NCBI GenBank assembly: GCA_002841295.1 | Contig: PHEU01000003.1 | Location: 1 to 64,000 of the forward strand | Length of the DNA stretch: 64,000 bases | Reading direction: 5' to 3' | From: Actinobacteria bacterium HGW-Actinobacteria-6 | GTDB lineage: Bacteria; Actinomycetota; Coriobacteriia; Anaerosomatales; Anaerosomataceae | Shown here: piece by piece, positions 1 to 64,000 of the stretch | Layout of the letters: each line of letters opens with the position of its first letter | How positions within the stretch are numbered: the stretch's first letter is position 1 | Translations under genes and position numbers: made by a program | The notes under the pieces: generated by a model | Told to the model about the DNA's origin: nothing | Database searches by the model: none | What the model saw: the letters and a program-made list of their open reading frames with translations, nothing else

Positions 1-18
1 TCATGTCAGTGAAGCAGC

Positions 19-47
19 CGAGGCGACCTGCTTTGCAGGCCGCCTCG
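19..47 (-). terminator. Strong hairpin downstream of tRNA-Ala, possible terminator
   Basis: The arms CGAGGCG/CGCCTCG and CCTGC/GCAGG form a 12-bp stem with one A-C mismatch and a TTT loop. It lies 14 nt beyond the 3' end of the tRNA gene. No T-run follows on either strand, so a processing or pausing signal is as likely as an intrinsic terminator. Confidence 0.4.
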
Positions 48-60
48 ACATCGTATCTTG

Positions 61-136
61 TGGTGGAGATGAGCGGGCTCGAACCGCCGACCTCTGCGTT
101 GCGAACGCAGCGCTCTCCCAGCTGAGCTACATCCCC
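61..136 (-). tRNA. tRNA-Ala (anticodon CGC)
   Basis: The 76-nt minus-strand sequence folds as a complete cloverleaf. The 7-bp acceptor stem GGGGATG/CATCTCC includes the G3-U70 wobble that marks alanine tRNAs. The D-arm is GCTC..GAGC, the anticodon loop TTCGCAA sits on stem CTGCG/CGCAG and gives anticodon CGC, and the T-arm contains GTTCGAGC. The CCA end is encoded. It reads GCG codons, which suits a GC-rich genome. Confidence 0.97.
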
Positions 137-168
137 TTGTACACGACCGCTCGGGCGGTCAGCGCAAG

Positions 169-202
169 TGTATACAATGCCGAGCGAATCGCTCTTTGTC
201 AA
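169..202 (-). promoter_or_regulatory. Probable tRNA-Ala promoter
   Basis: A perfect -35 TTGACA (197-202) lies on the minus strand upstream of the tRNA, with TATACA/TGTATA (169-176) further down. The spacer is about 20-22 nt, longer than the usual 17, so the exact -10 is uncertain. At 17 nt the hexamer is only CATTGT. Confidence 0.45.
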
Positions 203-237
203 CGCTTGCAGCCGCCTTTGCGACCACACGTCTGGTA

Positions 238-1512
238 CTAGTCGACCTCACAACCGATCGGCGCATCACCGACGAGCATCTCAGCCTCGGCGCGGTCCGC
301 CAGGTCGGCCACGTCGCCAAGTCCGATCTCCTCATCCGTGAGGTAGCATGCCGGATCCGGCGCCCACAGGTCGCCCGTGGCGGCCTCGGCGCGCACGCGG
401 AAGTTTCCACCGCAGATCTGCAGCCACTTGCACTCGGCACAACGGCCCTTCACATAGGGCTTCTTGTCCTTGAGACGCTTCATGAGCTCGCTCTGCTCGG
501 TGTCGCCAGAGACATCCGTCCAGATCTCGGAGAACGGGCGCTCGCGAACGTTACCCAGCGAGAAGTGGCGCCAGAACTGATCGGGGTAGACCTCGCCGTT
601 CCAGCTGACGCAGCCGATGCCGTTGCCGGTCGAGTTGCCCTGGTTCCACTGGAGCAACTGCAAGACGTCCTCGGCACGATCCGGGTTCTCCTTGAGCATC
701 TCCATGTAGAGGAAGGGGCCGTCGGCGTGGTTGTCGACGGTAAGGATCTCGGGCTCGAGGCCATCGTCGAACATCGCCTTGGTCTCATCCATGATGAGAC
801 GGACGGCTTTGCGAGTCTCCTCGTGGTCGAGGTCTTCCTTCATGAGCTCCGTGCCACGACCCGTGTAGACGAGGTGGTAGAAGCACGCACGCGGGATATT
901 CTCTTCCCTCATGACCTTGAATATCTCGGGAATGTCCTGCCAGTTGAGCTTGTTAATGGTCATGCGCAGGCCGACCTTGATTCCCGCATCCCTGGAGTTG
1001 CGGATGCCGACAATCGCCTTGTCGAAGCTACCCTTGAGCCCACGGAAGTTGTCGTGGGTGTCGCGGCTACCGTCGAGCGATACGCCAACGTAGGACAGGC
1101 CTACCTCGGCGAACTGCTGCGCCTTCTCCTCGGTGATGAGCGTGCCGTTAGTGGAGATGACCACGCGCATGCCCTTGGACTTCGCGTAGTGCATGAGCTC
1201 GAGCAGGTCCTTGCGGATGGTCGGCTCGCCGCCGGAGAAGAGCAGCACGGGGGCGCCATAGGCGGCCAGGTCGTCGATCATGGCCTTGCCCTCTTCGGTG
1301 CTCATCTCGCCGGGATAGTTGCGATCCTCGGACTGTGCGTAGCAATGCACGCACTTGAGGTTGCAGCGCTGGGTGCAGTTCCACACCACGACCGGCTTCT
1401 TGTCCGCCGCGAACTGAAGTAGATCGCTCGGCAGCTTGCCGGACTCACGGTTGTAACGGAGAACATCGCTGGGCTCAACGGCCCCGCAGTACAGCTTTGA
1501 GATACCGATCAT
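238..1512 (-). CDS. ahbC: 12,18-didecarboxysiroheme deacetylase (radical SAM, Fe-coproporphyrin III synthase)
   Basis: The 424-aa protein starts MIGISKLYCG, as AhbC proteins do. The radical SAM cluster motif CxxxCxxC is at C50, C54 and C57, and a SPASM-like C-terminal part carries further cysteines (CAECKWLQIC and a final PACY). AhbC removes acetate side chains from 12,18-didecarboxysiroheme to give Fe-coproporphyrin III in the siroheme-dependent heme pathway, in the cytoplasm. It is the last gene of the hemA-hemC-cobA/hemD-ahbC run, 35 nt after the preceding stop, with AAAGGA before the ATG. AhbA/B, AhbD, HemB and HemL are not in the window. The related AhbD/NirJ enzymes are the alternative, but the N-terminus favours AhbC. 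Confidence 0.9.
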   Translation of the reverse strand: MIGISKLYCGAVEPSDVLRYNRESGKLPSDLLQFAADKKPVVVWNCTQRCNLKCVHCYAQSEDRNYPGEMSTEEGKAMIDDLAAYGAPVLLFSGGEPTIRKDLLELMHYAKSKGMRVVISTNGTLITEEKAQQFAEVGLSYVGVSLDGSRDTHDNFRGLKGSFDKAIVGIRNSRDAGIKVGLRMTINKLNWQDIPEIFKVMREENIPRACFYHLVYTGRGTELMKEDLDHEETRKAVRLIMDETKAMFDDGLEPEILTVDNHADGPFLYMEMLKENPDRAEDVLQLLQWNQGNSTGNGIGCVSWNGEVYPDQFWRHFSLGNVRERPFSEIWTDVSGDTEQSELMKRLKDKKPYVKGRCAECKWLQICGGNFRVRAEAATGDLWAPDPACYLTDEEIGLGDVADLADRAEAEMLVGDAPIGCEVD

Positions 1513-1547
1513 GTCTTCGCGGTCCTTTCACTCTCGCCGGAACGGCG

Positions 1548-3092
1548 CTATTCTTCCTCGTCCACATCGACCCCGAAGTACTTCGCGACAGCAGCCACGA
1601 GACCCGGAATCGTATACTCCTCGGCTTCGACTCCGACACTCAGACCGGCAGCGCGCGCCGTGTCCGAGGTGATCGGGCCGATTGACGCGACAAGCGCGTC
1701 CTTCAGTACCACAGCAAGGTCGATGCCTTCCGTGAGGCTGATGAAGTTTGTGACCGTCGATGACGAGGTAAACGTCACCGCATCGACGTCACCGTCGCGC
1801 AGTCGCTCGAGCACTGCAGGCTCGCCTTCGCCCACGACAGTGCGGTACACCGGGACGACGTCCACACGTGCACCGGCAGCACGGAGCTCCTCGGGGAGGA
1901 TCTCGCGGGCCTCAAGGGCACGGGCGAGGAGCACGTTGGTGTCCTTGCCGACGCCGCGCTCGAAGAGTCCGTCGAGGACTCCCTCGGCACGGTACTCATC
2001 CGGCACGTAGTCGGGACGCACACCGCGCTCGATGCATGCCGCCGCAGTCGACGGGCCGATTGCTGCAACACGAAGCCCGGCAAGCGCACGGGCGTCCTTG
2101 TCGGCATACTCGAGGCGATCGAAGAACTTGTGGACGCCGTTCACGGATGTCAGCACAAGCCATGAGTAGATATCGAGGTTGCGGATGGCCTCATCCACCG
2201 GCTCCCAGCTCTCCGGGTCGATGACCTTGATCGCCGGGAACTCGAGCACCTCGGCGCCAAGATCCTCAAGCGCGTCGGTGAGCACGGATGCCTGAGCGCG
2301 TGAGCGCGTGACAACGATCGTCTTGCCAAAGAGCGGGCGCGTGTCGAACCACGCAAGCTTCTCGCGCAGGTTCACGACCTCGCCCACGACCGTGATGGCC
2401 GGGGCTTTGAAGCCAACGGCTGCGGCTTTCTCGGCGATGTCAGCGAGCGTGCCGACAAGGACTTCTTGCTGTGCGGTGGTTCCCCAGCGCACGAGAGCCA
2501 CCGGCGTGGTCGTCGGCCGGCCGAACTTGGTGAGGTTCTCAACGATGTTCGGGAGATTCTTGATGCCCATGAAGAAGCAGACGGTGCCGACGCCCTTGGC
2601 GAGGTGTTCCCAGTCGATGTCGCTCTCGGCCTTCGTAGGATCCTCGTGGCCGGTGACGAACGCCATCTCGGTCGTGATGCCACGGTGCGTAACAGGAATA
2701 CCTGCGTACGCGGGTGCAGCGTAGCCGGAGCTGATACCCGGTACGACCTCGAAGCGGATACCGGCGTCCACAAGCGCAAGTGCCTCTTCGCCGCCGCGAC
2801 CGAAGATGAACGGGTCGCCGCCCTTGAGGCGCGCAACGGTCTTGCCGCCCTCTTCGAGCGCTTTCTCGACGATGACAGCATTGATCTCGTCCTGCGTCAC
2901 GTGCTGCGTGAAGCCTTTCTTGCCGACGTAGATGATCTCGGCGTCTTCACGGGCGTGCGCGAGGAACCTCGAGTTTGCGAGGTAGTCGTACACGACAACA
3001 TCGGCCTCGGCGATGCACTTGAGGCCCTTGACGGTGATGAGCCCGGGGTCTCCCGGGCCGGCACCTATGAGGTAAACAAGCGGACGACCCAT
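1548..3092 (-). CDS. cobA/hemD: Uroporphyrinogen-III C-methyltransferase / uroporphyrinogen-III synthase fusion (CobA-HemD)
   Basis: This is a 514-aa bifunctional protein. Residues 1 to about 245 are a SAM-dependent uroporphyrinogen methyltransferase, with VYLIGAGPGDPGLITVKG at the start, GGDPFIFGRGGEE and the GIPVTHRG region. Residues about 255-505 are a HemD fold starting at KTIVVTRSRAQAS. HemD closes hydroxymethylbilane to uroporphyrinogen III, and CobA methylates it to precorrin-2, so the fusion channels the intermediate toward siroheme. The ATG has a clear AAGGAGG site. The gene follows hemC by 48 nt. Such fusions are known in anaerobes with the siroheme route to heme. Confidence 0.95.
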   Translation of the reverse strand: MGRPLVYLIGAGPGDPGLITVKGLKCIAEADVVVYDYLANSRFLAHAREDAEIIYVGKKGFTQHVTQDEINAVIVEKALEEGGKTVARLKGGDPFIFGRGGEEALALVDAGIRFEVVPGISSGYAAPAYAGIPVTHRGITTEMAFVTGHEDPTKAESDIDWEHLAKGVGTVCFFMGIKNLPNIVENLTKFGRPTTTPVALVRWGTTAQQEVLVGTLADIAEKAAAVGFKAPAITVVGEVVNLREKLAWFDTRPLFGKTIVVTRSRAQASVLTDALEDLGAEVLEFPAIKVIDPESWEPVDEAIRNLDIYSWLVLTSVNGVHKFFDRLEYADKDARALAGLRVAAIGPSTAAACIERGVRPDYVPDEYRAEGVLDGLFERGVGKDTNVLLARALEAREILPEELRAAGARVDVVPVYRTVVGEGEPAVLERLRDGDVDAVTFTSSSTVTNFISLTEGIDLAVVLKDALVASIGPITSDTARAAGLSVGVEAEEYTIPGLVAAVAKYFGVDVDEEE

Positions 3093-3140
3093 CCGTCCTC
3101 CTTCTTTCGCGATCGAGCGGCTCTTTCGGCCGCGGAACTG

Positions 3141-4109
3141 TCAGGTCTGTAGCAGTGCGCTCACACCGCCGTCGCCGGCAGCGCGAATCTCCGCAAGAAT
3201 CTCCGAGGCGCCCATGTCGAGCATGACGTCGACCATCGCCGCGCCGAGCAGTTCCGGCTCAGCCATGGTGCCGGTGAGCGTGTGCTTGAGGAGCGTCACA
3301 CCATCGAGCGTGCCGACGAACGCGTCCATCGTGAGGCCGCCGTCGCCCGTCGGCGTCGCGTACGCGCCGATCGGTACCTGGCAGCCGCCCTCCAGTGAGC
3401 GCATGACGACCCGCTCGGCACTCACGCAGATGAAGGTGACGAGGTCATTGATCTTCGCGCAGACATCCTGCATGAACTCGTCGTCTTCACGAATCTCGAT
3501 GCCGATGGCGCCCTGGCCCACGGCTGGCGTCATCTGCACGGGGTCGATGTAGTGGGTGATGCGATCCGCCCAGCCCATGCGCGTGATACCAGCGCTCGCG
3601 AGGATGACTGCGTCAACCTCACCGTTCTCGGCCTTACGCATGCGCGTGTCGAGGTTGCCACGAACGTCCACGATCTCCAGGTCCGGACGAAGCGCCATGA
3701 CCTGCGAGCGGCGGCGCAGCGACGATGTGCCGAGACGGGCGCCCTGCGGCAGCGTGTCAAGGTCAAAGCCAGCGCCCGAGACGATCGCGTCACGCGGATC
3801 GACCCGCAGTGGCATCGCAGCGATTACGAGTCCTTCGGGAAGCTCGGTGGGAACGTCCTTCATCGAGTGCACACACAGGTCCACCGTGCCGGCCATGAGC
3901 TCGACCTCGAGCTCCTTCGTGAAGAGCCCCTTGCCGCCCACCTTCGCCAGCGGAACGTCGAGGATTTTGTCGCCCGTCGTCTTGATGATCGTGAGCTCCA
4001 CCGGAAGCCCGGTGATCTCTTCAACCTTCGCTTTGATGAATTCCGACTGCCAGAGCGCGAGTTTGCTACCCCGCGTTCCGATCGTCAGTCCAGTCCGCTC
4101 AGCAGCCAA
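3141..4109 (-). CDS. hemC: Hydroxymethylbilane synthase (porphobilinogen deaminase)
   Basis: The 322-aa HemC begins TIGTRGSKLALWQSE and has the cofactor-attachment cysteine in EGGCQVPIGAYA. It polymerises four porphobilinogens into hydroxymethylbilane. The start appears to be TTG (4109), with AGGAGA 5 nt upstream, lying inside the last codons of hemA (11-nt overlap), which implies translational coupling. Length and motifs are normal for the family. Confidence 0.96.
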   Translation of the reverse strand: MAAERTGLTIGTRGSKLALWQSEFIKAKVEEITGLPVELTIIKTTGDKILDVPLAKVGGKGLFTKELEVELMAGTVDLCVHSMKDVPTELPEGLVIAAMPLRVDPRDAIVSGAGFDLDTLPQGARLGTSSLRRRSQVMALRPDLEIVDVRGNLDTRMRKAENGEVDAVILASAGITRMGWADRITHYIDPVQMTPAVGQGAIGIEIREDDEFMQDVCAKINDLVTFICVSAERVVMRSLEGGCQVPIGAYATPTGDGGLTMDAFVGTLDGVTLLKHTLTGTMAEPELLGAAMVDVMLDMGASEILAEIRAAGDGGVSALLQT

Positions 4110-5463
4110 GCGAATCTCCTATCTCGTTCCCCGTTGTCTCAGACACATCTTTCGCGCGCTTGGTGAGCAGGTCCCGGAGCTTGCCGTGACCACGCCCTTC
4201 GCTCTCATCGAGCCCGTAGAGGTGCCGCGCAGTCTCGATGTACTCGTAGCCATCCTTGGCCTCGGCAGCATGCTTGAGACGCTGCGTTGGACCATGGAGC
4301 ATCTTGTTCACGATGGCGCAGGTAAGCGCATCGATGGTCTGCAGTTCTTTGTCCGAGAGAGACCCGAGCCGCTTGCACGCCTTCTCAAGCTCGGAGCGCC
4401 TGATGATATCCGCGCGTGCCCTGATCGCAGCGACAGTCGGCTGCACCTCAAGCGACTCACGCCAGCGCGAGAACGCCGAGAACTCCTCGTCGATGATCAG
4501 CTCCGCCCGGCGGGCTTCGCGCATGCGCTCTTCAAGGTTGGACTCAACAACACCGCTCAAGTCATCGATGTCGTATAGGAACACGTTGCTGAGATCGTTC
4601 ACGGCAGGCTCGATGTCGCGAGGCACCGCGATGTCGATCAGGAACAATGGACGACCACCGCGACCGCGCATCGACTGTGCAACGTGCTCCTTCGTGATGA
4701 CGTAGTGCGTCGCCGCCGTCGAAGAGATGACGATATCCGCATCGCGCATCCGCTCATAGAGGTCGTCATAGCGGATAGCCTCACCGTTGAAGCGCTCGGC
4801 AAGCTCGCGGGCTCGCTCAAACGTGCGGTTCGCGACGAGCACGCTCTTCACGCCCTGGCTCACCAGGTGCTTCGCAGTGAGCTCGCTCATCTTTCCAGCG
4901 CCGAGGACAAGGATGGTGCGGCCCTCAAGCGTGTCGAAGACCTTCTTCGCAAGCTCTATCGCGGCGTAACTGACGGAGACGGCGTTCTCGCCGATTTCCG
5001 TCTCGGTACGGACGCGCTTGCCAACTTCAAAACTTTGACGGAACAGCTTATTGAAGATCTTGCCGGTCGCTCCGTTGTTGAGCGCGTGGTCGTACGCCTC
5101 TTTCACCTGGCCGAGAATCTGTGCCTCACCAATGACCATTGAATCGAGCGATGCAACGACCCGGAACAGGTGGCGAACAACGCTTTCGCCATGATTGATG
5201 TAGAGAGAGCGGACCAGCTCGTGTCGATCAAGGGAGTGGAACTCGGCCATGAAGTTGATGACCGCGTCGACGCCCTCCTCGACAGAAGCTACCGCGTAGA
5301 TCTCGGTCCGGTTGCACGTCGAAATGATGACCGCCTCGGCCACCGCCGGGTCTGACGTGAGAGCAGCGAGTGCCTCCGCCTGCCGATGCGCAGGGAAGGT
5401 CAGCCGCTCCCGTATCTCGATTGGCGCGGTCTTGTGACTCAGACCGACGAGGATCAAGTGCAT
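4099..5463 (-). CDS. hemA: Glutamyl-tRNA reductase
   Basis: The 454-aa protein reduces glutamyl-tRNA to glutamate-1-semialdehyde, the committed step of C5-pathway tetrapyrrole synthesis. The N-terminus VGLSHKTAPIEIRE, the nucleophile C50 in ISTCNRTEIYA and the Rossmann motif VLGAGKMSELTAKHL are intact. I chose the ATG at 5463 because it gives the family N-terminus; the open frame continues upstream without similarity, into the structured leader. The Shine-Dalgarno (GAAGCGAG) is weak, and an 18-codon upstream ORF overlaps the start, so translation may be coupled or regulated. It is the first gene of the hemA-hemC-cobA/hemD-ahbC operon. Confidence 0.95.
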   Translation of the reverse strand: MHLILVGLSHKTAPIEIRERLTFPAHRQAEALAALTSDPAVAEAVIISTCNRTEIYAVASVEEGVDAVINFMAEFHSLDRHELVRSLYINHGESVVRHLFRVVASLDSMVIGEAQILGQVKEAYDHALNNGATGKIFNKLFRQSFEVGKRVRTETEIGENAVSVSYAAIELAKKVFDTLEGRTILVLGAGKMSELTAKHLVSQGVKSVLVANRTFERARELAERFNGEAIRYDDLYERMRDADIVISSTAATHYVITKEHVAQSMRGRGGRPLFLIDIAVPRDIEPAVNDLSNVFLYDIDDLSGVVESNLEERMREARRAELIIDEEFSAFSRWRESLEVQPTVAAIRARADIIRRSELEKACKRLGSLSDKELQTIDALTCAIVNKMLHGPTQRLKHAAEAKDGYEYIETARHLYGLDESEGRGHGKLRDLLTKRAKDVSETTGNEIGDSLGC

Positions 5464-5510
5464 AAGGCTCGCTTCATTGCGTTGCGGGATTCCATTGCGT
5501 GTGAGGGCAT
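5454..5510 (-). CDS. Candidate 18-aa upstream ORF overlapping the hemA start
   Basis: The frame reads MPSHAMESRNAMKRALCT and stops 10 nt inside hemA. Its ATG is preceded by GGGGGCGACCC, a Shine-Dalgarno-like run that belongs to the 3' arm of a 12-bp leader stem. If translated, it would couple leader folding to hemA expression. Its reality as a peptide is uncertain: a stop codon overlapping a start can arise by chance. Confidence 0.35.
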   Translation of the reverse strand: MPSHAMESRNAMKRALCT

Positions 5511-5514
5511 GGGT

Positions 5515-5610
5515 CGCCCCCGCCGGAGCGGTGCATTGTTGTTCAGGCAAGCAGGCCCGGCGGGGGCGGTATAAAGCGATATAAAACGCACCTCGTGCGC
5601 TTGCCTGAAC
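5515..5610 (-). ncRNA. Structured hemA leader with two interleaved 12-bp stems
   Basis: In transcript order, GTTCAGGCAAGC (5610-5599) pairs perfectly with GCTTGCCTGAAC (5552-5541). CGCCCCCGCCGG (5568-5557) pairs perfectly with CCGGCGGGGGCG (5526-5515). The arms alternate A5'-B5'-A3'-B3', so the stems either exclude one another or form an H-type pseudoknot (loops 30, 4 and 14 nt). A small hairpin CGCAC-GAG-GTGCG lies in the first loop. No T-run follows, so control of translation is likelier than of termination. I do not match it to a known riboswitch class. Confidence 0.6.
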
Positions 5611-5616
5611 GAAATC

Positions 5617-5645
5617 ATCGTAGCATCTTGGAGAGTGCCTGAACA
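5617..5645 (-). promoter_or_regulatory. hemA promoter with GTTCAGGCA repeats
   Basis: The -10 is TACGAT (5617-5622), followed after exactly 6 nt by GTTCAGGCAAGC (5610-5599). A second direct copy, TGTTCAGGCA (5645-5636), covers the weak -35 region (TGTTCA, 17-nt spacer). The same -10/6 nt/GTTCAGGCAAGC layout precedes ccmE, which suggests a shared regulator or a conserved transcript start. Confidence 0.5.
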
Positions 5646-5661
5646 CCGCGCGTGAGACGTT

Positions 5662-6498
5662 TCACGAAGCATCTTGAGGCACCCTTCCCTTCTGAGTGGA
5701 AGCCACATCACGGTCAAACACCGCAAAGAACAGCTCCGGCCAAACACCCTTCAGGCGATACAGCAAACCGTTCACCACTCCGGGAACCACCAGGTACTTG
5801 CGCTTCTCGACAGCGGTGACCAGCGCCTTAGCCATCGAGCGCGGCGACACGATCTTGGCACCACCGTTGATAGCTGCAGTCTCAGCAGGTTCCATGCTGA
5901 CCTCACGCGCATAGCCGGGGGTGTCGACGTTCGGCGGACAAAGCACCGTCACGCCGATTCCGTGCGGCCGGAGCTCACTGCGAAGCACCTCGGCCAGACC
6001 CATGACACCGAACTTCGCGGGAGTATACGCCGAGTAGCCATAGACTCCGATGAAGCCGCCCATCGACGACACCATCGCGATGTGGCCGCGACCACGTTCC
6101 ATCATTCCCGGAGCAAGGGCCCGAGCGGGATACGTGACGCCGAGAAGATTCACATCGATATGCGACTGGAACTCCTCGATTGGAAGCTCTGTGAAGCGCA
6201 TCGGGGTGCAGAAGCCCGCGCATGCCATGAGCAGGTCGACAGGACCGAGCTCATGCTCAACACGCGCGACCATCGCGGTCACGTCGTCGTAGATGGAAAC
6301 GTCACACGAGATCGCCAGCACGCGCTGTGATTCGTCACGTCGCGCCACCGAGACCGCCTCGCGAGCAGCCTCGAGGCGCTCAAAGTCCCGAGCGATGATC
6401 GCGACGTTCGCACCCCGGGAAGCGAGCAGCTCGGCGGTGGCCAAGCCGATGCCGCTTGAGCCGCCGGTGACGATCGCCGTGATGCCGTCGACTTTCAC
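5662..6498 (-). CDS. Short-chain dehydrogenase/reductase, 3-ketodihydrosphingosine reductase-like
   Basis: The 278-aa classical SDR has the NAD(P)-binding motif TGGSSGIG (11-18), catalytic S144/S145 and Y158-x3-K162 in YTPAK. The sequence around PPNVDTPGY and the C-terminal hydrophobic stretch resemble 3-dehydrosphinganine reductases (KDSR type). The substrate is unproven; a lipid or long-chain ketone is a reasonable guess. The GTG start overlaps the stop of the preceding siroheme gene by 4 nt (GTGA), so it is co-translated with heme genes although no tetrapyrrole role is evident. It is the last gene before the hemA promoter. Confidence 0.8.
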   Translation of the reverse strand: MKVDGITAIVTGGSSGIGLATAELLASRGANVAIIARDFERLEAAREAVSVARRDESQRVLAISCDVSIYDDVTAMVARVEHELGPVDLLMACAGFCTPMRFTELPIEEFQSHIDVNLLGVTYPARALAPGMMERGRGHIAMVSSMGGFIGVYGYSAYTPAKFGVMGLAEVLRSELRPHGIGVTVLCPPNVDTPGYAREVSMEPAETAAINGGAKIVSPRSMAKALVTAVEKRKYLVVPGVVNGLLYRLKGVWPELFFAVFDRDVASTQKGRVPQDAS

Positions 6499-7148
6499 GC
6501 GCGCTTCACCGCGAACTCGGCGAACAGATCCTCAGCGCTTGGGCGCTCACCCGCACGGATGCGGTCGAGCAGGTCTGAGTCGGCGAGTGCTTCAAAGATC
6601 GGCTTGCGATCTGCCTCGCCGCCGGGCACGCGCTCCATCACGAGAACGCGCACCTCACCGAGCAGCGTCACGTACGTCTCCCACTCGGAGCCTAGATGCT
6701 CCTGCACGTGCTTGCGCAGGCGTTTGGCGACCGTCGGTGCCGCACCGCCGGTAGAAATCGCCACCGAGAGGGTGCCGCGGCGAACGATAGATGGGACTAT
6801 GAAAGAGCAGAGTTCGGGCACGTCCACAACGTTGACAATGGAGCCGCGCTCCTCGGCCTCGGCATGCACGGCGCGGTTGACCTCTTCCGAGCTTGTCGCA
6901 CACACAACGATGAAGGCACCCTGCAAGTCGCCGCGTACGTAGCCGCGTCGCTCAAGCTCGATTGTGCCGGAGGCAGCAAGTCCTTCAACAACCGGTGTGA
7001 CTTCCGGCGCGATGACCCGAACGCGCGGTCCGTACTCAAGCAGCGTGGTGATCTTGCGCTCGGCAACGCCGCCGCCACCGACGATCACCGCGAGGCGATC
7101 GGTCAGGTCAAGGAACACGGGATAGTAAGGCTTGGAGTAGTCAGGCAC
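6495..7148 (-). CDS. Precorrin-2 dehydrogenase / sirohydrochlorin ferrochelatase (CysG N-domain, SirC/Met8 type)
   Basis: The 217-aa protein has the glycine-rich NAD site AVIVGGGGVAERK, the CATSSEEVN segment and the VNVVDVPELCSF region, whose Asp is the conserved catalytic residue in CysG/Met8. It oxidises precorrin-2 to sirohydrochlorin, and some members also insert iron. It therefore links the CobA activity encoded downstream to siroheme, the substrate of the Ahb pathway. The start is GTG, 9 nt after the CcsA-like stop. Confidence 0.92.
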   Translation of the reverse strand: MPDYSKPYYPVFLDLTDRLAVIVGGGGVAERKITTLLEYGPRVRVIAPEVTPVVEGLAASGTIELERRGYVRGDLQGAFIVVCATSSEEVNRAVHAEAEERGSIVNVVDVPELCSFIVPSIVRRGTLSVAISTGGAAPTVAKRLRKHVQEHLGSEWETYVTLLGEVRVLVMERVPGGEADRKPIFEALADSDLLDRIRAGERPSAEDLFAEFAVKRA

Positions 7149-7157
7149 GTTGATTCC

Positions 7158-7982
7158 CTACAGTCCGAAGACGTGGAAGCCAGCTGGAACCGTACGGGCC
7201 ACGATTGCGAGTACGGTCACGACCAGCACACCCGCAAGGGCCATCCACGCGGTCGTGCGCGCCGAGGCGCGCTGCGTGTAGTGAAGACCGATATAGGTTC
7301 CGAAGATGATCCACACCAGTCCCGCGAGCATGACACGAGGGTCTGCCCACCACCCCGGCGGGTCCGTCTCGATAGCGCGAAACACGCCGAGCAGCAGTCC
7401 GCCTGTGTACGCCGGAAACGCGAACGCAACGGCGCGACGGGTGAGCAAGTCGATGTTGGTTAGCGACGGAAGCCGCTTGAAGAGCACGTTCGTACGATGG
7501 CGCTTGAGCTGCGATTCCTGAACGAGATACGCGAGTGCACCGACCCCGGCAATGAAGAAGCCAGCGTTGGCAAAGACTATGAGCGCGACGTGAATCCCGA
7601 TCTTCCAATTCTCCACGAGCGGTGAAACAGCGCCCACCTTCACGGTCATGAGCTGCGAAGCAGCCATGAGCACGAGTGAGACCGGCACGAGCAATGTTCC
7701 GTAGACCTTCACCTTCACCAGGTGCTCCATCACGAAGTACAACAGCACGAGCGCCCAGGCAAGCAACACCAGCGTGTTGGGACCGCCGAGGCTGGTGCCG
7801 CCCTCAGCAGAAGAGCGCAAACCGATGGAGGCCGTGTGGCACAGGAAGCCGGCGCCCGTGAAAAACGTCGCGTACCAGGAGTACGCCGCGCGCTTGCTCA
7901 GGAAGAAATACGCATACAGCACCGTTGCCGACACGTACAACAGGGTCGCGAACCAGAAGAGTATGACGGCGACTTGGGCCAA
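7158..7982 (-). CDS. CcsA/HemX-family cytochrome c assembly membrane protein
   Basis: The 274-aa polytopic protein has about eight transmembrane helices and belongs to the CcmC/CcsA heme-handling superfamily. The segment WKIGIHVALIVFANAGFFIAG is typical of CcsA/HemX. The tryptophan-rich motif is reduced to WWADPRVMLAG, lacking the full WGxxWxWD signature, so heme binding at that loop may differ from CcmC and CcmF. HemX-like members often sit beside hemA, as here. Alternatives are a genuine cytochrome c synthase subunit or a HemA-modulating protein. The TTG start has GAGGAGG at good spacing. Confidence 0.75.
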   Translation of the reverse strand: MAQVAVILFWFATLLYVSATVLYAYFFLSKRAAYSWYATFFTGAGFLCHTASIGLRSSAEGGTSLGGPNTLVLLAWALVLLYFVMEHLVKVKVYGTLLVPVSLVLMAASQLMTVKVGAVSPLVENWKIGIHVALIVFANAGFFIAGVGALAYLVQESQLKRHRTNVLFKRLPSLTNIDLLTRRAVAFAFPAYTGGLLLGVFRAIETDPPGWWADPRVMLAGLVWIIFGTYIGLHYTQRASARTTAWMALAGVLVVTVLAIVARTVPAGFHVFGL

Positions 7983-8006
7983 CTCGGTGCCTCCTCGGGA
8001 ATTCGA

Positions 8007-8180
8007 CTAGGATTTGGCGCGACGCTCCACGGACTCTTCAAGAACGCGCAGTTCCTTCTCAAGACGCCCGATGCGGTTGAACACCATGAACACAAAGCCG
8101 AGCAAGCCAAGCCAGATGATGCCGTACGCGCCGATGACGTACGGCGCCTGCGGGATCACAGCAGCGTAAAGGTCAGTCAT
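8007..8180 (-). CDS. ccmD: CcmD-like small membrane protein
   Basis: The 57-aa protein has one transmembrane helix (about residues 15-34) followed by a charged, coiled tail (NRIGRLEKELRVLEESVERR). This is the size and layout of CcmD, which helps release holo-CcmE from CcmABC. It starts 2 nt after the ccmC stop and precedes the CcsA-like gene. Identification rests on position and topology, because CcmD is poorly conserved. Confidence 0.75.
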   Translation of the reverse strand: MTDLYAAVIPQAPYVIGAYGIIWLGLLGFVFMVFNRIGRLEKELRVLEESVERRAKS

Positions 8181-8182
8181 GG

Positions 8183-8875
8183 TTAGTCTCCCAACTCGAT
8201 CTTGAGCGCCTCGAGACGCTCGTTGAGCTCTTCTTCACGCAAACGGAGCTGGTAAAACGCGTAGCCGAGCATGAGCATGCCGACCTGCGCGACGATGAAC
8301 GTGATCAGCATCGGAGGCTCAAGGCCGGAACTCTCGCCACCGCCGAACACTATCGGGTGAATCGAGTTCAGCCAGCGAGTGATGAAGAACGAAATAGGCG
8401 CGTCGATGAACGCCAGAATGCCGAATGCCGCGGCGTACACGGCACGCTTCTCCTCATCTTCGACCGAATTGCGTAGAACGAAGTATGCGATGACGAGGAG
8501 CGTGAGGATGAAGTACGTGGTCAGACGCGGCTCCCACTGCCACCAGACGTTCCACTCGACTCTCGTCCACAAGATGCCCGTGGCCATCGTCAGGAGCACG
8601 AAGAACAGCGTCACCTCGGTCGCAATGCGAGCCTTGGTGTCATAGATGCGCTTGCGCGTCATGAGGAACCTGATGCTGTAAAACGCCGTGAAGAAGAACA
8701 CGAGGAATGATGCCTCGGCCACCGGCACATGGAAGTAGAAGATCTTCTGCGCGAAGTCCACACGACCGTCAGGATAGACTGTCGCTGGTGCCCAGAAGAA
8801 CGTCATGAAGAACGCAGCCGAGGTCAGAATACCTCCCAGACCGAGCATGATCTCGGCAAGGCGGTTTCGCTTCAT
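8183..8875 (-). CDS. ccmC: Heme exporter/handling protein CcmC
   Basis: The 230-aa CcmC has six predicted helices, the FYFHVPVA histidine motif and the tryptophan-rich WNVWWQWEPRLTTYFIL segment. CcmC loads heme onto CcmE on the outer face of the membrane. I used the ATG at 8875, which has AAGGAGGG in front; the frame stays open into ccmB without similarity. The order ccmA-B-C-D is that of System I loci. Confidence 0.94.
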   Translation of the reverse strand: MKRNRLAEIMLGLGGILTSAAFFMTFFWAPATVYPDGRVDFAQKIFYFHVPVAEASFLVFFFTAFYSIRFLMTRKRIYDTKARIATEVTLFFVLLTMATGILWTRVEWNVWWQWEPRLTTYFILTLLVIAYFVLRNSVEDEEKRAVYAAAFGILAFIDAPISFFITRWLNSIHPIVFGGGESSGLEPPMLITFIVAQVGMLMLGYAFYQLRLREEELNERLEALKIELGD

Positions 8876-8898
8876 CGGTTCACTCCCTCCTTGCTTCG

Positions 8899-9606
8899 TC
8901 ATACGCCGACTACAAACTCGTAGAGCCCGTACGCGGCGAGAACCATTATGACATCGTATCCAGCGACCCACATCATGAACGCCCAGAACGTCTCAACCGT
9001 CCCGGGACCGCCAATCACCGCAGCGAAGGTGGCGCCCACGGCGGCACGTAGCAGCGGGTACATGAGCGGCACGAAGAGCACGGACAGCATGACGTCCTTG
9101 CCCTTGGTATTCACAGTCATCGTAGCGAGCAGCGTGCCGACACCGGAGATACCCACCGAGGCGCCGAAGAGCACGACAGCAACGAGCCAAATCGGATTCC
9201 CAAATCCCTCGCGACCCTGCAAGAACAGAAACGAGAAGACCGGAAGCGACAAGAACTCGACTACAAGCAAGAACAGAAGATTGCCGGCGAACTTGGCAAA
9301 GAAGATCACCGGGCGATCGACCGGTGAAAGCAGCAGAGCGTCAATGCAGCCCTGATCCTGCTCATGAACGAATGAGCGGTTCAGGCCGAGCATGGACATG
9401 AAGATGAAGGCGACCCAAATGAGTCCCGGCATGACGAGTCGAACGTCGAAGTTGTCGCCCGCCTCGGCAAGGGCGATCTGATAGACGACCATCGTCAGCA
9501 GCGCATAGAGACCCATCGAGGTGACCATCTCTTTGGTACGGAGCTCCATGACGAGGTCCTTGCGCAGAATCGCTTTGAACTGGCGCCAGCTACTGGACTG
9601 TGTCAT
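8899..9606 (-). CDS. ccmB: Heme ABC exporter permease CcmB
   Basis: The 235-aa permease has six helices. The family motif around LNRSFVHEQDQGCIDALLLSPV is present, as is the N-terminal KAILRKDLVMELRTKE. It pairs with CcmA to drive release of heme-loaded CcmE from CcmC. It starts immediately after the ccmA stop with no intergenic base. Confidence 0.94.
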   Translation of the reverse strand: MTQSSSWRQFKAILRKDLVMELRTKEMVTSMGLYALLTMVVYQIALAEAGDNFDVRLVMPGLIWVAFIFMSMLGLNRSFVHEQDQGCIDALLLSPVDRPVIFFAKFAGNLLFLLVVEFLSLPVFSFLFLQGREGFGNPIWLVAVVLFGASVGISGVGTLLATMTVNTKGKDVMLSVLFVPLMYPLLRAAVGATFAAVIGGPGTVETFWAFMMWVAGYDVIMVLAAYGLYEFVVGV

Positions 9607-10338
9607 CTATGCCACCCCCGTACCGACGGTAGCACGGTAGGTCTCGCGGAACTGCTCAACGTCAATGTCGTCGCGATCCTCGAAGAGCACGACCTTGCCG
9701 TTGGCGATGATGAGCGCGTGCGAACAGAGCTCAAGTCCCTTATCGAGGTCGTGGCTGATCATCACAAACGTGTGATCCCCGCGAATCTGTGCGATAAGAC
9801 CGTCGAGGATCTCTACTGCGTGAGGATCAAGCCCCGAGTACGGCTCGTCCAAGAAGAGCACGTCAGGCCTGTGCAGCAGCGCGCGTGCAATCGAAAGACG
9901 CTGAAGCATACCGCGCGAGAACGTGCGCACCACATCGAGGCGTCGGTGGTCGAGTTCTACGTCCACGAGCAGTTCGCGAACTCTTGCCTTCGGGTCATCG
10001 AGACCGTACATCTCGGCGAAGAAAAGCAGGTTCTCCTCGGCGGTCAGATCCTGATACAACAGCGGATTGTGGCTGATGAGTCCGATGCGATGCCTAAGCT
10101 CCACGGCCTCAGTAACGACATCAAAGCCACAAACTCGCGCCGTGCCACTGCTCGGATTAAGCAGCGTCGTCAGCACCTTCACGAGCGTCGTCTTGCCCGC
10201 GCCATTCGGACCGAAGATGCTGAGGAACGCACCGCCCGGCAAGTCGAAGCTCACATCGTTCAGGGCTTTGCGCACGCCGAAGGCCCGGGTGAGACCCCGG
10301 ACCTCGACGGTGTTGTCGCTTCTTGCGTTCTCCCCCAT
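9607..10338 (-). CDS. ccmA: Heme ABC exporter ATP-binding protein CcmA
   Basis: The 243-aa ABC ATPase has Walker A GPNGAGKTT, signature FSRGMLQRLS, Walker B VLFLDEP and the switch His in MISHD. It powers the CcmABCD complex. The ATG at 10338 lies 8 nt after the ccmF stop. No strong ribosome site is visible, so translational coupling to ccmF is likely. Confidence 0.93.
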   Translation of the reverse strand: MGENARSDNTVEVRGLTRAFGVRKALNDVSFDLPGGAFLSIFGPNGAGKTTLVKVLTTLLNPSSGTARVCGFDVVTEAVELRHRIGLISHNPLLYQDLTAEENLLFFAEMYGLDDPKARVRELLVDVELDHRRLDVVRTFSRGMLQRLSIARALLHRPDVLFLDEPYSGLDPHAVEILDGLIAQIRGDHTFVMISHDLDKGLELCSHALIIANGKVVLFEDRDDIDVEQFRETYRATVGTGVA

Positions 10339-10346
10339 CGGGCGCG

Positions 10347-12404
10347 CTACGCAGCCTGTGGCTGACGCTTCGGCCACATAGCCAGCCCACTGCCGAGGAT
10401 GGTGATGATGAAGCCCATCCACACCCACCACTGCATCGGGAAGAACTTGATGGTCACGTTGGCATTGCCACTGGCGTCCAGGCCGGAGAAGGAGACGAAG
10501 ACGTCCTTCAGCGGCTGCTGGATGAGCGACACCTTCTGCGTTGACTGACCCTTGGACTCCAACTGCTTCGGGAAGACCAAGCGCGGATTCACCTTGCCCG
10601 ATGGCTTGCCGTCGGTCGCCACATCAAGGTGCGCCGTGTAGATAGTGTCGCCATTGTCGCGGATCGTATCCTCAAGCCCGGTCAGCGTGAAGGTGTACGC
10701 CCCGGCAACGACACTCGAACCCGGCTGCTGGGGAAGTACTGCCTCGACCGTCTTCACGTACATCGTTGAGCCTATGAGACCGACGAGGATGATACCCATC
10801 CCCAGGTGGGTCAGGTACCCGCCCGACTGCGTGCGCGCCTTCGTGAGAATCTGGAGAAGCGCCGCAAAGAAGCCTTCTCCCTTCGCGGCAGAACGCTTTC
10901 GTGCACCGTCAATGAACAGGTAGATCGGCAATGATATCGCCAGTGATGCCGTCATGAGACCAAAGATCGCGGTCGCGTGATGCAACGCAGGCGCGCCGCT
11001 TGTGGCCGAGTAGTACGGCATCATGCCGAACGCCCAGATGGCTATGAAACCGGCGCTTAGGACTGCCGCGCCACCGAGCGGCCACTTGGCCTTGTTCAAG
11101 AATGCTGTGAACCCGGCACCGCCCCATGAAAGGATCGGGCATACCGCCATCACGAGGATGTAGAAGATGCCGAGCGGGCGGGCAAGCGCGTTATAGGTAT
11201 CCGCACCAAACGCCATCTTGCCACCCGGCATCCACGACGGGAACGCCGAGGCGAGCGTCAGATACGCGACAAGTAGCGCCGCGATGAGCATGATGACGTT
11301 GTTGAAGTAGTACGAGCCCTCTTTGGAGAAGATGCGATCGAACGAGTCGTTGCCCTTGAGCTTCTCCCAGCGAAGCGCAACACCAATACCCATCACGAGG
11401 AGCGAGCCGACCATCATCGAGAGGAAGAGCCAGAACGAGAGCGGATCCTGCTCAAACGCATGGACAGAACTCACAATTCCTGAACGCGTGATGAATGTGC
11501 CGAGAAGCACGAGGACGAAGGTGACTGCGGCCATGATCATCGTCCATGCCTTGAATCCGCCGCGTTTGCGATAGACCGTCATCGAGTGCAGGAGGCCGAC
11601 TCCCGTGAGCCACGGAAGCAGTGAGGCATTCTCCACCGGATCCCATGCCCAGTAGCCACCAAACGCTAGCTCGATGTATGCCCAAACGGCGCCAAGCCCG
11701 ATGCCGATGCCGAGCAACAGCCACGAAAAGACCGCGATGCGATCGGAGATCTCAACCCAGCGCTTGGATGTATCCCCGATGAACAGCGCCGCAAGCGCGA
11801 ATGCAAACGGTACGGTGAGCCCGGCGTACCCGATGAAGAGCGTCGGCGGGTGCGCGATCATCGCCCACGTCTGCAACAGCGGGTTCATTGCAGCCTCGAT
11901 CAGGAGATTGCCGTTCGCATCAAGGTACTGCGCCGGCAGAAGCCTGAACGGGTTGTTGAGCGGAATGAACAGTGCCGAGAGAAAGAACATCTGCACGAAG
12001 TTCATCACTACGAGAGCAACGCTGGCGATACGCTCCTTCTTCACTAGGAAACGGAGTGCCACCCAGCCCGCGAAAATGGCGAGCAACCACTCCCAGAACA
12101 GGAGCGATCCTTCTCGACCGGCCCAGACTCCTGAGAGCTTGTAGAGCCAGGACCATGGTCCGACGAGCGTCGGGTGGTTGTACGCCACGTACTCAAGGCT
12201 GAAGTTCTCGCCAAGGAATGCGGAGGCCAACAGCAACACGGCCATCGACGTGAAGAACAGTGTCGCTAGCGTCAGGTAGTGACCGGCCTTGCGCGCACCA
12301 TCACTCCCCTCCGGTAGTGTCCCAAAAGCCAGCGCGCCGATCGAACCGATCGCCGAAAGGCTCGCCATTATGAGCAGTCCATTGCCGAGAGACGCCAAAT
12401 CCAT
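10347..12404 (-). CDS. ccmF: Cytochrome c heme lyase subunit CcmF
   Basis: The 685-aa polytopic protein has the CcmF signature: WAGREGSLLFWEW, the conserved His segments MIAHPPTLFIGYAG and LLHSMT, and the tryptophan-rich GGYWAWDPVENASLLPW. A periplasmic domain near the C-terminus precedes the last helix. CcmF ligates heme to CXXCH motifs, and many such apoproteins are encoded 10-30 kb away. No ccmG/H/I is present here, as in other systems that use cysteine-type CcmE. RBS GGAG precedes the ATG. Confidence 0.95.
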   Translation of the reverse strand: MDLASLGNGLLIMASLSAIGSIGALAFGTLPEGSDGARKAGHYLTLATLFFTSMAVLLLASAFLGENFSLEYVAYNHPTLVGPWSWLYKLSGVWAGREGSLLFWEWLLAIFAGWVALRFLVKKERIASVALVVMNFVQMFFLSALFIPLNNPFRLLPAQYLDANGNLLIEAAMNPLLQTWAMIAHPPTLFIGYAGLTVPFAFALAALFIGDTSKRWVEISDRIAVFSWLLLGIGIGLGAVWAYIELAFGGYWAWDPVENASLLPWLTGVGLLHSMTVYRKRGGFKAWTMIMAAVTFVLVLLGTFITRSGIVSSVHAFEQDPLSFWLFLSMMVGSLLVMGIGVALRWEKLKGNDSFDRIFSKEGSYYFNNVIMLIAALLVAYLTLASAFPSWMPGGKMAFGADTYNALARPLGIFYILVMAVCPILSWGGAGFTAFLNKAKWPLGGAAVLSAGFIAIWAFGMMPYYSATSGAPALHHATAIFGLMTASLAISLPIYLFIDGARKRSAAKGEGFFAALLQILTKARTQSGGYLTHLGMGIILVGLIGSTMYVKTVEAVLPQQPGSSVVAGAYTFTLTGLEDTIRDNGDTIYTAHLDVATDGKPSGKVNPRLVFPKQLESKGQSTQKVSLIQQPLKDVFVSFSGLDASGNANVTIKFFPMQWWVWMGFIITILGSGLAMWPKRQPQAA

Positions 12405-12462
12405 GGTGGCTCCGTTCGTTACCGGGCAGCAACATGCGCCGCACTGTTGTCAGAAGATGCTG

Positions 12463-13146
12463 CTACTTTTGCGAGTCGTCGAGCGCCACTTCAGTGGCAT
12501 AGAAAACGCCGTTGTCCTCAAGCGATCCGGTGATTACAACCTTCGCGGCATCTTCCACGCCCTGTGGAAGCGCCCCGTCAAACGCGATTGCAACACTTTC
12601 GCCGCCCGAAGCGAGCGTACCCACACTGAAACGCTCGGCGGAACCAGCAGGCATGATGCTGCCGTTGACAACGTATCCAGTGATCTTGACGGTTGCGCTA
12701 CCGAGCGTGCTCTTGAGCAGCGCGTCGATGCTGAGCGCGTCGGTCGCCGAGGCGTACTTCGACGGGCACTGAGTGATGAGCGTCTTAGCGGTGACCGACC
12801 CGTCAGTGTTAACGATGCCGGTGACGATCGCCATGGTGCCGTCGCCGAACGCGCTGGGAATCGGACGATCCCAGGCGATCACGAGGCCCTCGGCGTTGGG
12901 ATCAGCCTCGTCACCAATCGAGAAGGTGAACGGAGAGGCGCCCGGCGTCCATGTGCCCTTGAGCACGGGACCCTGCACTTGAACCTGCTTGCCAACGAGG
13001 CTGGAGTCCGTACGAATCTCGCCGACTGTCTTCTTATACGCGCCGCCTGCGGTGCCGCTCATGCTCGTGCCGAAGATGAGCGCACCAACGACAATGAGGA
13101 CGATAACGGTCACACCGATTAGGCGCTGCCTTGCTCGCTTGTTCAC
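12463..13146 (-). CDS. ccmE: Heme chaperone CcmE, cysteine (CxxxY) type with a second OB-like domain
   Basis: The 227-aa protein has a signal-anchor helix (8-28) and then an OB-like domain whose heme-binding motif is C127-P-S-K-Y131, the CxxxY variant found in archaea and some anaerobes in place of HxxxY. Residues about 143-222 look like a second OB-type repeat (VKITGYVVNG .. VVITGSLEDNGVFYATEV) without Cys or His. Ordinary CcmE is about 150 aa, so the duplication is unusual. It starts at GTG with GAGGGAG upstream and is first in the ccm operon. Confidence 0.85.
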   Translation of the reverse strand: MNKRARQRLIGVTVIVLIVVGALIFGTSMSGTAGGAYKKTVGEIRTDSSLVGKQVQVQGPVLKGTWTPGASPFTFSIGDEADPNAEGLVIAWDRPIPSAFGDGTMAIVTGIVNTDGSVTAKTLITQCPSKYASATDALSIDALLKSTLGSATVKITGYVVNGSIMPAGSAERFSVGTLASGGESVAIAFDGALPQGVEDAAKVVITGSLEDNGVFYATEVALDDSQK

Positions 13147-13193
13147 AATTTCACTCCCTCGGGCGCAGAAGTGCGCTGAAGACCGGCATCCAT
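13143..13193 (-). CDS. Candidate 16-aa upstream ORF overlapping the ccmE start
   Basis: The frame MDAGLQRTSAPEGVKL ends in a TGA that overlaps the ccmE GTG (GTGA). Its own ribosome site is poor. It is worth noting because hemA also has an overlapping upstream ORF behind the same promoter motif. Confidence 0.25.
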   Translation of the reverse strand: MDAGLQRTSAPEGVKL

Positions 13194-13257
13194 ATGTCGT
13201 GAGTGAGCGCCCTGGGACCGTAGTGGTCCGAGCGGAGAAACACCGCTTGCGTCACCT

Positions 13258-13304
13258 GCTTGCCTGAACACTCGGATAGTAACACCGTGCGAGTTGCCAG
13301 ACAA
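13258..13304 (-). promoter_or_regulatory. ccmE promoter with GTTCAGGCAAGC motif
   Basis: The -35 is TTGTCT (13299-13304), the spacer is 17 nt, the -10 is TACTAT (13276-13281), then come 6 nt and GTTCAGGCAAGC (13269-13258). Distance and motif match those at hemA exactly. The leader between here and ccmE also has hairpins AGCGG-TGTTTCT-CCGCT and GGACC-ACTAC-GGTCC. Nothing else is recognisable in the 205-bp gap. Confidence 0.6.
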
Positions 13305-13351
13305 CGCCGACAACCCTCGGATTCCGGAGCAAACCCCGTGCCGGAGATGAG

Positions 13352-14125
13352 TCAGGCACGTTGGAGATTGCGGCCGTAAATGATGATGAGACCTCGAAGC
13401 GTCAGGTCGGGCGCAACATGCTCGATGGTGTCGCACAGCGGCGACATCCGCTCGGCGAGGCCCCCTGTCGCGACGACTGTGCACTCTCCGCCCAGCTCGG
13501 CCCATGCGCGACGCACAAGTCCGTCGACCATCGCGGCCTCACCGAGCATCAGCCCGGCCTGCACGGATGCGCGGGTATTCGTCCCGATGACCTTCGATGG
13601 CGCCTCCAGGTCGACTTTGGCAAGACGCGCGGCACGCGAGAAGAGCGCCTCGGCACTGGTCTCAACCCCCGGCGCAATGGCACCGCCGAGATACGCGCCT
13701 GCTGCATCGATGACGTCGAGCGTTGTAGCCGTCCCAAAGTCGATCACGATTACCGGACCGCCATACGCCTCGAACGCGGCAATGCCGTTCACGATGCGGT
13801 CCGCGCCCACCTCATGCGGGTTGTCATACAGAATCGGCATACCTGTCTTGAGCCCCGGGCCAACGACCATAGCGGCAGCGCCCGTCGCCCGAATGGTCAT
13901 CTCTTCGTAATGTCCGGTGAGTGTCGGCACCACTGAAGAGAGCACAATGCGCTCGATGTCACTCCATCCAAGACCATCAAGCGCAAGCAGCCCGCCGATC
14001 TTCACACGCAACTCGTCGGCAGTGAGTGTGGCATCTGTGGCAACACGCCAGTGACCGTCAAGCTGCTCGCCCTCAAAGAGGCCGAGGACCGTTTGCGTGT
14101 TGCCAACATCTACGGCGAGAATCAT
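13352..14125 (-). CDS. coaX: Type III pantothenate kinase
   Basis: The 257-aa CoaX has the N-terminal phosphate-binding motif LAVDVGNTQTVLGLF, NPHEVGADRIVN, and VIDFGTATTLDVID with the catalytic Asp. It phosphorylates pantothenate in the first step of CoA synthesis, using a wide range of nucleotides and a monovalent cation. It complements panB and panC at the far end of the window. GAAGGGAG precedes the ATG. It is divergent from the response regulator. Confidence 0.96.
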   Translation of the reverse strand: MILAVDVGNTQTVLGLFEGEQLDGHWRVATDATLTADELRVKIGGLLALDGLGWSDIERIVLSSVVPTLTGHYEEMTIRATGAAAMVVGPGLKTGMPILYDNPHEVGADRIVNGIAAFEAYGGPVIVIDFGTATTLDVIDAAGAYLGGAIAPGVETSAEALFSRAARLAKVDLEAPSKVIGTNTRASVQAGLMLGEAAMVDGLVRRAWAELGGECTVVATGGLAERMSPLCDTIEHVAPDLTLRGLIIIYGRNLQRA

Positions 14126-14277
14126 CGCCGACTCCCTTCGTTGGTCCCAAATCAGGCAGGGACGCTCGTATCAAGCGTGCGACGCGCCGCTGACGGCTCG
14201 TCAACGTGGACGAGTGCCAGGTAACGCGGTGTTATCATCGCATCGTTCCGAGAATCCTTTGGCACTGGAGGCGACCG

Positions 14278-14976
14278 ATGACTACTGCTCGCATCCTCGT
14301 CGTAGACGACGAAGACTCAATCCTGCAGTTCGTATCGTACAACCTTCGCAAGGAGGGGTACGAGGTCACTTGCGCGAAGGACGGCGACGAGGCGCTCGCA
14401 CACGCCGCCGCCGAGCACTTCGACCTGGTCATTCTCGACATCATGCTACCAGGAACCGACGGCTATGAGGTCTGCCGTAAGCTCCGCGCCATGGGCAATG
14501 TGCCTGTGCTGTTCCTCTCGGCACGCGACACCGAGCTCGACAAGGTCGTTGGGCTCGAGCTTGGCGGCGACGATTACCTCTCCAAGCCGTTCGGTATCCG
14601 TGAGCTTCAGGCTCGCGTCAAGGCGCTGTTGCGACGTTCGACCGGCAAGGGCACGCCAAGCATGATTGCCGAGGGGACCCCGATCGATGCGGCTGGTATC
14701 CACCTGGACGAGGGTGGACATGAGGCAACCTACGACGGCACGCTCATTGACCTCACGCCGCGCGAGTTCGAGCTGCTCGCCTGCCTCATTCGCCACGCGA
14801 ACAAGGTGCTCTCCCGGGAGCAGCTCCTGCGCGAGGCCTGGGGCTGGGAGTACCTTGTGGAGACGAAGACGGTCGATACGCACGTGAAGCGCCTCCGCGA
14901 CAAGCTGACACAGGCGGGCGCCGACCCGGCGATCGTCGAGACCGTTCGCGGGTACGGCTACCGCATCTCGGCATAG
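14278..14976 (+). CDS. OmpR-family response regulator (CreB/PhoP-like)
   Basis: The 232-aa regulator has a receiver domain (phospho-acceptor D54 in VILDIMLPG, acidic pair D10-D11, K in LSKPF) and an OmpR-type winged helix (TPREFELLACLIRH .. VDTHVKRLRDKL). I chose the ATG at 14278 because TGGAGG lies 6 nt upstream and the receiver begins right there. A TATCAT -10 (14233-14238) is in the upstream gap. It sits 9 nt before its kinase and in the same direction as a CreD homologue, the E. coli creBCD order. Confidence 0.92.
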   Translation: MTTARILVVDDEDSILQFVSYNLRKEGYEVTCAKDGDEALAHAAAEHFDLVILDIMLPGTDGYEVCRKLRAMGNVPVLFLSARDTELDKVVGLELGGDDYLSKPFGIRELQARVKALLRRSTGKGTPSMIAEGTPIDAAGIHLDEGGHEATYDGTLIDLTPREFELLACLIRHANKVLSREQLLREAWGWEYLVETKTVDTHVKRLRDKLTQAGADPAIVETVRGYGYRISA

Positions 14977-14985
14977 AGCGGACCC

Positions 14986-16425
14986 ATGCGCGCATCTTCA
15001 ATACGCACACGCCTGCTGGCCGCATTCCTGATCGTTGCGATCGTTGCGGCGGCGGGCCTCTCCTTCTACTTCCTCAAGGAGCTAGAGGCCTTCGCGCTGC
15101 GCAAGCTCGAGGAGCGACTGCACACACAGGCGCGCGTGCTTGCCGCTGTCGCATCCACTACATACCTCGACGGCGCGGGAAGCTTCTCGGCAAGCGACGC
15201 CCGGAAGCTGCAGTCAGCGCTCGACCAGGCAACGCCGTATGCCGCGTCTCGAATGCGCTTGCTCAATGCAGACGGAACCGCGATCGCCGACACAACGCCC
15301 GGTGACGTCGGCGACCCGTACGGCGACCGCATCGAGGTGAAGCACGCGCTCAAGGGTCAATACGGTGCCGCAACGCGGATCACCGAACTTGGCCGAGTCG
15401 CGCTCTACGTGGCGGTGCCCGTCACAAGCGGCGGACAGATTCGTGGCGCGGTCTATGCCTCCTCAACGACATTCTCAATCGTCACGCTGTTGCAGACATA
15501 TCGCACCAGGCTGCTCATCGTCGTTGTGCTCTTCATCATCGTGACGCTCGTGCTGACCGAGCTTCTCTCGCGCTGGCTTTCCCGACCCCTGCAGAGTCTC
15601 TCAGCCACTGCGACCGCATTCGCGGATGGCGACCACAGTGCACGCGCGGTGCCGAGAGGTTCAAGCGAGACGCGCACGCTTGCTGCGGCATTCAACGCAA
15701 TGGGTGACGAGGTCAGCCAGGTCGTGACCGAGCTCAAGGAGGAGGAGCGCCGCAAGAGCCGCTTCGTCTCAGACGTGAGCCATGAGCTACGGACGCCGCT
15801 CACAGCGATCCGCGGTGCCGCCGAGACGCTCCTCGATGGCGACGTGCCGGAGCAAGATGCACGGCTCTTCCTGGAGACGATCGTGCGAGAAAGTGACCGG
15901 CTCACTCGACTTGCGAACGACTTACTCACACTTCAGCGCATCGAAGGCGCCACCGGAGAGCTACCGATACGGCGCATCAACTTGCGCACAACGGCCGAGC
16001 GCGCCGTCGGAGCGCTCGCACCGCTCATGGACGCGCGTGGCGTCGAGGTGACGATCGAGGGCGAAGCACCGACGGTGCTGGGCGACATCGACCGACTACA
16101 GCAAGTGATTGCGAACCTGGTCGACAACGCTTCGCGCATGACCGACGCCGGCGGACACGTAACCGTGCGGCTCTCTCGCGAAGGCGACCTCTCTGTCCTG
16201 AGCGTACTCGACGAGGGTCCAGGCGTTCCCGAGGACGCGCTGCCGCACCTTTTTGAGCGCTTCTACCGCGCGCAGGCGAGCCGCGACCGCTCCACGGGTG
16301 GCGCAGGTCTCGGCCTGGCCATCGTGAGTGCAATCGTACGCGCACACGCGGGGACGATCGAAGCCGCCAACCGTCCTGAAGGCGGCAGCGCCTTCACGAT
16401 GAAGCTACCGGTCATCGGCGACTAG
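14986..16425 (+). CDS. Sensor histidine kinase (PhoR/CreC-like)
   Basis: The 479-aa membrane kinase has helix 1 (about 10-30), an extracytoplasmic sensor region (31-170), helix 2 (about 175-195), HAMP (196-250), a HisKA domain with H266 in VSDVSHELRTPL and a HATPase domain (N box NLVDNAS, G1 DEGPGVP, G2 GGAGLGLAIV). It would phosphorylate the adjacent regulator. The signal sensed cannot be told from sequence; in E. coli CreC responds to the carbon and growth state. Confidence 0.93.
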   Translation: MRASSIRTRLLAAFLIVAIVAAAGLSFYFLKELEAFALRKLEERLHTQARVLAAVASTTYLDGAGSFSASDARKLQSALDQATPYAASRMRLLNADGTAIADTTPGDVGDPYGDRIEVKHALKGQYGAATRITELGRVALYVAVPVTSGGQIRGAVYASSTTFSIVTLLQTYRTRLLIVVVLFIIVTLVLTELLSRWLSRPLQSLSATATAFADGDHSARAVPRGSSETRTLAAAFNAMGDEVSQVVTELKEEERRKSRFVSDVSHELRTPLTAIRGAAETLLDGDVPEQDARLFLETIVRESDRLTRLANDLLTLQRIEGATGELPIRRINLRTTAERAVGALAPLMDARGVEVTIEGEAPTVLGDIDRLQQVIANLVDNASRMTDAGGHVTVRLSREGDLSVLSVLDEGPGVPEDALPHLFERFYRAQASRDRSTGGAGLGLAIVSAIVRAHAGTIEAANRPEGGSAFTMKLPVIGD

Positions 16426-16448
16426 ATCCGCCCGCTTCAATCACTTCG

Positions 16449-16485
16449 GTCACGTGCCGTCACCGTGCCTCCACCGTACCGTCAA
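16449..16485 (+). promoter_or_regulatory. Tandem direct repeats resembling a cre-tag operator
   Basis: Units begin at 16449 (GTCAC), 16459 (GTCAC), 16470 (TCCAC) and 16481 (GTCAA), a period of 10-11 bp with consensus GTCACCGTGCC. OmpR-family regulators bind such repeats, and the E. coli CreB site is TTCAC-N6-TTCAC, the same 11-bp period. They lie just upstream of the creD-like gene, downstream of the regulator/kinase pair. Confidence 0.55.
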
Positions 16486-16536
16486 CTCCAACCTTCACAC
16501 TGAATTGGACAGCGACAACCAGTGGAGGGGAACGCC

Positions 16537-17748
16537 ATGACGGTTCTGCGCCTGATCGCCATCGCACTTATCTTTGTGCTCGCTGCGGGTGCGTGGTTCG
16601 TGCTCGCGGGCACCGTGGATTACCGAACCAACGACTCCAGCTCGGCTCTTGGTGAGCGAGTCGAAGGGCTCTGGGGAGGTCCGCAAGCGCAACTCGCACC
16701 AACATTTGCGGCGGAGGCGGCCGGTAAGCGCGGCGAGCTCGACGTGCTCGGCAGCGATATCACCGCCGACTTCAAGCTCGACCAGCGTCGCAAAGGGCTC
16801 CTGTGGTACGCGACGTATGCGGTCGATTTCAGCGGGGCCTACCGCGTGAAGAACACTGCGAGCACACCCGCCACGGCAACATTCGCGCTCGACTTCCCGT
16901 CCGCCGAAGGGCAGTACGACGGGTTCATCGTGAACGTAGACGGCAAGCCAGTGCCGGTCACGTACGCGGGCAGCTCGGCGACCGCTACGTTCCGGATGCC
17001 GGCCGGCGCCACGGCTCTCATCGAAACGGGCTACAGCACGCAAGGACTCGATAACTGGAGCTATGTTCCGACCCGCGACGGCGTGGGCGTTGTGAAGGAC
17101 TTCGCGCTCACCATGAAGACCGACTTCACTGATGTCGACTTCCCCGACGGTGCCGTCTCCCCCACCAGCATCGCCGGTCAAGACGGCGGCAAGACGATGA
17201 CGTGGAAGTACACCAACCTTGTGAGCGGACGTCCGATCACACTCACGATGCCCAAGCCGATGAACCCCGGCCCGCTCGCCACGCGCATCTCGGTGTTCGC
17301 CCCGGTGTCGCTACTCTTCTTCTTCGCGGGACTCGTGTTGCTCACGGCTACGCAGGGCATCCGGCTGCACCCGATCAACTACGGCTTCCTGGCGGCAGGC
17401 TTCTTCGCCTTCCACCTGCTCTTCGCGTACCTGGTCGACCGTGTCGACATCAACGTATCGTTCGCGATCGCCTCGGTGGCCTCCGTCGCGCTCTGCGTGG
17501 GGTACCTATGGATGGTACTTGGCGCGGGCAAAGCGCTCGTGGAGATCGCTGTGAGCCAGTTCGTGTTCCTGGTGCTCTTCAGCTACAGCTTCTTCTTTGA
17601 GGGGCTCACTGGACTGGCTGTGACCATCGGCTCAGTCATCACGCTCGGCTACTTCATGGCCAAGACGGCGCACGTGGACTGGGAGACCGTGTTCTCCAAG
17701 CCGAAGGATCTCCCGATTGCCGAGCCGTTCAGCAGCGGTCCAAGGTAA
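16537..17748 (+). CDS. creD: CreD-family inner membrane protein
   Basis: The 403-aa protein has an N-terminal helix, a large extracytoplasmic domain starting VDYRTNDSS, and a C-terminal block of about six helices beginning IRLHPINYGFLAAG, which aligns with the E. coli CreD block RLHPMQYLLVG. CreD is the effector of the CreBC system linked to envelope stress and beta-lactam tolerance; its biochemical function is unknown. The ATG at 16537 follows GGAGGGG. Its 3' end overlaps the convergent ATPase gene by 20 nt. Confidence 0.85.
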   Translation: MTVLRLIAIALIFVLAAGAWFVLAGTVDYRTNDSSSALGERVEGLWGGPQAQLAPTFAAEAAGKRGELDVLGSDITADFKLDQRRKGLLWYATYAVDFSGAYRVKNTASTPATATFALDFPSAEGQYDGFIVNVDGKPVPVTYAGSSATATFRMPAGATALIETGYSTQGLDNWSYVPTRDGVGVVKDFALTMKTDFTDVDFPDGAVSPTSIAGQDGGKTMTWKYTNLVSGRPITLTMPKPMNPGPLATRISVFAPVSLLFFFAGLVLLTATQGIRLHPINYGFLAAGFFAFHLLFAYLVDRVDINVSFAIASVASVALCVGYLWMVLGAGKALVEIAVSQFVFLVLFSYSFFFEGLTGLAVTIGSVITLGYFMAKTAHVDWETVFSKPKDLPIAEPFSSGPR

Positions 17749-20398
17749 TCTGAGTACGGTCCGGCGCTATCTGTGCAAGCAACTCCGCGGTGTCGGGGTG
17801 GCAGGTGAACAGCACGATCTGACGCTCGCGCGCAAGATCGGCCACCGCCATCGCGGCACCGCGGCGGCGCTCCGGATCCAGGTTCACGAGTACGTCGTCC
17901 ATGAGCAGCGGCAGCCCCGGCCCAACGTCGCCGAGCTGCGAGATAAGTCCCAACCTGAGCGCGAGGTAGAGCGCCTCGGCGGTACCACGTGAAAGCTGCG
18001 CGCTCTCTTTGGCAGCCGAATGGTCGTCGAAGACTTCAAGTCGATTGCTGCCGAGCGGGACGCTCAGCCCCACATAGCGATCGCCCGTCATGGTCCGGAA
18101 GATCTGCTCGGCCCGCTTCACGACCTCCGGCTGACGTTCGCGCTCGTAGCGCTCCTGCGCCCTGGAGACGATGCGGGCAGCCGTAGCCGTCACGACGTAG
18201 CGATCGACGGCATCTGCCAGGCGTTCGCGCACGGACGCTTCTCCGAGGCGCAGCTGCGCGCCGCGATCCTCGCTGGAAAGCGTGTCGAGCGTGCCTTGCA
18301 GCCGTGAGCGCTCGGCCGCGACCTCGTCGTAGACTGCGTCCGCGTCGCGGGACCCCGCCTCGGCAATCGCGAGCTGCTCTCGCAGTGCGTCGAGCGAGCC
18401 GTTCTCCTCGAGCCCGCGCTGCGCGAGAATCGCCATCGCCTCATTCTTGCTGCGAACGTGACGCTCTTCGGAGGCCTTGATACGCCCCGCGAGGTCGCGA
18501 ACGGTATCGTCATGTTGGGCATGTCGGGCGCCGGCTTCCCGGGCGGTAGCAAGCGCGTCCCTCAGTCTGCCGATAAGCCCCGACACGGCATCGGGTTCAA
18601 CCACGCCAAGCGTCGAGAACACCGAGCTCGCGACATCAGCGACTCGTACCGAGAATGCATCCACGCGTGCCTGAAGCGCTGTAGCTGCGTCGATCTTCGC
18701 CTGAAAATCGGACGACGCGCGACGGGCATCACGCACGAGCGTGATTGTCTGCGTGGCAGCGGCGGGCGTGGTGCCTGCAGGCAGTCCGGCCTCGGTCATT
18801 CTCGTGGCGAAGAGAGCCACACGGGTGGTGTACGTGTCGGCCGCAAGCGCGGCCTCGGATGTGGCGGCGTCTGCGGCAGCGCGGGAGTCCTCGGCAGCGC
18901 GCCACGCAGCACGCGCGGCATCAAGGGCACGACGCGAGCGGAAGGTGTCCACGCTCGTCGGGCCGAGCGCGAGGGGAACCGACTTGCCCTGCAAGAACCC
19001 GCGCAGGACGAAGAACGCACCGGCAAGCACGGGCACGACGGCGATGATGGCGACGACCATCTCACTCAGAATGAGCCCGGCCACCAGCGAGGCGAGACCG
19101 GCCAGCAGCATCACGAGCGCCGGGACATCGATTCGACTTTTGGTACCGGCGGAAGCGCCGGACTCTACTGCATCAAGCTCGGCTGCGAAATTATCGAGCA
19201 CGCGACCCGCATCGGGCCCGGGTGAGATGCCGAGTGGCTCGAAGGCAGAGTGCAACTGCGACTCCACCCGCATGGCGATTACCGAGAGACGCTCGGCTTC
19301 CCGCGCACGCGCATCCCGATCGGCTTCAAGGCGTCGAAGATCATCGCGCGCCTCCTCGACGGCCGCCAGTAGATCGGGGCCCGCTTCGAGCGCGAGTGCG
19401 CGCTCGGGAGGAATACCGGTCTCGGCAAGAGCTGCGGCCAGGGCGCGTTCGGCCTGCGATGCCTCCGCGGTGGCTTCACGCAAGTCCGCAAGGTTCTGTG
19501 CGTACACCGAGGCGTCACCCACGAGGGCGTCGATCTCAGCGGCCGCTGCAAGCACGCGGTCATCTGGCACCTCGCGCTGAAGCGCGTCTTCGGCGGTCTT
19601 GAGTTGACGACGAAGGTCGGTGAGCTCGTGGTCGCGCTCCTCGATCTGCGCGATCCGCTCTTCATAGCTGGACACAGCGCTCGCGAGCACGGCGTGCGCC
19701 GCCCGCCTGCCTGCACGCTCCTCTGCGGCCGCAGCCAGCCGTGCTTCAAGCGCAGAGAGCCGCTCACGATCATCGGCGAAGGCGGCGCCCTCGTCGCGTA
19801 TCGTTCGTATCTCGGCGCGGATGTCGCGCATCTCGGTGAGGAGCTCATTCACACGCTTAGAGCGTCCGCGCGGCGCGAAATACTCATCGGCCTCCCGCTC
19901 GAGCTGTGCGCGTACATCCTGCGGACTTGTGCGGAGCCCGACACTGGCGGCGTACAGACGCGCGATGATGTTGTCGTCAGAACTACGCTGCGACTCGATG
20001 GCGGCCATCTCGTCCAGCCCGAAGCCGAAGACGATCTTGTACGCGAGCGAGCTCACACCCTGCGTGAGTTCCGTGTGAAGCGCGCTTCGCGTGGCACCAG
20101 CGAGCGTGCGCACCGCCACAGGTCCGCCGTGCGGTCCCTCTGTCCGCTCGACGACCCAGCGGCCGTCGTCCTCCTCGAAGACAAGGCGTCCCGCCCGACG
20201 CCCGCTTGCCGGCGCGTACTGCGGCTCCTTCTCGCGAGCCGTCGGGAAGCCGTACAAGACATAGCGCGTGAGCGCGGTGAATGTGCTCTTGCCTGCTTCG
20301 TTCGGGCCGAGAACGACCGTGAGGCCGTCGCCGAAGTCACCGAGCGTACGCTCGGATAATGCGCCGAACGACGCTGCTTCGATTCGCCGGAGTCTCAT
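17729..20398 (-). CDS. AAA/SMC-like ATPase, YhaN/SbcC family
   Basis: The 889-aa protein has an N-terminal Walker A (VLGPNEAGKST) and C-terminal signature and Walker B motifs (QLSRGTAEALYLALRLG, LPLLMDDVLVNLDP), separated by long Ala/Arg/Glu-rich coiled coils. A central hydrophobic pair of segments (about residues 410-460) is typical of YhaN rather than SbcC. With the SbcD-like nuclease whose stop overlaps its ATG by 4 nt, it should form a Rad50/Mre11-type complex for DNA end processing. Confidence 0.85.
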   Translation of the reverse strand: MRLRRIEAASFGALSERTLGDFGDGLTVVLGPNEAGKSTFTALTRYVLYGFPTAREKEPQYAPASGRRAGRLVFEEDDGRWVVERTEGPHGGPVAVRTLAGATRSALHTELTQGVSSLAYKIVFGFGLDEMAAIESQRSSDDNIIARLYAASVGLRTSPQDVRAQLEREADEYFAPRGRSKRVNELLTEMRDIRAEIRTIRDEGAAFADDRERLSALEARLAAAAEERAGRRAAHAVLASAVSSYEERIAQIEERDHELTDLRRQLKTAEDALQREVPDDRVLAAAAEIDALVGDASVYAQNLADLREATAEASQAERALAAALAETGIPPERALALEAGPDLLAAVEEARDDLRRLEADRDARAREAERLSVIAMRVESQLHSAFEPLGISPGPDAGRVLDNFAAELDAVESGASAGTKSRIDVPALVMLLAGLASLVAGLILSEMVVAIIAVVPVLAGAFFVLRGFLQGKSVPLALGPTSVDTFRSRRALDAARAAWRAAEDSRAAADAATSEAALAADTYTTRVALFATRMTEAGLPAGTTPAAATQTITLVRDARRASSDFQAKIDAATALQARVDAFSVRVADVASSVFSTLGVVEPDAVSGLIGRLRDALATAREAGARHAQHDDTVRDLAGRIKASEERHVRSKNEAMAILAQRGLEENGSLDALREQLAIAEAGSRDADAVYDEVAAERSRLQGTLDTLSSEDRGAQLRLGEASVRERLADAVDRYVVTATAARIVSRAQERYERERQPEVVKRAEQIFRTMTGDRYVGLSVPLGSNRLEVFDDHSAAKESAQLSRGTAEALYLALRLGLISQLGDVGPGLPLLMDDVLVNLDPERRRGAAMAVADLARERQIVLFTCHPDTAELLAQIAPDRTQITLDRC

Positions 20399-21645
20399 CG
20401 GGCATCGCCCTCCAGAAGCCGGTCGAGCGCGAGGTCTCGTGCACGTGTGAGCACGTCCACAACGTCGGGCGCGAGGCTCGGGTCGGCGACGCGGTCAAGC
20501 AGCGCTGAGGCGATTTCGTCAACGAACGCCGCACCCTGATCGGTATCTGCAAGCAGCTCATCGGCAAGACGCACGACGTCTCCGGTGAAGTCCTCGGCAC
20601 TTCGAAGCGCGTCGATATCGATTGCCGGGCGGGTGCGGTCGCGCACACGGTCGATCCATGCCCATGGCTCGAAGCCGAGCGCCTCTTCGCGCGCATCGTC
20701 AACGAGCGCCGCGAGTGCGCCCGGTGCCTGTAGTGAAGCGTGCACCTCCGAGCGACCCGTGAGGTCGATGCGCACGATCACCGGTACGCTTGAGGCTGCC
20801 AGTGCGGCATCCATAGCAGCGGCAATCGCATCGCGAACGTCGTCGAGACGCGTCGCAGCGGTGAGGTCCGCCTCAGCTTGATGCCAGCCGATGGCAGCGA
20901 GCGGTAGGAACTCGGCGGCAACCACGCCGTCGTCGATGGTGACCTCAAAGCAGCCGCGCGGACCGGACTGTGTGGGGTCGAGCCCCTGCGGGCAGCCAGC
21001 GTAGACCGCAAACGGCGCTTCCGAGAGAATCTCAGGCTTGTGGATGTGCCCGAGCGCCCAGTAGTCCATGCCGCCGGAGCGCAGATCCTCAAGCGTGCAT
21101 GGCGCGTAGTCGTCGTAGCCGGGACGTCCGCCAACATTCGTGTGCAGGACGCCGATGGCGACGGTATCACCGATCTCTCGCTTGAAACCCTTGGCGAGGT
21201 TCGTGGTTTCTGCCGAGCGACGATAGCTGCGACCGTAGAGCGCACAGAGCGGCTCACCGTCGCGCTCGACCGCGAAGCGCTCGACGCGGTCGTCCGCGAA
21301 GACGGTGACGTTGCCGGGCATCGCGATACCCGCCGACCAGCCCGAAGACGGATCATGGTTGCCGTGCACGACGAACACTCGGATTCCCGCATGCTCGAGC
21401 GTTGAGGCCGCCTTGGCGAACGCAATCTGCGAGCGAACGCGTCGCTCAGCTTGGTTGTACACGTCGCCGGAGATCACGAGGAAATCGGCACCGCGCTCAA
21501 TGCAGAGGGCAACAAGCGACTCGAGCGCGCGATACGTACTGGAAGCAAGCGCATCGCGCACGCGCGCATCCTGCGCGTCGACACCACCGAACGGCGCATC
21601 GAGATGCAAGTCGGCTGCGTGTATGAAGCGAACAGGTCTGCCCAT
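20395..21645 (-). CDS. Mre11/SbcD/YhaO-like DNA exonuclease
   Basis: The 416-aa calcineurin-type metallophosphoesterase has the family motifs in order: FIHAADLHLDAPF, LVISGDVYN, VVHGNHDP and ALGHIHKPE. A C-terminal domain follows that probably contacts the ATPase. It is the nuclease partner of the overlapping YhaN-like gene. The ATG has GGAGGGC upstream. The promoter is not obvious. Confidence 0.88.
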   Translation of the reverse strand: MGRPVRFIHAADLHLDAPFGGVDAQDARVRDALASSTYRALESLVALCIERGADFLVISGDVYNQAERRVRSQIAFAKAASTLEHAGIRVFVVHGNHDPSSGWSAGIAMPGNVTVFADDRVERFAVERDGEPLCALYGRSYRRSAETTNLAKGFKREIGDTVAIGVLHTNVGGRPGYDDYAPCTLEDLRSGGMDYWALGHIHKPEILSEAPFAVYAGCPQGLDPTQSGPRGCFEVTIDDGVVAAEFLPLAAIGWHQAEADLTAATRLDDVRDAIAAAMDAALAASSVPVIVRIDLTGRSEVHASLQAPGALAALVDDAREEALGFEPWAWIDRVRDRTRPAIDIDALRSAEDFTGDVVRLADELLADTDQGAAFVDEIASALLDRVADPSLAPDVVDVLTRARDLALDRLLEGDAR

Positions 21646-21677
21646 CGGCCCTCCGTCAGTCTCCGGTTTCCCGGCAC

Positions 21678-21698
21678 CCCTCTATCCTATAGGGAGGG
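21678..21698 (-). terminator. Weak hairpin after bioY
   Basis: CCCTC/GAGGG arms flank an inner CCTATAGG palindrome in the 70-bp gap between bioY and the nuclease gene. No T-run follows on the minus strand, so termination here is doubtful. Confidence 0.3.
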
Positions 21699-21715
21699 TC
21701 TGACACAAGAAAGGC

Positions 21716-22261
21716 TCAGAGTGAAGGCAGTGTTCCCGCTTTGCGAATCGGTATCGCGAATCCAATGGCCACAGCGGCCTTGAGCGCGTCCCACGGCACG
21801 AACGGCACCACACCGAGCGCGAACGCCTTAGGCAGCCCCATGCCGGTCACAAACGACAGCTGGAGCCAGCCTACAAGGTAGATGCTCACGATGACGGTCG
21901 CGGATGCCGCGATGTACGCAGCCAACAGGCTGAAGCGTTTCTCGGCGATATGACGCACCCACGCGCCGAGAAACGCGCCGAGTATGAAGCCGAAGAGAAA
22001 GCCACCGGTCGGCCCCGCGAGCACCGCCAGGCCGGCTCTGCTACCGGCAAAGACCGGCACGCCGATCGCACCGATGAGCACATAGGTGCCGGTAGCTGAG
22101 AGTGCACCGACGGGTGACAACACGAGCGCCGCCAGCACAACGGCCATGACCTGCAGCGTGAGCGGCACCGTGCCGATAGGGATGCTGATGAACGCCGAGA
22201 CGGCGATGAGCGCTGCGACAAGCGCTGCGGTGACCGTCGTACGGGTGCGAGCGAAGTTCAT
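21716..22261 (-). CDS. bioY: Biotin transporter substrate-binding membrane protein BioY
   Basis: The 181-aa ECF-type S component has about six helices. The family motif region VFAGSRAGLAVLAGPTGGFLFGFILGA is intact, with SIPIGTVPLTLQ near the start. It imports biotin, alone or with an ECF energising module not seen here. AGGGGA precedes the ATG. A BirA-box-like dyad lies 12-42 nt upstream, and the window encodes a BirA with a DNA-binding domain, so biotin repression is likely. Confidence 0.93.
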   Translation of the reverse strand: MNFARTRTTVTAALVAALIAVSAFISIPIGTVPLTLQVMAVVLAALVLSPVGALSATGTYVLIGAIGVPVFAGSRAGLAVLAGPTGGFLFGFILGAFLGAWVRHIAEKRFSLLAAYIAASATVIVSIYLVGWLQLSFVTGMGLPKAFALGVVPFVPWDALKAAVAIGFAIPIRKAGTLPSL

Positions 22262-22272
22262 GTGTTCCCCTC

Positions 22273-22303
22273 GGCTGTTAACTACAATTCATTTGCGGTT
22301 TAC
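22273..22303 (-). promoter_or_regulatory. BirA-box-like operator of bioY
   Basis: On the minus strand the half-sites CAGTAAACC and AGTTAACAG are separated by 13 nt and match in inverted orientation at 6 of 9 positions. Known BirA operators read TTGTWAACC-N14/15-GGTTWACAA. Placement directly upstream of bioY supports the assignment. Confidence 0.6.
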
Positions 22304-22344
22304 TGTAGCGACGGCAAACAGTCCGGTCAACGCATTTCGGGGAA

Positions 22345-25341
22345 CTAGCGCGTGTAGGAGTGCTTCGCGCCGGCGGTGTGGCACGCGTTGGTGCAGCTGC
22401 CGTCATCGGGTGCATCCGGAAGCACGAATCCGATGTCGCTGCGGATGAGGCGCTCCTCGGTGGGAGAGCCGTGGCTCACATGGCAGGACGCGCACCCGAA
22501 CCCGTGCTCGCGCACGTGCAGTCCGTGCAGCTCGGGAGCCACGCCGGCGGTGTTGTAGAAGAAGCTGCCGGTGGTACCCGTATCGTCCACGCTTGTGTAG
22601 TAGACGGAGTACTTGTGGCACGAGTAGCAAAGCATGTCGGTGTCTGACGGGCTTACACCGAGATACGGCTTGAGCAGAATGGGCGCCTCGGCAGATGAAT
22701 GCGTGCCCACCGGGGTGGCGGGATCTGAGCTGCCGTGGCAATCCTTGCAGAAGAGCACGCTGTTGTTCGTCCAGCCGCCCGTGAAGGAGCCATTCTGCGC
22801 AACGGTCGCGCTCGCTCCCTCGACCGCATGCACGGACGCATTCTGATCGTTCACCTCAGCGGCAATATCGCGGCCGCCCTCAAGGTCGGAGTATGCCGAG
22901 TGGCACTTGAGGCAGACTTCGTACTCGTTCACGACCGGCTGCACATCACTGTACGTGATCGCGGCGCCGACTCCGGTGTTGGTGATCCCCGAGCCGAACA
23001 CGCCCTTCAGCCTACCGTACACGAGCGGTGCCGCCGCGACGGTTGCGGTAGCCTCGTGCGGATCGTGGCAGTCGGCGCACTCGACGTGGCGTGCGAACGG
23101 GGGCGTCTCGGTGGAGTTATGCGCATCGGCCACAGCGCTCACTGGATGGCGAGAGTAGCCCACCATACCGAGGTCCGCGATCGCGACCGCCGGCGGCATG
23201 CCCGCACGCTCGACGCCGCCGCCGGAGAAGGTGAGCGTACCGGCGAACGTGGTGCCGGCGACGTTGTGGTTGAAGATCTGAATGCTCGGCTCGGCGGCTT
23301 TCGCGACATCGCGGTCCCACCAGCCACCATTGCCAGCGACAAGCTCCAGTCGACCATCGCCGTCGATATCGCCGGCTGCCAGCGAACCGGTGCCGAAGCC
23401 TTTGCCGGTGTCGAAGCGCAGCGGAGCACTCAAGCCGGGGCCAGACTGCGAGAAGACGTTCACGGTACTCGTGCCATCAGCGCCGTAGACTGCCACTGAG
23501 AGCTCAGCTGTCGCACTGAACGGCAGCACGTCGGCTACGAGCGTGTCCCATGCCTGCGCGCCTGCCTCGGCGTTCACGCTCACATCGCCGAGAAGTGTGC
23601 CGTCTGCTGCAAAGATGGACACGCTGTCGACGGCATCGCCGCTGTTGGCGATGACGATCTCCACGCCAGCATCGGGCCAGACGTCGCCGATACTCGGCCC
23701 GCGTGGGCCGACCTTGGTGGCAGCAGTGTCAACGATACCAAGCGTGTCAGGCGCCGTCTCGGTCAGCAAGTTGTACTCGGGAACCGAGCTGTCCGTGATG
23801 ACAACGTCGTCAAACGCGGTGCCGGTGACTCCGCCGGTCGCGATGCCGGTGGGCGTGCCACCAACGACGACCGGGCCATCGACGAGCGTGAGTGAGCCGA
23901 GGCCATCCCAGCGGTAGATGTAGAGGTTGCCGGCGTCCGCATCGAGCGCGAGTACCTCGGGGAGGCCGTCGACGTCATCGAAGACATCGGCCACAGCAAC
24001 GAACTCGGCGGTGGCGGCGATCGCCTGGGTGCCTGGCCCGAAGTTGGTGGTGATGCCCTTGAGGTCGTCTTGGATGAACACCGTCAGGCGTGCCACGGCA
24101 GGATCGGCGACGATTACTTCAGCAGGGCCGATGCCGTCGATGTTGCCGGTCGCCATGTCCCCCACTCCGGCAGGCGCGCGGTATTCACGCGGCCCGCGGA
24201 TCGTACGCGGTGTGGTTGCAGTCGCCTCGGTGCCGTAAATCGCGACCCGGCCGAAGACCGCCGTCTCGGCGGCGGGCGAGATTGCTACGACAAGCTCAGG
24301 ATCACCGGCGGCACTCGCCGGATAGCCGAGCGAGGCAAGATCGGTCGCGGCGGGGCCGTCTGCGTCGTGGCAGCGATCGCAGAGGGTGCGACCGACCGCG
24401 TCAGCAAGCTTGGGGATTGCGTTACCTGTGCCATCGTCGCGCCCCATGGAGGCGTGGCATACCTGGCACTCACCGGTGAGCTGCGTGGCGTCAACAGCGG
24501 GCCACTCGCCGGCAATCGTCGTGACTGCCGAGGAAACCGCGTGCCCGGAGGTCGCATAGACCGCCGAACCGGGATACGTGCCTTGCGACGTAGGATGACA
24601 GCCGAAGCACAGGCGACGATCGTTCGCGGGTACGGTGAACGTCGTGGCAAGTGCCGGCGGGGTGATCTGGCCGACGATCAGCGGCGCGATGGCCGAGCCG
24701 TGCGCCACGTGGCAGACCGAACAGCGGACCTTGGTTCCATTGGCGGGATCCGGCAGCTGCGTGTAGTGGCCGGTCTGGCGGTAGATGGTAAGCCCGTCGA
24801 AAGTATCGAGCGGGCGGTTCGCGTGACAGGTGGTGCAGTATTCCTCGGCCTGGAATACGGGCGTACCTGAAGACATCCGCGAACGGAGCAGCTTGGGGAA
24901 CGGAGTGGTGCCACTGATCTTGTCGGCGCCGTGCGAGTCGTGGCAGCTGCTGCACTGCTTGACCGACGGACCGTACGGCGAGGCGACAGGCGCGAGCGTG
25001 TGCGCCGAGGTTGCGTTGAACGACGACTGGACATCCGTGCCCGAGCCGAGCGCCTCGAAGCCATGGCAGACGTAGCAGAGCTGCGTATCGCCGGTATCCG
25101 AGGGGACCGCGAGCGCGAGCGCGCTTGAGGTCATTTCCCAGCTATCGGTGGTCACTCGGCCAAAGGATCCGGGTGCACTGTGGGCGCGATGACACATCGC
25201 GCAGGTGTCGGTATCGAGGGTGGTAGCCACGTGAGGTGCCGTCTCGGCAAGGGCCACCGGGGAAGCCAAAAAGACGCACGCGAACGCGAACGTCAATGCC
25301 GCGGTGACCCTGCGGCGGCGATACCCCGGACGCCAGTCCAT
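22345..25341 (-). CDS. Exported 14-heme c-type cytochrome with an inserted FG-GAP/VCBS beta-propeller
   Basis: The 998-aa protein has a signal peptide (RRRRVTAALTFAFACVFLASPVALA). I count eight CXXCH motifs in the first third, a propeller-like region of about 400 residues without heme motifs (AAGDIDGDGRLELVAGNGG is an FG-GAP/VCBS repeat), then five more CXXCH and a final CX3CH (CTNACH). Several motifs are followed by xxH, as in doubled-CXXCH cytochromes. It is probably surface-exposed and carries electrons outside the membrane. The ATG at 25341 was chosen for its proximity to the signal peptide. It lies 141 nt downstream of the CWB2 gene stop. Confidence 0.85.
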   Translation of the reverse strand: MDWRPGYRRRRVTAALTFAFACVFLASPVALAETAPHVATTLDTDTCAMCHRAHSAPGSFGRVTTDSWEMTSSALALAVPSDTGDTQLCYVCHGFEALGSGTDVQSSFNATSAHTLAPVASPYGPSVKQCSSCHDSHGADKISGTTPFPKLLRSRMSSGTPVFQAEEYCTTCHANRPLDTFDGLTIYRQTGHYTQLPDPANGTKVRCSVCHVAHGSAIAPLIVGQITPPALATTFTVPANDRRLCFGCHPTSQGTYPGSAVYATSGHAVSSAVTTIAGEWPAVDATQLTGECQVCHASMGRDDGTGNAIPKLADAVGRTLCDRCHDADGPAATDLASLGYPASAAGDPELVVAISPAAETAVFGRVAIYGTEATATTPRTIRGPREYRAPAGVGDMATGNIDGIGPAEVIVADPAVARLTVFIQDDLKGITTNFGPGTQAIAATAEFVAVADVFDDVDGLPEVLALDADAGNLYIYRWDGLGSLTLVDGPVVVGGTPTGIATGGVTGTAFDDVVITDSSVPEYNLLTETAPDTLGIVDTAATKVGPRGPSIGDVWPDAGVEIVIANSGDAVDSVSIFAADGTLLGDVSVNAEAGAQAWDTLVADVLPFSATAELSVAVYGADGTSTVNVFSQSGPGLSAPLRFDTGKGFGTGSLAAGDIDGDGRLELVAGNGGWWDRDVAKAAEPSIQIFNHNVAGTTFAGTLTFSGGGVERAGMPPAVAIADLGMVGYSRHPVSAVADAHNSTETPPFARHVECADCHDPHEATATVAAAPLVYGRLKGVFGSGITNTGVGAAITYSDVQPVVNEYEVCLKCHSAYSDLEGGRDIAAEVNDQNASVHAVEGASATVAQNGSFTGGWTNNSVLFCKDCHGSSDPATPVGTHSSAEAPILLKPYLGVSPSDTDMLCYSCHKYSVYYTSVDDTGTTGSFFYNTAGVAPELHGLHVREHGFGCASCHVSHGSPTEERLIRSDIGFVLPDAPDDGSCTNACHTAGAKHSYTR

Positions 25342-25482
25342 TACACCATCCTGGATTGTCGTGTGCGGCGACGCGAATCTGCCGGAAACGCGCCGCACAA
25401 CCCCTTGGCAGAGTATACGACGAAGACGTCGCGCTCTGCACCCTCTAGCAGCGGAATTCTCTGCCTCTTCAACGGTTCCCGC

Positions 25483-28113
25483 CTACTGAACGATGTTGTG
25501 GACCGCAGTCCTCACCGCCGGGGAGACAGCGGCCGTGCTTCCAAGATAACGGACTTCCAGGATTGAGTCCTTGTTGGCGGTGATTGCAGCTCCCACTATC
25601 GGCGTGAGCTTGGTGCCGTCGGTGAGCAACAGGATCGAGCCATCGAGGCCCTGAAGCACCCCGCCGGCAAGCGCGTCGGGGAAGTTCGTCCCTGTTGCAA
25701 CCGCGGGCGCATGCCAGTTGAGACCGGCGCTCGCAACCGCGTAGTCCACGACCGCAAGCCCCGTCGCATATCGGTTCGGCCCCTCAAGCCTCAAGACACT
25801 GCCGGGGAACGCCACATTCAACTGGGTCTCCACCGGATCAGACACGGCAGCCGAGCTGCCCAGGATGATCACCCTGGTGCCGCCGGACTTCATGATGTCC
25901 AGCGTCGCCTGCGGCAAGAGGCCGGATGTGGGCGCCAGGTAGAGCGGCCACCCGTTGGCGGCGGCGATCGGAGAAGCGGCGAGAGCATCGGGGAAGTTCG
26001 CCCCTGTCGCCACGAACATCACGCCGTCGTACGGCGCCAGCGTCTTTACCTTCTTTGCAATCTCATTAGCAGTTGCGTACCGGTTGCTGCCAGCGAGCCT
26101 GATGGGCTCGGCCATGCCATCGATTGCGTCTATGGCGCTCGCTACTCCCGCTGATACTGCGGCTTCGCTACCGAGGATGTAAGCCTTCGTTGCGCCGAGA
26201 TCGATGATCTCAGCTCTGACCACCGAGGGAAGCGTCTTCGGATCGGTCAGAAGTATCGGCGCGCCCTCCAGACCTGCGAGCGCAGCTCCGCCGAGCGCGT
26301 CCGGCCAGTTCGCGCCGGTCGCAATCACTACTGTGTCTGCTCCGTCCGGGAATGCGAGCTTTGCGGCTGCGACTGCGGTCTCGTAGCGATTCGCGCCCTC
26401 AATCGGGATGTACTCGGTTGCCGGCGTTTCGCCGACGATACTGAACGGAACCGTGACGGTGCTCTCCTTGTTGCCGGCTTTGTCGGTGGACGCGTACGCC
26501 AGCGAATAGCTGCCTGCGCCGGTAACCATAACGCTCGTACCGGTCCCGGAGCTCGCGGCGGTGCCGGTGACGGCCCACTGGGTCTTCTGGATGCCCGAGC
26601 GATCGTCGATGGGCGTGAGGGTGATCTGCGCGACTCCGTCAGCGTACGACGCGAGATGGTTGTCGGTGGTATCGGGAACCGTGCGATCGGTCTGCACTGT
26701 GTAGTGCAGTGGTGTAGTACTCCAGTTGCCCGCAGCATCACGTGCGATCACATGGAAGTAACGGACGCCCTCCGGAACGGCAATCGTGGTTGTGACGGCT
26801 GAGCCCAGAGTGGTCTCTGTGGGACGGGTAGTGGACGACGTGTCGAGCACATACGAGTAGCCCGTCACGTCGATGTTGTCCGAGGCATCCCAGGTGAACG
26901 TTGCTGAGGCACTCTTGTACCAGCTCGCCTGGACGGGATGCGTGCTAGAGGTGAGGGACGTCATCGTCGGCTTCGTGGTGTCCGGGACCGGAGCTGTTCC
27001 AGCGATACTCCAGGTTGCACCGTCGGTTGTAACGACGATCGTGCCGCCCGCGCCGACAGCAACACCGCGGGTTCCGATGAATGAAATTGCAGCGAGGTCC
27101 CTAGTCGTCTGACTCGTGGACTGGGTCCAGCTCGCGCCGCCGTTGACTGTGCGGATGATCTTCCCGCCGGCACCCGCAGCCCATGCATTCGTGGCGCTCG
27201 TCATGTCCACGCCGTTGAGCGCGGTGGTTCCCACACCCGTGCCTTCGGTCCATGTGGTGCCGCCGTTGGAGCTCCGGAACACACGACCGACTGAGCTCAC
27301 AATAACTCCATCAGTGGCCGTGCCGAACGCAACACCGGTCAGGCGAAGCGCCACGGGGAAGTTCTTCCGGGTCCAGGTGTAACCGCCGTCAGCGGTAGCG
27401 TGCACGGTCGCTGTGTCCTCGTTCGGGAACATGTCGTCCCCAACCGCCCAGCCGAGCGTGCTGCTGTAGAAGTCGACCGAAAGCATCTCGCCTTCGCCCG
27501 ACCAGTACGGATTGCCGAGTGGGTCCGGAGTGTAGTGAATCTTGGGGGCAAGAACCGGCTGCTGCCCCCAGAAGGAACCGCCGTTGTACTCGGAACGCCA
27601 CACCTGCTCGGAGTAGTAGAGGTTGTCCCCAGGCGTCGTTCCACCAAAGAGCGTCGCCCCGTCCGTTGAGCCCGGAATCGCAGTGACTCCGCTCAGGCCG
27701 ATTGCCGGCGCACCTTGCTGGTTCGCCGTCATGTCTGCATTTACAAGCGTCCACGACGTGCCGCCATTGGTCGTCTTGTAGACCGCACGGTTGTAGGTCA
27801 CGGCCACGCCGGTGGTCGTACTCCAGAAGGCGATTCCACGGAAGTCGGCAGTCGTTGTGCCGGTAGTGAGCTTCACCCATGTGTTCCCACCGTCAGTGGT
27901 CTTGATGATCGTGCCGAGAGCGCCTGCGGCGTAGCCGATGGTATCGCTTACCATCGTCACGCACTTCAGGTCTGCCGTGGTCACGGCGGTCGGCGCGACC
28001 GCTGCCGGAGCGACAGTAGTGCCCGGGTCTGCAAAAGCCACGACAGGGAGCGGCATCGCGAATGCGAGAGCCACCACCAGGGCAGCCGCGATGCGGCGCC
28101 TGAACTGTTTCAT
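25483..28113 (-). CDS. Cell-wall-anchored surface protein: YCF48/BNR repeats plus three CWB2 repeats
   Basis: The 876-aa exported protein has a signal peptide (1-29), a YCF48/BNR-like propeller (about 45-375, repeats such as TTDGGNTWVKL and SSNGGTTWTEG), Ig/Fn3-like segments (about 385-565) and three CWB2 wall-binding repeats (about 571-876: GANRYETA, GSNRYATA and GPNRYATG, each with WPDAL or FPDAL). CWB2 modules bind anionic wall polymers non-covalently. The ligand of the propeller is unknown. It lies between two exported redox or propeller genes, which hints at a shared surface assembly. A dyad operator precedes it. Confidence 0.85.
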   Translation of the reverse strand: MKQFRRRIAAALVVALAFAMPLPVVAFADPGTTVAPAAVAPTAVTTADLKCVTMVSDTIGYAAGALGTIIKTTDGGNTWVKLTTGTTTADFRGIAFWSTTTGVAVTYNRAVYKTTNGGTSWTLVNADMTANQQGAPAIGLSGVTAIPGSTDGATLFGGTTPGDNLYYSEQVWRSEYNGGSFWGQQPVLAPKIHYTPDPLGNPYWSGEGEMLSVDFYSSTLGWAVGDDMFPNEDTATVHATADGGYTWTRKNFPVALRLTGVAFGTATDGVIVSSVGRVFRSSNGGTTWTEGTGVGTTALNGVDMTSATNAWAAGAGGKIIRTVNGGASWTQSTSQTTRDLAAISFIGTRGVAVGAGGTIVVTTDGATWSIAGTAPVPDTTKPTMTSLTSSTHPVQASWYKSASATFTWDASDNIDVTGYSYVLDTSSTTRPTETTLGSAVTTTIAVPEGVRYFHVIARDAAGNWSTTPLHYTVQTDRTVPDTTDNHLASYADGVAQITLTPIDDRSGIQKTQWAVTGTAASSGTGTSVMVTGAGSYSLAYASTDKAGNKESTVTVPFSIVGETPATEYIPIEGANRYETAVAAAKLAFPDGADTVVIATGANWPDALGGAALAGLEGAPILLTDPKTLPSVVRAEIIDLGATKAYILGSEAAVSAGVASAIDAIDGMAEPIRLAGSNRYATANEIAKKVKTLAPYDGVMFVATGANFPDALAASPIAAANGWPLYLAPTSGLLPQATLDIMKSGGTRVIILGSSAAVSDPVETQLNVAFPGSVLRLEGPNRYATGLAVVDYAVASAGLNWHAPAVATGTNFPDALAGGVLQGLDGSILLLTDGTKLTPIVGAAITANKDSILEVRYLGSTAAVSPAVRTAVHNIVQ

Positions 28114-28166
28114 TTCACCACGTCCTCAAGGCGATACCGGTCGCCGTTATGGCTGCGGATTCTGAT

Positions 28167-28182
28167 AGTAACTAGAGTTACA
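28167..28182 (-). promoter_or_regulatory. Dyad TGTAACTCTAGTTACT overlapping a -10 box
   Basis: The minus strand reads TGTAACTCTAGTTACTATC, with inverted arms GTAACT/AGTTAC and a -10-like TACTAT overlapping the right arm. An 18/19 match occurs upstream of the formate dehydrogenase gene (37717-37732). An extended -10 (TGCTAGAAT) lies just upstream. The symmetry TGTAAC-N4-GTTACA resembles CRP/FNR-family sites. Confidence 0.55.
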
Positions 28183-28206
28183 TTCTAGCAGCCGCAGAGC
28201 GTTCCG

Positions 28207-29406
28207 TCAGCCGCGCGAACGCGCTGATTGCGGCGCGAATGCAGCGACGATCAGTCCTATGCCAAAGAGTACAAGCACGATTGATACCACAATGAACGGC
28301 AACCGTCCGCTTGCGTCGACCCGGCCCGCAACTCCGCCGAGTGGCAGCTTGTCGGCGTCGACCCACCGCCAGACCTGCACCCGCTTGTTGCCTGTGTCGG
28401 CGACGTACAGTCGCTCACCCGAGGAATCCGCCGCGATATCGTTGGGGAACGACAGCTGTCCGTCCCCGGTTCCCGGCCCACCAAAGCGGCCCAGCACGGC
28501 GCCTGTCTCATCCCACACCGCGATATCCTGCGCCAGTGCGTCGGCGACGACTACAAGGCCGCTTGTCTCAACAGAAGGTGGGAGGAACGCCATCCCGCGA
28601 GCAAGCGCATCGACTTGCAGCACACGTCGGAAACCGCCGTCACGTCCGAACACTACGATGCGGCGGTTGTTGCTGTCCGAGACCCAGACCTCTTCCCCGC
28701 TCACCGCAACGCCGTTCGGGTAGTCAAGCACGACCGCCACGCCGGTGGCCTCCTCGGCGGCCCTTGCTCCGCCGATCTCGCGCACCACGGTGCCGTCTGA
28801 CTCAAGCTCAAGCACGCGGTGCCGCGACTCAACGTCGCTCACCCAAATGGTGCCGTTCTCGGCCACATCGATGCCGAGCGGCGCCCATGCGGTGCTCTCG
28901 GCGCTGCGCGTATCGTCATCGGACGGCTCTGGCGACAGTTCGCCGAGGAGTGTGCCCTTGGTGTCGTCGAACATGAAGACGGTCTTGTGCTCGCGGTCTG
29001 TCACGTACAAGACACCGCGCGCGTCATCGCGCGCCGCGTACACGGGAATGCCAAGCGTACCGCTGCCGATAACCGAACTCTCGGCGCCACGGTCGTCAAA
29101 GACGCGGACCACGCGAGCCTGAGAGTCGACGACGTACACGCGCCCGGGGCCGGCAACAACACCGACCGGTCTCTCAAGCGGCGGCGTACCCTCTTCAGGA
29201 AATGCGAACTGGAACTGAGGATGCCTACCGAGTGCCGCGTCAACGTCACCGACCGCCGGCACTGCACGCGATACCGGCGGCATGAGCGCAAGCGTGACGC
29301 CAGCAGCGATGATGAGTGCTGCCGCGCTCCCCAGCAGCCAGCGCGCACGGCGCCGAGCTGCGGTAGTCGCGCGCTTGCGTGAGGTGCCCGACCGCGTCGA
29401 CTCCAC
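28207..29406 (-). CDS. Membrane-anchored NHL-repeat beta-propeller protein
   Basis: The 399-aa protein has an N-terminal signal-anchor helix (about 22-45), NHL repeats (RPVGVVAGPGRVYVVDS, YPNGVAVSGEEVWVSDSNN, FPNDIAADSSGERLYVADTGN) and a C-terminal helix (about 368-390). It ends the run that starts with formate dehydrogenase and lies 7 nt from the lipoprotein stop. A paralogue with the same propeller is at 37805-39319. NHL propellers usually bind proteins or ligands, and a scaffold role for the exported redox enzymes is an inference. Confidence 0.8.
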   Translation of the reverse strand: MESTRSGTSRKRATTAARRRARWLLGSAAALIIAAGVTLALMPPVSRAVPAVGDVDAALGRHPQFQFAFPEEGTPPLERPVGVVAGPGRVYVVDSQARVVRVFDDRGAESSVIGSGTLGIPVYAARDDARGVLYVTDREHKTVFMFDDTKGTLLGELSPEPSDDDTRSAESTAWAPLGIDVAENGTIWVSDVESRHRVLELESDGTVVREIGGARAAEEATGVAVVLDYPNGVAVSGEEVWVSDSNNRRIVVFGRDGGFRRVLQVDALARGMAFLPPSVETSGLVVVADALAQDIAVWDETGAVLGRFGGPGTGDGQLSFPNDIAADSSGERLYVADTGNKRVQVWRWVDADKLPLGGVAGRVDASGRLPFIVVSIVLVLFGIGLIVAAFAPQSARSRG

Positions 29407-29413
29407 CGCTCGC

Positions 29414-30238
29414 CTAGCCTGCGATCGTGGTAGCGACCTTGATGACCGCGCTCTTCAGGTCGACAGCCTTGCCCTTCTTCGCATGCAGCTCCACTGACAC
29501 CAGGACCGGGCCGTCGAGGAACACCACGACCGCGAAGTCGTCGCGAACACCGAAGTAGCCCTTCTTGGAGCCGATGTTCACCGTACCGCTGGACGTCGGG
29601 TACTGCAGCTTGATCTCGTCAACGAGCGCCTCAGCGTTCTTGGTATCGACAGTCTGCTCGGCATAGATGACGAGCTGATCGGCATTGCCTGAAGTCGGTA
29701 TGTAGTTGCGCGTGATGGAGGCCGGGTCGGCGATGATTCCTTGTGCCGAGTAGCCCGCGATGGTGTCCGGAACGTACTTGGCGAGGTTTGAGACCGCATC
29801 GACGGGTTCGTCGGGCGCTGGCGTCGAAGTAGTCGCGGTGCTGCCGCCGGTCGAGTCAGGTTTGGGCGTTGTGCCGCCCTCGATCTCCTTGAGCTGCGAG
29901 GAGGCGTTCTTGTAGCCGGGATTGAGTGCAACGACGGCCTTGAGCTTCTCCGTCGCAGTGGCCAGATCGCCCGCCGCTAACGCGGCCTGCGCCTCATCGT
30001 AGAGCGCTCCGGTGTTCTGATGATCCGGGCACGTGATGATTCTCGTGGTGACCGAGTACTCCCCGACCTTGTCCTCGGGAACCTTGATATCCTCGGTGTT
30101 ATCTTCAACGACTTCACCGGCGGTGCACAGCACGATCTCGCCGGTCTTGACGGTCACGGTGCGCTGCTTGCAGCCCGTCGTTGTGGCGAGCGAGAAGACG
30201 AGGACTATCGCGAGCAGACTATGAGTGAGGCGTTTCAC
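29414..30238 (-). CDS. Putative lipoprotein with a TPR-like segment
   Basis: The 274-aa protein has a signal sequence ending in a lipobox-like TTTGC (Cys about residue 23). Residues about 75-125 (LYDEAQAALAAGDLATATEKLKAVVALNPGY) look like one or two TPR units, followed by a Pro/Thr/Ser linker and a compact C-terminal domain I do not recognise. The GTG start overlaps the stop of the membrane protein gene by 4 nt, so they are coupled. Confidence 0.7.
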   Translation of the reverse strand: MKRLTHSLLAIVLVFSLATTTGCKQRTVTVKTGEIVLCTAGEVVEDNTEDIKVPEDKVGEYSVTTRIITCPDHQNTGALYDEAQAALAAGDLATATEKLKAVVALNPGYKNASSQLKEIEGGTTPKPDSTGGSTATTSTPAPDEPVDAVSNLAKYVPDTIAGYSAQGIIADPASITRNYIPTSGNADQLVIYAEQTVDTKNAEALVDEIKLQYPTSSGTVNIGSKKGYFGVRDDFAVVVFLDGPVLVSVELHAKKGKAVDLKSAVIKVATTIAG

Positions 30239-31716
30239 GGACGATCACCTCTCGGCGGTTGACTGGCGCTCTTGGCACCGGACACGGAACGACATGACAA
30301 CAGTAACGCGAGCGCGGTCACCGCGCCACCGAGCGCAACGAACGTTGCGACGACCGGTAGCGGACTGAACGAGATCGCGGCGAATTCACTTCCAAAATCG
30401 ACCTGCACCTCTGACGGAATAAAGGTCGTGAGCGTGTGGAGCGGCGTGGCCCAGACGAACGGCCAGGCAACAGCGGCTGCAACAAGCGCTGCAACACGCG
30501 AGAATCGAGCGTCGCGCGAAAGCGCCATGCCGAGCACAACGAGCGCGAGCGCAAGAGCTGCCCAGGGGCCAACCACCTCGGCACCAAGCAGGATGAATGA
30601 TGCTTTGAAGTCTGCACCGCTTTGCAGCAAGCCGTTCGCGTGACCTTCGAGCGCGGGCAGGGCGAGACCGACAACTGCCGACAGCGCGGCGAGTACGGCT
30701 ACCGCGATGCTGGCACGGCAGAATCCGGAGCGCGAGGGGTTCTCGGCGACGGGGTCCTTCGGCCAGACGAGCACGGTGGCGGCGAGCGCGAGTACCGACC
30801 CTGCCACGGCCGCAACAAGCTGAATTGGCTGAGGGCCGAAAGCGCCGGTGGCTTGCTCAACGACGGTGAGCGCTGTAATGGCCACGCCGGGCAGGAAGTA
30901 CGCGCCGGCGATAGCTCTGGGGCCCGCCGAGCGCAGTACGACGACAGCGGAGGCCGCCGTGACCGCACAGGCGACCGCGTAGAGCCAGACGCCACCATGC
31001 GAAAGTGCGGGGACGACATCTGCGGTGCCCCAGCGGGCAACGAGCACGAGAATTGCCGCGAGTGCGCCACCCGCAGCTGCAGGAACCGCAGCAGCATCGA
31101 GCGACCCGCGTTCGCGCGCGCGACCGAAATGCCACCAAAGCGCGGCCCACGCCAGGCCTGCAGCGAGCATCCAGAACTCCTCAGCCGCGAAACGCACGAA
31201 CGGCGAGAACGAGCTGGGGCGCTCCCAGTTCCCGACGATGCCCGCAACTCCGGCCAGGCCAAGAAGGGCGCCGGCCAGCGGAATGACTTCGGAGATTCGG
31301 CGGCGAAGCGTGAGGATGACGAGGATGACGGCCCAACCGGCCGTTGTGAGAAAGAGGATCTCGCTACCTGCAGGCACATCCGAATACCGATGCACGAGGA
31401 CCAGATATGGCGCCCCGAAGAGCCCTGCGGCGCCTAGCACGAGCGAGAAGAGCGGGTCGGATGCAGAGTGCAGCCGAATCCGGCGAGCGTCACCGCTCAC
31501 CAGCATGATGCCGATTGCCGAGCCAAGCGCTGCGACAGTCGCCAGCACCTCGGCTGAAAGCGTGCGTCGCGCTTCGATGCCGACAGCAAAACCTGCCGCC
31601 GAGGAAAGCACGAGTACGACCACCGCAACGAGCACGGCGATCTCAGACCGCGAAGAGGAAGGGCCGGGGAGACCCCGACCCTTCCCTTCACGCATGACGT
31701 TTGAAGTAGACGTCAT
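30235..31716 (-). CDS. Polytopic membrane protein of unknown family
   Basis: The 493-aa very hydrophobic, Ala/Val-rich protein has roughly 12-13 helices and little outside the membrane. I do not recognise a NrfD, FdnI or HdrE signature. Histidines occur in several helices or loops (LVLVHRYSD, WWHFGRA, LSHGGVW), so a quinone- or heme-interacting role is possible but unproven. It sits between a hexaheme cytochrome and a lipoprotein in the formate dehydrogenase operon. The ATG at 31716 was chosen because it follows the cytochrome stop by 8 nt. Confidence 0.6.
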   Translation of the reverse strand: MTSTSNVMREGKGRGLPGPSSSRSEIAVLVAVVVLVLSSAAGFAVGIEARRTLSAEVLATVAALGSAIGIMLVSGDARRIRLHSASDPLFSLVLGAAGLFGAPYLVLVHRYSDVPAGSEILFLTTAGWAVILVILTLRRRISEVIPLAGALLGLAGVAGIVGNWERPSSFSPFVRFAAEEFWMLAAGLAWAALWWHFGRARERGSLDAAAVPAAAGGALAAILVLVARWGTADVVPALSHGGVWLYAVACAVTAASAVVVLRSAGPRAIAGAYFLPGVAITALTVVEQATGAFGPQPIQLVAAVAGSVLALAATVLVWPKDPVAENPSRSGFCRASIAVAVLAALSAVVGLALPALEGHANGLLQSGADFKASFILLGAEVVGPWAALALALVVLGMALSRDARFSRVAALVAAAVAWPFVWATPLHTLTTFIPSEVQVDFGSEFAAISFSPLPVVATFVALGGAVTALALLLSCRSVSGAKSASQPPRGDRP

Positions 31717-31724
31717 CAGCTCGC

Positions 31725-32921
31725 TTACTTGTTGTGGCAAGCCTCGCACACGCCACGGTTGTTAGACCGAAGCAGTGCGTTGCCATCGTCCGGCGGAACG
31801 CTTCCCAGACCGTCGCCAGGGGTGATCCCGTAGCTTGAGTCAGGCAGCGGATCCGTCGAGTCAGCGACAGCGGCGTAGCCGGTCATCAGCGCATTCGAAC
31901 CGTGAGCAACGTGGCACGTCAGGCAGTCGATCCAGTCGCTGGAGTCCTGCGTGGCGTAGTCCGCGGAGCTATCGTGAGCCAACGGAAGCACGTTGTCAGT
32001 CACGATCAGCGAACGGGCGCCCAGATAGTTGCTGAGCGAAACGTTCGTCGGATGGCGATGACGGGTCACATAACCGAAACCGTCATTGGCGTCATACACC
32101 GATGAGGTGCCGATAGCGCCGGTGCTGTACTGCGTGTGGCACGATGCGCACCAACCGCTGATACCCTTGGTCACGTCCGTGTCCGGAGCCTTCGCGTACC
32201 GCGGATTGGTGTAATCCGGCGTGTACAGCGCGACCTGAGCTGCGCCGGGCTCGTGAAGCAGCCAGCCGCTCGTCGGGTAGCCGGGCTCAGCCGAGATGAC
32301 CCACGGGGTCGGATCCGGATTGTCCGCATCCAAGGTGCCGTCGTAACCACCGACGGTCACACCGTTGACGACGTCCTTCAGCAGGCGGTAGTTCGACGAA
32401 CCGTGTACGTCGTGGCACACGGAACAACCGATGACTACCTGTGTACCACCAGTGCTGAAGATACCGTCGGTACCGGTGGTACCGCCACCATAGGCAACCC
32501 AGGTGGTGTTGTTCGGGTAGTGCTGCGTCGGGAACATCGCGGGGTTGAAGCCACCGCCGTTGAGCGGCTCATTGAACGCGTTGAGCGTATCGTCCGTGTC
32601 GATACCATCATCGGCCTCGAAGATACCGTCGAACACGTTCGTGTCGGCTCCAAGCATCGCCGTGCCGTGGCACGTGTAGCAGAAATCATCGATGCTCGTT
32701 GACGTGCCGAGCAGCAGAGCGCTGCCCTCCGTCAGGTCTGTCTTCGTCCACGTGATGCTGCTCGCTGCCGTGTGCGCGCGGTGACAACCGGCGCAGGCAT
32801 CGGTGCTCATCGTGTAACTACCGTGAATCGAGTAGTTCGCGAACGCAACCCCAGGAGTCAGCATGACCGCTGCGGCCACCGCAAAAACCGCGATGAGAAG
32901 TAAACGCTTCCTCACAGCCAT
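31725..32921 (-). CDS. Exported hexaheme c-type cytochrome
   Basis: The 398-aa protein has a signal peptide (RKRLLLIAVFAVAAAVMLTPGVAFA) and six CXXCH motifs: CAGCH, CYTCH, CSVCH, CASCH, CLTCH and CEACH, the last 3 residues from the C-terminus. CHRAH and CHDVHG are typical of doubled-CXXCH cytochromes. Its ATG overlaps the Fe-S subunit stop (TGATG), so it should be made with formate dehydrogenase and may accept its electrons. Confidence 0.88.
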   Translation of the reverse strand: MAVRKRLLLIAVFAVAAAVMLTPGVAFANYSIHGSYTMSTDACAGCHRAHTAASSITWTKTDLTEGSALLLGTSTSIDDFCYTCHGTAMLGADTNVFDGIFEADDGIDTDDTLNAFNEPLNGGGFNPAMFPTQHYPNNTTWVAYGGGTTGTDGIFSTGGTQVVIGCSVCHDVHGSSNYRLLKDVVNGVTVGGYDGTLDADNPDPTPWVISAEPGYPTSGWLLHEPGAAQVALYTPDYTNPRYAKAPDTDVTKGISGWCASCHTQYSTGAIGTSSVYDANDGFGYVTRHRHPTNVSLSNYLGARSLIVTDNVLPLAHDSSADYATQDSSDWIDCLTCHVAHGSNALMTGYAAVADSTDPLPDSSYGITPGDGLGSVPPDDGNALLRSNNRGVCEACHNK

Positions 32922-33769
32922 CACACCTCCCCCATCTCATTGGCGATACGCTGACGACGTGCAATGACGGCAACAAGTCCGCCTGCCAGCAGTGTAGGCA
33001 CAAGCGCCGCCTTTGCGAAAGGACCAGAGACAAGACTCGACATAAGCGGAGACACATGGTCTTCCACGAACGGGTCTGCCTTCGGAGCGATCAACAGGTA
33101 CTTGCGGCTTGCCCAGTACATCGAACCGTCGCCCTGCGCCGAGATATACCCGTTGGAGGCCGTGTTGATGTACGTGAGGATGTTCTCCTTCGTGTCCCAG
33201 TTCATGGCCTTTGCGGGGCACGTGAACACACACGAGGGCTGATGCGCCTTCTCGGCAACAAGACTGATCTCGCCGGTCGTTGCCTTGGTCGGAAGCGCGG
33301 GACCGTACTCCGGAATGAGGCTTTCACCGATGCCGGCACGTCCGTAGCACAGCGTGCACTTCCACGCCTTGGAGGTGGTGTACAGATCGCTACCAACGCC
33401 GATCTTGGGATAACCACCGCGGCCGCAGTCGATCTGGCACTGCTGCACGCACTGCACGCCGGCCGCATTGGTACCACCGGGGGTGCACTTCTCGGGATCG
33501 ATAGCTACAGCGCCGTTGGCCATCTTGTTGATGGCTCCGAACGGGCACCGCTTGGTGCACGGCGGGTTGGTGCAGTGCCAGCATGTGTACCGCATGAACG
33601 GACCCATGTCGACACGCTTCTGAGACTTGATGATCACTCGCTGATCCGGAGCAGTCTTGTGAATGCCAGGGTTCAGCGCCTTCATCTTCCACGTGCGCTT
33701 ACAGCTAACGACACAGCCGTTGCAGCGCATGCACTTATCGACGTCTTGAAGAATCGCCATAGTACTCAT
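32921..33769 (-). CDS. fdhB: Formate dehydrogenase iron-sulfur subunit (FdhB/FdnH type)
   Basis: The 282-aa four-cluster ferredoxin has cysteine groups CMRCNGCVVSC, CWHCTNPPCTKRC, a widely spaced C..CVQQCQIDC, and CTLC with a later CVFTC. A C-terminal helix (about 250-275) would tether it to the outer face. It passes electrons from the catalytic subunit. ATG 33769 has AAAGGGGGTGG upstream; GTG 33772 is an alternative. It follows the catalytic gene by 17 nt. No gamma (cytochrome b) subunit gene is next to it. Confidence 0.9.
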   Translation of the reverse strand: MSTMAILQDVDKCMRCNGCVVSCKRTWKMKALNPGIHKTAPDQRVIIKSQKRVDMGPFMRYTCWHCTNPPCTKRCPFGAINKMANGAVAIDPEKCTPGGTNAAGVQCVQQCQIDCGRGGYPKIGVGSDLYTTSKAWKCTLCYGRAGIGESLIPEYGPALPTKATTGEISLVAEKAHQPSCVFTCPAKAMNWDTKENILTYINTASNGYISAQGDGSMYWASRKYLLIAPKADPFVEDHVSPLMSSLVSGPFAKAALVPTLLAGGLVAVIARRQRIANEMGEV

Positions 33770-33786
33770 CACTCACCACCCCCTTT

Positions 33787-36700
33787 CTACGGTGTGACCT
33801 TCTCGATGCGGCACAAGCATGCTTTGTACTCAGGAATCGTGGTGTTCGCATCCCATGCGTCGATGCACAGGTCGTTTGCGCGAGCGCCCACGCCGAGGCC
33901 ACGATCGCCCCAGTGCCACGGAATCGCGACGGTTCCGGGAGCGACACGCTGATTTGCCAGCGTACCGACACCCACGCGAGCCTTCCATCCCTTGTTCCAC
34001 GCACCGGCAGCAAGAGCGCCTGTCATGATGGTGCGGTCGTCCATGTCCGTGGTGCTGTTACCGCGAGCGGTAACGATGTTGACCCAATCGCCATCCTTGA
34101 TTCCGGCGGCGAGAGCGTCAACCGAGTTGAGCTCCACCCACGGATCCGGCTCCAGCTCAACGTTCCACGGGTTGTTACGGGTGATCGGGCCACCCTGGAA
34201 GTGCTCGACGCAACGAATCGACGTGAGCACCAGCGGGTAGTCCGCAGCCGTACCTCTCGCGCTATCCGAGAAGATCAGGTTGCCCGTCGTGCCTACGACA
34301 CCACTGACGGAACCCTTTGTGTTCCTGCCCCATGCCGCGACCAGGTTGGGCTTGGTGCCCGTTCCGTCGTACGGCGTCTCGTAGGGCTCTGTGAATGCCG
34401 GGAAGCGCCCGGGGTACACGTGGTTCGTGCCCACGCCCGCGTCCGGCACGTCGGAGAGCTGGCTATACTTGCGGTACAGCCACGACCAGTCGGCGAGCGT
34501 GTTGGTGCCGCCGGTGATCCACAGACGAGCCATCCAGCCCGGGGCCACGAACACGTCGGCCACGTCACCAGAAAGTTCACCGTTGTTGTAGAAGATTCGG
34601 CGGTTGAGCAGCCATGCCCAGCCGTAGCGCGGATACTGGAATGCATCTCCAGCGTCTGTGCCGTTGCGGGACTTCGCCTTGTTGGCCATACCCCACGACA
34701 CGGCGGGTGTCATCGGCGGCGTGACGTTGCCGGTCTGATCCGGGTTGTATCCGCCACCATGAGCATTCGTGTTGCCAGTAGAGTAGATCCACATGGTGCC
34801 CTTGTGGCCACCCTCGAAGCCTGCAGCACCGGTGCCGACATAGCCGCCGACCGGAGCACACATCTCCTTGTAGACCTGCTCAGCGACGTACTCGCTGCCG
34901 AGGAGCACGTTGCCCTCGTAGTCAACGCCGCTGACTTCCTCAAACGGGCTGACTCCGTCCCAACCGTACTTGCCCCAGAGGACATCGTACGCGTCGAGTC
35001 CGTCAAGGGCGGTTCCAGCCCACTGCGCGGTGATGTGGCTGAATGCGCCACCATCGCTGAGAGCCTTGGCGAAGCGGTGCAGCAGCTCAAGATCGCTCTT
35101 GCTGTTGCCCATGGGATCGGTAGTCTTGTCGCGCCACTGCATCCAGCGGCCGGAGCTTGTGACGCTTCCCGCTTCCTCAACATGCGAACATGCCGGGAGC
35201 AGATAGGTCACGCCAGTATCCTTGCGCTTGCACTGTGCGGTCTCGTTCGCAAACATATCGGTGCAGACCAGCAGGTCAAGTGCCTCAAGGCCCTTGCGTA
35301 CCGCGCTCTGGTTCGGCTCGGTGACGGCCGGGTTCTGACCCCAGACCACACATGCCTTGATCTGCGGCTTGCTATTAGCGCCTGCCCAGACCGGATCCAT
35401 ACGGCGGAACGACTCGATGTGAGGTACGCCGTTGCCCTTGGGCCAGCAGTCGTAGAGGCGATCGAAATCTGCGTGGTCAGCCGGTGAGCTCACGATAGCG
35501 CGGCTACCGAAGAACTCGCGCGTCATGTTGTAGAATCCGCGCTGCTGCCAGGCGATATCGTCCTCGGTGTACGCGCTCTTCAGCGTCGAAGTCACAGGGG
35601 CCGTGCCCGGAAGAACCCGGTTGCCGAACAAACCGTTCGTGTACGCCTCATACGTCTGACCCTCGGCCGGGTTGGCCGAATAGCCAGGAATGAGGTCGAA
35701 CAGGTTGCCCATGTCGGTCGAACCCTGAACGTTGTGGATACCGCGGAGGGCGTTGATGCCGCCACCAGCACGACCCATGTTGCCCATGAGCACCTGGATT
35801 ACAGCGTAGGAGCGAATGCCCTGCGAACCACTCGTGAACTGGGTTCCGCCCATCGCGTACATGATGCAAGCGGCGCGATAGCCGGCGGCCTTGATGTTGT
35901 CCGGGTGCGCTGCGGCACCGAAGTCCGAGCTTGAGCAACGGCTGTTGGCGATGAAAGCATCGCGAACCGCGGCGATGTCAGCCGTGGTACAACCGCAGAT
36001 CTCGGCAACGGCGGTGTCAGTGTACATCGCAACGTGGCTCTTGAGCTTCTGGAAGACGCAATCCGGATCCTCAACATCCGCTGCAAGCAACGGGAAGTTG
36101 GAGATCAGCTTGCCACCATCCGACAGCTTGTCTTCGCGCTGGTAGTCGCCCGTGACCGCGTCTACCTTGAGTCGCGAATCACAGTAGGTCGGCCAACCAG
36201 AGACGTTATCGGTGGTGCCATCATCGCATATGAACGAGCGAGCCTTCGCCGAGCCCGGCGCGGTGCTGTTGTGCCATGCGAAGAAGTTGATGGCTGCGGT
36301 GCTTGTCGGATTCGCGTACATCCACGTGATGATCGAGTTCAACACACCGTTGATGAACGCAATGTTGGTTCCGGGACGAATACGAACGTAACGGTCATGC
36401 TTGCGCATGTCGTTCACGTTCGTTGCATCGTAACCGCTGTTGATCATGCGGGCGGTACGCGTCTGCCGCGGATCGACGACGACGAGCGTTGCATTCCTGC
36501 CACGACCGTTGACGTCGAAGCGAGCGGTGTTCACGTGCCCGATCGATGCGGGGTGGTTCTCAGCGGGGTTGGCTCCGCAAACGAAGAACATGGTGGAGTT
36601 ATCGAGATCCACCCAGTTGTTCGTCATGGCGCCTCGTCCGAATGTGCGGCCAAGACCGGCCACTGTGGACGAGTGTCATATACGGGCCTGGTGTTCGACC

Positions 36701-37323
36701 AGGCTTGTGCCAAATTCGGCGATGACCTTGCGATACAGGTAGTTCGGCTCGTTGTTCATGTGCGATGAGCCGAAGAACATGACCGTCTTTGCGTTCGAAG
36801 CTGCGGTCGAACCAGCTGTTACTGCGCCAAGCGAGTCGCGGATTGCCTTGAGGCCGGCATGGTTCCCGCCGTCGCCTGCGACGATCTCAGTCATGGCTGT
36901 GTCGAGAGCGATTGCAGACCAAGCACCGTTACCAATGCGCTTCCACGCAGTACCGGTGAAGTCAAAACCATCAACAGCCGCAGTGTGCTCCGGCACGCCG
37001 AGACGACGAACGTTGTTTACCAGCTGATACGAGCCGGCGCCCTTGGAGCACAGTCCGCCTCGGCTGGTCGGGTTGTTCGAATCACCATAGATGTCGAGCA
37101 CGTTGCCGCTCGCATCCACGTCGACCTTCTGGCCACACTGCGCAGAGCAGTACGGGCAGGTCGTCGTGTAGGTAGCAGCAACGTCAGCAGCTATGGCACG
37201 GGACGCGGTGAATACCATGTCGGCACCGGTCGCCCCTACCACAGCCGCCGCAGCGCCTGCCTTCAGGAAGTCGCGCCGTGAAAGCTCGAACTTCCCTTCT
37301 GTTTCCTTATCGTGTGTAGCCAT
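33787..37323 (-). CDS. fdhA: Selenocysteine-containing, Tat-exported formate dehydrogenase catalytic subunit
   Basis: One 1178-aa gene is interrupted by an in-frame TGA (36676-36678) that encodes selenocysteine at residue 216. The flanking protein reads HQARI-U-HSSTVAGLGRTFGRGAMTN, which is the FdnG active site, and the frame is continuous on both sides. A Tat signal (SRRDFLKAG, 15-23), a [4Fe-4S] site (C56, C59, C63, C92) and molybdopterin domains follow. The product oxidises formate (or reduces CO2) on the outer face using Mo/W-bis-MGD. It is longer than E. coli FdnG (about 1015 aa). RBS GGGAAAGG precedes the ATG. Conventional gene calling would split it into two genes at 36676. Confidence 0.93.
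36633..36678 (-). promoter_or_regulatory. SECIS element and UGA-Sec codon of fdhA
   Basis: Directly after the TGA the RNA folds with a lower stem CTCGTCC/GGACGAG (7 bp) and an upper stem GTGGCC/GGCC-G-CAC, capped by a loop holding GGTCT. GGUCU in the apical loop is the SelB-binding signal of the E. coli fdhF SECIS. The loop starts 18 nt after the TGA, the spacing I recall for fdhF. Confidence 0.88.
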
Positions 37324-37441
37324 ACCTTTCCCTCTCTATTCGTGGATCCTTTGTGACCCACAATGGTCCGAAGATACCTCCGGTCCAACCGACCTTCTCC
37401 GCCACACCTCCTTCTCATCCGGGGCCGTCTCGGGGGGGAAT

Positions 37442-37488
37442 AAAAAAACCGGTCCACCCACGCGTCAGTTCTGCGTGTGTAACCGGTT
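37442..37488 (-). terminator. Intrinsic terminator/attenuator in the fdhA leader
   Basis: AACCGGT/ACCGGTT (7 bp) closes a hairpin extended by ACACACGC/GCGTGGGT (7 of 8 paired) and is followed at once by seven Ts. It points toward fdhA and lies downstream of the dyad promoter, so it can act as an attenuator controlled by the preceding folded RNA. It would also stop read-through from the NHL gene. Confidence 0.85.
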
Positions 37489-37499
37489 CTGTCAGGCGA

Positions 37500-37610
37500 T
37501 TGCCTCCCTTACCCCAGAGATGACGCGACACGGACCCCTTTTGCCGGGGAGCCTCGCATCGCTGTCTCCTTTCCAAAGGGGGAGGCGTCACCGTTTCCAG
37601 TGGCACCCTA
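37500..37610 (-). ncRNA. Candidate riboswitch/attenuator aptamer before fdhA
   Basis: GCCTCCC (37586-37580) pairs with GGGAGGC (37508-37502). Inside are the hairpin CCTTT-GG-AAAGG (37579-37568) and a stem GATGCG/CG-T-CATC carrying CCCC-GGCAAAA-GGGG (37549-37535). Just before it is a GAAA-capped hairpin, CACTG-GAAA-CGGTG (37602-37589), extended by GGTG/CGCC. A terminator follows. A molybdenum- or tungsten-cofactor riboswitch is the natural guess given the gene, but I cannot confirm the class by eye. Confidence 0.55.
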
Positions 37611-37716
37611 TCGGCCTGAGGACCTTGACGCGGCGCGCTGTAGGTCAGGAGGCTCGGAGACGAACGGCCTATTCAATTACCCTGGGGGATCTGCCGGGAC
37701 CCATTGTTCCAGGGAT

Positions 37717-37732
37717 TGTAACTAGAGTTACA
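37717..37732 (-). promoter_or_regulatory. Dyad TGTAACTCTAGTTACA upstream of fdhA leader
   Basis: This is a perfect TGTAAC-N4-GTTACA dyad. The sequence TGTAACTCTAGTTACAATC differs at one position from the site before the CWB2 gene. The right arm runs into TACAAT, a -10-like hexamer. No good -35 is visible, which fits activator dependence or a repressor covering the -10. Confidence 0.55.
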
Positions 37733-37804
37733 AACACTCTCCATCAAGCGTACCGACACCGGCGAGATGTGTCAATCCTGTGGATACCCGCAAACGGACA
37801 CGCA

Positions 37805-39319
37805 TCACGCCGTGCCCCCGCCGAATGAGTCGAGAAACGCTTTACGGTCGTAAACCTGGACACTCATTGCCCTGGCCGAGCGCGCTAGTCCCTCGTCCTC
37901 TGTTGCCAGTCGCGAGACACGCTGGGCGATTGTCAGCAAGATTGCGGTCTGCCGATCGACCCCACCATTCTCGATAAGCTCGACCACATCGGACTCCGAG
38001 TGCGGCTCCGGATGGAGTAGATCGTTGAGCGCCACTCCGTCGACACTACGGCCATCGTACTCGGCGAATCCCTCAGCCGGAACGACCCACTTGAACCTGC
38101 GATCGTTCATGAAGTCGATCTTCTCGGCCAAAGCCATGCCCTCGATGAAATCCGAAGTCACCACTATCGAACGCTTGCGGCGCAGGAGCGGGATGAGGAA
38201 CAGCAGGAGCGGTGAGAGGCATATCGTCCAGCCCATAGGCGTCTCAGGAGTCTCAAACGACGGTATGAGACCCACCGTTGGCCAGCCCCAGACTTGCACC
38301 TGATGGTTCTCGCGATCGGACACGTAGATCCTGCCGCGGCTATCGAGCGAGACATCGCTCGGATACTGGAACTGACCGAGGCCCACGCCGTTCCCGCCGA
38401 AGCCGGTGATGCGCTGACCGTTGAGTTCATAGATGTCCACTGTGTGTGAGAACGCATCAACCACGTACAGCCTCTGCTGCGAGTCGATGGTCATTCCGCG
38501 CGGTGTGCCCGACGTCGGGATCATGTACTTGTATTCGCCCTCGGAAGAAAACACCTGAACGCGCCTGTTGTTGCTGTCCGAGACGAAGATGTCACCGTTC
38601 TTTGCAACGACGATGCCGTTGGGGTAGTAGAAGCCGCCAGGAGAATCCTCCATACGCGCCGCCTGTACCGTTTTGCCCCACCGGCGTATCTCGGCACCAT
38701 CAGGTGTGTACTCGAGGACGCGGTGCACCTTCGTGAGACCCACATCGGCGATCAGGACATTGCCGTCAGCGTCGAATGCGATGGCGATAGGCGCCCAATC
38801 GGCGGGAGCATCACCATCAGCCTGGAACTCCCGAATGAACGTTCCGTCTGGCGCAAAGACGAACACGCCCTGCAGACGGCGGTCGGTGACCCAGACCTCG
38901 CCGCTGTCGCTGATCGCCACGCGACCCGGCTGCAAAAGCGCAGTCGCGTCAGCACTCTCAATCGCTCGGAACGAGAAGTTGTACGAACCGTCCGTGTCGT
39001 AACACCGGATCGCTTTGTTCTTGTTGTCGACGACGTACACACGGTCACCACTGGTGACAGCCACGCCGATCGGCTGCGTGAGCGCGTCGGGGCCCTCTGG
39101 ACCGGCTATCGAGTACAAGTACTCGGGTGGCGTAACAGCTGCCTCACCACCGCCGATGAATGGCACGACGATTCTGCCGTTCTCCAGATAGTTGAACGTC
39201 GCCCAGACGAGCAGCAGGAGCAGAAGAACCAGCAGCACCAGGGCCACGATTCTCTTCGTCCGACCGCGGCGCTCGCGCTGTGCGAGAAAGTTCGACAGTT
39301 TCCGATTGGATTCGGTCAC
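37805..39319 (-). CDS. Membrane NHL-repeat propeller fused to a cytosolic PIN-like domain
   Basis: The 504-aa protein has a short cytosolic N-terminus, a helix (about 23-44), at least five NHL repeats (QPIGVAVTSGDRVYVVDN, YPNGIVVAKNGDIFVSDSNN, YPSDVSLDSRGRIYVSDRENH), a second helix (about 363-381) and a C-terminal domain (385-504). That domain ends LATEDEGLARSARAMSVQVYDRKAFLDSFG, which looks like the end of a PIN nuclease fold. The propeller would face outward and the PIN-like part the cytosol. It is last in the multiheme operon. Confidence 0.75.
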   Translation of the reverse strand: MTESNRKLSNFLAQRERRGRTKRIVALVLLVLLLLLLVWATFNYLENGRIVVPFIGGGEAAVTPPEYLYSIAGPEGPDALTQPIGVAVTSGDRVYVVDNKNKAIRCYDTDGSYNFSFRAIESADATALLQPGRVAISDSGEVWVTDRRLQGVFVFAPDGTFIREFQADGDAPADWAPIAIAFDADGNVLIADVGLTKVHRVLEYTPDGAEIRRWGKTVQAARMEDSPGGFYYPNGIVVAKNGDIFVSDSNNRRVQVFSSEGEYKYMIPTSGTPRGMTIDSQQRLYVVDAFSHTVDIYELNGQRITGFGGNGVGLGQFQYPSDVSLDSRGRIYVSDRENHQVQVWGWPTVGLIPSFETPETPMGWTICLSPLLLFLIPLLRRKRSIVVTSDFIEGMALAEKIDFMNDRRFKWVVPAEGFAEYDGRSVDGVALNDLLHPEPHSESDVVELIENGGVDRQTAILLTIAQRVSRLATEDEGLARSARAMSVQVYDRKAFLDSFGGGTA

Positions 39320-39349
39320 GCTTCACACTCCGTGTTCATCGCGAGCTGA

Positions 39350-40348
39350 TTATTTACCGAGCCGAGCAAGCGCCTCGGTTGCGTCAGGATCCTGGGGAAC
39401 GAGCTGCAAGACCCGTTCATACGCCGTAGCCGCTTCGTCGTTCTTTTCGAAGCCCTCGAGAAGGTGCGCAACAAGGCGAGCAGCTTCGATGTTCGTGGGC
39501 TCTAGCGCGATGGCGATACGCGCCTCTACAAGCGCTCCCTTTGTATCGCTCTTCTGAAGCGACTTGGCGACGGCAAGGTGATCTCCAGCCGGGCCGAGCT
39601 TCTCGAGCTGCTTGAGTGGCTCGGCTCGACCAGGCGCGTTATCCGCCGAGCGACGGAACAGCTCGGCCGCTCCGGCCTTGTCACCGTCTGCAAGAAGCAG
39701 TATTCCCATGTCGTAGTTCGCCTCGGCCATCGTGGGCACGAACGCGAGTGCTGTCTCGAGTTCTTTGCGTTGGTTTGAATCCGAGCCGAGCTCGCGATAC
39801 GCAACCGAGAGCGCATAGTGAGTGTCAGCATCGTCGCGCTTCATCCGAAGCGCCTCTTTCAGGTACAGCACCGCGTCCTCGTAGGCCTTGAGGGAAATGA
39901 GCGTCACACCGCGGTAGTAGTACGCCCGCTCGAGACGCTGGTCCTGGCTCGCGAATTGCCCGGACTTAAGGCTGTCGACCAGACGCTGCCAGTACCCCTC
40001 AGCGGTACGCCACTCCTCGCGCTTCATGGCGATCAGGCCGAGACCCTCAAGTGCAGCCGCGTTGTCTTCTTCGATCTTGAGCGCATTCTGGAACTGCTCG
40101 ACCGAATCGTCGAGTCGTCCGTCGGACGCAAGCGCCTGAGCGAGCAGGATTCGCGCACCGGCATTGGTAGGCGACTTTTTGACCTGCTCGACGAGTGACT
40201 CGATTGCCCGGCCTGTGACCGAGTTCTTCTCGACGCCGCGTTGGGTCGAGAAGACTGTGTAGCCGAGATAGACGAGTGCGACCACAACGAGCAGGCCGAC
40301 GACTTTGACGGCGATACCAAGAACGTGTGAGTTCATGCTTAGTTTCAC
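39350..40348 (-). CDS. Membrane-anchored TPR protein
   Basis: The 332-aa protein has one N-terminal helix (about 10-30) and six or more tetratricopeptide repeats (NAGARILLAQALASDGRLDDSVEQF, AYYYRGVTLISLKAYEDAVLYLKEAL, EARIAIALEPTNIEAARLVAHLLEG). Such proteins often help assemble multi-subunit or multiheme complexes. It is between the 20-heme cytochrome and the NHL protein. The start is a GTG at 40348 or the ATG 12 nt later. Confidence 0.82.
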   Translation of the reverse strand: MKLSMNSHVLGIAVKVVGLLVVVALVYLGYTVFSTQRGVEKNSVTGRAIESLVEQVKKSPTNAGARILLAQALASDGRLDDSVEQFQNALKIEEDNAAALEGLGLIAMKREEWRTAEGYWQRLVDSLKSGQFASQDQRLERAYYYRGVTLISLKAYEDAVLYLKEALRMKRDDADTHYALSVAYRELGSDSNQRKELETALAFVPTMAEANYDMGILLLADGDKAGAAELFRRSADNAPGRAEPLKQLEKLGPAGDHLAVAKSLQKSDTKGALVEARIAIALEPTNIEAARLVAHLLEGFEKNDEAATAYERVLQLVPQDPDATEALARLGK

Positions 40349-40372
40349 TCGAGAGTCACTCCACTTGCTCGA

Positions 40373-41980
40373 TCAGAGGTTGAGGTCTGTGTGACAGCGT
40401 CGGCAGAGTTCAGAACCCGGCCATGGCGCGATTCGTATGTTTTGAATATCGAGAGCTCCATGACAATCGTAGCAGCCTCGCATGTCGTGAGGTCCAGTGA
40501 GCGGGTTGTCGACCCTGATGCCGGTGGATCCGAAACCGATATGGCAGTCATCGCACACGTACGGCTTGTCTTTCTTACTCTCGGCCGTTGTCGCGACGTT
40601 GAAGTGAACGGCGTGCTCGGCAAGTCCAGCGACCTTGATGTCGGTCGCAGGCTCAGTCTTCATCTCAGGATGGCACTTGACGCAGTTCTTCGCGACAAGT
40701 TCCGCCGAACGGACAGTTGCATGGTGACAGTCCTGACATGACTCCCTGTCTTTGTGGCAGACCCGGCAGTCCTCGCCTGAGAGCTTACCTCCTGTGGCAT
40801 GGACATCGAGCCAGTCAGTCGGATGTGGCATCGTCGTTTGGTGGCACTGCTGACAGGACTTTGAGTCGTGACACACCGCACAGTCACCTTTTTGGCCGAG
40901 GAACAGGCCGCCGTGCTCGGATGACCACTGCGGCTTACGGTGATCTGCTGGAATCACCTTAAGGCCGACTTTGCCATTAGCAAGCTTCGTTCCACCGTTG
41001 TGGCACTTCACGCACGTCTCGGCCTTATGGCACATCGCGCAGTACGATACGCCACCCTTGGCCGGGTCTTTGTGGTCGCCGCTCAGGAACTTCACGCTAT
41101 GGCTCACCGGGGTGAGCTCGAAGCTCTTGGGGTGACAGTCTTCACACTTCTCGGTGGCGACCGGCCCGTTCGCAGCGTGCACAAGACCGTGGCAGCGATA
41201 GCACTGCTGCATGGTGTTCCTGTCGGTCAAGGTCGGCTGATGCGCGAATCGCGGATGGCAGACCGTGCACTGGTAGTCACGCTTAAGGTGATCGTCATGC
41301 GTGAAGAGGATGCGCCCGGGCTCGAACTTGTCGATATCGGGATGGCAGTAGTTGCACTGACCGATAGATGTCGCTTCGTCGGGGTCGATGAGTTTCGAGG
41401 GCTCATCGATCTTCAACGGCACGGTCCGCAGGTAGATCGCGGGCATCGAGCCGACATCGACCTTCTCGGCCACGTGGCACGTGTCGCAATCCTTGACGGG
41501 CTCGTGGCAGAGCAGACAGCCGTTGACTCCCCCGGTCTTGCTCGCGGTAGCGTGGGGCTTTGCCTTCCAGTCCTTCACATGCGACTTGGGTCGTCTCGTA
41601 TCGCCGTCGGGGTGACAGTCAGTACACTCACCGCTCGCCACCTGACCCGTAGGACCGTGGACCAAACCGTGGCATGCAAAACACGATGCCATCGTCGGTA
41701 TGGCAGTCTTGCCGCCCTCGTGCGGATTGACGAAGTGGCACGAAGAGCAGTCCGCCGTAAGGTGAGCTGCGTGATTGAAGATGACCGAGGCGTTTCGCGA
41801 CGCACCGATGACCGCGTGACAAGGCGTACAGTTCCGTGCGGTGACCGGGGCTGTGAGGTCAATCGGCGGAGAGTCAACGATGCTTCGGGCCTGCAGCGCG
41901 GGGACAGCAAGGAAGGCGGCGGTCGATATCACCGCGACCGCCACCAAAACCATTGCTCTCGATGCGCTGAATCGTGCCAT
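40373..41980 (-). CDS. Exported 20-heme c-type cytochrome
   Basis: The 535-aa protein has a signal-anchor (SRAMVLVAVAVISTAAFLAVPALQA). I count twenty CXXCH motifs, from CTPCH near residue 50 to CRRCH five residues before the end, about one heme per 27 residues. Distal His segments (HAAH, HDDH, SHSVKF) are spread between them. It should act as a long electron wire outside the membrane. ATG 41980 was chosen because it lies 4 nt beyond the upstream stop; a TTG 21 nt earlier is possible. Confidence 0.88.
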   Translation of the reverse strand: MARFSASRAMVLVAVAVISTAAFLAVPALQARSIVDSPPIDLTAPVTARNCTPCHAVIGASRNASVIFNHAAHLTADCSSCHFVNPHEGGKTAIPTMASCFACHGLVHGPTGQVASGECTDCHPDGDTRRPKSHVKDWKAKPHATASKTGGVNGCLLCHEPVKDCDTCHVAEKVDVGSMPAIYLRTVPLKIDEPSKLIDPDEATSIGQCNYCHPDIDKFEPGRILFTHDDHLKRDYQCTVCHPRFAHQPTLTDRNTMQQCYRCHGLVHAANGPVATEKCEDCHPKSFELTPVSHSVKFLSGDHKDPAKGGVSYCAMCHKAETCVKCHNGGTKLANGKVGLKVIPADHRKPQWSSEHGGLFLGQKGDCAVCHDSKSCQQCHQTTMPHPTDWLDVHATGGKLSGEDCRVCHKDRESCQDCHHATVRSAELVAKNCVKCHPEMKTEPATDIKVAGLAEHAVHFNVATTAESKKDKPYVCDDCHIGFGSTGIRVDNPLTGPHDMRGCYDCHGALDIQNIRIAPWPGSELCRRCHTDLNL

Positions 41981-41984
41981 CAGA

Positions 41985-43241
41985 TTACGAGCCGCCTCCA
42001 AAGACAGATCCGATCAACTTCAGAACCGGGTTGTTCGCTCGTACGTCTGCCTTGCCATGAATCATACCTGCCGAACTCCTGGTGAAGTCCTCGGACGCGG
42101 TGCCATGCTGGTCATGACAGCTTCCGGATCCGCACGATGCGGCTAGATTCGCCGGGTTCACACTGGACTCCTTGTCGGCCTTGGGCTGGATGCCGTGGTA
42201 GTCGTGGCACTGCCAGCAAGCCGGAGCGTCCTCGGCACCGGCTTTATATGCCGCCCCGTGATAGTAGTCGCTGTAATTATCGTAATAATCCGTGTGGCAC
42301 TTGCCGCACATGTCATACGACGAGGCATGGATCGTCATGCTTGCTTCTTCAGTGTCCGTGAGCGGGATCGTGTGACCCCCGTGGCACGAACCACAGGTGG
42401 CCGAGGCGTAATTCTTCTTGGCGATTCCCTCGGCATGAATCGACGACTCGTACGCCGCTTTCTGGTCGTCGTGGTCGTGGCACTCAGCGCAAGAAAGACC
42501 CGCATTGACGTTCCAGAGCTTGGTCTTGGGCTCAGGCGCGTCATCGCCGTAGGTGAAGTCCACGTGGCACTGCACGCACGTGATGTCACGGTGTGCCGAG
42601 GAATCCACGCCCACGACCTGGTATGACTTGATCAGGCCATTGGAGAGCTTCGTCAGGTTCGGATTGCCGTGGCATGCCTGGCATCCGTTCCCCACGTCGT
42701 AGGCAAATGCCTGCTTCGGCTTCCACTCGACGCCCTCTTTCAAGTGACACGAGTTGCAGTCCGAGATCGTGTGACACATCGCGCACTCAGTGTTGGTCTT
42801 AGCCAGCGAAGGCGCCACGTGCGGCTTGTTCTTCCAGTCAGTCGTGTGGGACGACGGCCGCAGCTTGATCGGCCCGGCCTTATGACAATCGGAGCAGAGC
42901 GACGTTGCCATCTCGCCCTGGGGCCCGTGCGTAAGCCCGTGGCAGTTGAAGCATTCCTTCATCGGCACGCGCTTGATCAGACCGCCGGGGCCGTGTGGTG
43001 ATTCTGTATGGCAGGCGCTGCATGCCGTGCTGATATGGGAGCCGTGAGTGAAGTTGATGTTGAGATCCTTCACCACGGCGTAGTTCGCGTGGCAGTACGT
43101 GCAGTTCTCCTTGTAGACTTCGCCGCCCAACTGAATCGTGATAGCCGAGGAGACTGCCGGCGCGATTGCGACGGCGACCAGTACGACTACTATCAGCAGA
43201 GCTCGCGAGACATGCTTGCCGGAGCGTGCCTCTCTTCTCAC
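41985..43241 (-). CDS. Exported 13-heme c-type cytochrome
   Basis: The 418-aa protein has a signal-anchor (about 12-35), twelve CXXCH motifs and a terminal CX4CH (CGSGSCH). The last 150 residues closely match the 7-heme neighbour: YHGAAYKAGAEDAPACWQCHDYHGIQ and CHDQHGTASEDF. The signature CHGLTHGPQGEMATSLCSDCH is also similar to parts of the 20-heme protein, so these cytochromes arose by module duplication. GTG start with AAGG upstream. Confidence 0.88.
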   Translation of the reverse strand: MRREARSGKHVSRALLIVVVLVAVAIAPAVSSAITIQLGGEVYKENCTYCHANYAVVKDLNINFTHGSHISTACSACHTESPHGPGGLIKRVPMKECFNCHGLTHGPQGEMATSLCSDCHKAGPIKLRPSSHTTDWKNKPHVAPSLAKTNTECAMCHTISDCNSCHLKEGVEWKPKQAFAYDVGNGCQACHGNPNLTKLSNGLIKSYQVVGVDSSAHRDITCVQCHVDFTYGDDAPEPKTKLWNVNAGLSCAECHDHDDQKAAYESSIHAEGIAKKNYASATCGSCHGGHTIPLTDTEEASMTIHASSYDMCGKCHTDYYDNYSDYYHGAAYKAGAEDAPACWQCHDYHGIQPKADKESSVNPANLAASCGSGSCHDQHGTASEDFTRSSAGMIHGKADVRANNPVLKLIGSVFGGGS

Positions 43242-43298
43242 CCTTTTCCCCTTACCTATTCGCTGATCGCGTCCGCTTCAGGGCAACTCTCTATTCGA

Positions 43299-44207
43299 CT
43301 ATGTGCCGAAGAGCTTCCCGATCGCCCCCAGAACGCGCCCGAAGAATACGAGTACCGGATTCTCTTCCCGCACCGCGCTCTTGCCGTGGATCATGGCTGC
43401 GGCGTTCTTGATGAACTCATCGCTTGCCGTACCGTGCTGGTCGTGGCAAGCGCCCGTACCGCAGGTCTCGACGAGGTGAGCCTCGTTGACCAGCGATGCC
43501 GGGTCGTCCGAGGGCAGAATGTCGTGCCACCCGTGGCAGTCCCAGCAAGCTGGTGCATCCTCGGCGCCGACCTTATAGGCAGCACCATGGTAGTAGTCGT
43601 TGTAGTTGTCCCAGTAGTCCTGGTGACAGCGGCCGCAAATCTCGTAGCCGTTCTCGTGCAGGGCTGCCTTGCCCGCGGCCGAGTCGGTCAGCTGCATGAT
43701 GTCGTGGCTGCCATGGCAATCGCCGCACAGCGGCTTCTTCGCCTCGGTCTCAGCGACGGTACCGGTCACATCAACGGCCCGGCGGTGTGCGCCTTGGCCG
43801 AAGGTCAGGAACTGCTTCTCGTGACAGTTCTTGCAGGCAAGCTTGGCTGTCGACTGCCAGGCGGTAGCGTCGGTGTGCGGCGCCTTGTACGCAAAGTCGA
43901 GGTGACAACCAACACACAGCGTCTTCGCGTGGATCGACGAGTCGATTGCCTCGGCATCGATGTAGTAGCTGATCTCCTTGCCGGCTTTAAGGCGCGTCAG
44001 GTTCTCGTCACCATGACAGACCATGCATCCGGCTTTGCTCTCAGTAGGGAGCGTGAAGTCGAGTGCGTAGGGCGCAGTCGCCGAGATCGACGGCGTGGCC
44101 GTGACAGTCGGCATCGGAGTCGAGGCCGTGGCCCCAAATGCGACCGCTGGCACGAGCACAAGCATCATCACGGCAATCCCCGCCGCTACCGGCAACCGAT
44201 TCTTCAC
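43299..44207 (-). CDS. Exported 7-heme c-type cytochrome
   Basis: The 302-aa protein has a signal peptide (about 3-26), six CXXCH (CMVCH, CVGCH, CKNCH, CGDCH, CGRCH, CWDCH) and one CX4CH (CGTGACH). A C-terminal hydrophobic tail (VLVFFGRVLGAIGKLFG) may bind the membrane. The start is GTG 44207, behind GGAGGTGAGGAG. It follows the cytochrome b gene by 22 nt, an arrangement like NapC/NrfH-type or Cbc quinol-to-cytochrome c modules. Confidence 0.86.
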   Translation of the reverse strand: MKNRLPVAAGIAVMMLVLVPAVAFGATASTPMPTVTATPSISATAPYALDFTLPTESKAGCMVCHGDENLTRLKAGKEISYYIDAEAIDSSIHAKTLCVGCHLDFAYKAPHTDATAWQSTAKLACKNCHEKQFLTFGQGAHRRAVDVTGTVAETEAKKPLCGDCHGSHDIMQLTDSAAGKAALHENGYEICGRCHQDYWDNYNDYYHGAAYKVGAEDAPACWDCHGWHDILPSDDPASLVNEAHLVETCGTGACHDQHGTASDEFIKNAAAMIHGKSAVREENPVLVFFGRVLGAIGKLFGT

Positions 44208-44229
44208 GACACTCCTCACCTCCGGCCCC

Positions 44230-45087
44230 TCAGTCCGCTTCGGCTGCTGCAGGCACGTGCGCCGGCGCAGCCGCATGGTCATCATCGTGGTCGTGGTGGT
44301 ATGCGTTCGGGTCGACCTCCAGCTTCTTGATGCCGAAGAAGTCGAGCGTGCACGGCAAGTCGATGCCGGCCGCAAGGTAGATGTGCACGGTCGTCACGAT
44401 GATGAAGAGCCAGTTCACGGAGTAGTGAACGATCCGCACCCACGCACCGGCCATAGCGGTACCGCCGACGAGCGGCCCGAGCCACCATCCGATGAGGATC
44501 TCGCGTGGGCTGTTTCCGAACAGGAACGGCTGTGTGAGCAGCGCCATGCCCGTGAAGCCCTGCACGATCATGAGCACTCCGAAGAGGTCATACGCGAGCT
44601 TCTGCATGACGTTGTACTTCGCGACGTGCGGCTTGTCATTGCTGAAATAGGTGTAGTAAGCAGCCACGCCTAGCAGCGAGGCGAGGTCCTTCTTCCCGAC
44701 TGCGAATTCCTTCCAGTCGCGCTCCTTAGAGAAGAACGCGTACCAGAGGCGCCAGAAGAAGTTGAGGCCGACGATGACCATCGCCACGTAGTGCACGTAG
44801 CGCATCGGGGTTCGTCCGCCTTCAAAGAACGGGAAGCGGATGTACATGCCCGAGAGGCCGAGCAGCAACATCATGGCCAGGTGCTGGAAGTGGATGAACT
44901 TCGGAAGCGCAGGGGGAGCCCAGTCGTGCTTGGGCCACTGCTTGTCGATCCACTGCTTCTTGAATCTTCCAGTCGGAATACTGACGCCAAGGTGAACAAT
45001 GAAGAATACGCCGAACACCAGAATCTCGAGAATCACGAATATCACGTCAAGCCAGACGTTCACTTCAGCGAGAAGAATCGCCGCCAC
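44230..45087 (-). CDS. Di-heme cytochrome b (b561/formate dehydrogenase gamma-like)
   Basis: The 285-aa protein has about five helices. Histidines suitable for heme b are in FIHFQHLAMMLL, MRYVHYVAMVIVGLNFFWR and IVHYSVNWLFIIVTTVHIYL, the pattern of the Ni/Fe-hydrogenase/formate dehydrogenase b-type family. The tail is His/Asp-rich (HHDHDDDH). It is first in the multiheme operon and is the likely link between the menaquinone pool and the periplasmic cytochromes. It could also serve the formate dehydrogenase, which lacks its own gamma gene. GTG start after GAGGGTAGGGG. Confidence 0.85.
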   Translation of the reverse strand: MAAILLAEVNVWLDVIFVILEILVFGVFFIVHLGVSIPTGRFKKQWIDKQWPKHDWAPPALPKFIHFQHLAMMLLLGLSGMYIRFPFFEGGRTPMRYVHYVAMVIVGLNFFWRLWYAFFSKERDWKEFAVGKKDLASLLGVAAYYTYFSNDKPHVAKYNVMQKLAYDLFGVLMIVQGFTGMALLTQPFLFGNSPREILIGWWLGPLVGGTAMAGAWVRIVHYSVNWLFIIVTTVHIYLAAGIDLPCTLDFFGIKKLEVDPNAYHHDHDDDHAAAPAHVPAAAEAD

Positions 45088-45152
45088 CCCCTACCCTCGT
45101 GCCGCGACCAGGCGCAGAAACGCCCACCCTAGGCTCTAACTGACCTCACCGA

Positions 45153-45262
45153 GTCATGCGTTGTGGGTTCGACCTCCGTCGTGCGCACAGGTGTTACCGG
45201 CACCTGCCCCGGACCATATCTGTGCCGCTACCGGACGGCGTGGTCGCTGGGGGTCGCATGAC
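45153..45262 (-). ncRNA. Structured leader of the multiheme cytochrome operon
   Basis: GTCATGCG (45262-45255), about 3 nt from the predicted transcript start, pairs perfectly with CGCATGAC (45160-45153). Nested inside are CCGTC (45238-45234) with GACGG (45180-45176) and the hairpin CAGGTG-CCGGTAA-CACCTG (45206-45188). No terminator follows in the 65 nt before the start codon. I match it to no known class. Confidence 0.5.
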
Positions 45263-45271
45263 CTTGCCCTC

Positions 45272-45300
45272 ACAATAGAGAGAGCACCAAACCATGTCAA
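45272..45300 (-). promoter_or_regulatory. Promoter of the cytochrome b/multiheme operon
   Basis: Perfect -35 TTGACA (45295-45300), 17-nt spacer and -10 TATTGT (45272-45277). It lies in the 227-bp gap after the FKBP gene and fires toward the cytochrome b gene, leaving a leader of about 178 nt. Confidence 0.75.
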
Positions 45301-45314
45301 CGAATCGGGAACGC

Positions 45315-45755
45315 CTACTCCTGTGGAGGTACGATCTCGACAAGCTCAATCTCGAAGGTGAGCTCTTCGCCCGCGAGCGGATGATTGAAGTCGACTGTGA
45401 CATCCACGAAGTCTTCGCTGATGCCGACGATCCGAGCGGCCATGCGCGAGCTGTCATCGGCGATGACCGTGATGATCGCGCCGATTTCAGGAGTGCTCTC
45501 GCCAAACGCGTCGGCCGGAACAACCTGGACGGCCTCATCGTAGCGGGGCCCATACGCCTCGTCTGACGGAATCACGACGGTCTTCTTCTCGCCGACCTCA
45601 AGGCCGATCACCGCGCTCTCGAAGCCGGGAATCACATCGCCTTCACCAACGGTGAAGAGCAGCGGCTCGCGACCTTCACTGGCATCAAACACAGAACCGT
45701 CGGCAAGCGTGCCGCGGTAGTGAACAGTAACCGTATCACCGGAGACTACAGGCAT
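45315..45755 (-). CDS. FKBP-type peptidyl-prolyl isomerase (SlyD-like)
   Basis: The 146-aa protein starts MPVVSGDTVTVHYRGTLADG and has the FKBP core DASEGREPLLFTVGEGDVIPGFESAVIGL followed by an insert-in-flap domain (residues about 70-125), as in SlyD; the His-rich metal tail of E. coli SlyD is missing. It catalyses proline isomerisation and has chaperone activity in the cytosol. ATG 45755 has GAGGAGG upstream. Confidence 0.92.
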   Translation of the reverse strand: MPVVSGDTVTVHYRGTLADGSVFDASEGREPLLFTVGEGDVIPGFESAVIGLEVGEKKTVVIPSDEAYGPRYDEAVQVVPADAFGESTPEIGAIITVIADDSSRMAARIVGISEDFVDVTVDFNHPLAGEELTFEIELVEIVPPQE

Positions 45756-45812
45756 GGGACCTCCTCGGTCAGTCGAATGAGATGCCGTCAATGGGAGACG
45801 GCTCGGTCAACC

Positions 45813-46550
45813 CTAATCGGACTCCGACGGCACGTCAACGGCTGGCCGCAGGCCCGCCAGGTCGGCGATGCGTCCTGCGATGGTGGGCTCGTCCCAAGAG
45901 CCGGGCTCCTCGCCGTACATGGCGAGCACGGATGCAGCCACTTGATAGCGAGCCTCGGGACGCAGGTTTGCGCGACGCTCAAGATACTCGGCAGCGAGGG
46001 CTTCTCGGCGATTCTGCGCGCCACCTGCAAAGCGCAGCTCGAGCTCACCTGAGTCGCGCACCACGATCGTGCCCGCCACCATGTCGCCAAGCCTCTTGCT
46101 CCTGGCCGAGAGAAGCATCGCTGCCAGACCGACCGCGTAGTAGCCGGGTAATGCGTCGACGATGCGCATGACGTTGCGGATGACCGAGTCGACCGCGTTC
46201 ACCCGGGAGCCGTCGTCGCGAACCACGCGGATGCCGAGGTAGCGCTTGCCCGGCGTGCGACCGTTGCGGAACACCTCGCCGAAGACGTAGTACCCCCAGT
46301 AGCTCACGAACGCCGCTGCGATGACGACACCGAACAGCCAGATCGGCGCGTTGTCCAGATTCGCAGCAGCGAGCGCGATGCTCACGAGAATGCCGACGCC
46401 GACCTCGGCGGCGATGATGATCGTGATGAGGATGGTGTCAATGAGCAGCGCGGCTCCTCGTGAGCCTGCGCCCGCGAGCTCATAGGCGAATGCGACGGAC
46501 TCCGGCGTCTCAACCGCAACTACATCCGGCCGTCCTTCATTCCCGCTCAA
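45813..46550 (-). CDS. RDD-family membrane protein
   Basis: The 245-aa protein has three or four helices and the RDD hallmarks GSRGAALLID and GRTPGKRYLGIRVV. A probable TTG start (46550) sits 4-7 nt after AGGAGGG. RDD proteins of this kind accompany the SpoIIM/MoxR/DUF58 cluster next door. Function is unknown; ion or small-molecule transport has been proposed for some members. Confidence 0.82.
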   Translation of the reverse strand: MSGNEGRPDVVAVETPESVAFAYELAGAGSRGAALLIDTILITIIIAAEVGVGILVSIALAAANLDNAPIWLFGVVIAAAFVSYWGYYVFGEVFRNGRTPGKRYLGIRVVRDDGSRVNAVDSVIRNVMRIVDALPGYYAVGLAAMLLSARSKRLGDMVAGTIVVRDSGELELRFAGGAQNRREALAAEYLERRANLRPEARYQVAASVLAMYGEEPGSWDEPTIAGRIADLAGLRPAVDVPSESD

Positions 46551-46609
46551 GCGCCCTCCTCTGTCCGCGCACTGCTCCCACCCGGGTGCTAGCATAGTCG
46601 AGGAATCTC

Positions 46610-47611
46610 ATGGGCGGAAGGAAGCGCGTGGAGGAGCGGGAGTTCGTAGCCGGGTCCAAAGATGTATGGGAGCGGCTCGCCGTCGCTGTTGCCGAGGCGC
46701 GCGAGCGTGGCATCCGCCGCATCAGCGCGACCGCGCTCAAGCAGATGCACGAGGACTACCGCCACGCCACCGCCGACCTCGCGTACGCGCAAACACATTA
46801 TCGGGGCTCCGAGACAGTCGTCTATCTGAACCGATTGGTCGCCTTCTCTCATGGCGAGCTCTACGGTCTTCCGCCGAGACGGCTCGCGGCGATCTGGACG
46901 TTTCTCTCGGCAGGGTACCCCCGGCTGATGCGCAAGAACTGGAAGCCGATAGCCATCTCGACCGGCATCTTCGTGGTGGCGTCCGCTCTGGGGTTCGCGC
47001 TCGCGTTCACCAACTACCCGCTGGCCCGTACACTCTTGCCCGCGCAGTACCGTGACTCGATCGGTGACTCGATCCAGCGCGGTGGCAACGACGGCTCCAA
47101 TGAGGAGATGGCGCAGTACGCGCCCGTGTTCTCGTCGTACATCACCGCGAACAACATCCAGGTCTCGCTCATGGCGTTTGCCGGCGGCATGACCTTTGGC
47201 GCGCTCACCGCATACGCGCTCACGATGAACGGCCTCATGCTCGGCGTGCTTGCCGGGATGTTCACGAAAGGCGGCGGGGCGCTCGGGTTCTGGGCGCTCA
47301 TCGTGCCGCACGGCGCGCTTGAGCTGCCGGCGATCATGCTCGCGGGCGCGGCCGGGCTCGTGCTCGCGCGCGCGCTGCTCTTTCCAGGCGACCTCACACG
47401 CTCAGACGCGCTGCGCGCGAACTCCGGCGACGCCGTGCGCCTTGTGCTTGGCGCGGTGCCGCTGCTCATCGTCGCGGGCATCATCGAGGCGTTCCTGACG
47501 CCGAGAGGCGGGATCGATCCCGGGCTCAAGATCGCTTTCGGGGCAGCAGTGTTCGCGCTGCTGGTGGCGTACGTGCTGCTGCCGGGACGGAAGAGCGCGC
47601 CTACTGCGTGA
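46610..47611 (+). CDS. SpoIIM-like (DUF95) membrane protein
   Basis: The 333-aa protein has a soluble N-terminal third and about six helices, with the stage II sporulation M family core (SYITANNIQVSLMAFAGGMTFG, MNGLMLGVLAGMF, IVPHGALELPAIMLAGAAGL). It is divergent from the RDD gene. These two families commonly flank MoxR-type ATPase clusters in non-sporulating actinobacteria, so sporulation is not implied. GAGG precedes the ATG. Confidence 0.85.
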   Translation: MGGRKRVEEREFVAGSKDVWERLAVAVAEARERGIRRISATALKQMHEDYRHATADLAYAQTHYRGSETVVYLNRLVAFSHGELYGLPPRRLAAIWTFLSAGYPRLMRKNWKPIAISTGIFVVASALGFALAFTNYPLARTLLPAQYRDSIGDSIQRGGNDGSNEEMAQYAPVFSSYITANNIQVSLMAFAGGMTFGALTAYALTMNGLMLGVLAGMFTKGGGALGFWALIVPHGALELPAIMLAGAAGLVLARALLFPGDLTRSDALRANSGDAVRLVLGAVPLLIVAGIIEAFLTPRGGIDPGLKIAFGAAVFALLVAYVLLPGRKSAPTA

Positions 47612-48011
47612 TGAGCTGCACGTCCGGGTAGGCGCCGTGTGCCCGCGCGTCCGCACTCACAAGCGTTGCGCCGAGAAGCGCCGCACACGCCGGTGCAAGA
47701 GCGTCATAAAACGAGCAGCCGAGGAGCCCACATTGCCGCGCGGCCTCGCGCACGACCTCGTCGGTGAGGGGAACGATGCTGACGCCGGCGTCTTGGAGGG
47801 TCTCCCATGCCGGAACGATGTCCTCGTGCGAGAAGTACCTCCGCACGACTGCAAGCACCTCGTCAACGAAGTGCGTCGGCACGGCAATGGCCCGCTCGCC
47901 CGCAGCGGCTGCGCACAGCAGCTCAAGCGCCGCTTCTCGGCCGAACTCCGGCTTGAACCACTTCACGCCGACGGACGCATCAAGAACCAGCAGCCGCGTG
48001 GTGGGACTCAT
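47601..48011 (-). CDS. VapC-type PIN-domain toxin
   Basis: The 136-aa PIN domain has acidic residues in LVLDASVGVKWF (D11), FVDEVL, SFYDAL and VSADARA, the usual Mg-binding set for RNA cleavage. The ATG overlaps the antitoxin stop by 4 nt, and the 3' end overlaps the convergent SpoIIM-like gene by 11 nt. It is a type II toxin by context. Confidence 0.86.
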   Translation of the reverse strand: MSPTTRLLVLDASVGVKWFKPEFGREAALELLCAAAAGERAIAVPTHFVDEVLAVVRRYFSHEDIVPAWETLQDAGVSIVPLTDEVVREAARQCGLLGCSFYDALAPACAALLGATLVSADARAHGAYPDVQLITQ

Positions 48012-48295
48012 CGCAGAGGGCCCCCGTCATCCGTCTCCCGGATCTCATGCAGGATCTCGAGCGAGGGCCGGTCATCGTGTACGGTGCGTCCCTCGTCGAA
48101 GTGCCGCATCCGCTCGATGGCGCTGAGGATGCGCACGCGCCGTGCCTCGGCTGCGCGCTCGTCGAGGGTCTTCGTGAGGTACGTAGCGACCGACTCCTGC
48201 ACCAGCTGGCTGCGTGATGTGCCGAGGAGTTCTGCCTCGGCATCAAGGCGCTCGAGCAGCTCGTCAGGAACCGACACGGTGAACTTGGCGGTCAC
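48008..48295 (-). CDS. Ribbon-helix-helix antitoxin (VapB-like)
   Basis: The 95-aa protein begins TAKFTVSVPDELLERLDAEA, a CopG/RHH DNA-binding fold (about 2-45), followed by an acidic C-terminal region that would wrap the toxin. The start is GTG 48295, 5 nt after GGAGG. Upstream in-frame sequence shows no similarity. It is expected to repress its own promoter through the palindrome at 48322-48336. Confidence 0.85.
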   Translation of the reverse strand: MTAKFTVSVPDELLERLDAEAELLGTSRSQLVQESVATYLTKTLDERAAEARRVRILSAIERMRHFDEGRTVHDDRPSLEILHEIRETDDGGPLR

Positions 48296-48309
48296 GGGTA
48301 CCTCCTGGT

Positions 48310-48357
48310 CATACCGGCGTTCATACCAAGAGTATGCCCGAGGGTGGAGTACGTCAA
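48310..48357 (-). promoter_or_regulatory. vapBC promoter with palindromic operator
   Basis: The -35 is TTGACG (48352-48357), the spacer is 17 nt and the -10 is TACTCT (48329-48334), which lies inside the inverted repeat CATAC-TCTTG-GTATG (48322-48336). A further GGTATGA copy is 12 bp downstream (48309-48315). Half-sites spaced about one helical turn suit cooperative RHH binding. Confidence 0.65.
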
Positions 48358-48371
48358 TCGTGGGATTTCGC

Positions 48372-49715
48372 CTACAGTCGCCCCCGCGCCTTGATCTCCA
48401 GGTAGTGGTTGACCGCCGCCACCGAGAGCTGCTCCGGCTCAACGTCGAGTGCAAGCGCACCGCGTGCCGAGAGGACCCCAAGCGCTTCGGCCTTGTCGCG
48501 CAGGACGCCCTCGGCGACCGCGGACGCGTACGCCTCGGCCTCGGTCGTTATCTCCTGGCGCGCGCGGGCCTCGATGACGCGATTGCGCTGTGTGAGCACA
48601 AGCGGCAGGTGGCGCGGCGCAAGCCCGCCGAGCACGCCGAGCAGGCGCTTCGAGGGCTCGGTGCCGAGGATGTCGGTGAACAGCACGATGAGCGAGCGCT
48701 TGGAGAGACGCGCCGCTAGATACGTGAGCGCGCGGGTGTAATCCGGCTCCTCCACGCGCCCCTCGGCGGAATAGAGCGCCTCGAGGATCGCGAGGAACTG
48801 GCGATGGCCTTTGCGCGGCGGGAGGTACGTGATGACGTCTCGGCCAAAGACGAGCAGGCCGACAAGGTCGCCCGCCTCGGTGCCGAGATACGCGAGCAAC
48901 AGCGCGGCGTTCACGGCGCGATCGAGCTTGCTCATGCCGCCCACGAGCGGCGTCATGAGGCGACCGGTGTCGACGGCGATCATGATCGTCTGACTGCGCT
49001 CTGCCTCGAAGCGGCGAATGACAGGCTTGCCTCGGCGGGCCGTGGCCTTCCAGTCGATCTCGCGGTACGCGTCGCCGTTCTGGTACTCGCGAAGCGACTC
49101 GAACTCGGTGCCCACGCCGGCGTAGCGTGCGGCCTTGATGCCGAGGTCGAGCAGCGCCCCGCGTCGCGCGAGGAGCGCGTAGCGGCGAACGGCGGTGATG
49201 TCAGGGTAGACGCGGCAGGTCTCGGCCGTGGGGATCGTGAGCTGCCTGCCCGCCAGGCCAAGCGGACCGATCACGCGCACGCCGACATCGCCGAAGCGGA
49301 ACTCGCCGCGACCGGGCGGCGTGAATGCAAGCGCGAACTCTCCCTCGGCATGCGGTGCGAGCGTGACGGGGCCGACCGCGCGCTCGCCGGTGAAGCCGAC
49401 GGGCGGCGTCTCACGGAGGGTGAGCGCGGCGGCATAGCGCGATGCGTTGCGGACGGTCAGCTTGACGGGATTGGCCGCGCCGATCGAGAGCTTCTCGGGC
49501 AGGGTGCGCACGACCTCGATCTCGCCCGCCCGCGGCGTAGCGCGAAGGTCCGCACGAACGAGCAGCGCGACCACGAGCAGCCACACGCCGAGCGCGATCC
49601 ACGCCCACGGCCCGGGCACGAGCGGCAGGAGCAGCACCGGGGCAGCCGTCACGAGCGCCGCGCGCGGCGTCACGTGCGGCAGCTTCCCGATGGCTGTTAT
49701 GAGCCGTCCGCTCAC
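48372..49715 (-). CDS. DUF58 domain protein
   Basis: The 447-aa protein has two N-terminal helices (about 20-55), a beta-rich region, and the DUF58/vWA-like core (YAGVGTEFESLREYQNGDAYREIDWKATARRGKPVIRRFE, given here in outline as residues about 190-230). GTG start overlaps the MoxR stop (GTGA). DUF58 proteins work with MoxR ATPases in envelope or metal-cofactor maturation; the precise role is unknown. Confidence 0.86.
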   Translation of the reverse strand: MSGRLITAIGKLPHVTPRAALVTAAPVLLLPLVPGPWAWIALGVWLLVVALLVRADLRATPRAGEIEVVRTLPEKLSIGAANPVKLTVRNASRYAAALTLRETPPVGFTGERAVGPVTLAPHAEGEFALAFTPPGRGEFRFGDVGVRVIGPLGLAGRQLTIPTAETCRVYPDITAVRRYALLARRGALLDLGIKAARYAGVGTEFESLREYQNGDAYREIDWKATARRGKPVIRRFEAERSQTIMIAVDTGRLMTPLVGGMSKLDRAVNAALLLAYLGTEAGDLVGLLVFGRDVITYLPPRKGHRQFLAILEALYSAEGRVEEPDYTRALTYLAARLSKRSLIVLFTDILGTEPSKRLLGVLGGLAPRHLPLVLTQRNRVIEARARQEITTEAEAYASAVAEGVLRDKAEALGVLSARGALALDVEPEQLSVAAVNHYLEIKARGRL

Positions 49716-50671
49716 CTGGGTACCGGTACCTGCGCGAGCACGTCGGCGAGCACGGCGTCCACGCCGGTGCCTTCGATTTCGATCTCGGGACGAAGCAGGA
49801 TGCGGTGGCGCAGGCACGGCAGGCATGCGGTCTTCACGTCATCCGGCGTCACGAACGCACGTCCTGCCAGAAGCGCGCGGCCCTTGGAGGCGACGAGCAC
49901 GCTCACAGCTGCGCGCGGACTCGCGCCGAGGAAGACCGCCGGGTGCTCGCGAGTGGCACGAACGATCGCCGAAACGTACCCGACGACGCCCTCATCCACG
50001 ACGACGCGGTCAAGCTCGGAACGCGCCGCGAGGATATCGGCCGCCGAGGCGACCTTACGCACGCCGAGCTCGTCGAGCGAGGTCATCTCCATGCCGCCGA
50101 CGTGGCGCGAAAGGATCTGCGATTCCTCCTCGGCAGAGGGATAGCTCACGAGCACCTTCTGGCCGAAGCGGTCGAGCTGCGCTTCGGGAAGCGGGTAGGT
50201 GCCCTCGTACTCCACTGGGTTCTGCGTGGCGACGACTAAAAACGGCTTGGGCAGCTCATGCCCGACGCCGTCGATCGTGACCTGGCCTTCCTGCATCGCC
50301 TCGAGGAGCGCGGACTGCGTCTTCGGGGGCGTGCGGTTGATCTCGTCTGCCAGCACGATGTTGGCGAAGACCGGACCGGGGCGCAGGAAGAACTGCTGGC
50401 GCTCCAGGTCGAAGATGTTGGTGCCGACGACGTCTGCCGGCATGAGGTCGGGTGAGAATTGGATACGCTTGAACGACATGTCGAGCGTGTGTGCGAGCGC
50501 GCGGGCTAGGAGCGTCTTCGCGGTGCCCGGCACGCCTTCGAGCAGCACGTGGCCGCCCGTGATGAGGCCGACAAGCAGCGCGTCGACCGTCTCGGCCTGC
50601 CCCACGACCGCCTTTGCGACCTCGGCGCGCACATCCGCCGCGAGCTTTTGGACCCTATCGGTGTCAGCCAT
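49712..50671 (-). CDS. MoxR-family AAA+ ATPase
   Basis: The 319-aa ATPase has Walker A EGVPGTAKT, Walker B IVLADEINRTPPKTQSALLEAM, sensor 1 VVATQNPVEYEGTYPLPEAQLDRF and a C-terminal lid. MoxR proteins are thought to remodel or metallate partner proteins containing vWA domains. The ATG at 50671 overlaps the DUF4350 stop by 8 nt. It is in a DUF4129-DUF4350-MoxR-DUF58 transcript. Confidence 0.92.
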   Translation of the reverse strand: MADTDRVQKLAADVRAEVAKAVVGQAETVDALLVGLITGGHVLLEGVPGTAKTLLARALAHTLDMSFKRIQFSPDLMPADVVGTNIFDLERQQFFLRPGPVFANIVLADEINRTPPKTQSALLEAMQEGQVTIDGVGHELPKPFLVVATQNPVEYEGTYPLPEAQLDRFGQKVLVSYPSAEEESQILSRHVGGMEMTSLDELGVRKVASAADILAARSELDRVVVDEGVVGYVSAIVRATREHPAVFLGASPRAAVSVLVASKGRALLAGRAFVTPDDVKTACLPCLRHRILLRPEIEIEGTGVDAVLADVLAQVPVPR

Positions 50672-51782
50672 TGATACCTTCGACCTCCCGTCGCGCGCGG
50701 GCAAGCATGCCCGCGACCTGCACGAACTCTACTTCTGCAATGCGTTCCTTGCCGAGCAGGACTTGCGTCCGCTCAAGTGCAACGCCAGCCGAGGGGTGCC
50801 GCTTGCGCCCCATCACCGGCGATCCATACCGTCGTGTGAGCGCGCGCGTGAGCCCATCGGCCAGCGCTTGCAGTGCCTCTCGGCGGGCACCGGCCTTGCG
50901 GTAAAGACCCGCGAGCGAGTCGATGTACGCCGAGGTACGCGCCACGGGCGTCTCGGCGACTCCGATCGTCGGGCCGAGGCGGCGTCCGTAGGCGGCGAGC
51001 AGAAGCGCCACGCCGATTGCGAAGACAAGGAGTGCGGACTGCCCGCCCGCGCCGAGACGCTCGATGATGCCGCCGCCGCGGGCGAAGCCGTGATGGTACT
51101 CGTCGAAGTAGACCGACCCACGCGAGGCCGCAACAAGAACCGCGAGCTGCGCGTTGTCAGCCTTCGCGATGCCCTCGTTGGAGAAGGCGTACGAGTCTGC
51201 GAGCCACACGACCTCGCCAGCTCCAACACGCCGTACGAGCAGCGCCGAGCCGTCGCTGTCTTTGAGGACCTCGGCCCATGAGCCATCGTCTGGTAGCAGC
51301 CTGGCCGAACCTACGCCCACCGAATCAACGCCCCGGATGTAGATCGACGGCAAGATCGGCCGAAGCTCCACGTCCTGCCCGAAGCGCGTGCTCACCTCGG
51401 CGTCGAGCGCTTGCGCGAACTCGGTCACATACGGTCCAGCAAAAACGACGCGACCGCCCTCACGGACCCACGCAGCAAGTCGTTTGGTCTCGGCAGCGCT
51501 TGCGGGCTTGGCGAACGGCTGGCTCGTCGCGATGAGCACGGTGCCTGACTCGGGCATGCTCTCGAACTGTTGGAGCGTCTGCGGCTCGTAGCCGAGTTCA
51601 TCGAGGTAGCGGTAGAAGACCTTGAGACCCGCGGGTGCCGAGGAAAACGTTGTGGAATCGTCGAGGCCGGACTTCACGTAGCTGTTGGCGCCGACGATCG
51701 CCGCCGAGTAGAACGCGATGACCACAAGCGTGATGCCGATGGCGGTTGCAAGCCGCGGGTCGATGTTGAGCCGACGCCTCAT
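50664..51782 (-). CDS. DUF4350 domain membrane protein
   Basis: The 372-aa protein has an N-terminal helix (about 12-32), a DUF4350 domain (about 40-225: APAGLKVFYRYLDELGY, WVREGGRVVFAGPY), a second helix (about 255-275) and a cytosolic tail. DUF4350 resembles glutamine-amidotransferase-like folds and occurs beside MoxR/DUF58/DUF4129. Start and stop overlap both neighbours by 4-8 nt. Confidence 0.8.
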   Translation of the reverse strand: MRRRLNIDPRLATAIGITLVVIAFYSAAIVGANSYVKSGLDDSTTFSSAPAGLKVFYRYLDELGYEPQTLQQFESMPESGTVLIATSQPFAKPASAAETKRLAAWVREGGRVVFAGPYVTEFAQALDAEVSTRFGQDVELRPILPSIYIRGVDSVGVGSARLLPDDGSWAEVLKDSDGSALLVRRVGAGEVVWLADSYAFSNEGIAKADNAQLAVLVAASRGSVYFDEYHHGFARGGGIIERLGAGGQSALLVFAIGVALLLAAYGRRLGPTIGVAETPVARTSAYIDSLAGLYRKAGARREALQALADGLTRALTRRYGSPVMGRKRHPSAGVALERTQVLLGKERIAEVEFVQVAGMLARARREVEGING

Positions 51783-52810
51783 TCGACGTCACCCTCAAGC
51801 ATCAACGCAAGCCCCACGTACACGGCCCGCGCATCGCGGTAGCCGATCGCACCCGGATCGACATGCCCATACCACGCCGGCTCGAATGCTCCTGCAAGCG
51901 CCGCGAGCGGCCCACGCAGTGTGGGGCGCGCCGCCTCGACATCGCCGAGAAGCTCCGTGTTCGTGCGGGTGCGAGTCCTCGGCACAACGCCGCGCTGCAC
52001 CAGTTCGCGCGCTGCACCTCCAAAGAGCGCCCTGACCGCCTCGCGATGGCGCCCCTCGCCCGCCTCGGCGTCGGCGAACGCAAGTGCGTCATCGGGCAGA
52101 CCGACCGCGGCGGCCACGACCGCGTCATCGACGATGTCGCCGCCCTCGGTGGAGCGATCGAGCACTGAGCGCAAGCGACGTATGAGCACGAACGCGATCC
52201 ACGCGATCACCGCCACGCTCAGCACGAGCAGCCCGTAGAAGACGGCGCGTGCCGATGTCTTCGCAGGGCCCGTGCTCAGCGTCCCGGCCAACCAGTTGAG
52301 GAGCTTGCCGACTTGCTCCATGAGCCAGTCCATGAATTGCTTGCCGGTTTCGTCGGCCTTAGTCACGCCCTCGTCGGCGAGAATCTGCTTGAGCAGCGCC
52401 TCGTCACCCGAAGGCGGCGTACCGGGCTCGCCCAGCGCATTCTCCTGAGAGCGAAGTTGGCCGAGAAGTTCCTCGGCGGCGCTTCTACGCACGTCGGGCC
52501 AGTGCGCCGAGTCGAGCCGCGCCACCACACTCATGAGCGTTCCGTTATCGAGCACCACCGTCTGCTCACCGAAGGTGATCGTGGCAGTGTCGGGAATGAG
52601 TTCGCGCACGGAGACTGCCACTGCATGTGCGGCTGAGGTCTCGTCGACGCTGCCTAGCTCGCGCTCGAGCAGCACCCGGGCCTCGGTGACACGCGATGAG
52701 TACTCGGACTGCGACAGAGTGACCGGCGCATCAATCGCTCCGGCGCCTACCGGCATCAGGAGCGATACCGCCAGGACGCAGGCAGCTATGGCGCGGCGGG
52801 CATGTCTCAT
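51779..52810 (-). CDS. DUF4129 domain membrane protein
   Basis: The 343-aa protein has a signal peptide (RRAIAACVLAVSLLMPVGAGA), an extracytoplasmic helical part, a helix (about 190-215) and a C-terminal DUF4129 segment (EAVRALFGGAARELVQRGVVPRTRTRTNTEL). DUF4129 proteins are part of the same envelope cluster. ATG overlaps the upstream stop. Confidence 0.82.
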   Translation of the reverse strand: MRHARRAIAACVLAVSLLMPVGAGAIDAPVTLSQSEYSSRVTEARVLLERELGSVDETSAAHAVAVSVRELIPDTATITFGEQTVVLDNGTLMSVVARLDSAHWPDVRRSAAEELLGQLRSQENALGEPGTPPSGDEALLKQILADEGVTKADETGKQFMDWLMEQVGKLLNWLAGTLSTGPAKTSARAVFYGLLVLSVAVIAWIAFVLIRRLRSVLDRSTEGGDIVDDAVVAAAVGLPDDALAFADAEAGEGRHREAVRALFGGAARELVQRGVVPRTRTRTNTELLGDVEAARPTLRGPLAALAGAFEPAWYGHVDPGAIGYRDARAVYVGLALMLEGDVE

Positions 52811-53673
52811 GCCGAGGGAGTCAGCTCCCTCGCGCGAACGATGATATCCATGCCCTCTTTCCTCGACCTAAGGTCGAGGTAAAGACTGAACATCGCAAGT
52901 GGGATGAATGGTGCGGGAAGCGCGATCGCGATTCCGAGCGTGAGTCCCTCGAAGACCTTCCAGGGAATCGATAGCGGCTGAAACACAGCCTCCGGGTTCT
53001 GTAGGCTGGCAACGAGCTGCCGGATGATCGCGGGCGATCCGATCGCACCCTCGAATGCGGCCGTGAGCGCGCTCACCAACAGAAGGTAACCGATCACGCG
53101 CCAGTAGCTGCCCTTCACAAGCGCCATAGAGCGCTGTATAGCGACGACCAGATTCGCATCCTCAACCACAACGATGACGCCCGCGAGGCTGAGCGCTGCC
53201 CACGCAGCAAGCGCCGCCGCTCCTAACACAAAGAACGATGCTACAGCGGCCGCCCCCACGATCATCTGCACCACGATCACCACCAGCAGGTACCAACCAA
53301 AGCGCGCCAGCCCGCCCTTCAGGACGCTCTTGCCGCTCTCGGCGGGTGCGTAGAGCATCCCCGGAGCTGCACGCAACACACTGCTGTCGAGATACGCGCG
53401 ACCGAGCGCCAGAACCTGCGCAGCCACACCCATCACCAGGTACGAGATCATCATGGTATTGAACAACGCCTCGCTCGGCTCGGCGGTGCTTGCCGGGGAA
53501 CCGATAAGTTCCGTGAAACCGCGCAGATAGAAGTCCTGCCCGAGTCCTGCGATCAGCGCCGCCGGGAACACGAAAATGGCCGAGACGAACAGCAGCTGTT
53601 TGTAGCTCCCCCGGTACATCGCCAGCGCATCATCGAGAACCGCGCCTATGTTTCTCGGCCGAACATCCCTCAC
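52807..53673 (-). CDS. Polytopic membrane protein of the MoxR cluster
   Basis: The 288-aa protein has about six helices and the N-terminus RPRNIGAVLDDALAMYRGSYKQLL. The pattern resembles membrane domains placed next to MoxR clusters and glycerophosphodiester-phosphodiesterase membrane domains, but I recognise no catalytic motif. GTG start after GAGGGGG. It is the first gene of the MoxR/DUF58 run, 12 nt after birA. Confidence 0.65.
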   Translation of the reverse strand: MRDVRPRNIGAVLDDALAMYRGSYKQLLFVSAIFVFPAALIAGLGQDFYLRGFTELIGSPASTAEPSEALFNTMMISYLVMGVAAQVLALGRAYLDSSVLRAAPGMLYAPAESGKSVLKGGLARFGWYLLVVIVVQMIVGAAAVASFFVLGAAALAAWAALSLAGVIVVVEDANLVVAIQRSMALVKGSYWRVIGYLLLVSALTAAFEGAIGSPAIIRQLVASLQNPEAVFQPLSIPWKVFEGLTLGIAIALPAPFIPLAMFSLYLDLRSRKEGMDIIVRARELTPSA

Positions 53674-53685
53674 AACGCTCCCCCT

Positions 53686-54639
53686 CTACGAACGCAGCGT
53701 TACCTCTCCCGCAACCACGGGCGTCGTGGCTTCGGGGCCCCGCACGAGCAGGCGTCCCAATGCGTCGATTCCCTCGACGACGCCGGATGCGACGACCGCG
53801 CCCATGCGATCACGGACGACCACCTCGGCACCATTGAGCGCGTGCCGGCTCTCATACGCGGCCATCATCGCCGCGAATCCCGCCTCGGTGTACTCGCGAT
53901 ACGCGCGCGCAAGCCCGTCGAGCACGGCTGCCGCAACGGTCGAAGGGCTCGCATCCGAGTGCTCCTCGACAAACGCCGCATCGCCGGGAGAATCTGCGGA
54001 GGCGTGCACGTTCACACCGATGCCCGCGACCACCCACTCCACTCTATCGGTTTCTGCCGACATCTCCAGGAGGATACCGGCCACTTTTCTTCCGTTGATG
54101 TGCACGTCGTTCGGCCACTTGAGGCTGCACGGCACCCCGAGCGCCTCCAGGCCGTACGCCACGCCAAGCGCGCACGCAGGCGCAAGCGAGGCCACCTCGG
54201 CGGGCGCACACGGCGGGCGAAACAACGCGGATAGGTATGCGCCTCCCTCAGGCGACACCCATGTTCTGCCGAGACGCCCCTTGCCTGCGGTCTGCCGGGC
54301 CGCAACAACGACAGCTCCCTCGGCGGCACCCGCACGGGCAAGAACCTTGCAGTCGTCGTTAGTGGAGCCGGTCTCCTCGGCGCCGTCGATGCTTGTCCAG
54401 AATGCGTCCGTGACGAGCCGCTCCACCTCGACGGGGACTAGGCCCGGAGGCAGCGACGTGAGGTGGTAACCCTCGCCTCGCACCGCATCGAGGGTGTACC
54501 CGACCTCACGAAGCGCCGAGATGTGCTTGCCGATGGCAACGCGGCTGACGCCGAATGTGTTCGCAAGCCTCTCGCCGGATATCCCGGACGATCCGGCCGC
54601 AACAAGCGCCGAGGCTATCTCAGACCTACGACTCTTCAT
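53686..54639 (-). CDS. birA: Bifunctional biotin-protein ligase and biotin operon repressor
   Basis: The 317-aa protein has an N-terminal winged helix (1-60: GERLANTFGVSRVAIGKHISALREVGY) and a ligase domain with the biotinyl-AMP loop GKGRLGRTWVSPEGG and LKWPNDVHINGRKVAGIL, followed by a small SH3-like C-terminal domain. It attaches biotin to carboxylase carrier proteins and, when loaded, represses biotin genes. The bioY operator at 22273-22303 is its obvious target in this window. It overlaps dedA by 14 nt. Confidence 0.94.
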   Translation of the reverse strand: MKSRRSEIASALVAAGSSGISGERLANTFGVSRVAIGKHISALREVGYTLDAVRGEGYHLTSLPPGLVPVEVERLVTDAFWTSIDGAEETGSTNDDCKVLARAGAAEGAVVVAARQTAGKGRLGRTWVSPEGGAYLSALFRPPCAPAEVASLAPACALGVAYGLEALGVPCSLKWPNDVHINGRKVAGILLEMSAETDRVEWVVAGIGVNVHASADSPGDAAFVEEHSDASPSTVAAAVLDGLARAYREYTEAGFAAMMAAYESRHALNGAEVVVRDRMGAVVASGVVEGIDALGRLLVRGPEATTPVVAGEVTLRS

Positions 54640-55321
54640 CGGGCACGTCCGAACAGTCAGCCTCAGCCCCGTCAGCGCACCCCGCGAGCTTTTCTACTCT
54701 GGACTGGAAGAAGCGCTTCCGGCTCCACATCAGGAAGACGACCATCGCAACAAGCAGCAGCATCCCGAACCATGTGATGTTGCGCGCGATTGCGAGCGCA
54801 CGCTCGAAGTTCTCGGCGAAAATGATGCCCAGCGCAAGCATCAGCACCGTGTAGATCGTGGCACCGATGAACATCCAGACCTCGAAGACCCAGATTCGCA
54901 TGCGCGAGACACCGGCGATGACCGGCACGAAGTTCTTGAAGACCGCTGCGAAGCGCGAGAGCACGAGCGTCTTGTTCCCGTGACGCTCGAAGTACTCCTC
55001 GGCGGCGAGGATACGCTCCTCATCGAAGAAGCGCCCGCCCCATCTGAGGAGCGCGATCTTCCCACCGCGCGTTCCGAACAGGAACGAGAGGTTCCCGCCG
55101 ACCATCGCTCCCGCCACCGCGCACGCCGTCACAAGAACAGGATCGAGCGAGCCCTTGACGGTCACGAACCCGGCCGCCATCACGATCGTCTCGCCCGGCG
55201 TGGCCGAACCGATGATGAACAAGTTCTCCGAGATGGCGAAAATGAACACGATGAGGTAGCCCCAGTCGTTCAGGGCAGCAAGAAACCAGTCGAGGATCGG
55301 GACGCCGGTTTGCGGGGTCAT
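54626..55321 (-). CDS. DedA-family membrane protein
   Basis: The 231-aa protein has four to five helices and the DedA (SNARE-associated) core: ENLFIIGSATPGETIVMAAGF, GTRGGKIALLRWGGRFF, and FERHGNKTLVLSRFAAVFKNFVPVIAGVSRM, where the conserved arginines lie. DedA proteins act as undecaprenyl-phosphate or phospholipid flippases in other bacteria. The ATG overlaps the upstream stop (ATGA). Confidence 0.88.
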   Translation of the reverse strand: MTPQTGVPILDWFLAALNDWGYLIVFIFAISENLFIIGSATPGETIVMAAGFVTVKGSLDPVLVTACAVAGAMVGGNLSFLFGTRGGKIALLRWGGRFFDEERILAAEEYFERHGNKTLVLSRFAAVFKNFVPVIAGVSRMRIWVFEVWMFIGATIYTVLMLALGIIFAENFERALAIARNITWFGMLLLVAMVVFLMWSRKRFFQSRVEKLAGCADGAEADCSDVPDEES

Positions 55322-55776
55322 GAAGGCTCGCTTCCGTCGACAGGCGCATCCGGTGAATTCCAGTCGAGCCATAGTGCATACGTTGGGAACAGCATAGCGA
55401 ATGCGACGAGCGACACGAGCAACATGACGAAGAAATCGAGCGGGCTCCTCGTCAGAAACGAGAGCGCGAAGCCAAGCGGGGTCGGCGCGAAGGCCAGCGC
55501 TACGAGCTTCCATGAGAACGAGCGTGCCTCGGCCAGCTTGTCCGGGGCGCTGCGAGGGCCACGGCGCTTGAGGGTTCTGCCCATCGCAACGCCGGCCGTG
55601 GCGATCGCCCACACGATGAAGCGCAGCGGCTCTTCGCCACCCGGGGCACCCCAAAACTCGGAACGCACCGCGAGTTGCTCGGCGGCGATGAGTACGACCA
55701 ACCCGAGACCCGGAACCATTGCGGTTCTGACCCATGCGAGATAGGCGACTCTGATCCTCTCGATGTCCTGCGTCAC
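55318..55776 (-). CDS. Small membrane protein, unknown
   Basis: The 152-aa protein has about four helices. I recognise no family. It is coupled to dedA (4-nt overlap) and follows another small membrane protein by 12 nt, so the three may function together. GTG start. Confidence 0.6.
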   Translation of the reverse strand: MTQDIERIRVAYLAWVRTAMVPGLGLVVLIAAEQLAVRSEFWGAPGGEEPLRFIVWAIATAGVAMGRTLKRRGPRSAPDKLAEARSFSWKLVALAFAPTPLGFALSFLTRSPLDFFVMLLVSLVAFAMLFPTYALWLDWNSPDAPVDGSEPS

Positions 55777-55788
55777 GGGCGCCTCACG

Positions 55789-56301
55789 TCAGTTCGTCGT
55801 GCCGGGCATGGGCGCGCTGGCCATTTGGTGCTCGTACCACTGGCGGATCTGAGCCGGGCGCGGGTACATGTACGCCCAACCGGCGACCGACAGCGCGGCA
55901 AACGGGATGTACAGCGTCCAACTCATGCTGAGGAAGCCGAGGACGAAACCGAGAAGCAGCGGGAGCTCCGCGAGGCCCATACCCACAATCGCCGCCATCG
56001 AGATGCGCTGCTGCGCCGCGAGGTCGCCCTCGAGCCGCACTCCGTTTTTCATGTTGACCGGCCCGGACGCACGCAGCAGCTTCGCCCGCACCCGCGGGGC
56101 AAAGACCACGACGGCAATCGCCATGGCCGCGAAGATAACGATTTGCAGGAGCGGCACTGTGGCGCCAGGCTCCACCGGGTCCTCAAGCATGAACCACAGC
56201 ACGAACGTCATCATGAACAGGATCGTCGGAATCATCGCGCACACGAGGAACGTCTTCTGGAAGAGCTTCATATCGAGCGGCTGCCCGGGATACTCGTTCA
56301 C
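55789..56301 (-). CDS. Small membrane protein, unknown
   Basis: The 170-aa protein has about four helices arranged as two hairpins around a soluble stretch (RVRAKLLRASGPVNMKNGVRLEGDLAAQQR). No family is recognised. GTG start. It lies 26 nt downstream of nadC. Confidence 0.6.
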   Translation of the reverse strand: MNEYPGQPLDMKLFQKTFLVCAMIPTILFMMTFVLWFMLEDPVEPGATVPLLQIVIFAAMAIAVVVFAPRVRAKLLRASGPVNMKNGVRLEGDLAAQQRISMAAIVGMGLAELPLLLGFVLGFLSMSWTLYIPFAALSVAGWAYMYPRPAQIRQWYEHQMASAPMPGTTN

Positions 56302-56327
56302 GCGTGCCCCCTGTGTCGCTGACAGAC

Positions 56328-57236
56328 CTACGGCTTCACTTCATCTAGCCCGAAATCGGCGGGCGGGGCAAGGGCGATAGCGCTGGAGGACACGATATCA
56401 ACGCCCGTAGCCGCCAGCGCAGAGAGCCGCTCGAAGCGGATTCCGCCGGACGCCTCTATCTCGCAGGTCGCTCCCGCCTCGCGAAGCGCGCGAACTGCCG
56501 AGGCGAGCGCGGCGTCGTCGAAGTTGTCGAGCATCACGATGTCAGCACCGGCGCGAGCGGCCTCCAGCGCCTGCTCGAGCGTATCGGCCTCGATCTCCAC
56601 GCGCAGCCCCGGGGCGCCTTCGCGCGCTGCGGCGACAGCCGCGCTCACGCTACCCGCATGCGCGAGGTGGTTGTCCTTCACGAGCACCATATCCCACAGG
56701 CCCGCGCGATGGTTGTGCGCGCCGCCGGCGGCGACCGCGTACTTGGAGAGCGCGCGCAGCCCCGGGAGCGTCTTGCGAGTGTCGTGCACGCGCAGCGTCT
56801 CGCCTGCGGCACTCTGCCACCGGCGTGCCTCGGCAGCTATGCCCGAGAGGACCATCAGGAAGTCGAGCGCGGTTCGCTCGGCAGCAAGGACGAGACGGGC
56901 GTTACCCTCCACCTCGAGCACCGGCGTGCCCGCCGGGACGAGCGTCCCCTCGGCAACGAGCGGGAGGAGCTCCACGTCGTCGGGCGCACCGACTGCGGCC
57001 GCAAGCATCTCGAAGACGCGAGCCGCGACCGGAAGGCCGCACACGACGGTCTCGGCGCGCGCCGCGACAACGCCGCAGAAGCGCGCATCGGCCGACACGA
57101 CTGCCGCCGAGGTCACGTCGCGAGCGAGTAACTCGAAGTCAGGGAACGCCACGCGCAAGCGGCCGGGTGTGACGCCGAGGTCCTCGGCAAGCGCGGCGGC
57201 GACCAGGTCATCGATGGGAGGCAGCGGGGGCAGCAT
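56328..57236 (-). CDS. nadC: Nicotinate-nucleotide pyrophosphorylase (quinolinate phosphoribosyltransferase)
   Basis: The 302-aa protein has GLPVAARVFEM, DTRKTLPGLRALSKYAVAAGG, HNHRAGLWDMVLVKDNH and the phosphate-binding IEVE/ASGG motifs near the end. It converts quinolinate and PRPP to nicotinate mononucleotide. The ATG at 57236 follows the nadB stop by 5 nt. It is last in the panB-panC-nadA-nadB-nadC operon. Confidence 0.95.
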   Translation of the reverse strand: MLPPLPPIDDLVAAALAEDLGVTPGRLRVAFPDFELLARDVTSAAVVSADARFCGVVAARAETVVCGLPVAARVFEMLAAAVGAPDDVELLPLVAEGTLVPAGTPVLEVEGNARLVLAAERTALDFLMVLSGIAAEARRWQSAAGETLRVHDTRKTLPGLRALSKYAVAAGGAHNHRAGLWDMVLVKDNHLAHAGSVSAAVAAAREGAPGLRVEIEADTLEQALEAARAGADIVMLDNFDDAALASAVRALREAGATCEIEASGGIRFERLSALAATGVDIVSSSAIALAPPADFGLDEVKP

Positions 57237-57241
57237 GCGGG

Positions 57242-58900
57242 TCACTCCAATCCGACGGCGACGGCGCCCGCCTCGGGAGCGACGCCCACGGGGATCTCGC
57301 GGGGCGCATCCGCGCTGCGGGTCCACGCCAGCCGTACGCGCCAGCGGTCGTCATCGCGCACGGGGTGATCCGAGCGGAAATGCGTGCCCCGGCTCTCCTG
57401 GCGATGGTGGGCGGCGCACGCGATGAGCGCGGCAACCGTCGCCATGTTGCGGGCCTCCATCGCCTCAACGGTTGGCCCGGTGTTGCCGAGAGACGCTGCG
57501 ATGCCTTCAAGCTCGCAGCAAGCGGCATCGAGGCCATCGTGGGTGCGCGTCATGCCGACCGAGGTGCTCATCGTGCGCTCGATGTCGGAGCGGGCCATCG
57601 CGGGCTCACCTGCAGGGCCACCCGCGCCAGCACCGGTGATGTGCGCGGCGTGCGGCTGCGGGCGATCGAGCTCAAGCGCGCGCACGATGCGCCGAGAGAA
57701 GACCAGGCCTTCCAGAAGCGAGTTGCTGGCAAGGCGGTTCGCGCCATGCAGGCCGCTCGCGGTGACCTCGCCGCTGGCGAAGAGGCCGCGCAGGGTCGAG
57801 CGGCCGTTGATGTCCACGAGCACGCCGCCGACCATGTAGTGGGCAGCCGGGGCCACCGGCAGCAAGTCACGCGAGAGATCGAAGCCGGCCTCAAGGCACG
57901 TCTCCCAGATCTTCGGGAATCGCTCGGCCAAGTGCTCTGCGCCGAGGTGTCGCGCATCAAGCCATACGTTCGGCCTGCCGCAGCGCACCATGACCTTTTC
58001 GATCTCACGGCTCACGACGTCGCGCGGAGCAAGCTCGGCAAGCGGATGCACGCCGAGCATGAAGCGCTCCTCATTGCAGTCGAGCAGATACGCACCGTCG
58101 CCGCGGAGCGCCTCGGTGATGAGGAACTTGGGGCTGGAGGCGCTATCAAGCGCCGTCGGATGGAACTGCACGAACTCCATGTCGGCAAGCTCGGCGCCTG
58201 CGCGCCATGCCGCGGCCACGCCGTCGCCCGTCGCGATGAGCGGGTTCGTGGTGACGCGGTAGACCTGGCCGCACCCGCCGGTGGCAAGCACGGTCGCGCC
58301 CGCCCAGACGGCGGTCGGCTCGGTCGCGCCGGCTTCCAGCACGAGCGCGCCAACGCAGCGGCCGTTCTCGGTGAGCAGGTCGACGAGGAACGCGTCTTCC
58401 ACAAGCTCGATCGCTTCGCTTCGCCTAACGATGGCCGAGAGGGTGTCTTGCACCTCGGCGCCGGTCGCGTCGCCCGAATGCAGCACGCGCGGCAACGAGT
58501 GGCCGCCTTCGCGAGCGAGCGCAACGCGCCCGTCCGCCGAGCGGTCGAACGCCACGCCAAGCGAGACGAGCTCGCCGAGCGCGTCGCCCGCTTCGCCGAC
58601 GACCGCGCGAACGACGTCGGGCTCGCAGAGGCCCTGCCCGACGATGAGCGTGTCAGAGAGGTGCAGCTCGACCGAGTCCGTCTCACCCACCGCGCCGGCG
58701 ATGCCGCCCTGCGCGTACCAGGTGTTGGTCTCGGAGAGCTCGCCTTTGGTCACGAGCAGCACGCGCGCGAACTGCGACGCCTGAAGCGCCGCTACCAGAC
58801 CCGCGATTCCGCTGCCCACGACGAGCACGTCGCACTCACGCTTGGTGAGCGCATCGGTGTCGAAGCCGAGCAGGTATCGGGGGCCGGCAGGCGCGTTCAC
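57242..58900 (-). CDS. nadB: L-aspartate oxidase
   Basis: The 552-aa flavoprotein has FAD motif VLVVGSGIAGLVAAL, TNTWYAQGGIAG, catalytic-region EFVQFHPTAL and the C-terminal helical domain SRGTHFRSDHP. It oxidises aspartate to iminoaspartate; under anaerobic conditions fumarate is the acceptor. GTG start overlaps the nadA stop by 4 nt. Confidence 0.95.
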   Translation of the reverse strand: MNAPAGPRYLLGFDTDALTKRECDVLVVGSGIAGLVAALQASQFARVLLVTKGELSETNTWYAQGGIAGAVGETDSVELHLSDTLIVGQGLCEPDVVRAVVGEAGDALGELVSLGVAFDRSADGRVALAREGGHSLPRVLHSGDATGAEVQDTLSAIVRRSEAIELVEDAFLVDLLTENGRCVGALVLEAGATEPTAVWAGATVLATGGCGQVYRVTTNPLIATGDGVAAAWRAGAELADMEFVQFHPTALDSASSPKFLITEALRGDGAYLLDCNEERFMLGVHPLAELAPRDVVSREIEKVMVRCGRPNVWLDARHLGAEHLAERFPKIWETCLEAGFDLSRDLLPVAPAAHYMVGGVLVDINGRSTLRGLFASGEVTASGLHGANRLASNSLLEGLVFSRRIVRALELDRPQPHAAHITGAGAGGPAGEPAMARSDIERTMSTSVGMTRTHDGLDAACCELEGIAASLGNTGPTVEAMEARNMATVAALIACAAHHRQESRGTHFRSDHPVRDDDRWRVRLAWTRSADAPREIPVGVAPEAGAVAVGLE

Positions 58901-59820
58901 CCGAGCGCCACCATGCGCTCGACGGCGGCAAGCGCGCGCACGCGGACGTCCTCGGCGACCGTGACTTCTCCGGTCATGTCGCGGAGGCAGTCGCGGACCT
59001 TCGTGAGCGACGTGAGCTTCATGTTGGGGCAGAGCATCTTGGGCTCGACGTTGTAGAAGCGCTTGCCGCGAGCGGCCTTGGCCAAACCGTGCAGCAGGCC
59101 GGCTTCGGTCACAACCACGAACTCGTCGGCCGGGGAGCTCGCCACGTGGCGAAGCATGCCGCTCGTGGAGAGCACGGCGTCGGCAAGGGCGTTCACCTCG
59201 GGGCGGCACTCGGGGTGCGTGAGCACCTCGGCCAGCGGGTGGATGTCCATCATCTCGACGACCATCTCGGGCGTGACCTCATCGTGGACCGGGCAGTAGC
59301 CGTCCCACGCGATGACCTCGACCTCAGGCAGCTGCGAAGCGACCCACGCCGCAAGGTTGCGATCCGGCGCGAAGAGTACCTTCGGGACGCCGAGCGAGCG
59401 CACGACCTCGACGGCGTTCGCCGAGGTGCAGCAGATGTCGGTCTCGGCTTTCACTTCTGCCGAGGAGTTCACGTACGTCACAAGCGGCAGGCCGGGGTGC
59501 TCGGCTTTGAACGCGCGCGCCTGCTCGGCCGTGATCATGTCGGCCATGGGGCAGCCGGCACCGGGCTCGGGCAGGAGCACCGTCTTGCCGGGCGAGAGGA
59601 TCTTCGCGGTCTCGGCCATGAAATGCACGCCCGCGAACACGATCACCGAAGCGTCCGTGGCCGCCGCTTCGCGCGAAAGCCCGAGCGAGTCGCCCACGAA
59701 CGATGCGGCGTCTTGCACCTCGGCACGCTGGTAGTTGTGCGCGATGACAACGGCGTCGCGCTCGCGCGCAAGGTGCCGGATCTCGGCCTGGATGGCGGTG
59801 ATGTCTTCGCGCGGCGTCAT
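58897..59820 (-). CDS. nadA: Quinolinate synthase
   Basis: The 307-aa [4Fe-4S] enzyme has the start of fold AHNYQRAEVQDAASFVGDSLGLSR, cluster cysteines in PEPGAGCPMAD, DICCTSANA and THPECRPEV, and KMLCPNMKLTSL near the end. It condenses iminoaspartate with dihydroxyacetone phosphate. ATG 59820 is 1 nt after the panC stop. Being oxygen-sensitive, it suits an anaerobe. Confidence 0.95.
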   Translation of the reverse strand: MTPREDITAIQAEIRHLARERDAVVIAHNYQRAEVQDAASFVGDSLGLSREAAATDASVIVFAGVHFMAETAKILSPGKTVLLPEPGAGCPMADMITAEQARAFKAEHPGLPLVTYVNSSAEVKAETDICCTSANAVEVVRSLGVPKVLFAPDRNLAAWVASQLPEVEVIAWDGYCPVHDEVTPEMVVEMMDIHPLAEVLTHPECRPEVNALADAVLSTSGMLRHVASSPADEFVVVTEAGLLHGLAKAARGKRFYNVEPKMLCPNMKLTSLTKVRDCLRDMTGEVTVAEDVRVRALAAVERMVALG

Positions 59821-59821
59821 G

Positions 59822-60673
59822 TCAGACTCCCGTCGTAAGCTGCATGTTGTCGATAAGTCGGGTGTTGCCGAGGCGAACCGCGACGATCGCGCGCGCCGGG
59901 GAGTCGAGCGTTGCGGGCTCCGTGAGCGTCGCAAGGTCTACAACAGCGGCGTAGTCGAGCGTGGCGAGGGGCTCCTCGGCAATGCAGGCACGCATGGCGT
60001 CGGTGAGGAGCGCGATGTCACGCTCGCCGCCAAGCGCAAGCGTCTCGGCGGTGCGAAGCGCGCGGTAGAGCGCGGTGGCCGCGCGGCGCTCTTCTGGAGA
60101 AAGGTAGGCGTTGCGGCTGGAGAGAGCGAGACCGTCGGGCTCGCGGATGATCGGACACGGCACCACGCGCACGGCCGCATCAAGGTCGCATACCATGCGC
60201 TTGATGATCGTGAGCTGCTGGAAGTCCTTCTCGCCAAAGAACGCGAGGTCCGGCTGAACGATATTGAGGAGCTTGGAGACCACGGTGCACACGCCACCGA
60301 AGTGGCCTGGCCGGATAGCGCCTTCCCAAAGCTCGCCGAGCGGACCTGGTATGACCTCAACCTGCGCGTCGGCGGCGTACATCGACGCTGTCGTCGGTGT
60401 GAAGAGCAAATCGGCGCCCTCAGCCTTGAGCAGCTGCATGTCGTGCTCAAGGTCGCGCGGGTACGCCTCGAAGTCCTCGCCCGGCCCGAACTGCGTCGGG
60501 TTCACGAAGATGGAAACCGCCACGTAGTCGGCGCGCTCGCACGCCGCGCGCACAAGCGACAGGTGGCCTTCGTGCAGCGCGCCCATAGTCGGGATGAGCG
60601 CGATGCGCTTCCCCTCACGTCGTGCGGCAAGAACCGCCTGACGAACTTCCTCCTTGGAGACAACTCGCTCCAT
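59822..60673 (-). CDS. panC: Pantothenate synthetase
   Basis: The 283-aa enzyme has PTMGALHEGHLSLVRAA, VSIFVNPTQFGPGEDF, FGEKDFQQLTIIKRMV and REPDGLALSSRNAYLSPEER. It joins pantoate and beta-alanine using ATP. It starts 2 nt after panB. No panD is in the window. Confidence 0.96.
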   Translation of the reverse strand: MERVVSKEEVRQAVLAARREGKRIALIPTMGALHEGHLSLVRAACERADYVAVSIFVNPTQFGPGEDFEAYPRDLEHDMQLLKAEGADLLFTPTTASMYAADAQVEVIPGPLGELWEGAIRPGHFGGVCTVVSKLLNIVQPDLAFFGEKDFQQLTIIKRMVCDLDAAVRVVPCPIIREPDGLALSSRNAYLSPEERRAATALYRALRTAETLALGGERDIALLTDAMRACIAEEPLATLDYAAVVDLATLTEPATLDSPARAIVAVRLGNTRLIDNMQLTTGV

Positions 60674-60675
60674 GC

Positions 60676-61557
60676 TTACTCGTCCTCCCCCGGTGTGAGT
60701 GGCAGTGCCACTTCAAGCTCGCCGATGACCTCGGCGTCAAGATGCGTCAGGTTCTCCTCGGCAGGAAATGCGCCCGAGCGGACCTCGGCGGTGTATGCGC
60801 CGATGGCCGAGCGGATCGCGTCGCCCACGTCGGCGTAGCGCTTGGCGTGCTTCGGCTTGAACGTGCCCAGGCCGAGTAGGTCGTGGAAGACCTGCACCTG
60901 ACCGTCGCAACCGCCGCCGGCGCCGATGCCGATCGTCGGGATCGAGACCTCTTCGGAGACGATGGCGGCCAGTTCTGCCGGCACGAGCTCCAGTACGATC
61001 GCGAACGCACCCGCCGCCTCAAGCGCGAGCGCGTCTTGCACGAGCGCAATGGCCGAGTCGGTCTCGCGACCCTGCACTTTGAAGCCGCCGAACACGTTCA
61101 CCGACTGCGGCGTGAGGCCGATGTGGCCCATAACCGGAATGCCGGCAGCAACGATGCGCTCGACGGTCGGGGCAATGGACGCACCACCTTCAAGCTTGAC
61201 GGCGGTGGCGCCCGCCTCGGCAAGGAAGCGACCGGCGTTGCGGACGGCTTCTTCCGGCGAGATCTGGAAGCTCAAAAACGGCATGTCGGCAACGATGAGT
61301 GCTCGCGACGTGCCGCGAACGACTGCCGCCGTGTGCCGCAGCATGTCATCGAGCGTGACCGGCAGCGTGCTGTCGTGCCCGAGTACGACCATGCCAAGCG
61401 AATCGCCGACGAGGATCGAGTCCACGCCGGCCTCCTCGGCCAAACGTGCTGAGGGTGCGTCGTACGCGGTGACCATCACGATGGGGTCCCCTGCTGATTT
61501 CATCTCGCGCAGGGTTGCGGTGGTGACGCGCGCCTTGATGCTGGTGGTGGCGCTCAT
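60676..61557 (-). CDS. panB: 3-methyl-2-oxobutanoate hydroxymethyltransferase
   Basis: The 293-aa enzyme has [57 protein letters not shown] and [21 protein letters not shown]. It makes ketopantoate with methylene-THF, tying the operon to the folate genes beside it. AAGGAG precedes the ATG. Confidence 0.96.
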
Positions 61558-61626
61558 CTGTAGCTCCTTCCCGGCAGTCCCGGCCCCGAACGCGGGGTCC
61601 AGGCAGCCCTTAACGGGTGGGGTTGG

Positions 61627-61635
61627 ATTATAGCA
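61627..61635 (-). promoter_or_regulatory. Extended -10 promoter of the pan/nad operon
   Basis: TGCTATAAT on the minus strand is a perfect extended -10, in the 104-bp gap between folK and panB. No -35 is evident, as is common with TGn promoters. A hairpin CCCCG-CGTT-CGGGG lies in the leader. Confidence 0.7.
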
Positions 61636-61661
61636 CCGAGGAAGGGGCGAGGGCGCGACCG

Positions 61662-62993
61662 CTACTCCCGCGTTCGCGCCTCTGCCAGCGCTTTTCGCGC
61701 GGCGATGGCGTTCTCTCTCGGCACCATGAGGCGGATCGTCTCGGCAGCACCGTAGGCCGGCATGCCGGGAGACCCGAAGATCGGTGGCGGGTCGATCACG
61801 GCCGGAATCCCCGCCGACTGCAGCACGCCGAGGTGGATTTGCAGCTGCATCGATCCGCCGTACCCCACGAGCCCGCCCTGTTCGGCAGTCTGGATAGTCA
61901 CCCACGCGGCTTCGTCCTCGGCTGGCCCGCTCTCAACCGCCGGCACGTACGGCTCAGGGAACTCCATTGGCTGGGGTCCGTCGTCGTCGCCAGCGCTCAC
62001 GGTTGCGCGCGTGAAACCGGGCACCGCACCGAGCACGCCGGTGATGCGCCCAAGCATGGCGCGCACAGCCGAAATCGCCGAGCCGTCGGGCATGGTGACC
62101 CTCGGGTCCACCTCAAGCAGCGGCACCACCACGAACGCCCGCTCAAGCATGCGCGGGTGCGGGATCGTGAGATCGGGGCGCACCCACTCTTCGTCGCCAA
62201 AGAGCAAGAGGTCCAAGTCGATCGTCCTCGGCCCATACCGTTCTTCGCGCACCCTGCCGAGGGAGTCCTCGATGCCCTGGAGCGCCTCCAGTAGCTGGTC
62301 GGCCTGAAGCTCGGTCGCCACGACCGCAACGGCGTTCGCGTACACCGGCTGCTCAACGCCGCCCCACGGCTCCGACTCGTACACGCGAGAGACCGCAAGG
62401 CCCTCGGTCGCCGGAATCTCGCCGATGGCACGAAGTGCCTCGGCCAGGTTCTCCGGTCTGTCGCCGAGGTTCGACCCAAGCCCGATGTACGCGAGCGTCT
62501 TGTGTCTTTGCTCCTCAAGCATCGGCCAGCCGAGAAGTGCCCGCCAGCCCTTGGGTGCCTCGTGCGCCCCGGATGCTATCGGGATGATTGGCGAATCCGG
62601 CCCGCGGACCGCAGCCTCGGCTGCCGCAAGCGCCTCGGGGTCGTCGACCCCGGACTCGTCCCACTGCGCCTCAGGCACGTCGTCCCAGGACTCATCGTCG
62701 GCGAAATCGGGCTGATCGACGATCTCACCAGGCTCCGCCCACGCAAGCTTCACGCCCGGAGGCGACTCTTCGCCTAGCAACTCACGGGCGGCGGCCAGCT
62801 CAGCTGCGACCACCTTCAGCTTGAAATGCGGGTTGCTGAAGATGCTCGTCACGCCAAGGCGGGAGTCGTACGGGTCCCATAGCACGCCGATTCCGGCCGC
62901 CGTGAGCTCCTCGGCCACAGCGCTCAGCATGATCGCGTCACCGGCGTTCTCAGCCACGATCACCCAATCAGGCATGTCCTCCCAAGAACTCAC
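61662..62993 (-). CDS. folK: HPPK (FolK) flanked by two DUF2007-like domains
   Basis: The 443-aa protein is about 2.7 times the usual HPPK length. Residues 8-75 ([22 protein letters not shown]) look like DUF2007. An acidic linker (85-130) follows. Residues 167-320 are a complete HPPK ([48 protein letters not shown]). After another linker, residues 363-440 form a second DUF2007-like unit. HPPK pyrophosphorylates 6-hydroxymethyl-dihydropterin in folate synthesis. GTG start overlaps the folP stop (GTGA). Confidence 0.88.
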
Positions 62994-63832
62994 GCGCTCT
63001 CTCCCTCGATCGCCCGCCACATGCGGAGCACCCGCACGGTCTCGTTCACGTCGTGGACCCGCACGATGTCGGCACCGTGCGCGGCCGACCACGCCGCTAT
63101 CGCGAGGCTGCCCTCAAGCCGCTGCTTGGGGTCGGGCTCATCAAGCACCATGCCGATGAGGCTCTTGCGCGACGAGCCCACAAGCACCGGATAGCCGTAC
63201 GCTGCAAGTTCGGGCAGCCGCCGCAGCAACTCCAGGTTCTGCTCGAGCGTCTTACCAAAGCCGATTCCCGGGTCGATACAGATGCGCTCGCGCGCAACGC
63301 CGAGCTCTTCCAGCGTGCGCGCCCTGCCGAGTAGGTAGCGACCGACCTCATCAGCCACGTCACCGTAGTGCGGCTCGGCCTGCATCGTCTTCGGCTCGCC
63401 CAGCATGTGCATGATCACAAGACCCGCATCACAGCCGAGAGCGACATCAAGCATCTCAGGGTCTCGGAAGCCCGAGACGTCGTTCACGATGCTCGCGCCT
63501 GCTTGGACCGCCGCGCGCGCGACGCTTGCATGACGGGTGTCCACCGAGACCGGCACGCCAAAGTCGCGGGCGAGTGTGCTCACAACGGGCCGCACCCGCG
63601 AGATCTCCTCGGCAGGTGAGACCTCGTCGGCACCGGGGCGCGTGGACTCCCCGCCTACGTCGATGATCGCGGCTCCGTCGGCAACCATCTGCCGACCGTG
63701 TTCAACCGCCAAGATGGGATCGTCGAACTCGCCACCGTCGGAGAAGGAATCGGGCGTGGCGTTCAGCACGCCCATAACGAGCGTGACATCAAGCGACAGC
63801 TCGAAGCGGCCACAGCGCCAGACCCGATCCAC
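62990..63832 (-). CDS. folP: Dihydropteroate synthase
   Basis: The 280-aa TIM-barrel enzyme has MGVLNATPDSFSDGG, DVGGESTRPGA, SVDTRHASVARAA, GASIVNDVSGF, IDPGIGFGKTLEQNLELL and the C-terminal VRVHDV. It couples p-aminobenzoate to the pterin. GTG start 5 nt after the folE stop. Confidence 0.96.
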   Translation of the reverse strand: MDRVWRCGRFELSLDVTLVMGVLNATPDSFSDGGEFDDPILAVEHGRQMVADGAAIIDVGGESTRPGADEVSPAEEISRVRPVVSTLARDFGVPVSVDTRHASVARAAVQAGASIVNDVSGFRDPEMLDVALGCDAGLVIMHMLGEPKTMQAEPHYGDVADEVGRYLLGRARTLEELGVARERICIDPGIGFGKTLEQNLELLRRLPELAAYGYPVLVGSSRKSLIGMVLDEPDPKQRLEGSLAIAAWSAAHGADIVRVHDVNETVRVLRMWRAIEGESA

Positions 63833-63837
63833 CTGCC

Positions 63838-64000
63838 CTACGCCCCCTTGATGAGCGACATCGCCTCGGCACGCGTTGCGATGTTCTTGGCGAAGATGCC
63901 GCGAACGGCAGAGGTCGTGGTGGTTGCACCAGGCTTCTGGACGCCGCGCATCGACATGCAGAGGTGCTCGGCCTCAATGACGACCATCACGCCCTGCGGA
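63838..64000 (-). CDS. folE: GTP cyclohydrolase I, C-terminal part (cut by window edge)
   Basis: Only the last 53 codons are inside the window: they include [19 protein letters not shown] and [11 protein letters not shown], the conserved zinc-ligand Cys and C-terminal motif of FolE. It makes dihydroneopterin triphosphate, the first pterin step, and starts beyond position 64000. Confidence 0.92.

Follow-up and report, generated by a model that had tools for sequence, protein, structure and literature searches.

The window, a stretch of 64,000 nucleotides, carries on its minus strand the gene hemA for glutamyl-tRNA reductase (4099..5463, ATG at 5463; Pfam GlutR_N / GlutR_dimer), and the leader of this gene contains two perfect 12-bp inverted repeats, at 5515-5526/5557-5568 and at 5541-5552/5599-5610. 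Read along the hemA strand the four arms follow one another as P1a (GTTCAGGCAAGC, 5610-5599), P3a (CGCCCCCGCCGG, 5568-5557), P1b (GCTTGCCTGAAC, 5552-5541) and P3b (CCGGCGGGGGCG, 5526-5515), separated by 30, 4 and 14 nt, and the two interleaved stems described in the first-pass annotation are thus present where it placed them. When the surrounding 301 bp were shuffled 2000 times by mononucleotide, just 3 of the shuffles contained a 12-bp inverted repeat within 120 nt, against two such repeats in the real sequence, and the fold of the 96-nt element has a z-score of -3.4 relative to dinucleotide shuffles. P3a and P3b form a hairpin, with pairing and compensatory changes between its arms, whose loop holds a 16-nt anti-seed (CCTGCTTGCCTGAACA, 5540..5555, minus strand) that includes P1b. 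The first 9 nt of P1a pair with P1b. A third helix, P2, joins P2a (GGTGCGT, 5586..5592, minus) to P2b (ATGCACC, 5530..5536, minus), and the three helices are mutually interleaved.

A predicted promoter with the extended -10 TGCTACGAT (TGn TACGAT; 5617..5625, minus) lies 6 nt upstream of the element. From the position of this -10, and from the same layout in relatives, the hemA transcript probably starts at about 5610, which would make P1a its 5' end. A transcript start inside the element had been named in the first-pass annotation as refuting its interpretation, and the start inferred here falls at the 5' edge (5610). The pattern TGnTAnnnT-N4-8-GTTCAGG recurs at hemA and ccmE of relatives, and P1a is the hemA (cis) copy of what we refer to as the seed. 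An extra GTTCAGGCAC copy in the hemA sense is found at 5635-5644 of the window, upstream of the predicted hemA -10. No terminator was seen after P3 in the window, nor behind P3 in most members of the order, and the hemA leader displayed no platform for sequestering a Shine-Dalgarno (SD) sequence or for termination, nor any match to a known aptamer. A search of Rfam 15 (4227 models) returned no family for the element in the window, its flanks or the distant copies, the best score being 13.4 bits for mgtE, against a cut-off of 200 bits. Elsewhere in the window, at 37550-37671 on the minus strand, a molybdenum/tungsten cofactor riboswitch (RF01055) was recognized with 67 bits.

The leader element was found in 57 of 61 genomes of the order in a first search, and in 65 of 69 after a model search was added. 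Pairing in cis was counted over 60 distinct hemA leader elements of the order. In all 60 of these P3, the outer GC stem, is 100% paired, with compensatory changes at 3 pairs: column pair 64-109 displays a C-G/U-A exchange in half of the leaders, and two further pairs display rarer exchanges. P1 is likewise 100% paired over 9 bp in 60/60 leaders, and its changes in cis are of the G.U type only; P1a changes only by C8->T (3) and A9->G (18), such that 21/21 changes over the nine pairs are G.U-compatible. For P2 (GGTGCGT with ACGCACC) 91.9% of cells are paired and 10 cells carry a compensatory change, at 3 pairs, and 0 of 500 shuffles were as high for paired cells or for cells changed on both sides. 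The complete structure exceeded 500 shuffles and all slid registers, both on paired cells and on covariation, and the unpaired linkers AACAAC and GCAG are conserved as well. Interleaved helices with covariation, the hallmark of an H-type pseudoknot, are found here for P1, P2 and P3 as separate helices. A local hairpin (GCGCA/TGCGT) considered in place of P2 was 85% paired and its covariation was not clearly beyond shuffles; it is at most a competing state. All helices passed the alignment of relatives for compensatory changes, which upholds the proposal that the hemA leader folds into a conserved RNA structure; the pseudoknot helices proposed in cis were confirmed, whereas the third helix and the partner mRNAs of the loop had been overlooked.

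The function first proposed for this structure did not fare as well. It was suggested that P3b masks the SD of an 18-codon ORF (ATG 5510; 5454-5510, minus) and thereby acts as a translational switch on hemA. The ORF is present and overlaps the hemA ATG at 5463, P3b contains an SD-like run, and a frame of the same length occurs in several close relatives. However, the SD-like run is the P3 arm itself, the ATG is lost in one leader (L004), and elsewhere in the order the frame is absent while the hairpin persists. We therefore give this switch next to no credence.

The mRNA of the ccm (cytochrome c maturation) operon has at its +1 end a stretch to which the P3 loop (CCUGCUUGCCUGAAC) is antisense. 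On the minus strand of the window ccmE, the first gene of this operon (12463..13146; Pfam CcmE PF03100, E 2e-22), is preceded by a predicted promoter with the extended -10 TGTTACTAT (13276..13284), and 6 nt downstream of it lies the seed TGTTCAGGCAAGCAGG (13255..13270), a 16-nt perfect complement of the hemA loop, with the transcript start inferred at 13269. A weak 16-nt match to the hemA loop about 7.7 kb away is present in many genomes. Among 57 ccmE leaders of the order, which were collected by CcmE homology and not by motif, GTTCAGG directly follows the -10 in 56. In the lone exception (G040) the hairpin is absent from the hemA leader, and the seed is also absent from the leader of a membrane protein of ∼185 aa that is described below. 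The ccmE seed at +1 is conserved as strongly as the hemA copy, and over 66 ccmE seeds, for which positions 1-7 belonged to the selection pattern, the differences were G.U-compatible with the loop in 10/10 cases at positions 1-9 and in 27/29 at positions 1-10. Within the order the seed lies about 90-140 nt from the ccmE start codon. A conserved seed and the targets complementary to it thus occur together within genomes, as is looked for in small RNAs (sRNAs).

The ccmE leader has a second site, AGCGGTGT (13240..13247, minus), complementary to the hemA loop on its P2b side; P2b accordingly has a complement both in cis and at ccmE. Most ccmE leaders contain GCGGTGC(GT) at this second contact. Pairing within the same genome scored 20.5 against 19.3 for permuted pairs, a difference reached in 3/5000 permutations that ignore relatedness. 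Moreover, compensatory changes between RNA and target were found in several lineages, as GACGGTGC/GCACCGTC (G009), ACGGTGC/GCACCGT (G019), GCAGTGCGT/ACGCACTGC (G029) and GATTGGTGCGT/ACGCACCAATC (G045). The seed and the loop each have their two segments arranged in the order that P1 and P2 have in cis, and with this arrangement both contacts cannot be formed in a plain antiparallel duplex. The cis and trans complexes may consequently share one architecture that is not a simple duplex. Because of the high GC content of the sequences, comparing intermolecular energies with shuffled leaders had little power as a test. Predicted folding of 56 ccmE leaders with the seed bound gave no clear direction for the accessibility of the ccmE SD (23 down, 7 up).

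Beyond the order, the model search gave weak matches in three more families (f17, f20 and f21). In f20 (G072, G087, G091, G095) and f17 (G069) the hairpin is again located ahead of hemA; its stems are entirely different there and its loop is unchanged. In f17 the cis seed is present at the hemA +1. Across the other families the P3 stem is fully replaced (CCCCCUCGG, CGUCCCUCAUAA, CGCCCRCG, GUCUGUGCUGGC) and the loop core CUUGCCUGAAC stays; the core CTTGCCTGAAC is found in every family that has the hairpin, with one G->A variant in f20. The ccmE +1 seed is present in the hairpin genomes of all three families. Two f20 genomes (G072 and G091) have CUUACCUGAAC as loop and GUUCAGGUA as ccmE seed, such that a G-C pair formed in trans is replaced by A-U, and at the same pair two others (G087 and G095) carry the intermediate G.U. 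Both hairpin and seed are absent from one f20 genus (g45). Hairpin and seed thus co-occur, and their joint absence is seen in two separate lineages (G040 and g45). In four f20 hemA leaders (L326, L328, L329, L330) P3 is preceded by another hairpin, which is closed by GTCA/TGAC and varies in its inner stem.

These distributions bear on the view that the leader is a purely cis-acting, riboswitch-like pseudoknot of P1, P2 and P3 with heme or a precursor as its ligand, and that the other seeds are incidental or degenerate copies. Conservation of all three helices in cis within the order, together with that of the unpaired AACAAC and GCAG linkers, is what such a device would display. However, in f20 no GTTCAGG was seen in cis at hemA and the loop is nevertheless conserved. 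In f21 (G077, G085, G089) hemA was not found, at genome completeness of 77-90%, and its absence there is probable; the hairpin instead lies behind ccmC-ccmD, with the ccmE seed kept, and is directly followed by a strong intrinsic terminator in G085 and G089 and by none in G077. Considering also that the ccmE seed is conserved as it is in hemA, and disappears jointly with the hairpin in G040 and g45, we regard a purely cis function as unlikely.

The 12-mer GTTCAGGCAAGC occurs in six copies in the 2.35-Mb genome and its reversed control in none. The seeds read in the sense of the downstream gene, and the anti-seed always lies in the hairpin loop. The seed is found at the +1 of hemA, of ccmE and, within this genus, of sahH. 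In addition, a 12-nt seed lies just upstream of the SD of the ∼185-aa single-TM membrane protein, well downstream of its -10; this protein has no Pfam match. It is conserved in relatives (L119:1160-1720 and others), where the seed follows a short GCGC hairpin located close to the inferred start of the transcript. The sahH (adenosylhomocysteinase) promoter with GTTCAGG at +1 was seen in L118:1109, L410 and L384, weaker in the last. In three genomes of two families (L411, L188, L170), GTTCAGGCARGC lies at or near the inferred +1 of a gene whose protein begins VSDQDFFFDEDE, and within the genus (L117:1010 and L125) a gene for a cupredoxin-domain protein has upstream of it a promoter-like element with a seed nearby. 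When distant genomes were searched with TTCAGGYARG, matches were mostly coding, e.g. Ser-Gly-Lys codons; the promoter-anchored pattern worked where this one did not.

Seeds overlapping promoters could also be read as a DNA regulon, in which GTTCAGGCAAGC is a transcription-factor site over the +1 of hemA, ccm and others and the hairpin copy is a second operator. The overlap itself favors such a reading, and co-absence of hairpin and seed could reflect loss of the factor. However, one copy is always reversed and forms part of the loop of an RNA hairpin that covaries, the substitutions are almost all of the G.U-tolerant type, and the seed of the ∼185-aa protein lies beside an SD, far from the -10. 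Because of these features, together with compensation in trans at the second site and the hairpins with terminators in f21, RNA-RNA pairing is favored, and an operator regulon appears improbable to us. A protein that binds loop and seeds as RNA, with complementarity being secondary, would account for a loop core that is nearly invariant, in places beyond the needs of pairing. However, loop and seed are complements and not copies of one motif, and they compensate in trans, and we find this explanation very improbable.

We consider it probable, from the sequence comparisons above, that the hemA leader acts in trans by base pairing, either as leader or as sRNA, and thereby couples heme synthesis to cytochrome c maturation. 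Structure, complementarity, co-occurrence and the compensatory and G.U-compatible changes are comparative observations, from which we infer action in trans in cells. According to this hypothesis the P3 hairpin of the structured leader displays an antisense loop that would pair with transcripts that start with, or have near their SD, GUUCAGGC(A/G)... In the order the loop would bind the +1 end of the ccm operon mRNA and contact it again at GCGGUGCGU; it would also pair with the mRNA of the ∼185-aa membrane protein through the 12-nt seed just upstream of its SD and, in cis, with the 5' end of hemA itself through the P1+P2 pseudoknot. The 5' ends of hemA and ccm would then compete for one loop, P1/P2 pairing in cis being set against pairing in trans. 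Pairing at the extreme 5' end of ccm would presumably change mRNA stability or translation, and heme or a precursor is a plausible controlling signal. We lean towards protection or activation for ccm; for the ∼185-aa protein the position of its seed suggests occlusion. The leader would act as a 5'-UTR-derived sRNA does, and since there is no terminator behind P3 in most members of the order, release of a free sRNA from hemA would need processing there. In the family without detectable hemA the hairpin would persist behind the ccm operon.

Our literature search found nothing on the hemA-leader element, nor did it turn up, for this class of Actinomycetota, a regulatory RNA described for either cytochrome c maturation or heme synthesis. 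By analogy, the element is best placed with trans-acting 5'-leader RNAs such as SreA and Vsr217, outside the Rfam families and with no recognized aptamer. SreA, a SAM-riboswitch RNA of Listeria, acts in trans on prfA by pairing to its distal 5' UTR, about 80 nt upstream of the SD (PMC8079631), and resembles our element as the 5'-leader RNA of a metabolic operon that contacts the distal 5' UTR of another mRNA. SreA is, however, a terminated riboswitch, whereas the hemA leader belongs to no recognized riboswitch family, mostly lacks a terminator behind P3, pairs at +1 and is conserved across several families. Vsr217, an sRNA from the malK 5' UTR of Vibrio that is conserved within one genus, acts on its own gene in cis and on a metabolic target in trans (PMC8265627), as proposed here, but differs in sequence, genes and phylum. 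In the hly-prsA2 pairing of Listeria, mRNA contacts mRNA at the distal 5' UTR of the target, and loss of this contact lowers the level of the target mRNA (PMC8079631); unlike our case the 3' UTR of hly is used, and there is no common hairpin or regulon. By analogy with these systems, the location of seeds at the very 5' end suggests that pairing influences the stability of the mRNA or access to it, as for hly-prsA2, or masks it at long range, as for SreA-prfA. RyhB is also a base-pairing RNA that affects cytochrome expression, as a regulator of cytochromes in Shewanella; in E. coli heme synthesis and cytochrome maturation mostly escape it (PMC5826389), and its sequence and context are unrelated.

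A wider and more tentative proposal, which we put forward as a possibility and would not yet defend as the likelier case, is a class-wide circuit in which the hemA-leader loop is a shared receptor. The +1 ends of hemA and ccm would compete for it by the same two-part contact in the same order (P1+P2), such that the ratio of the transcripts sets heme supply against cytochrome c maturation, and where hemA was lost the receptor would have persisted at the ccm operon, or been relocated to it, as a separate RNA.

In conclusion, the contact proposed between the hemA loop and its targets is open to testing by a handful of point mutants, and the free-standing f21 copies offer a natural experiment on how a separate small RNA can arise from a leader. 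If the pairing acts as we suggest, one hairpin, recognizable across several families, would link the committed step of heme synthesis to a machine that uses heme.
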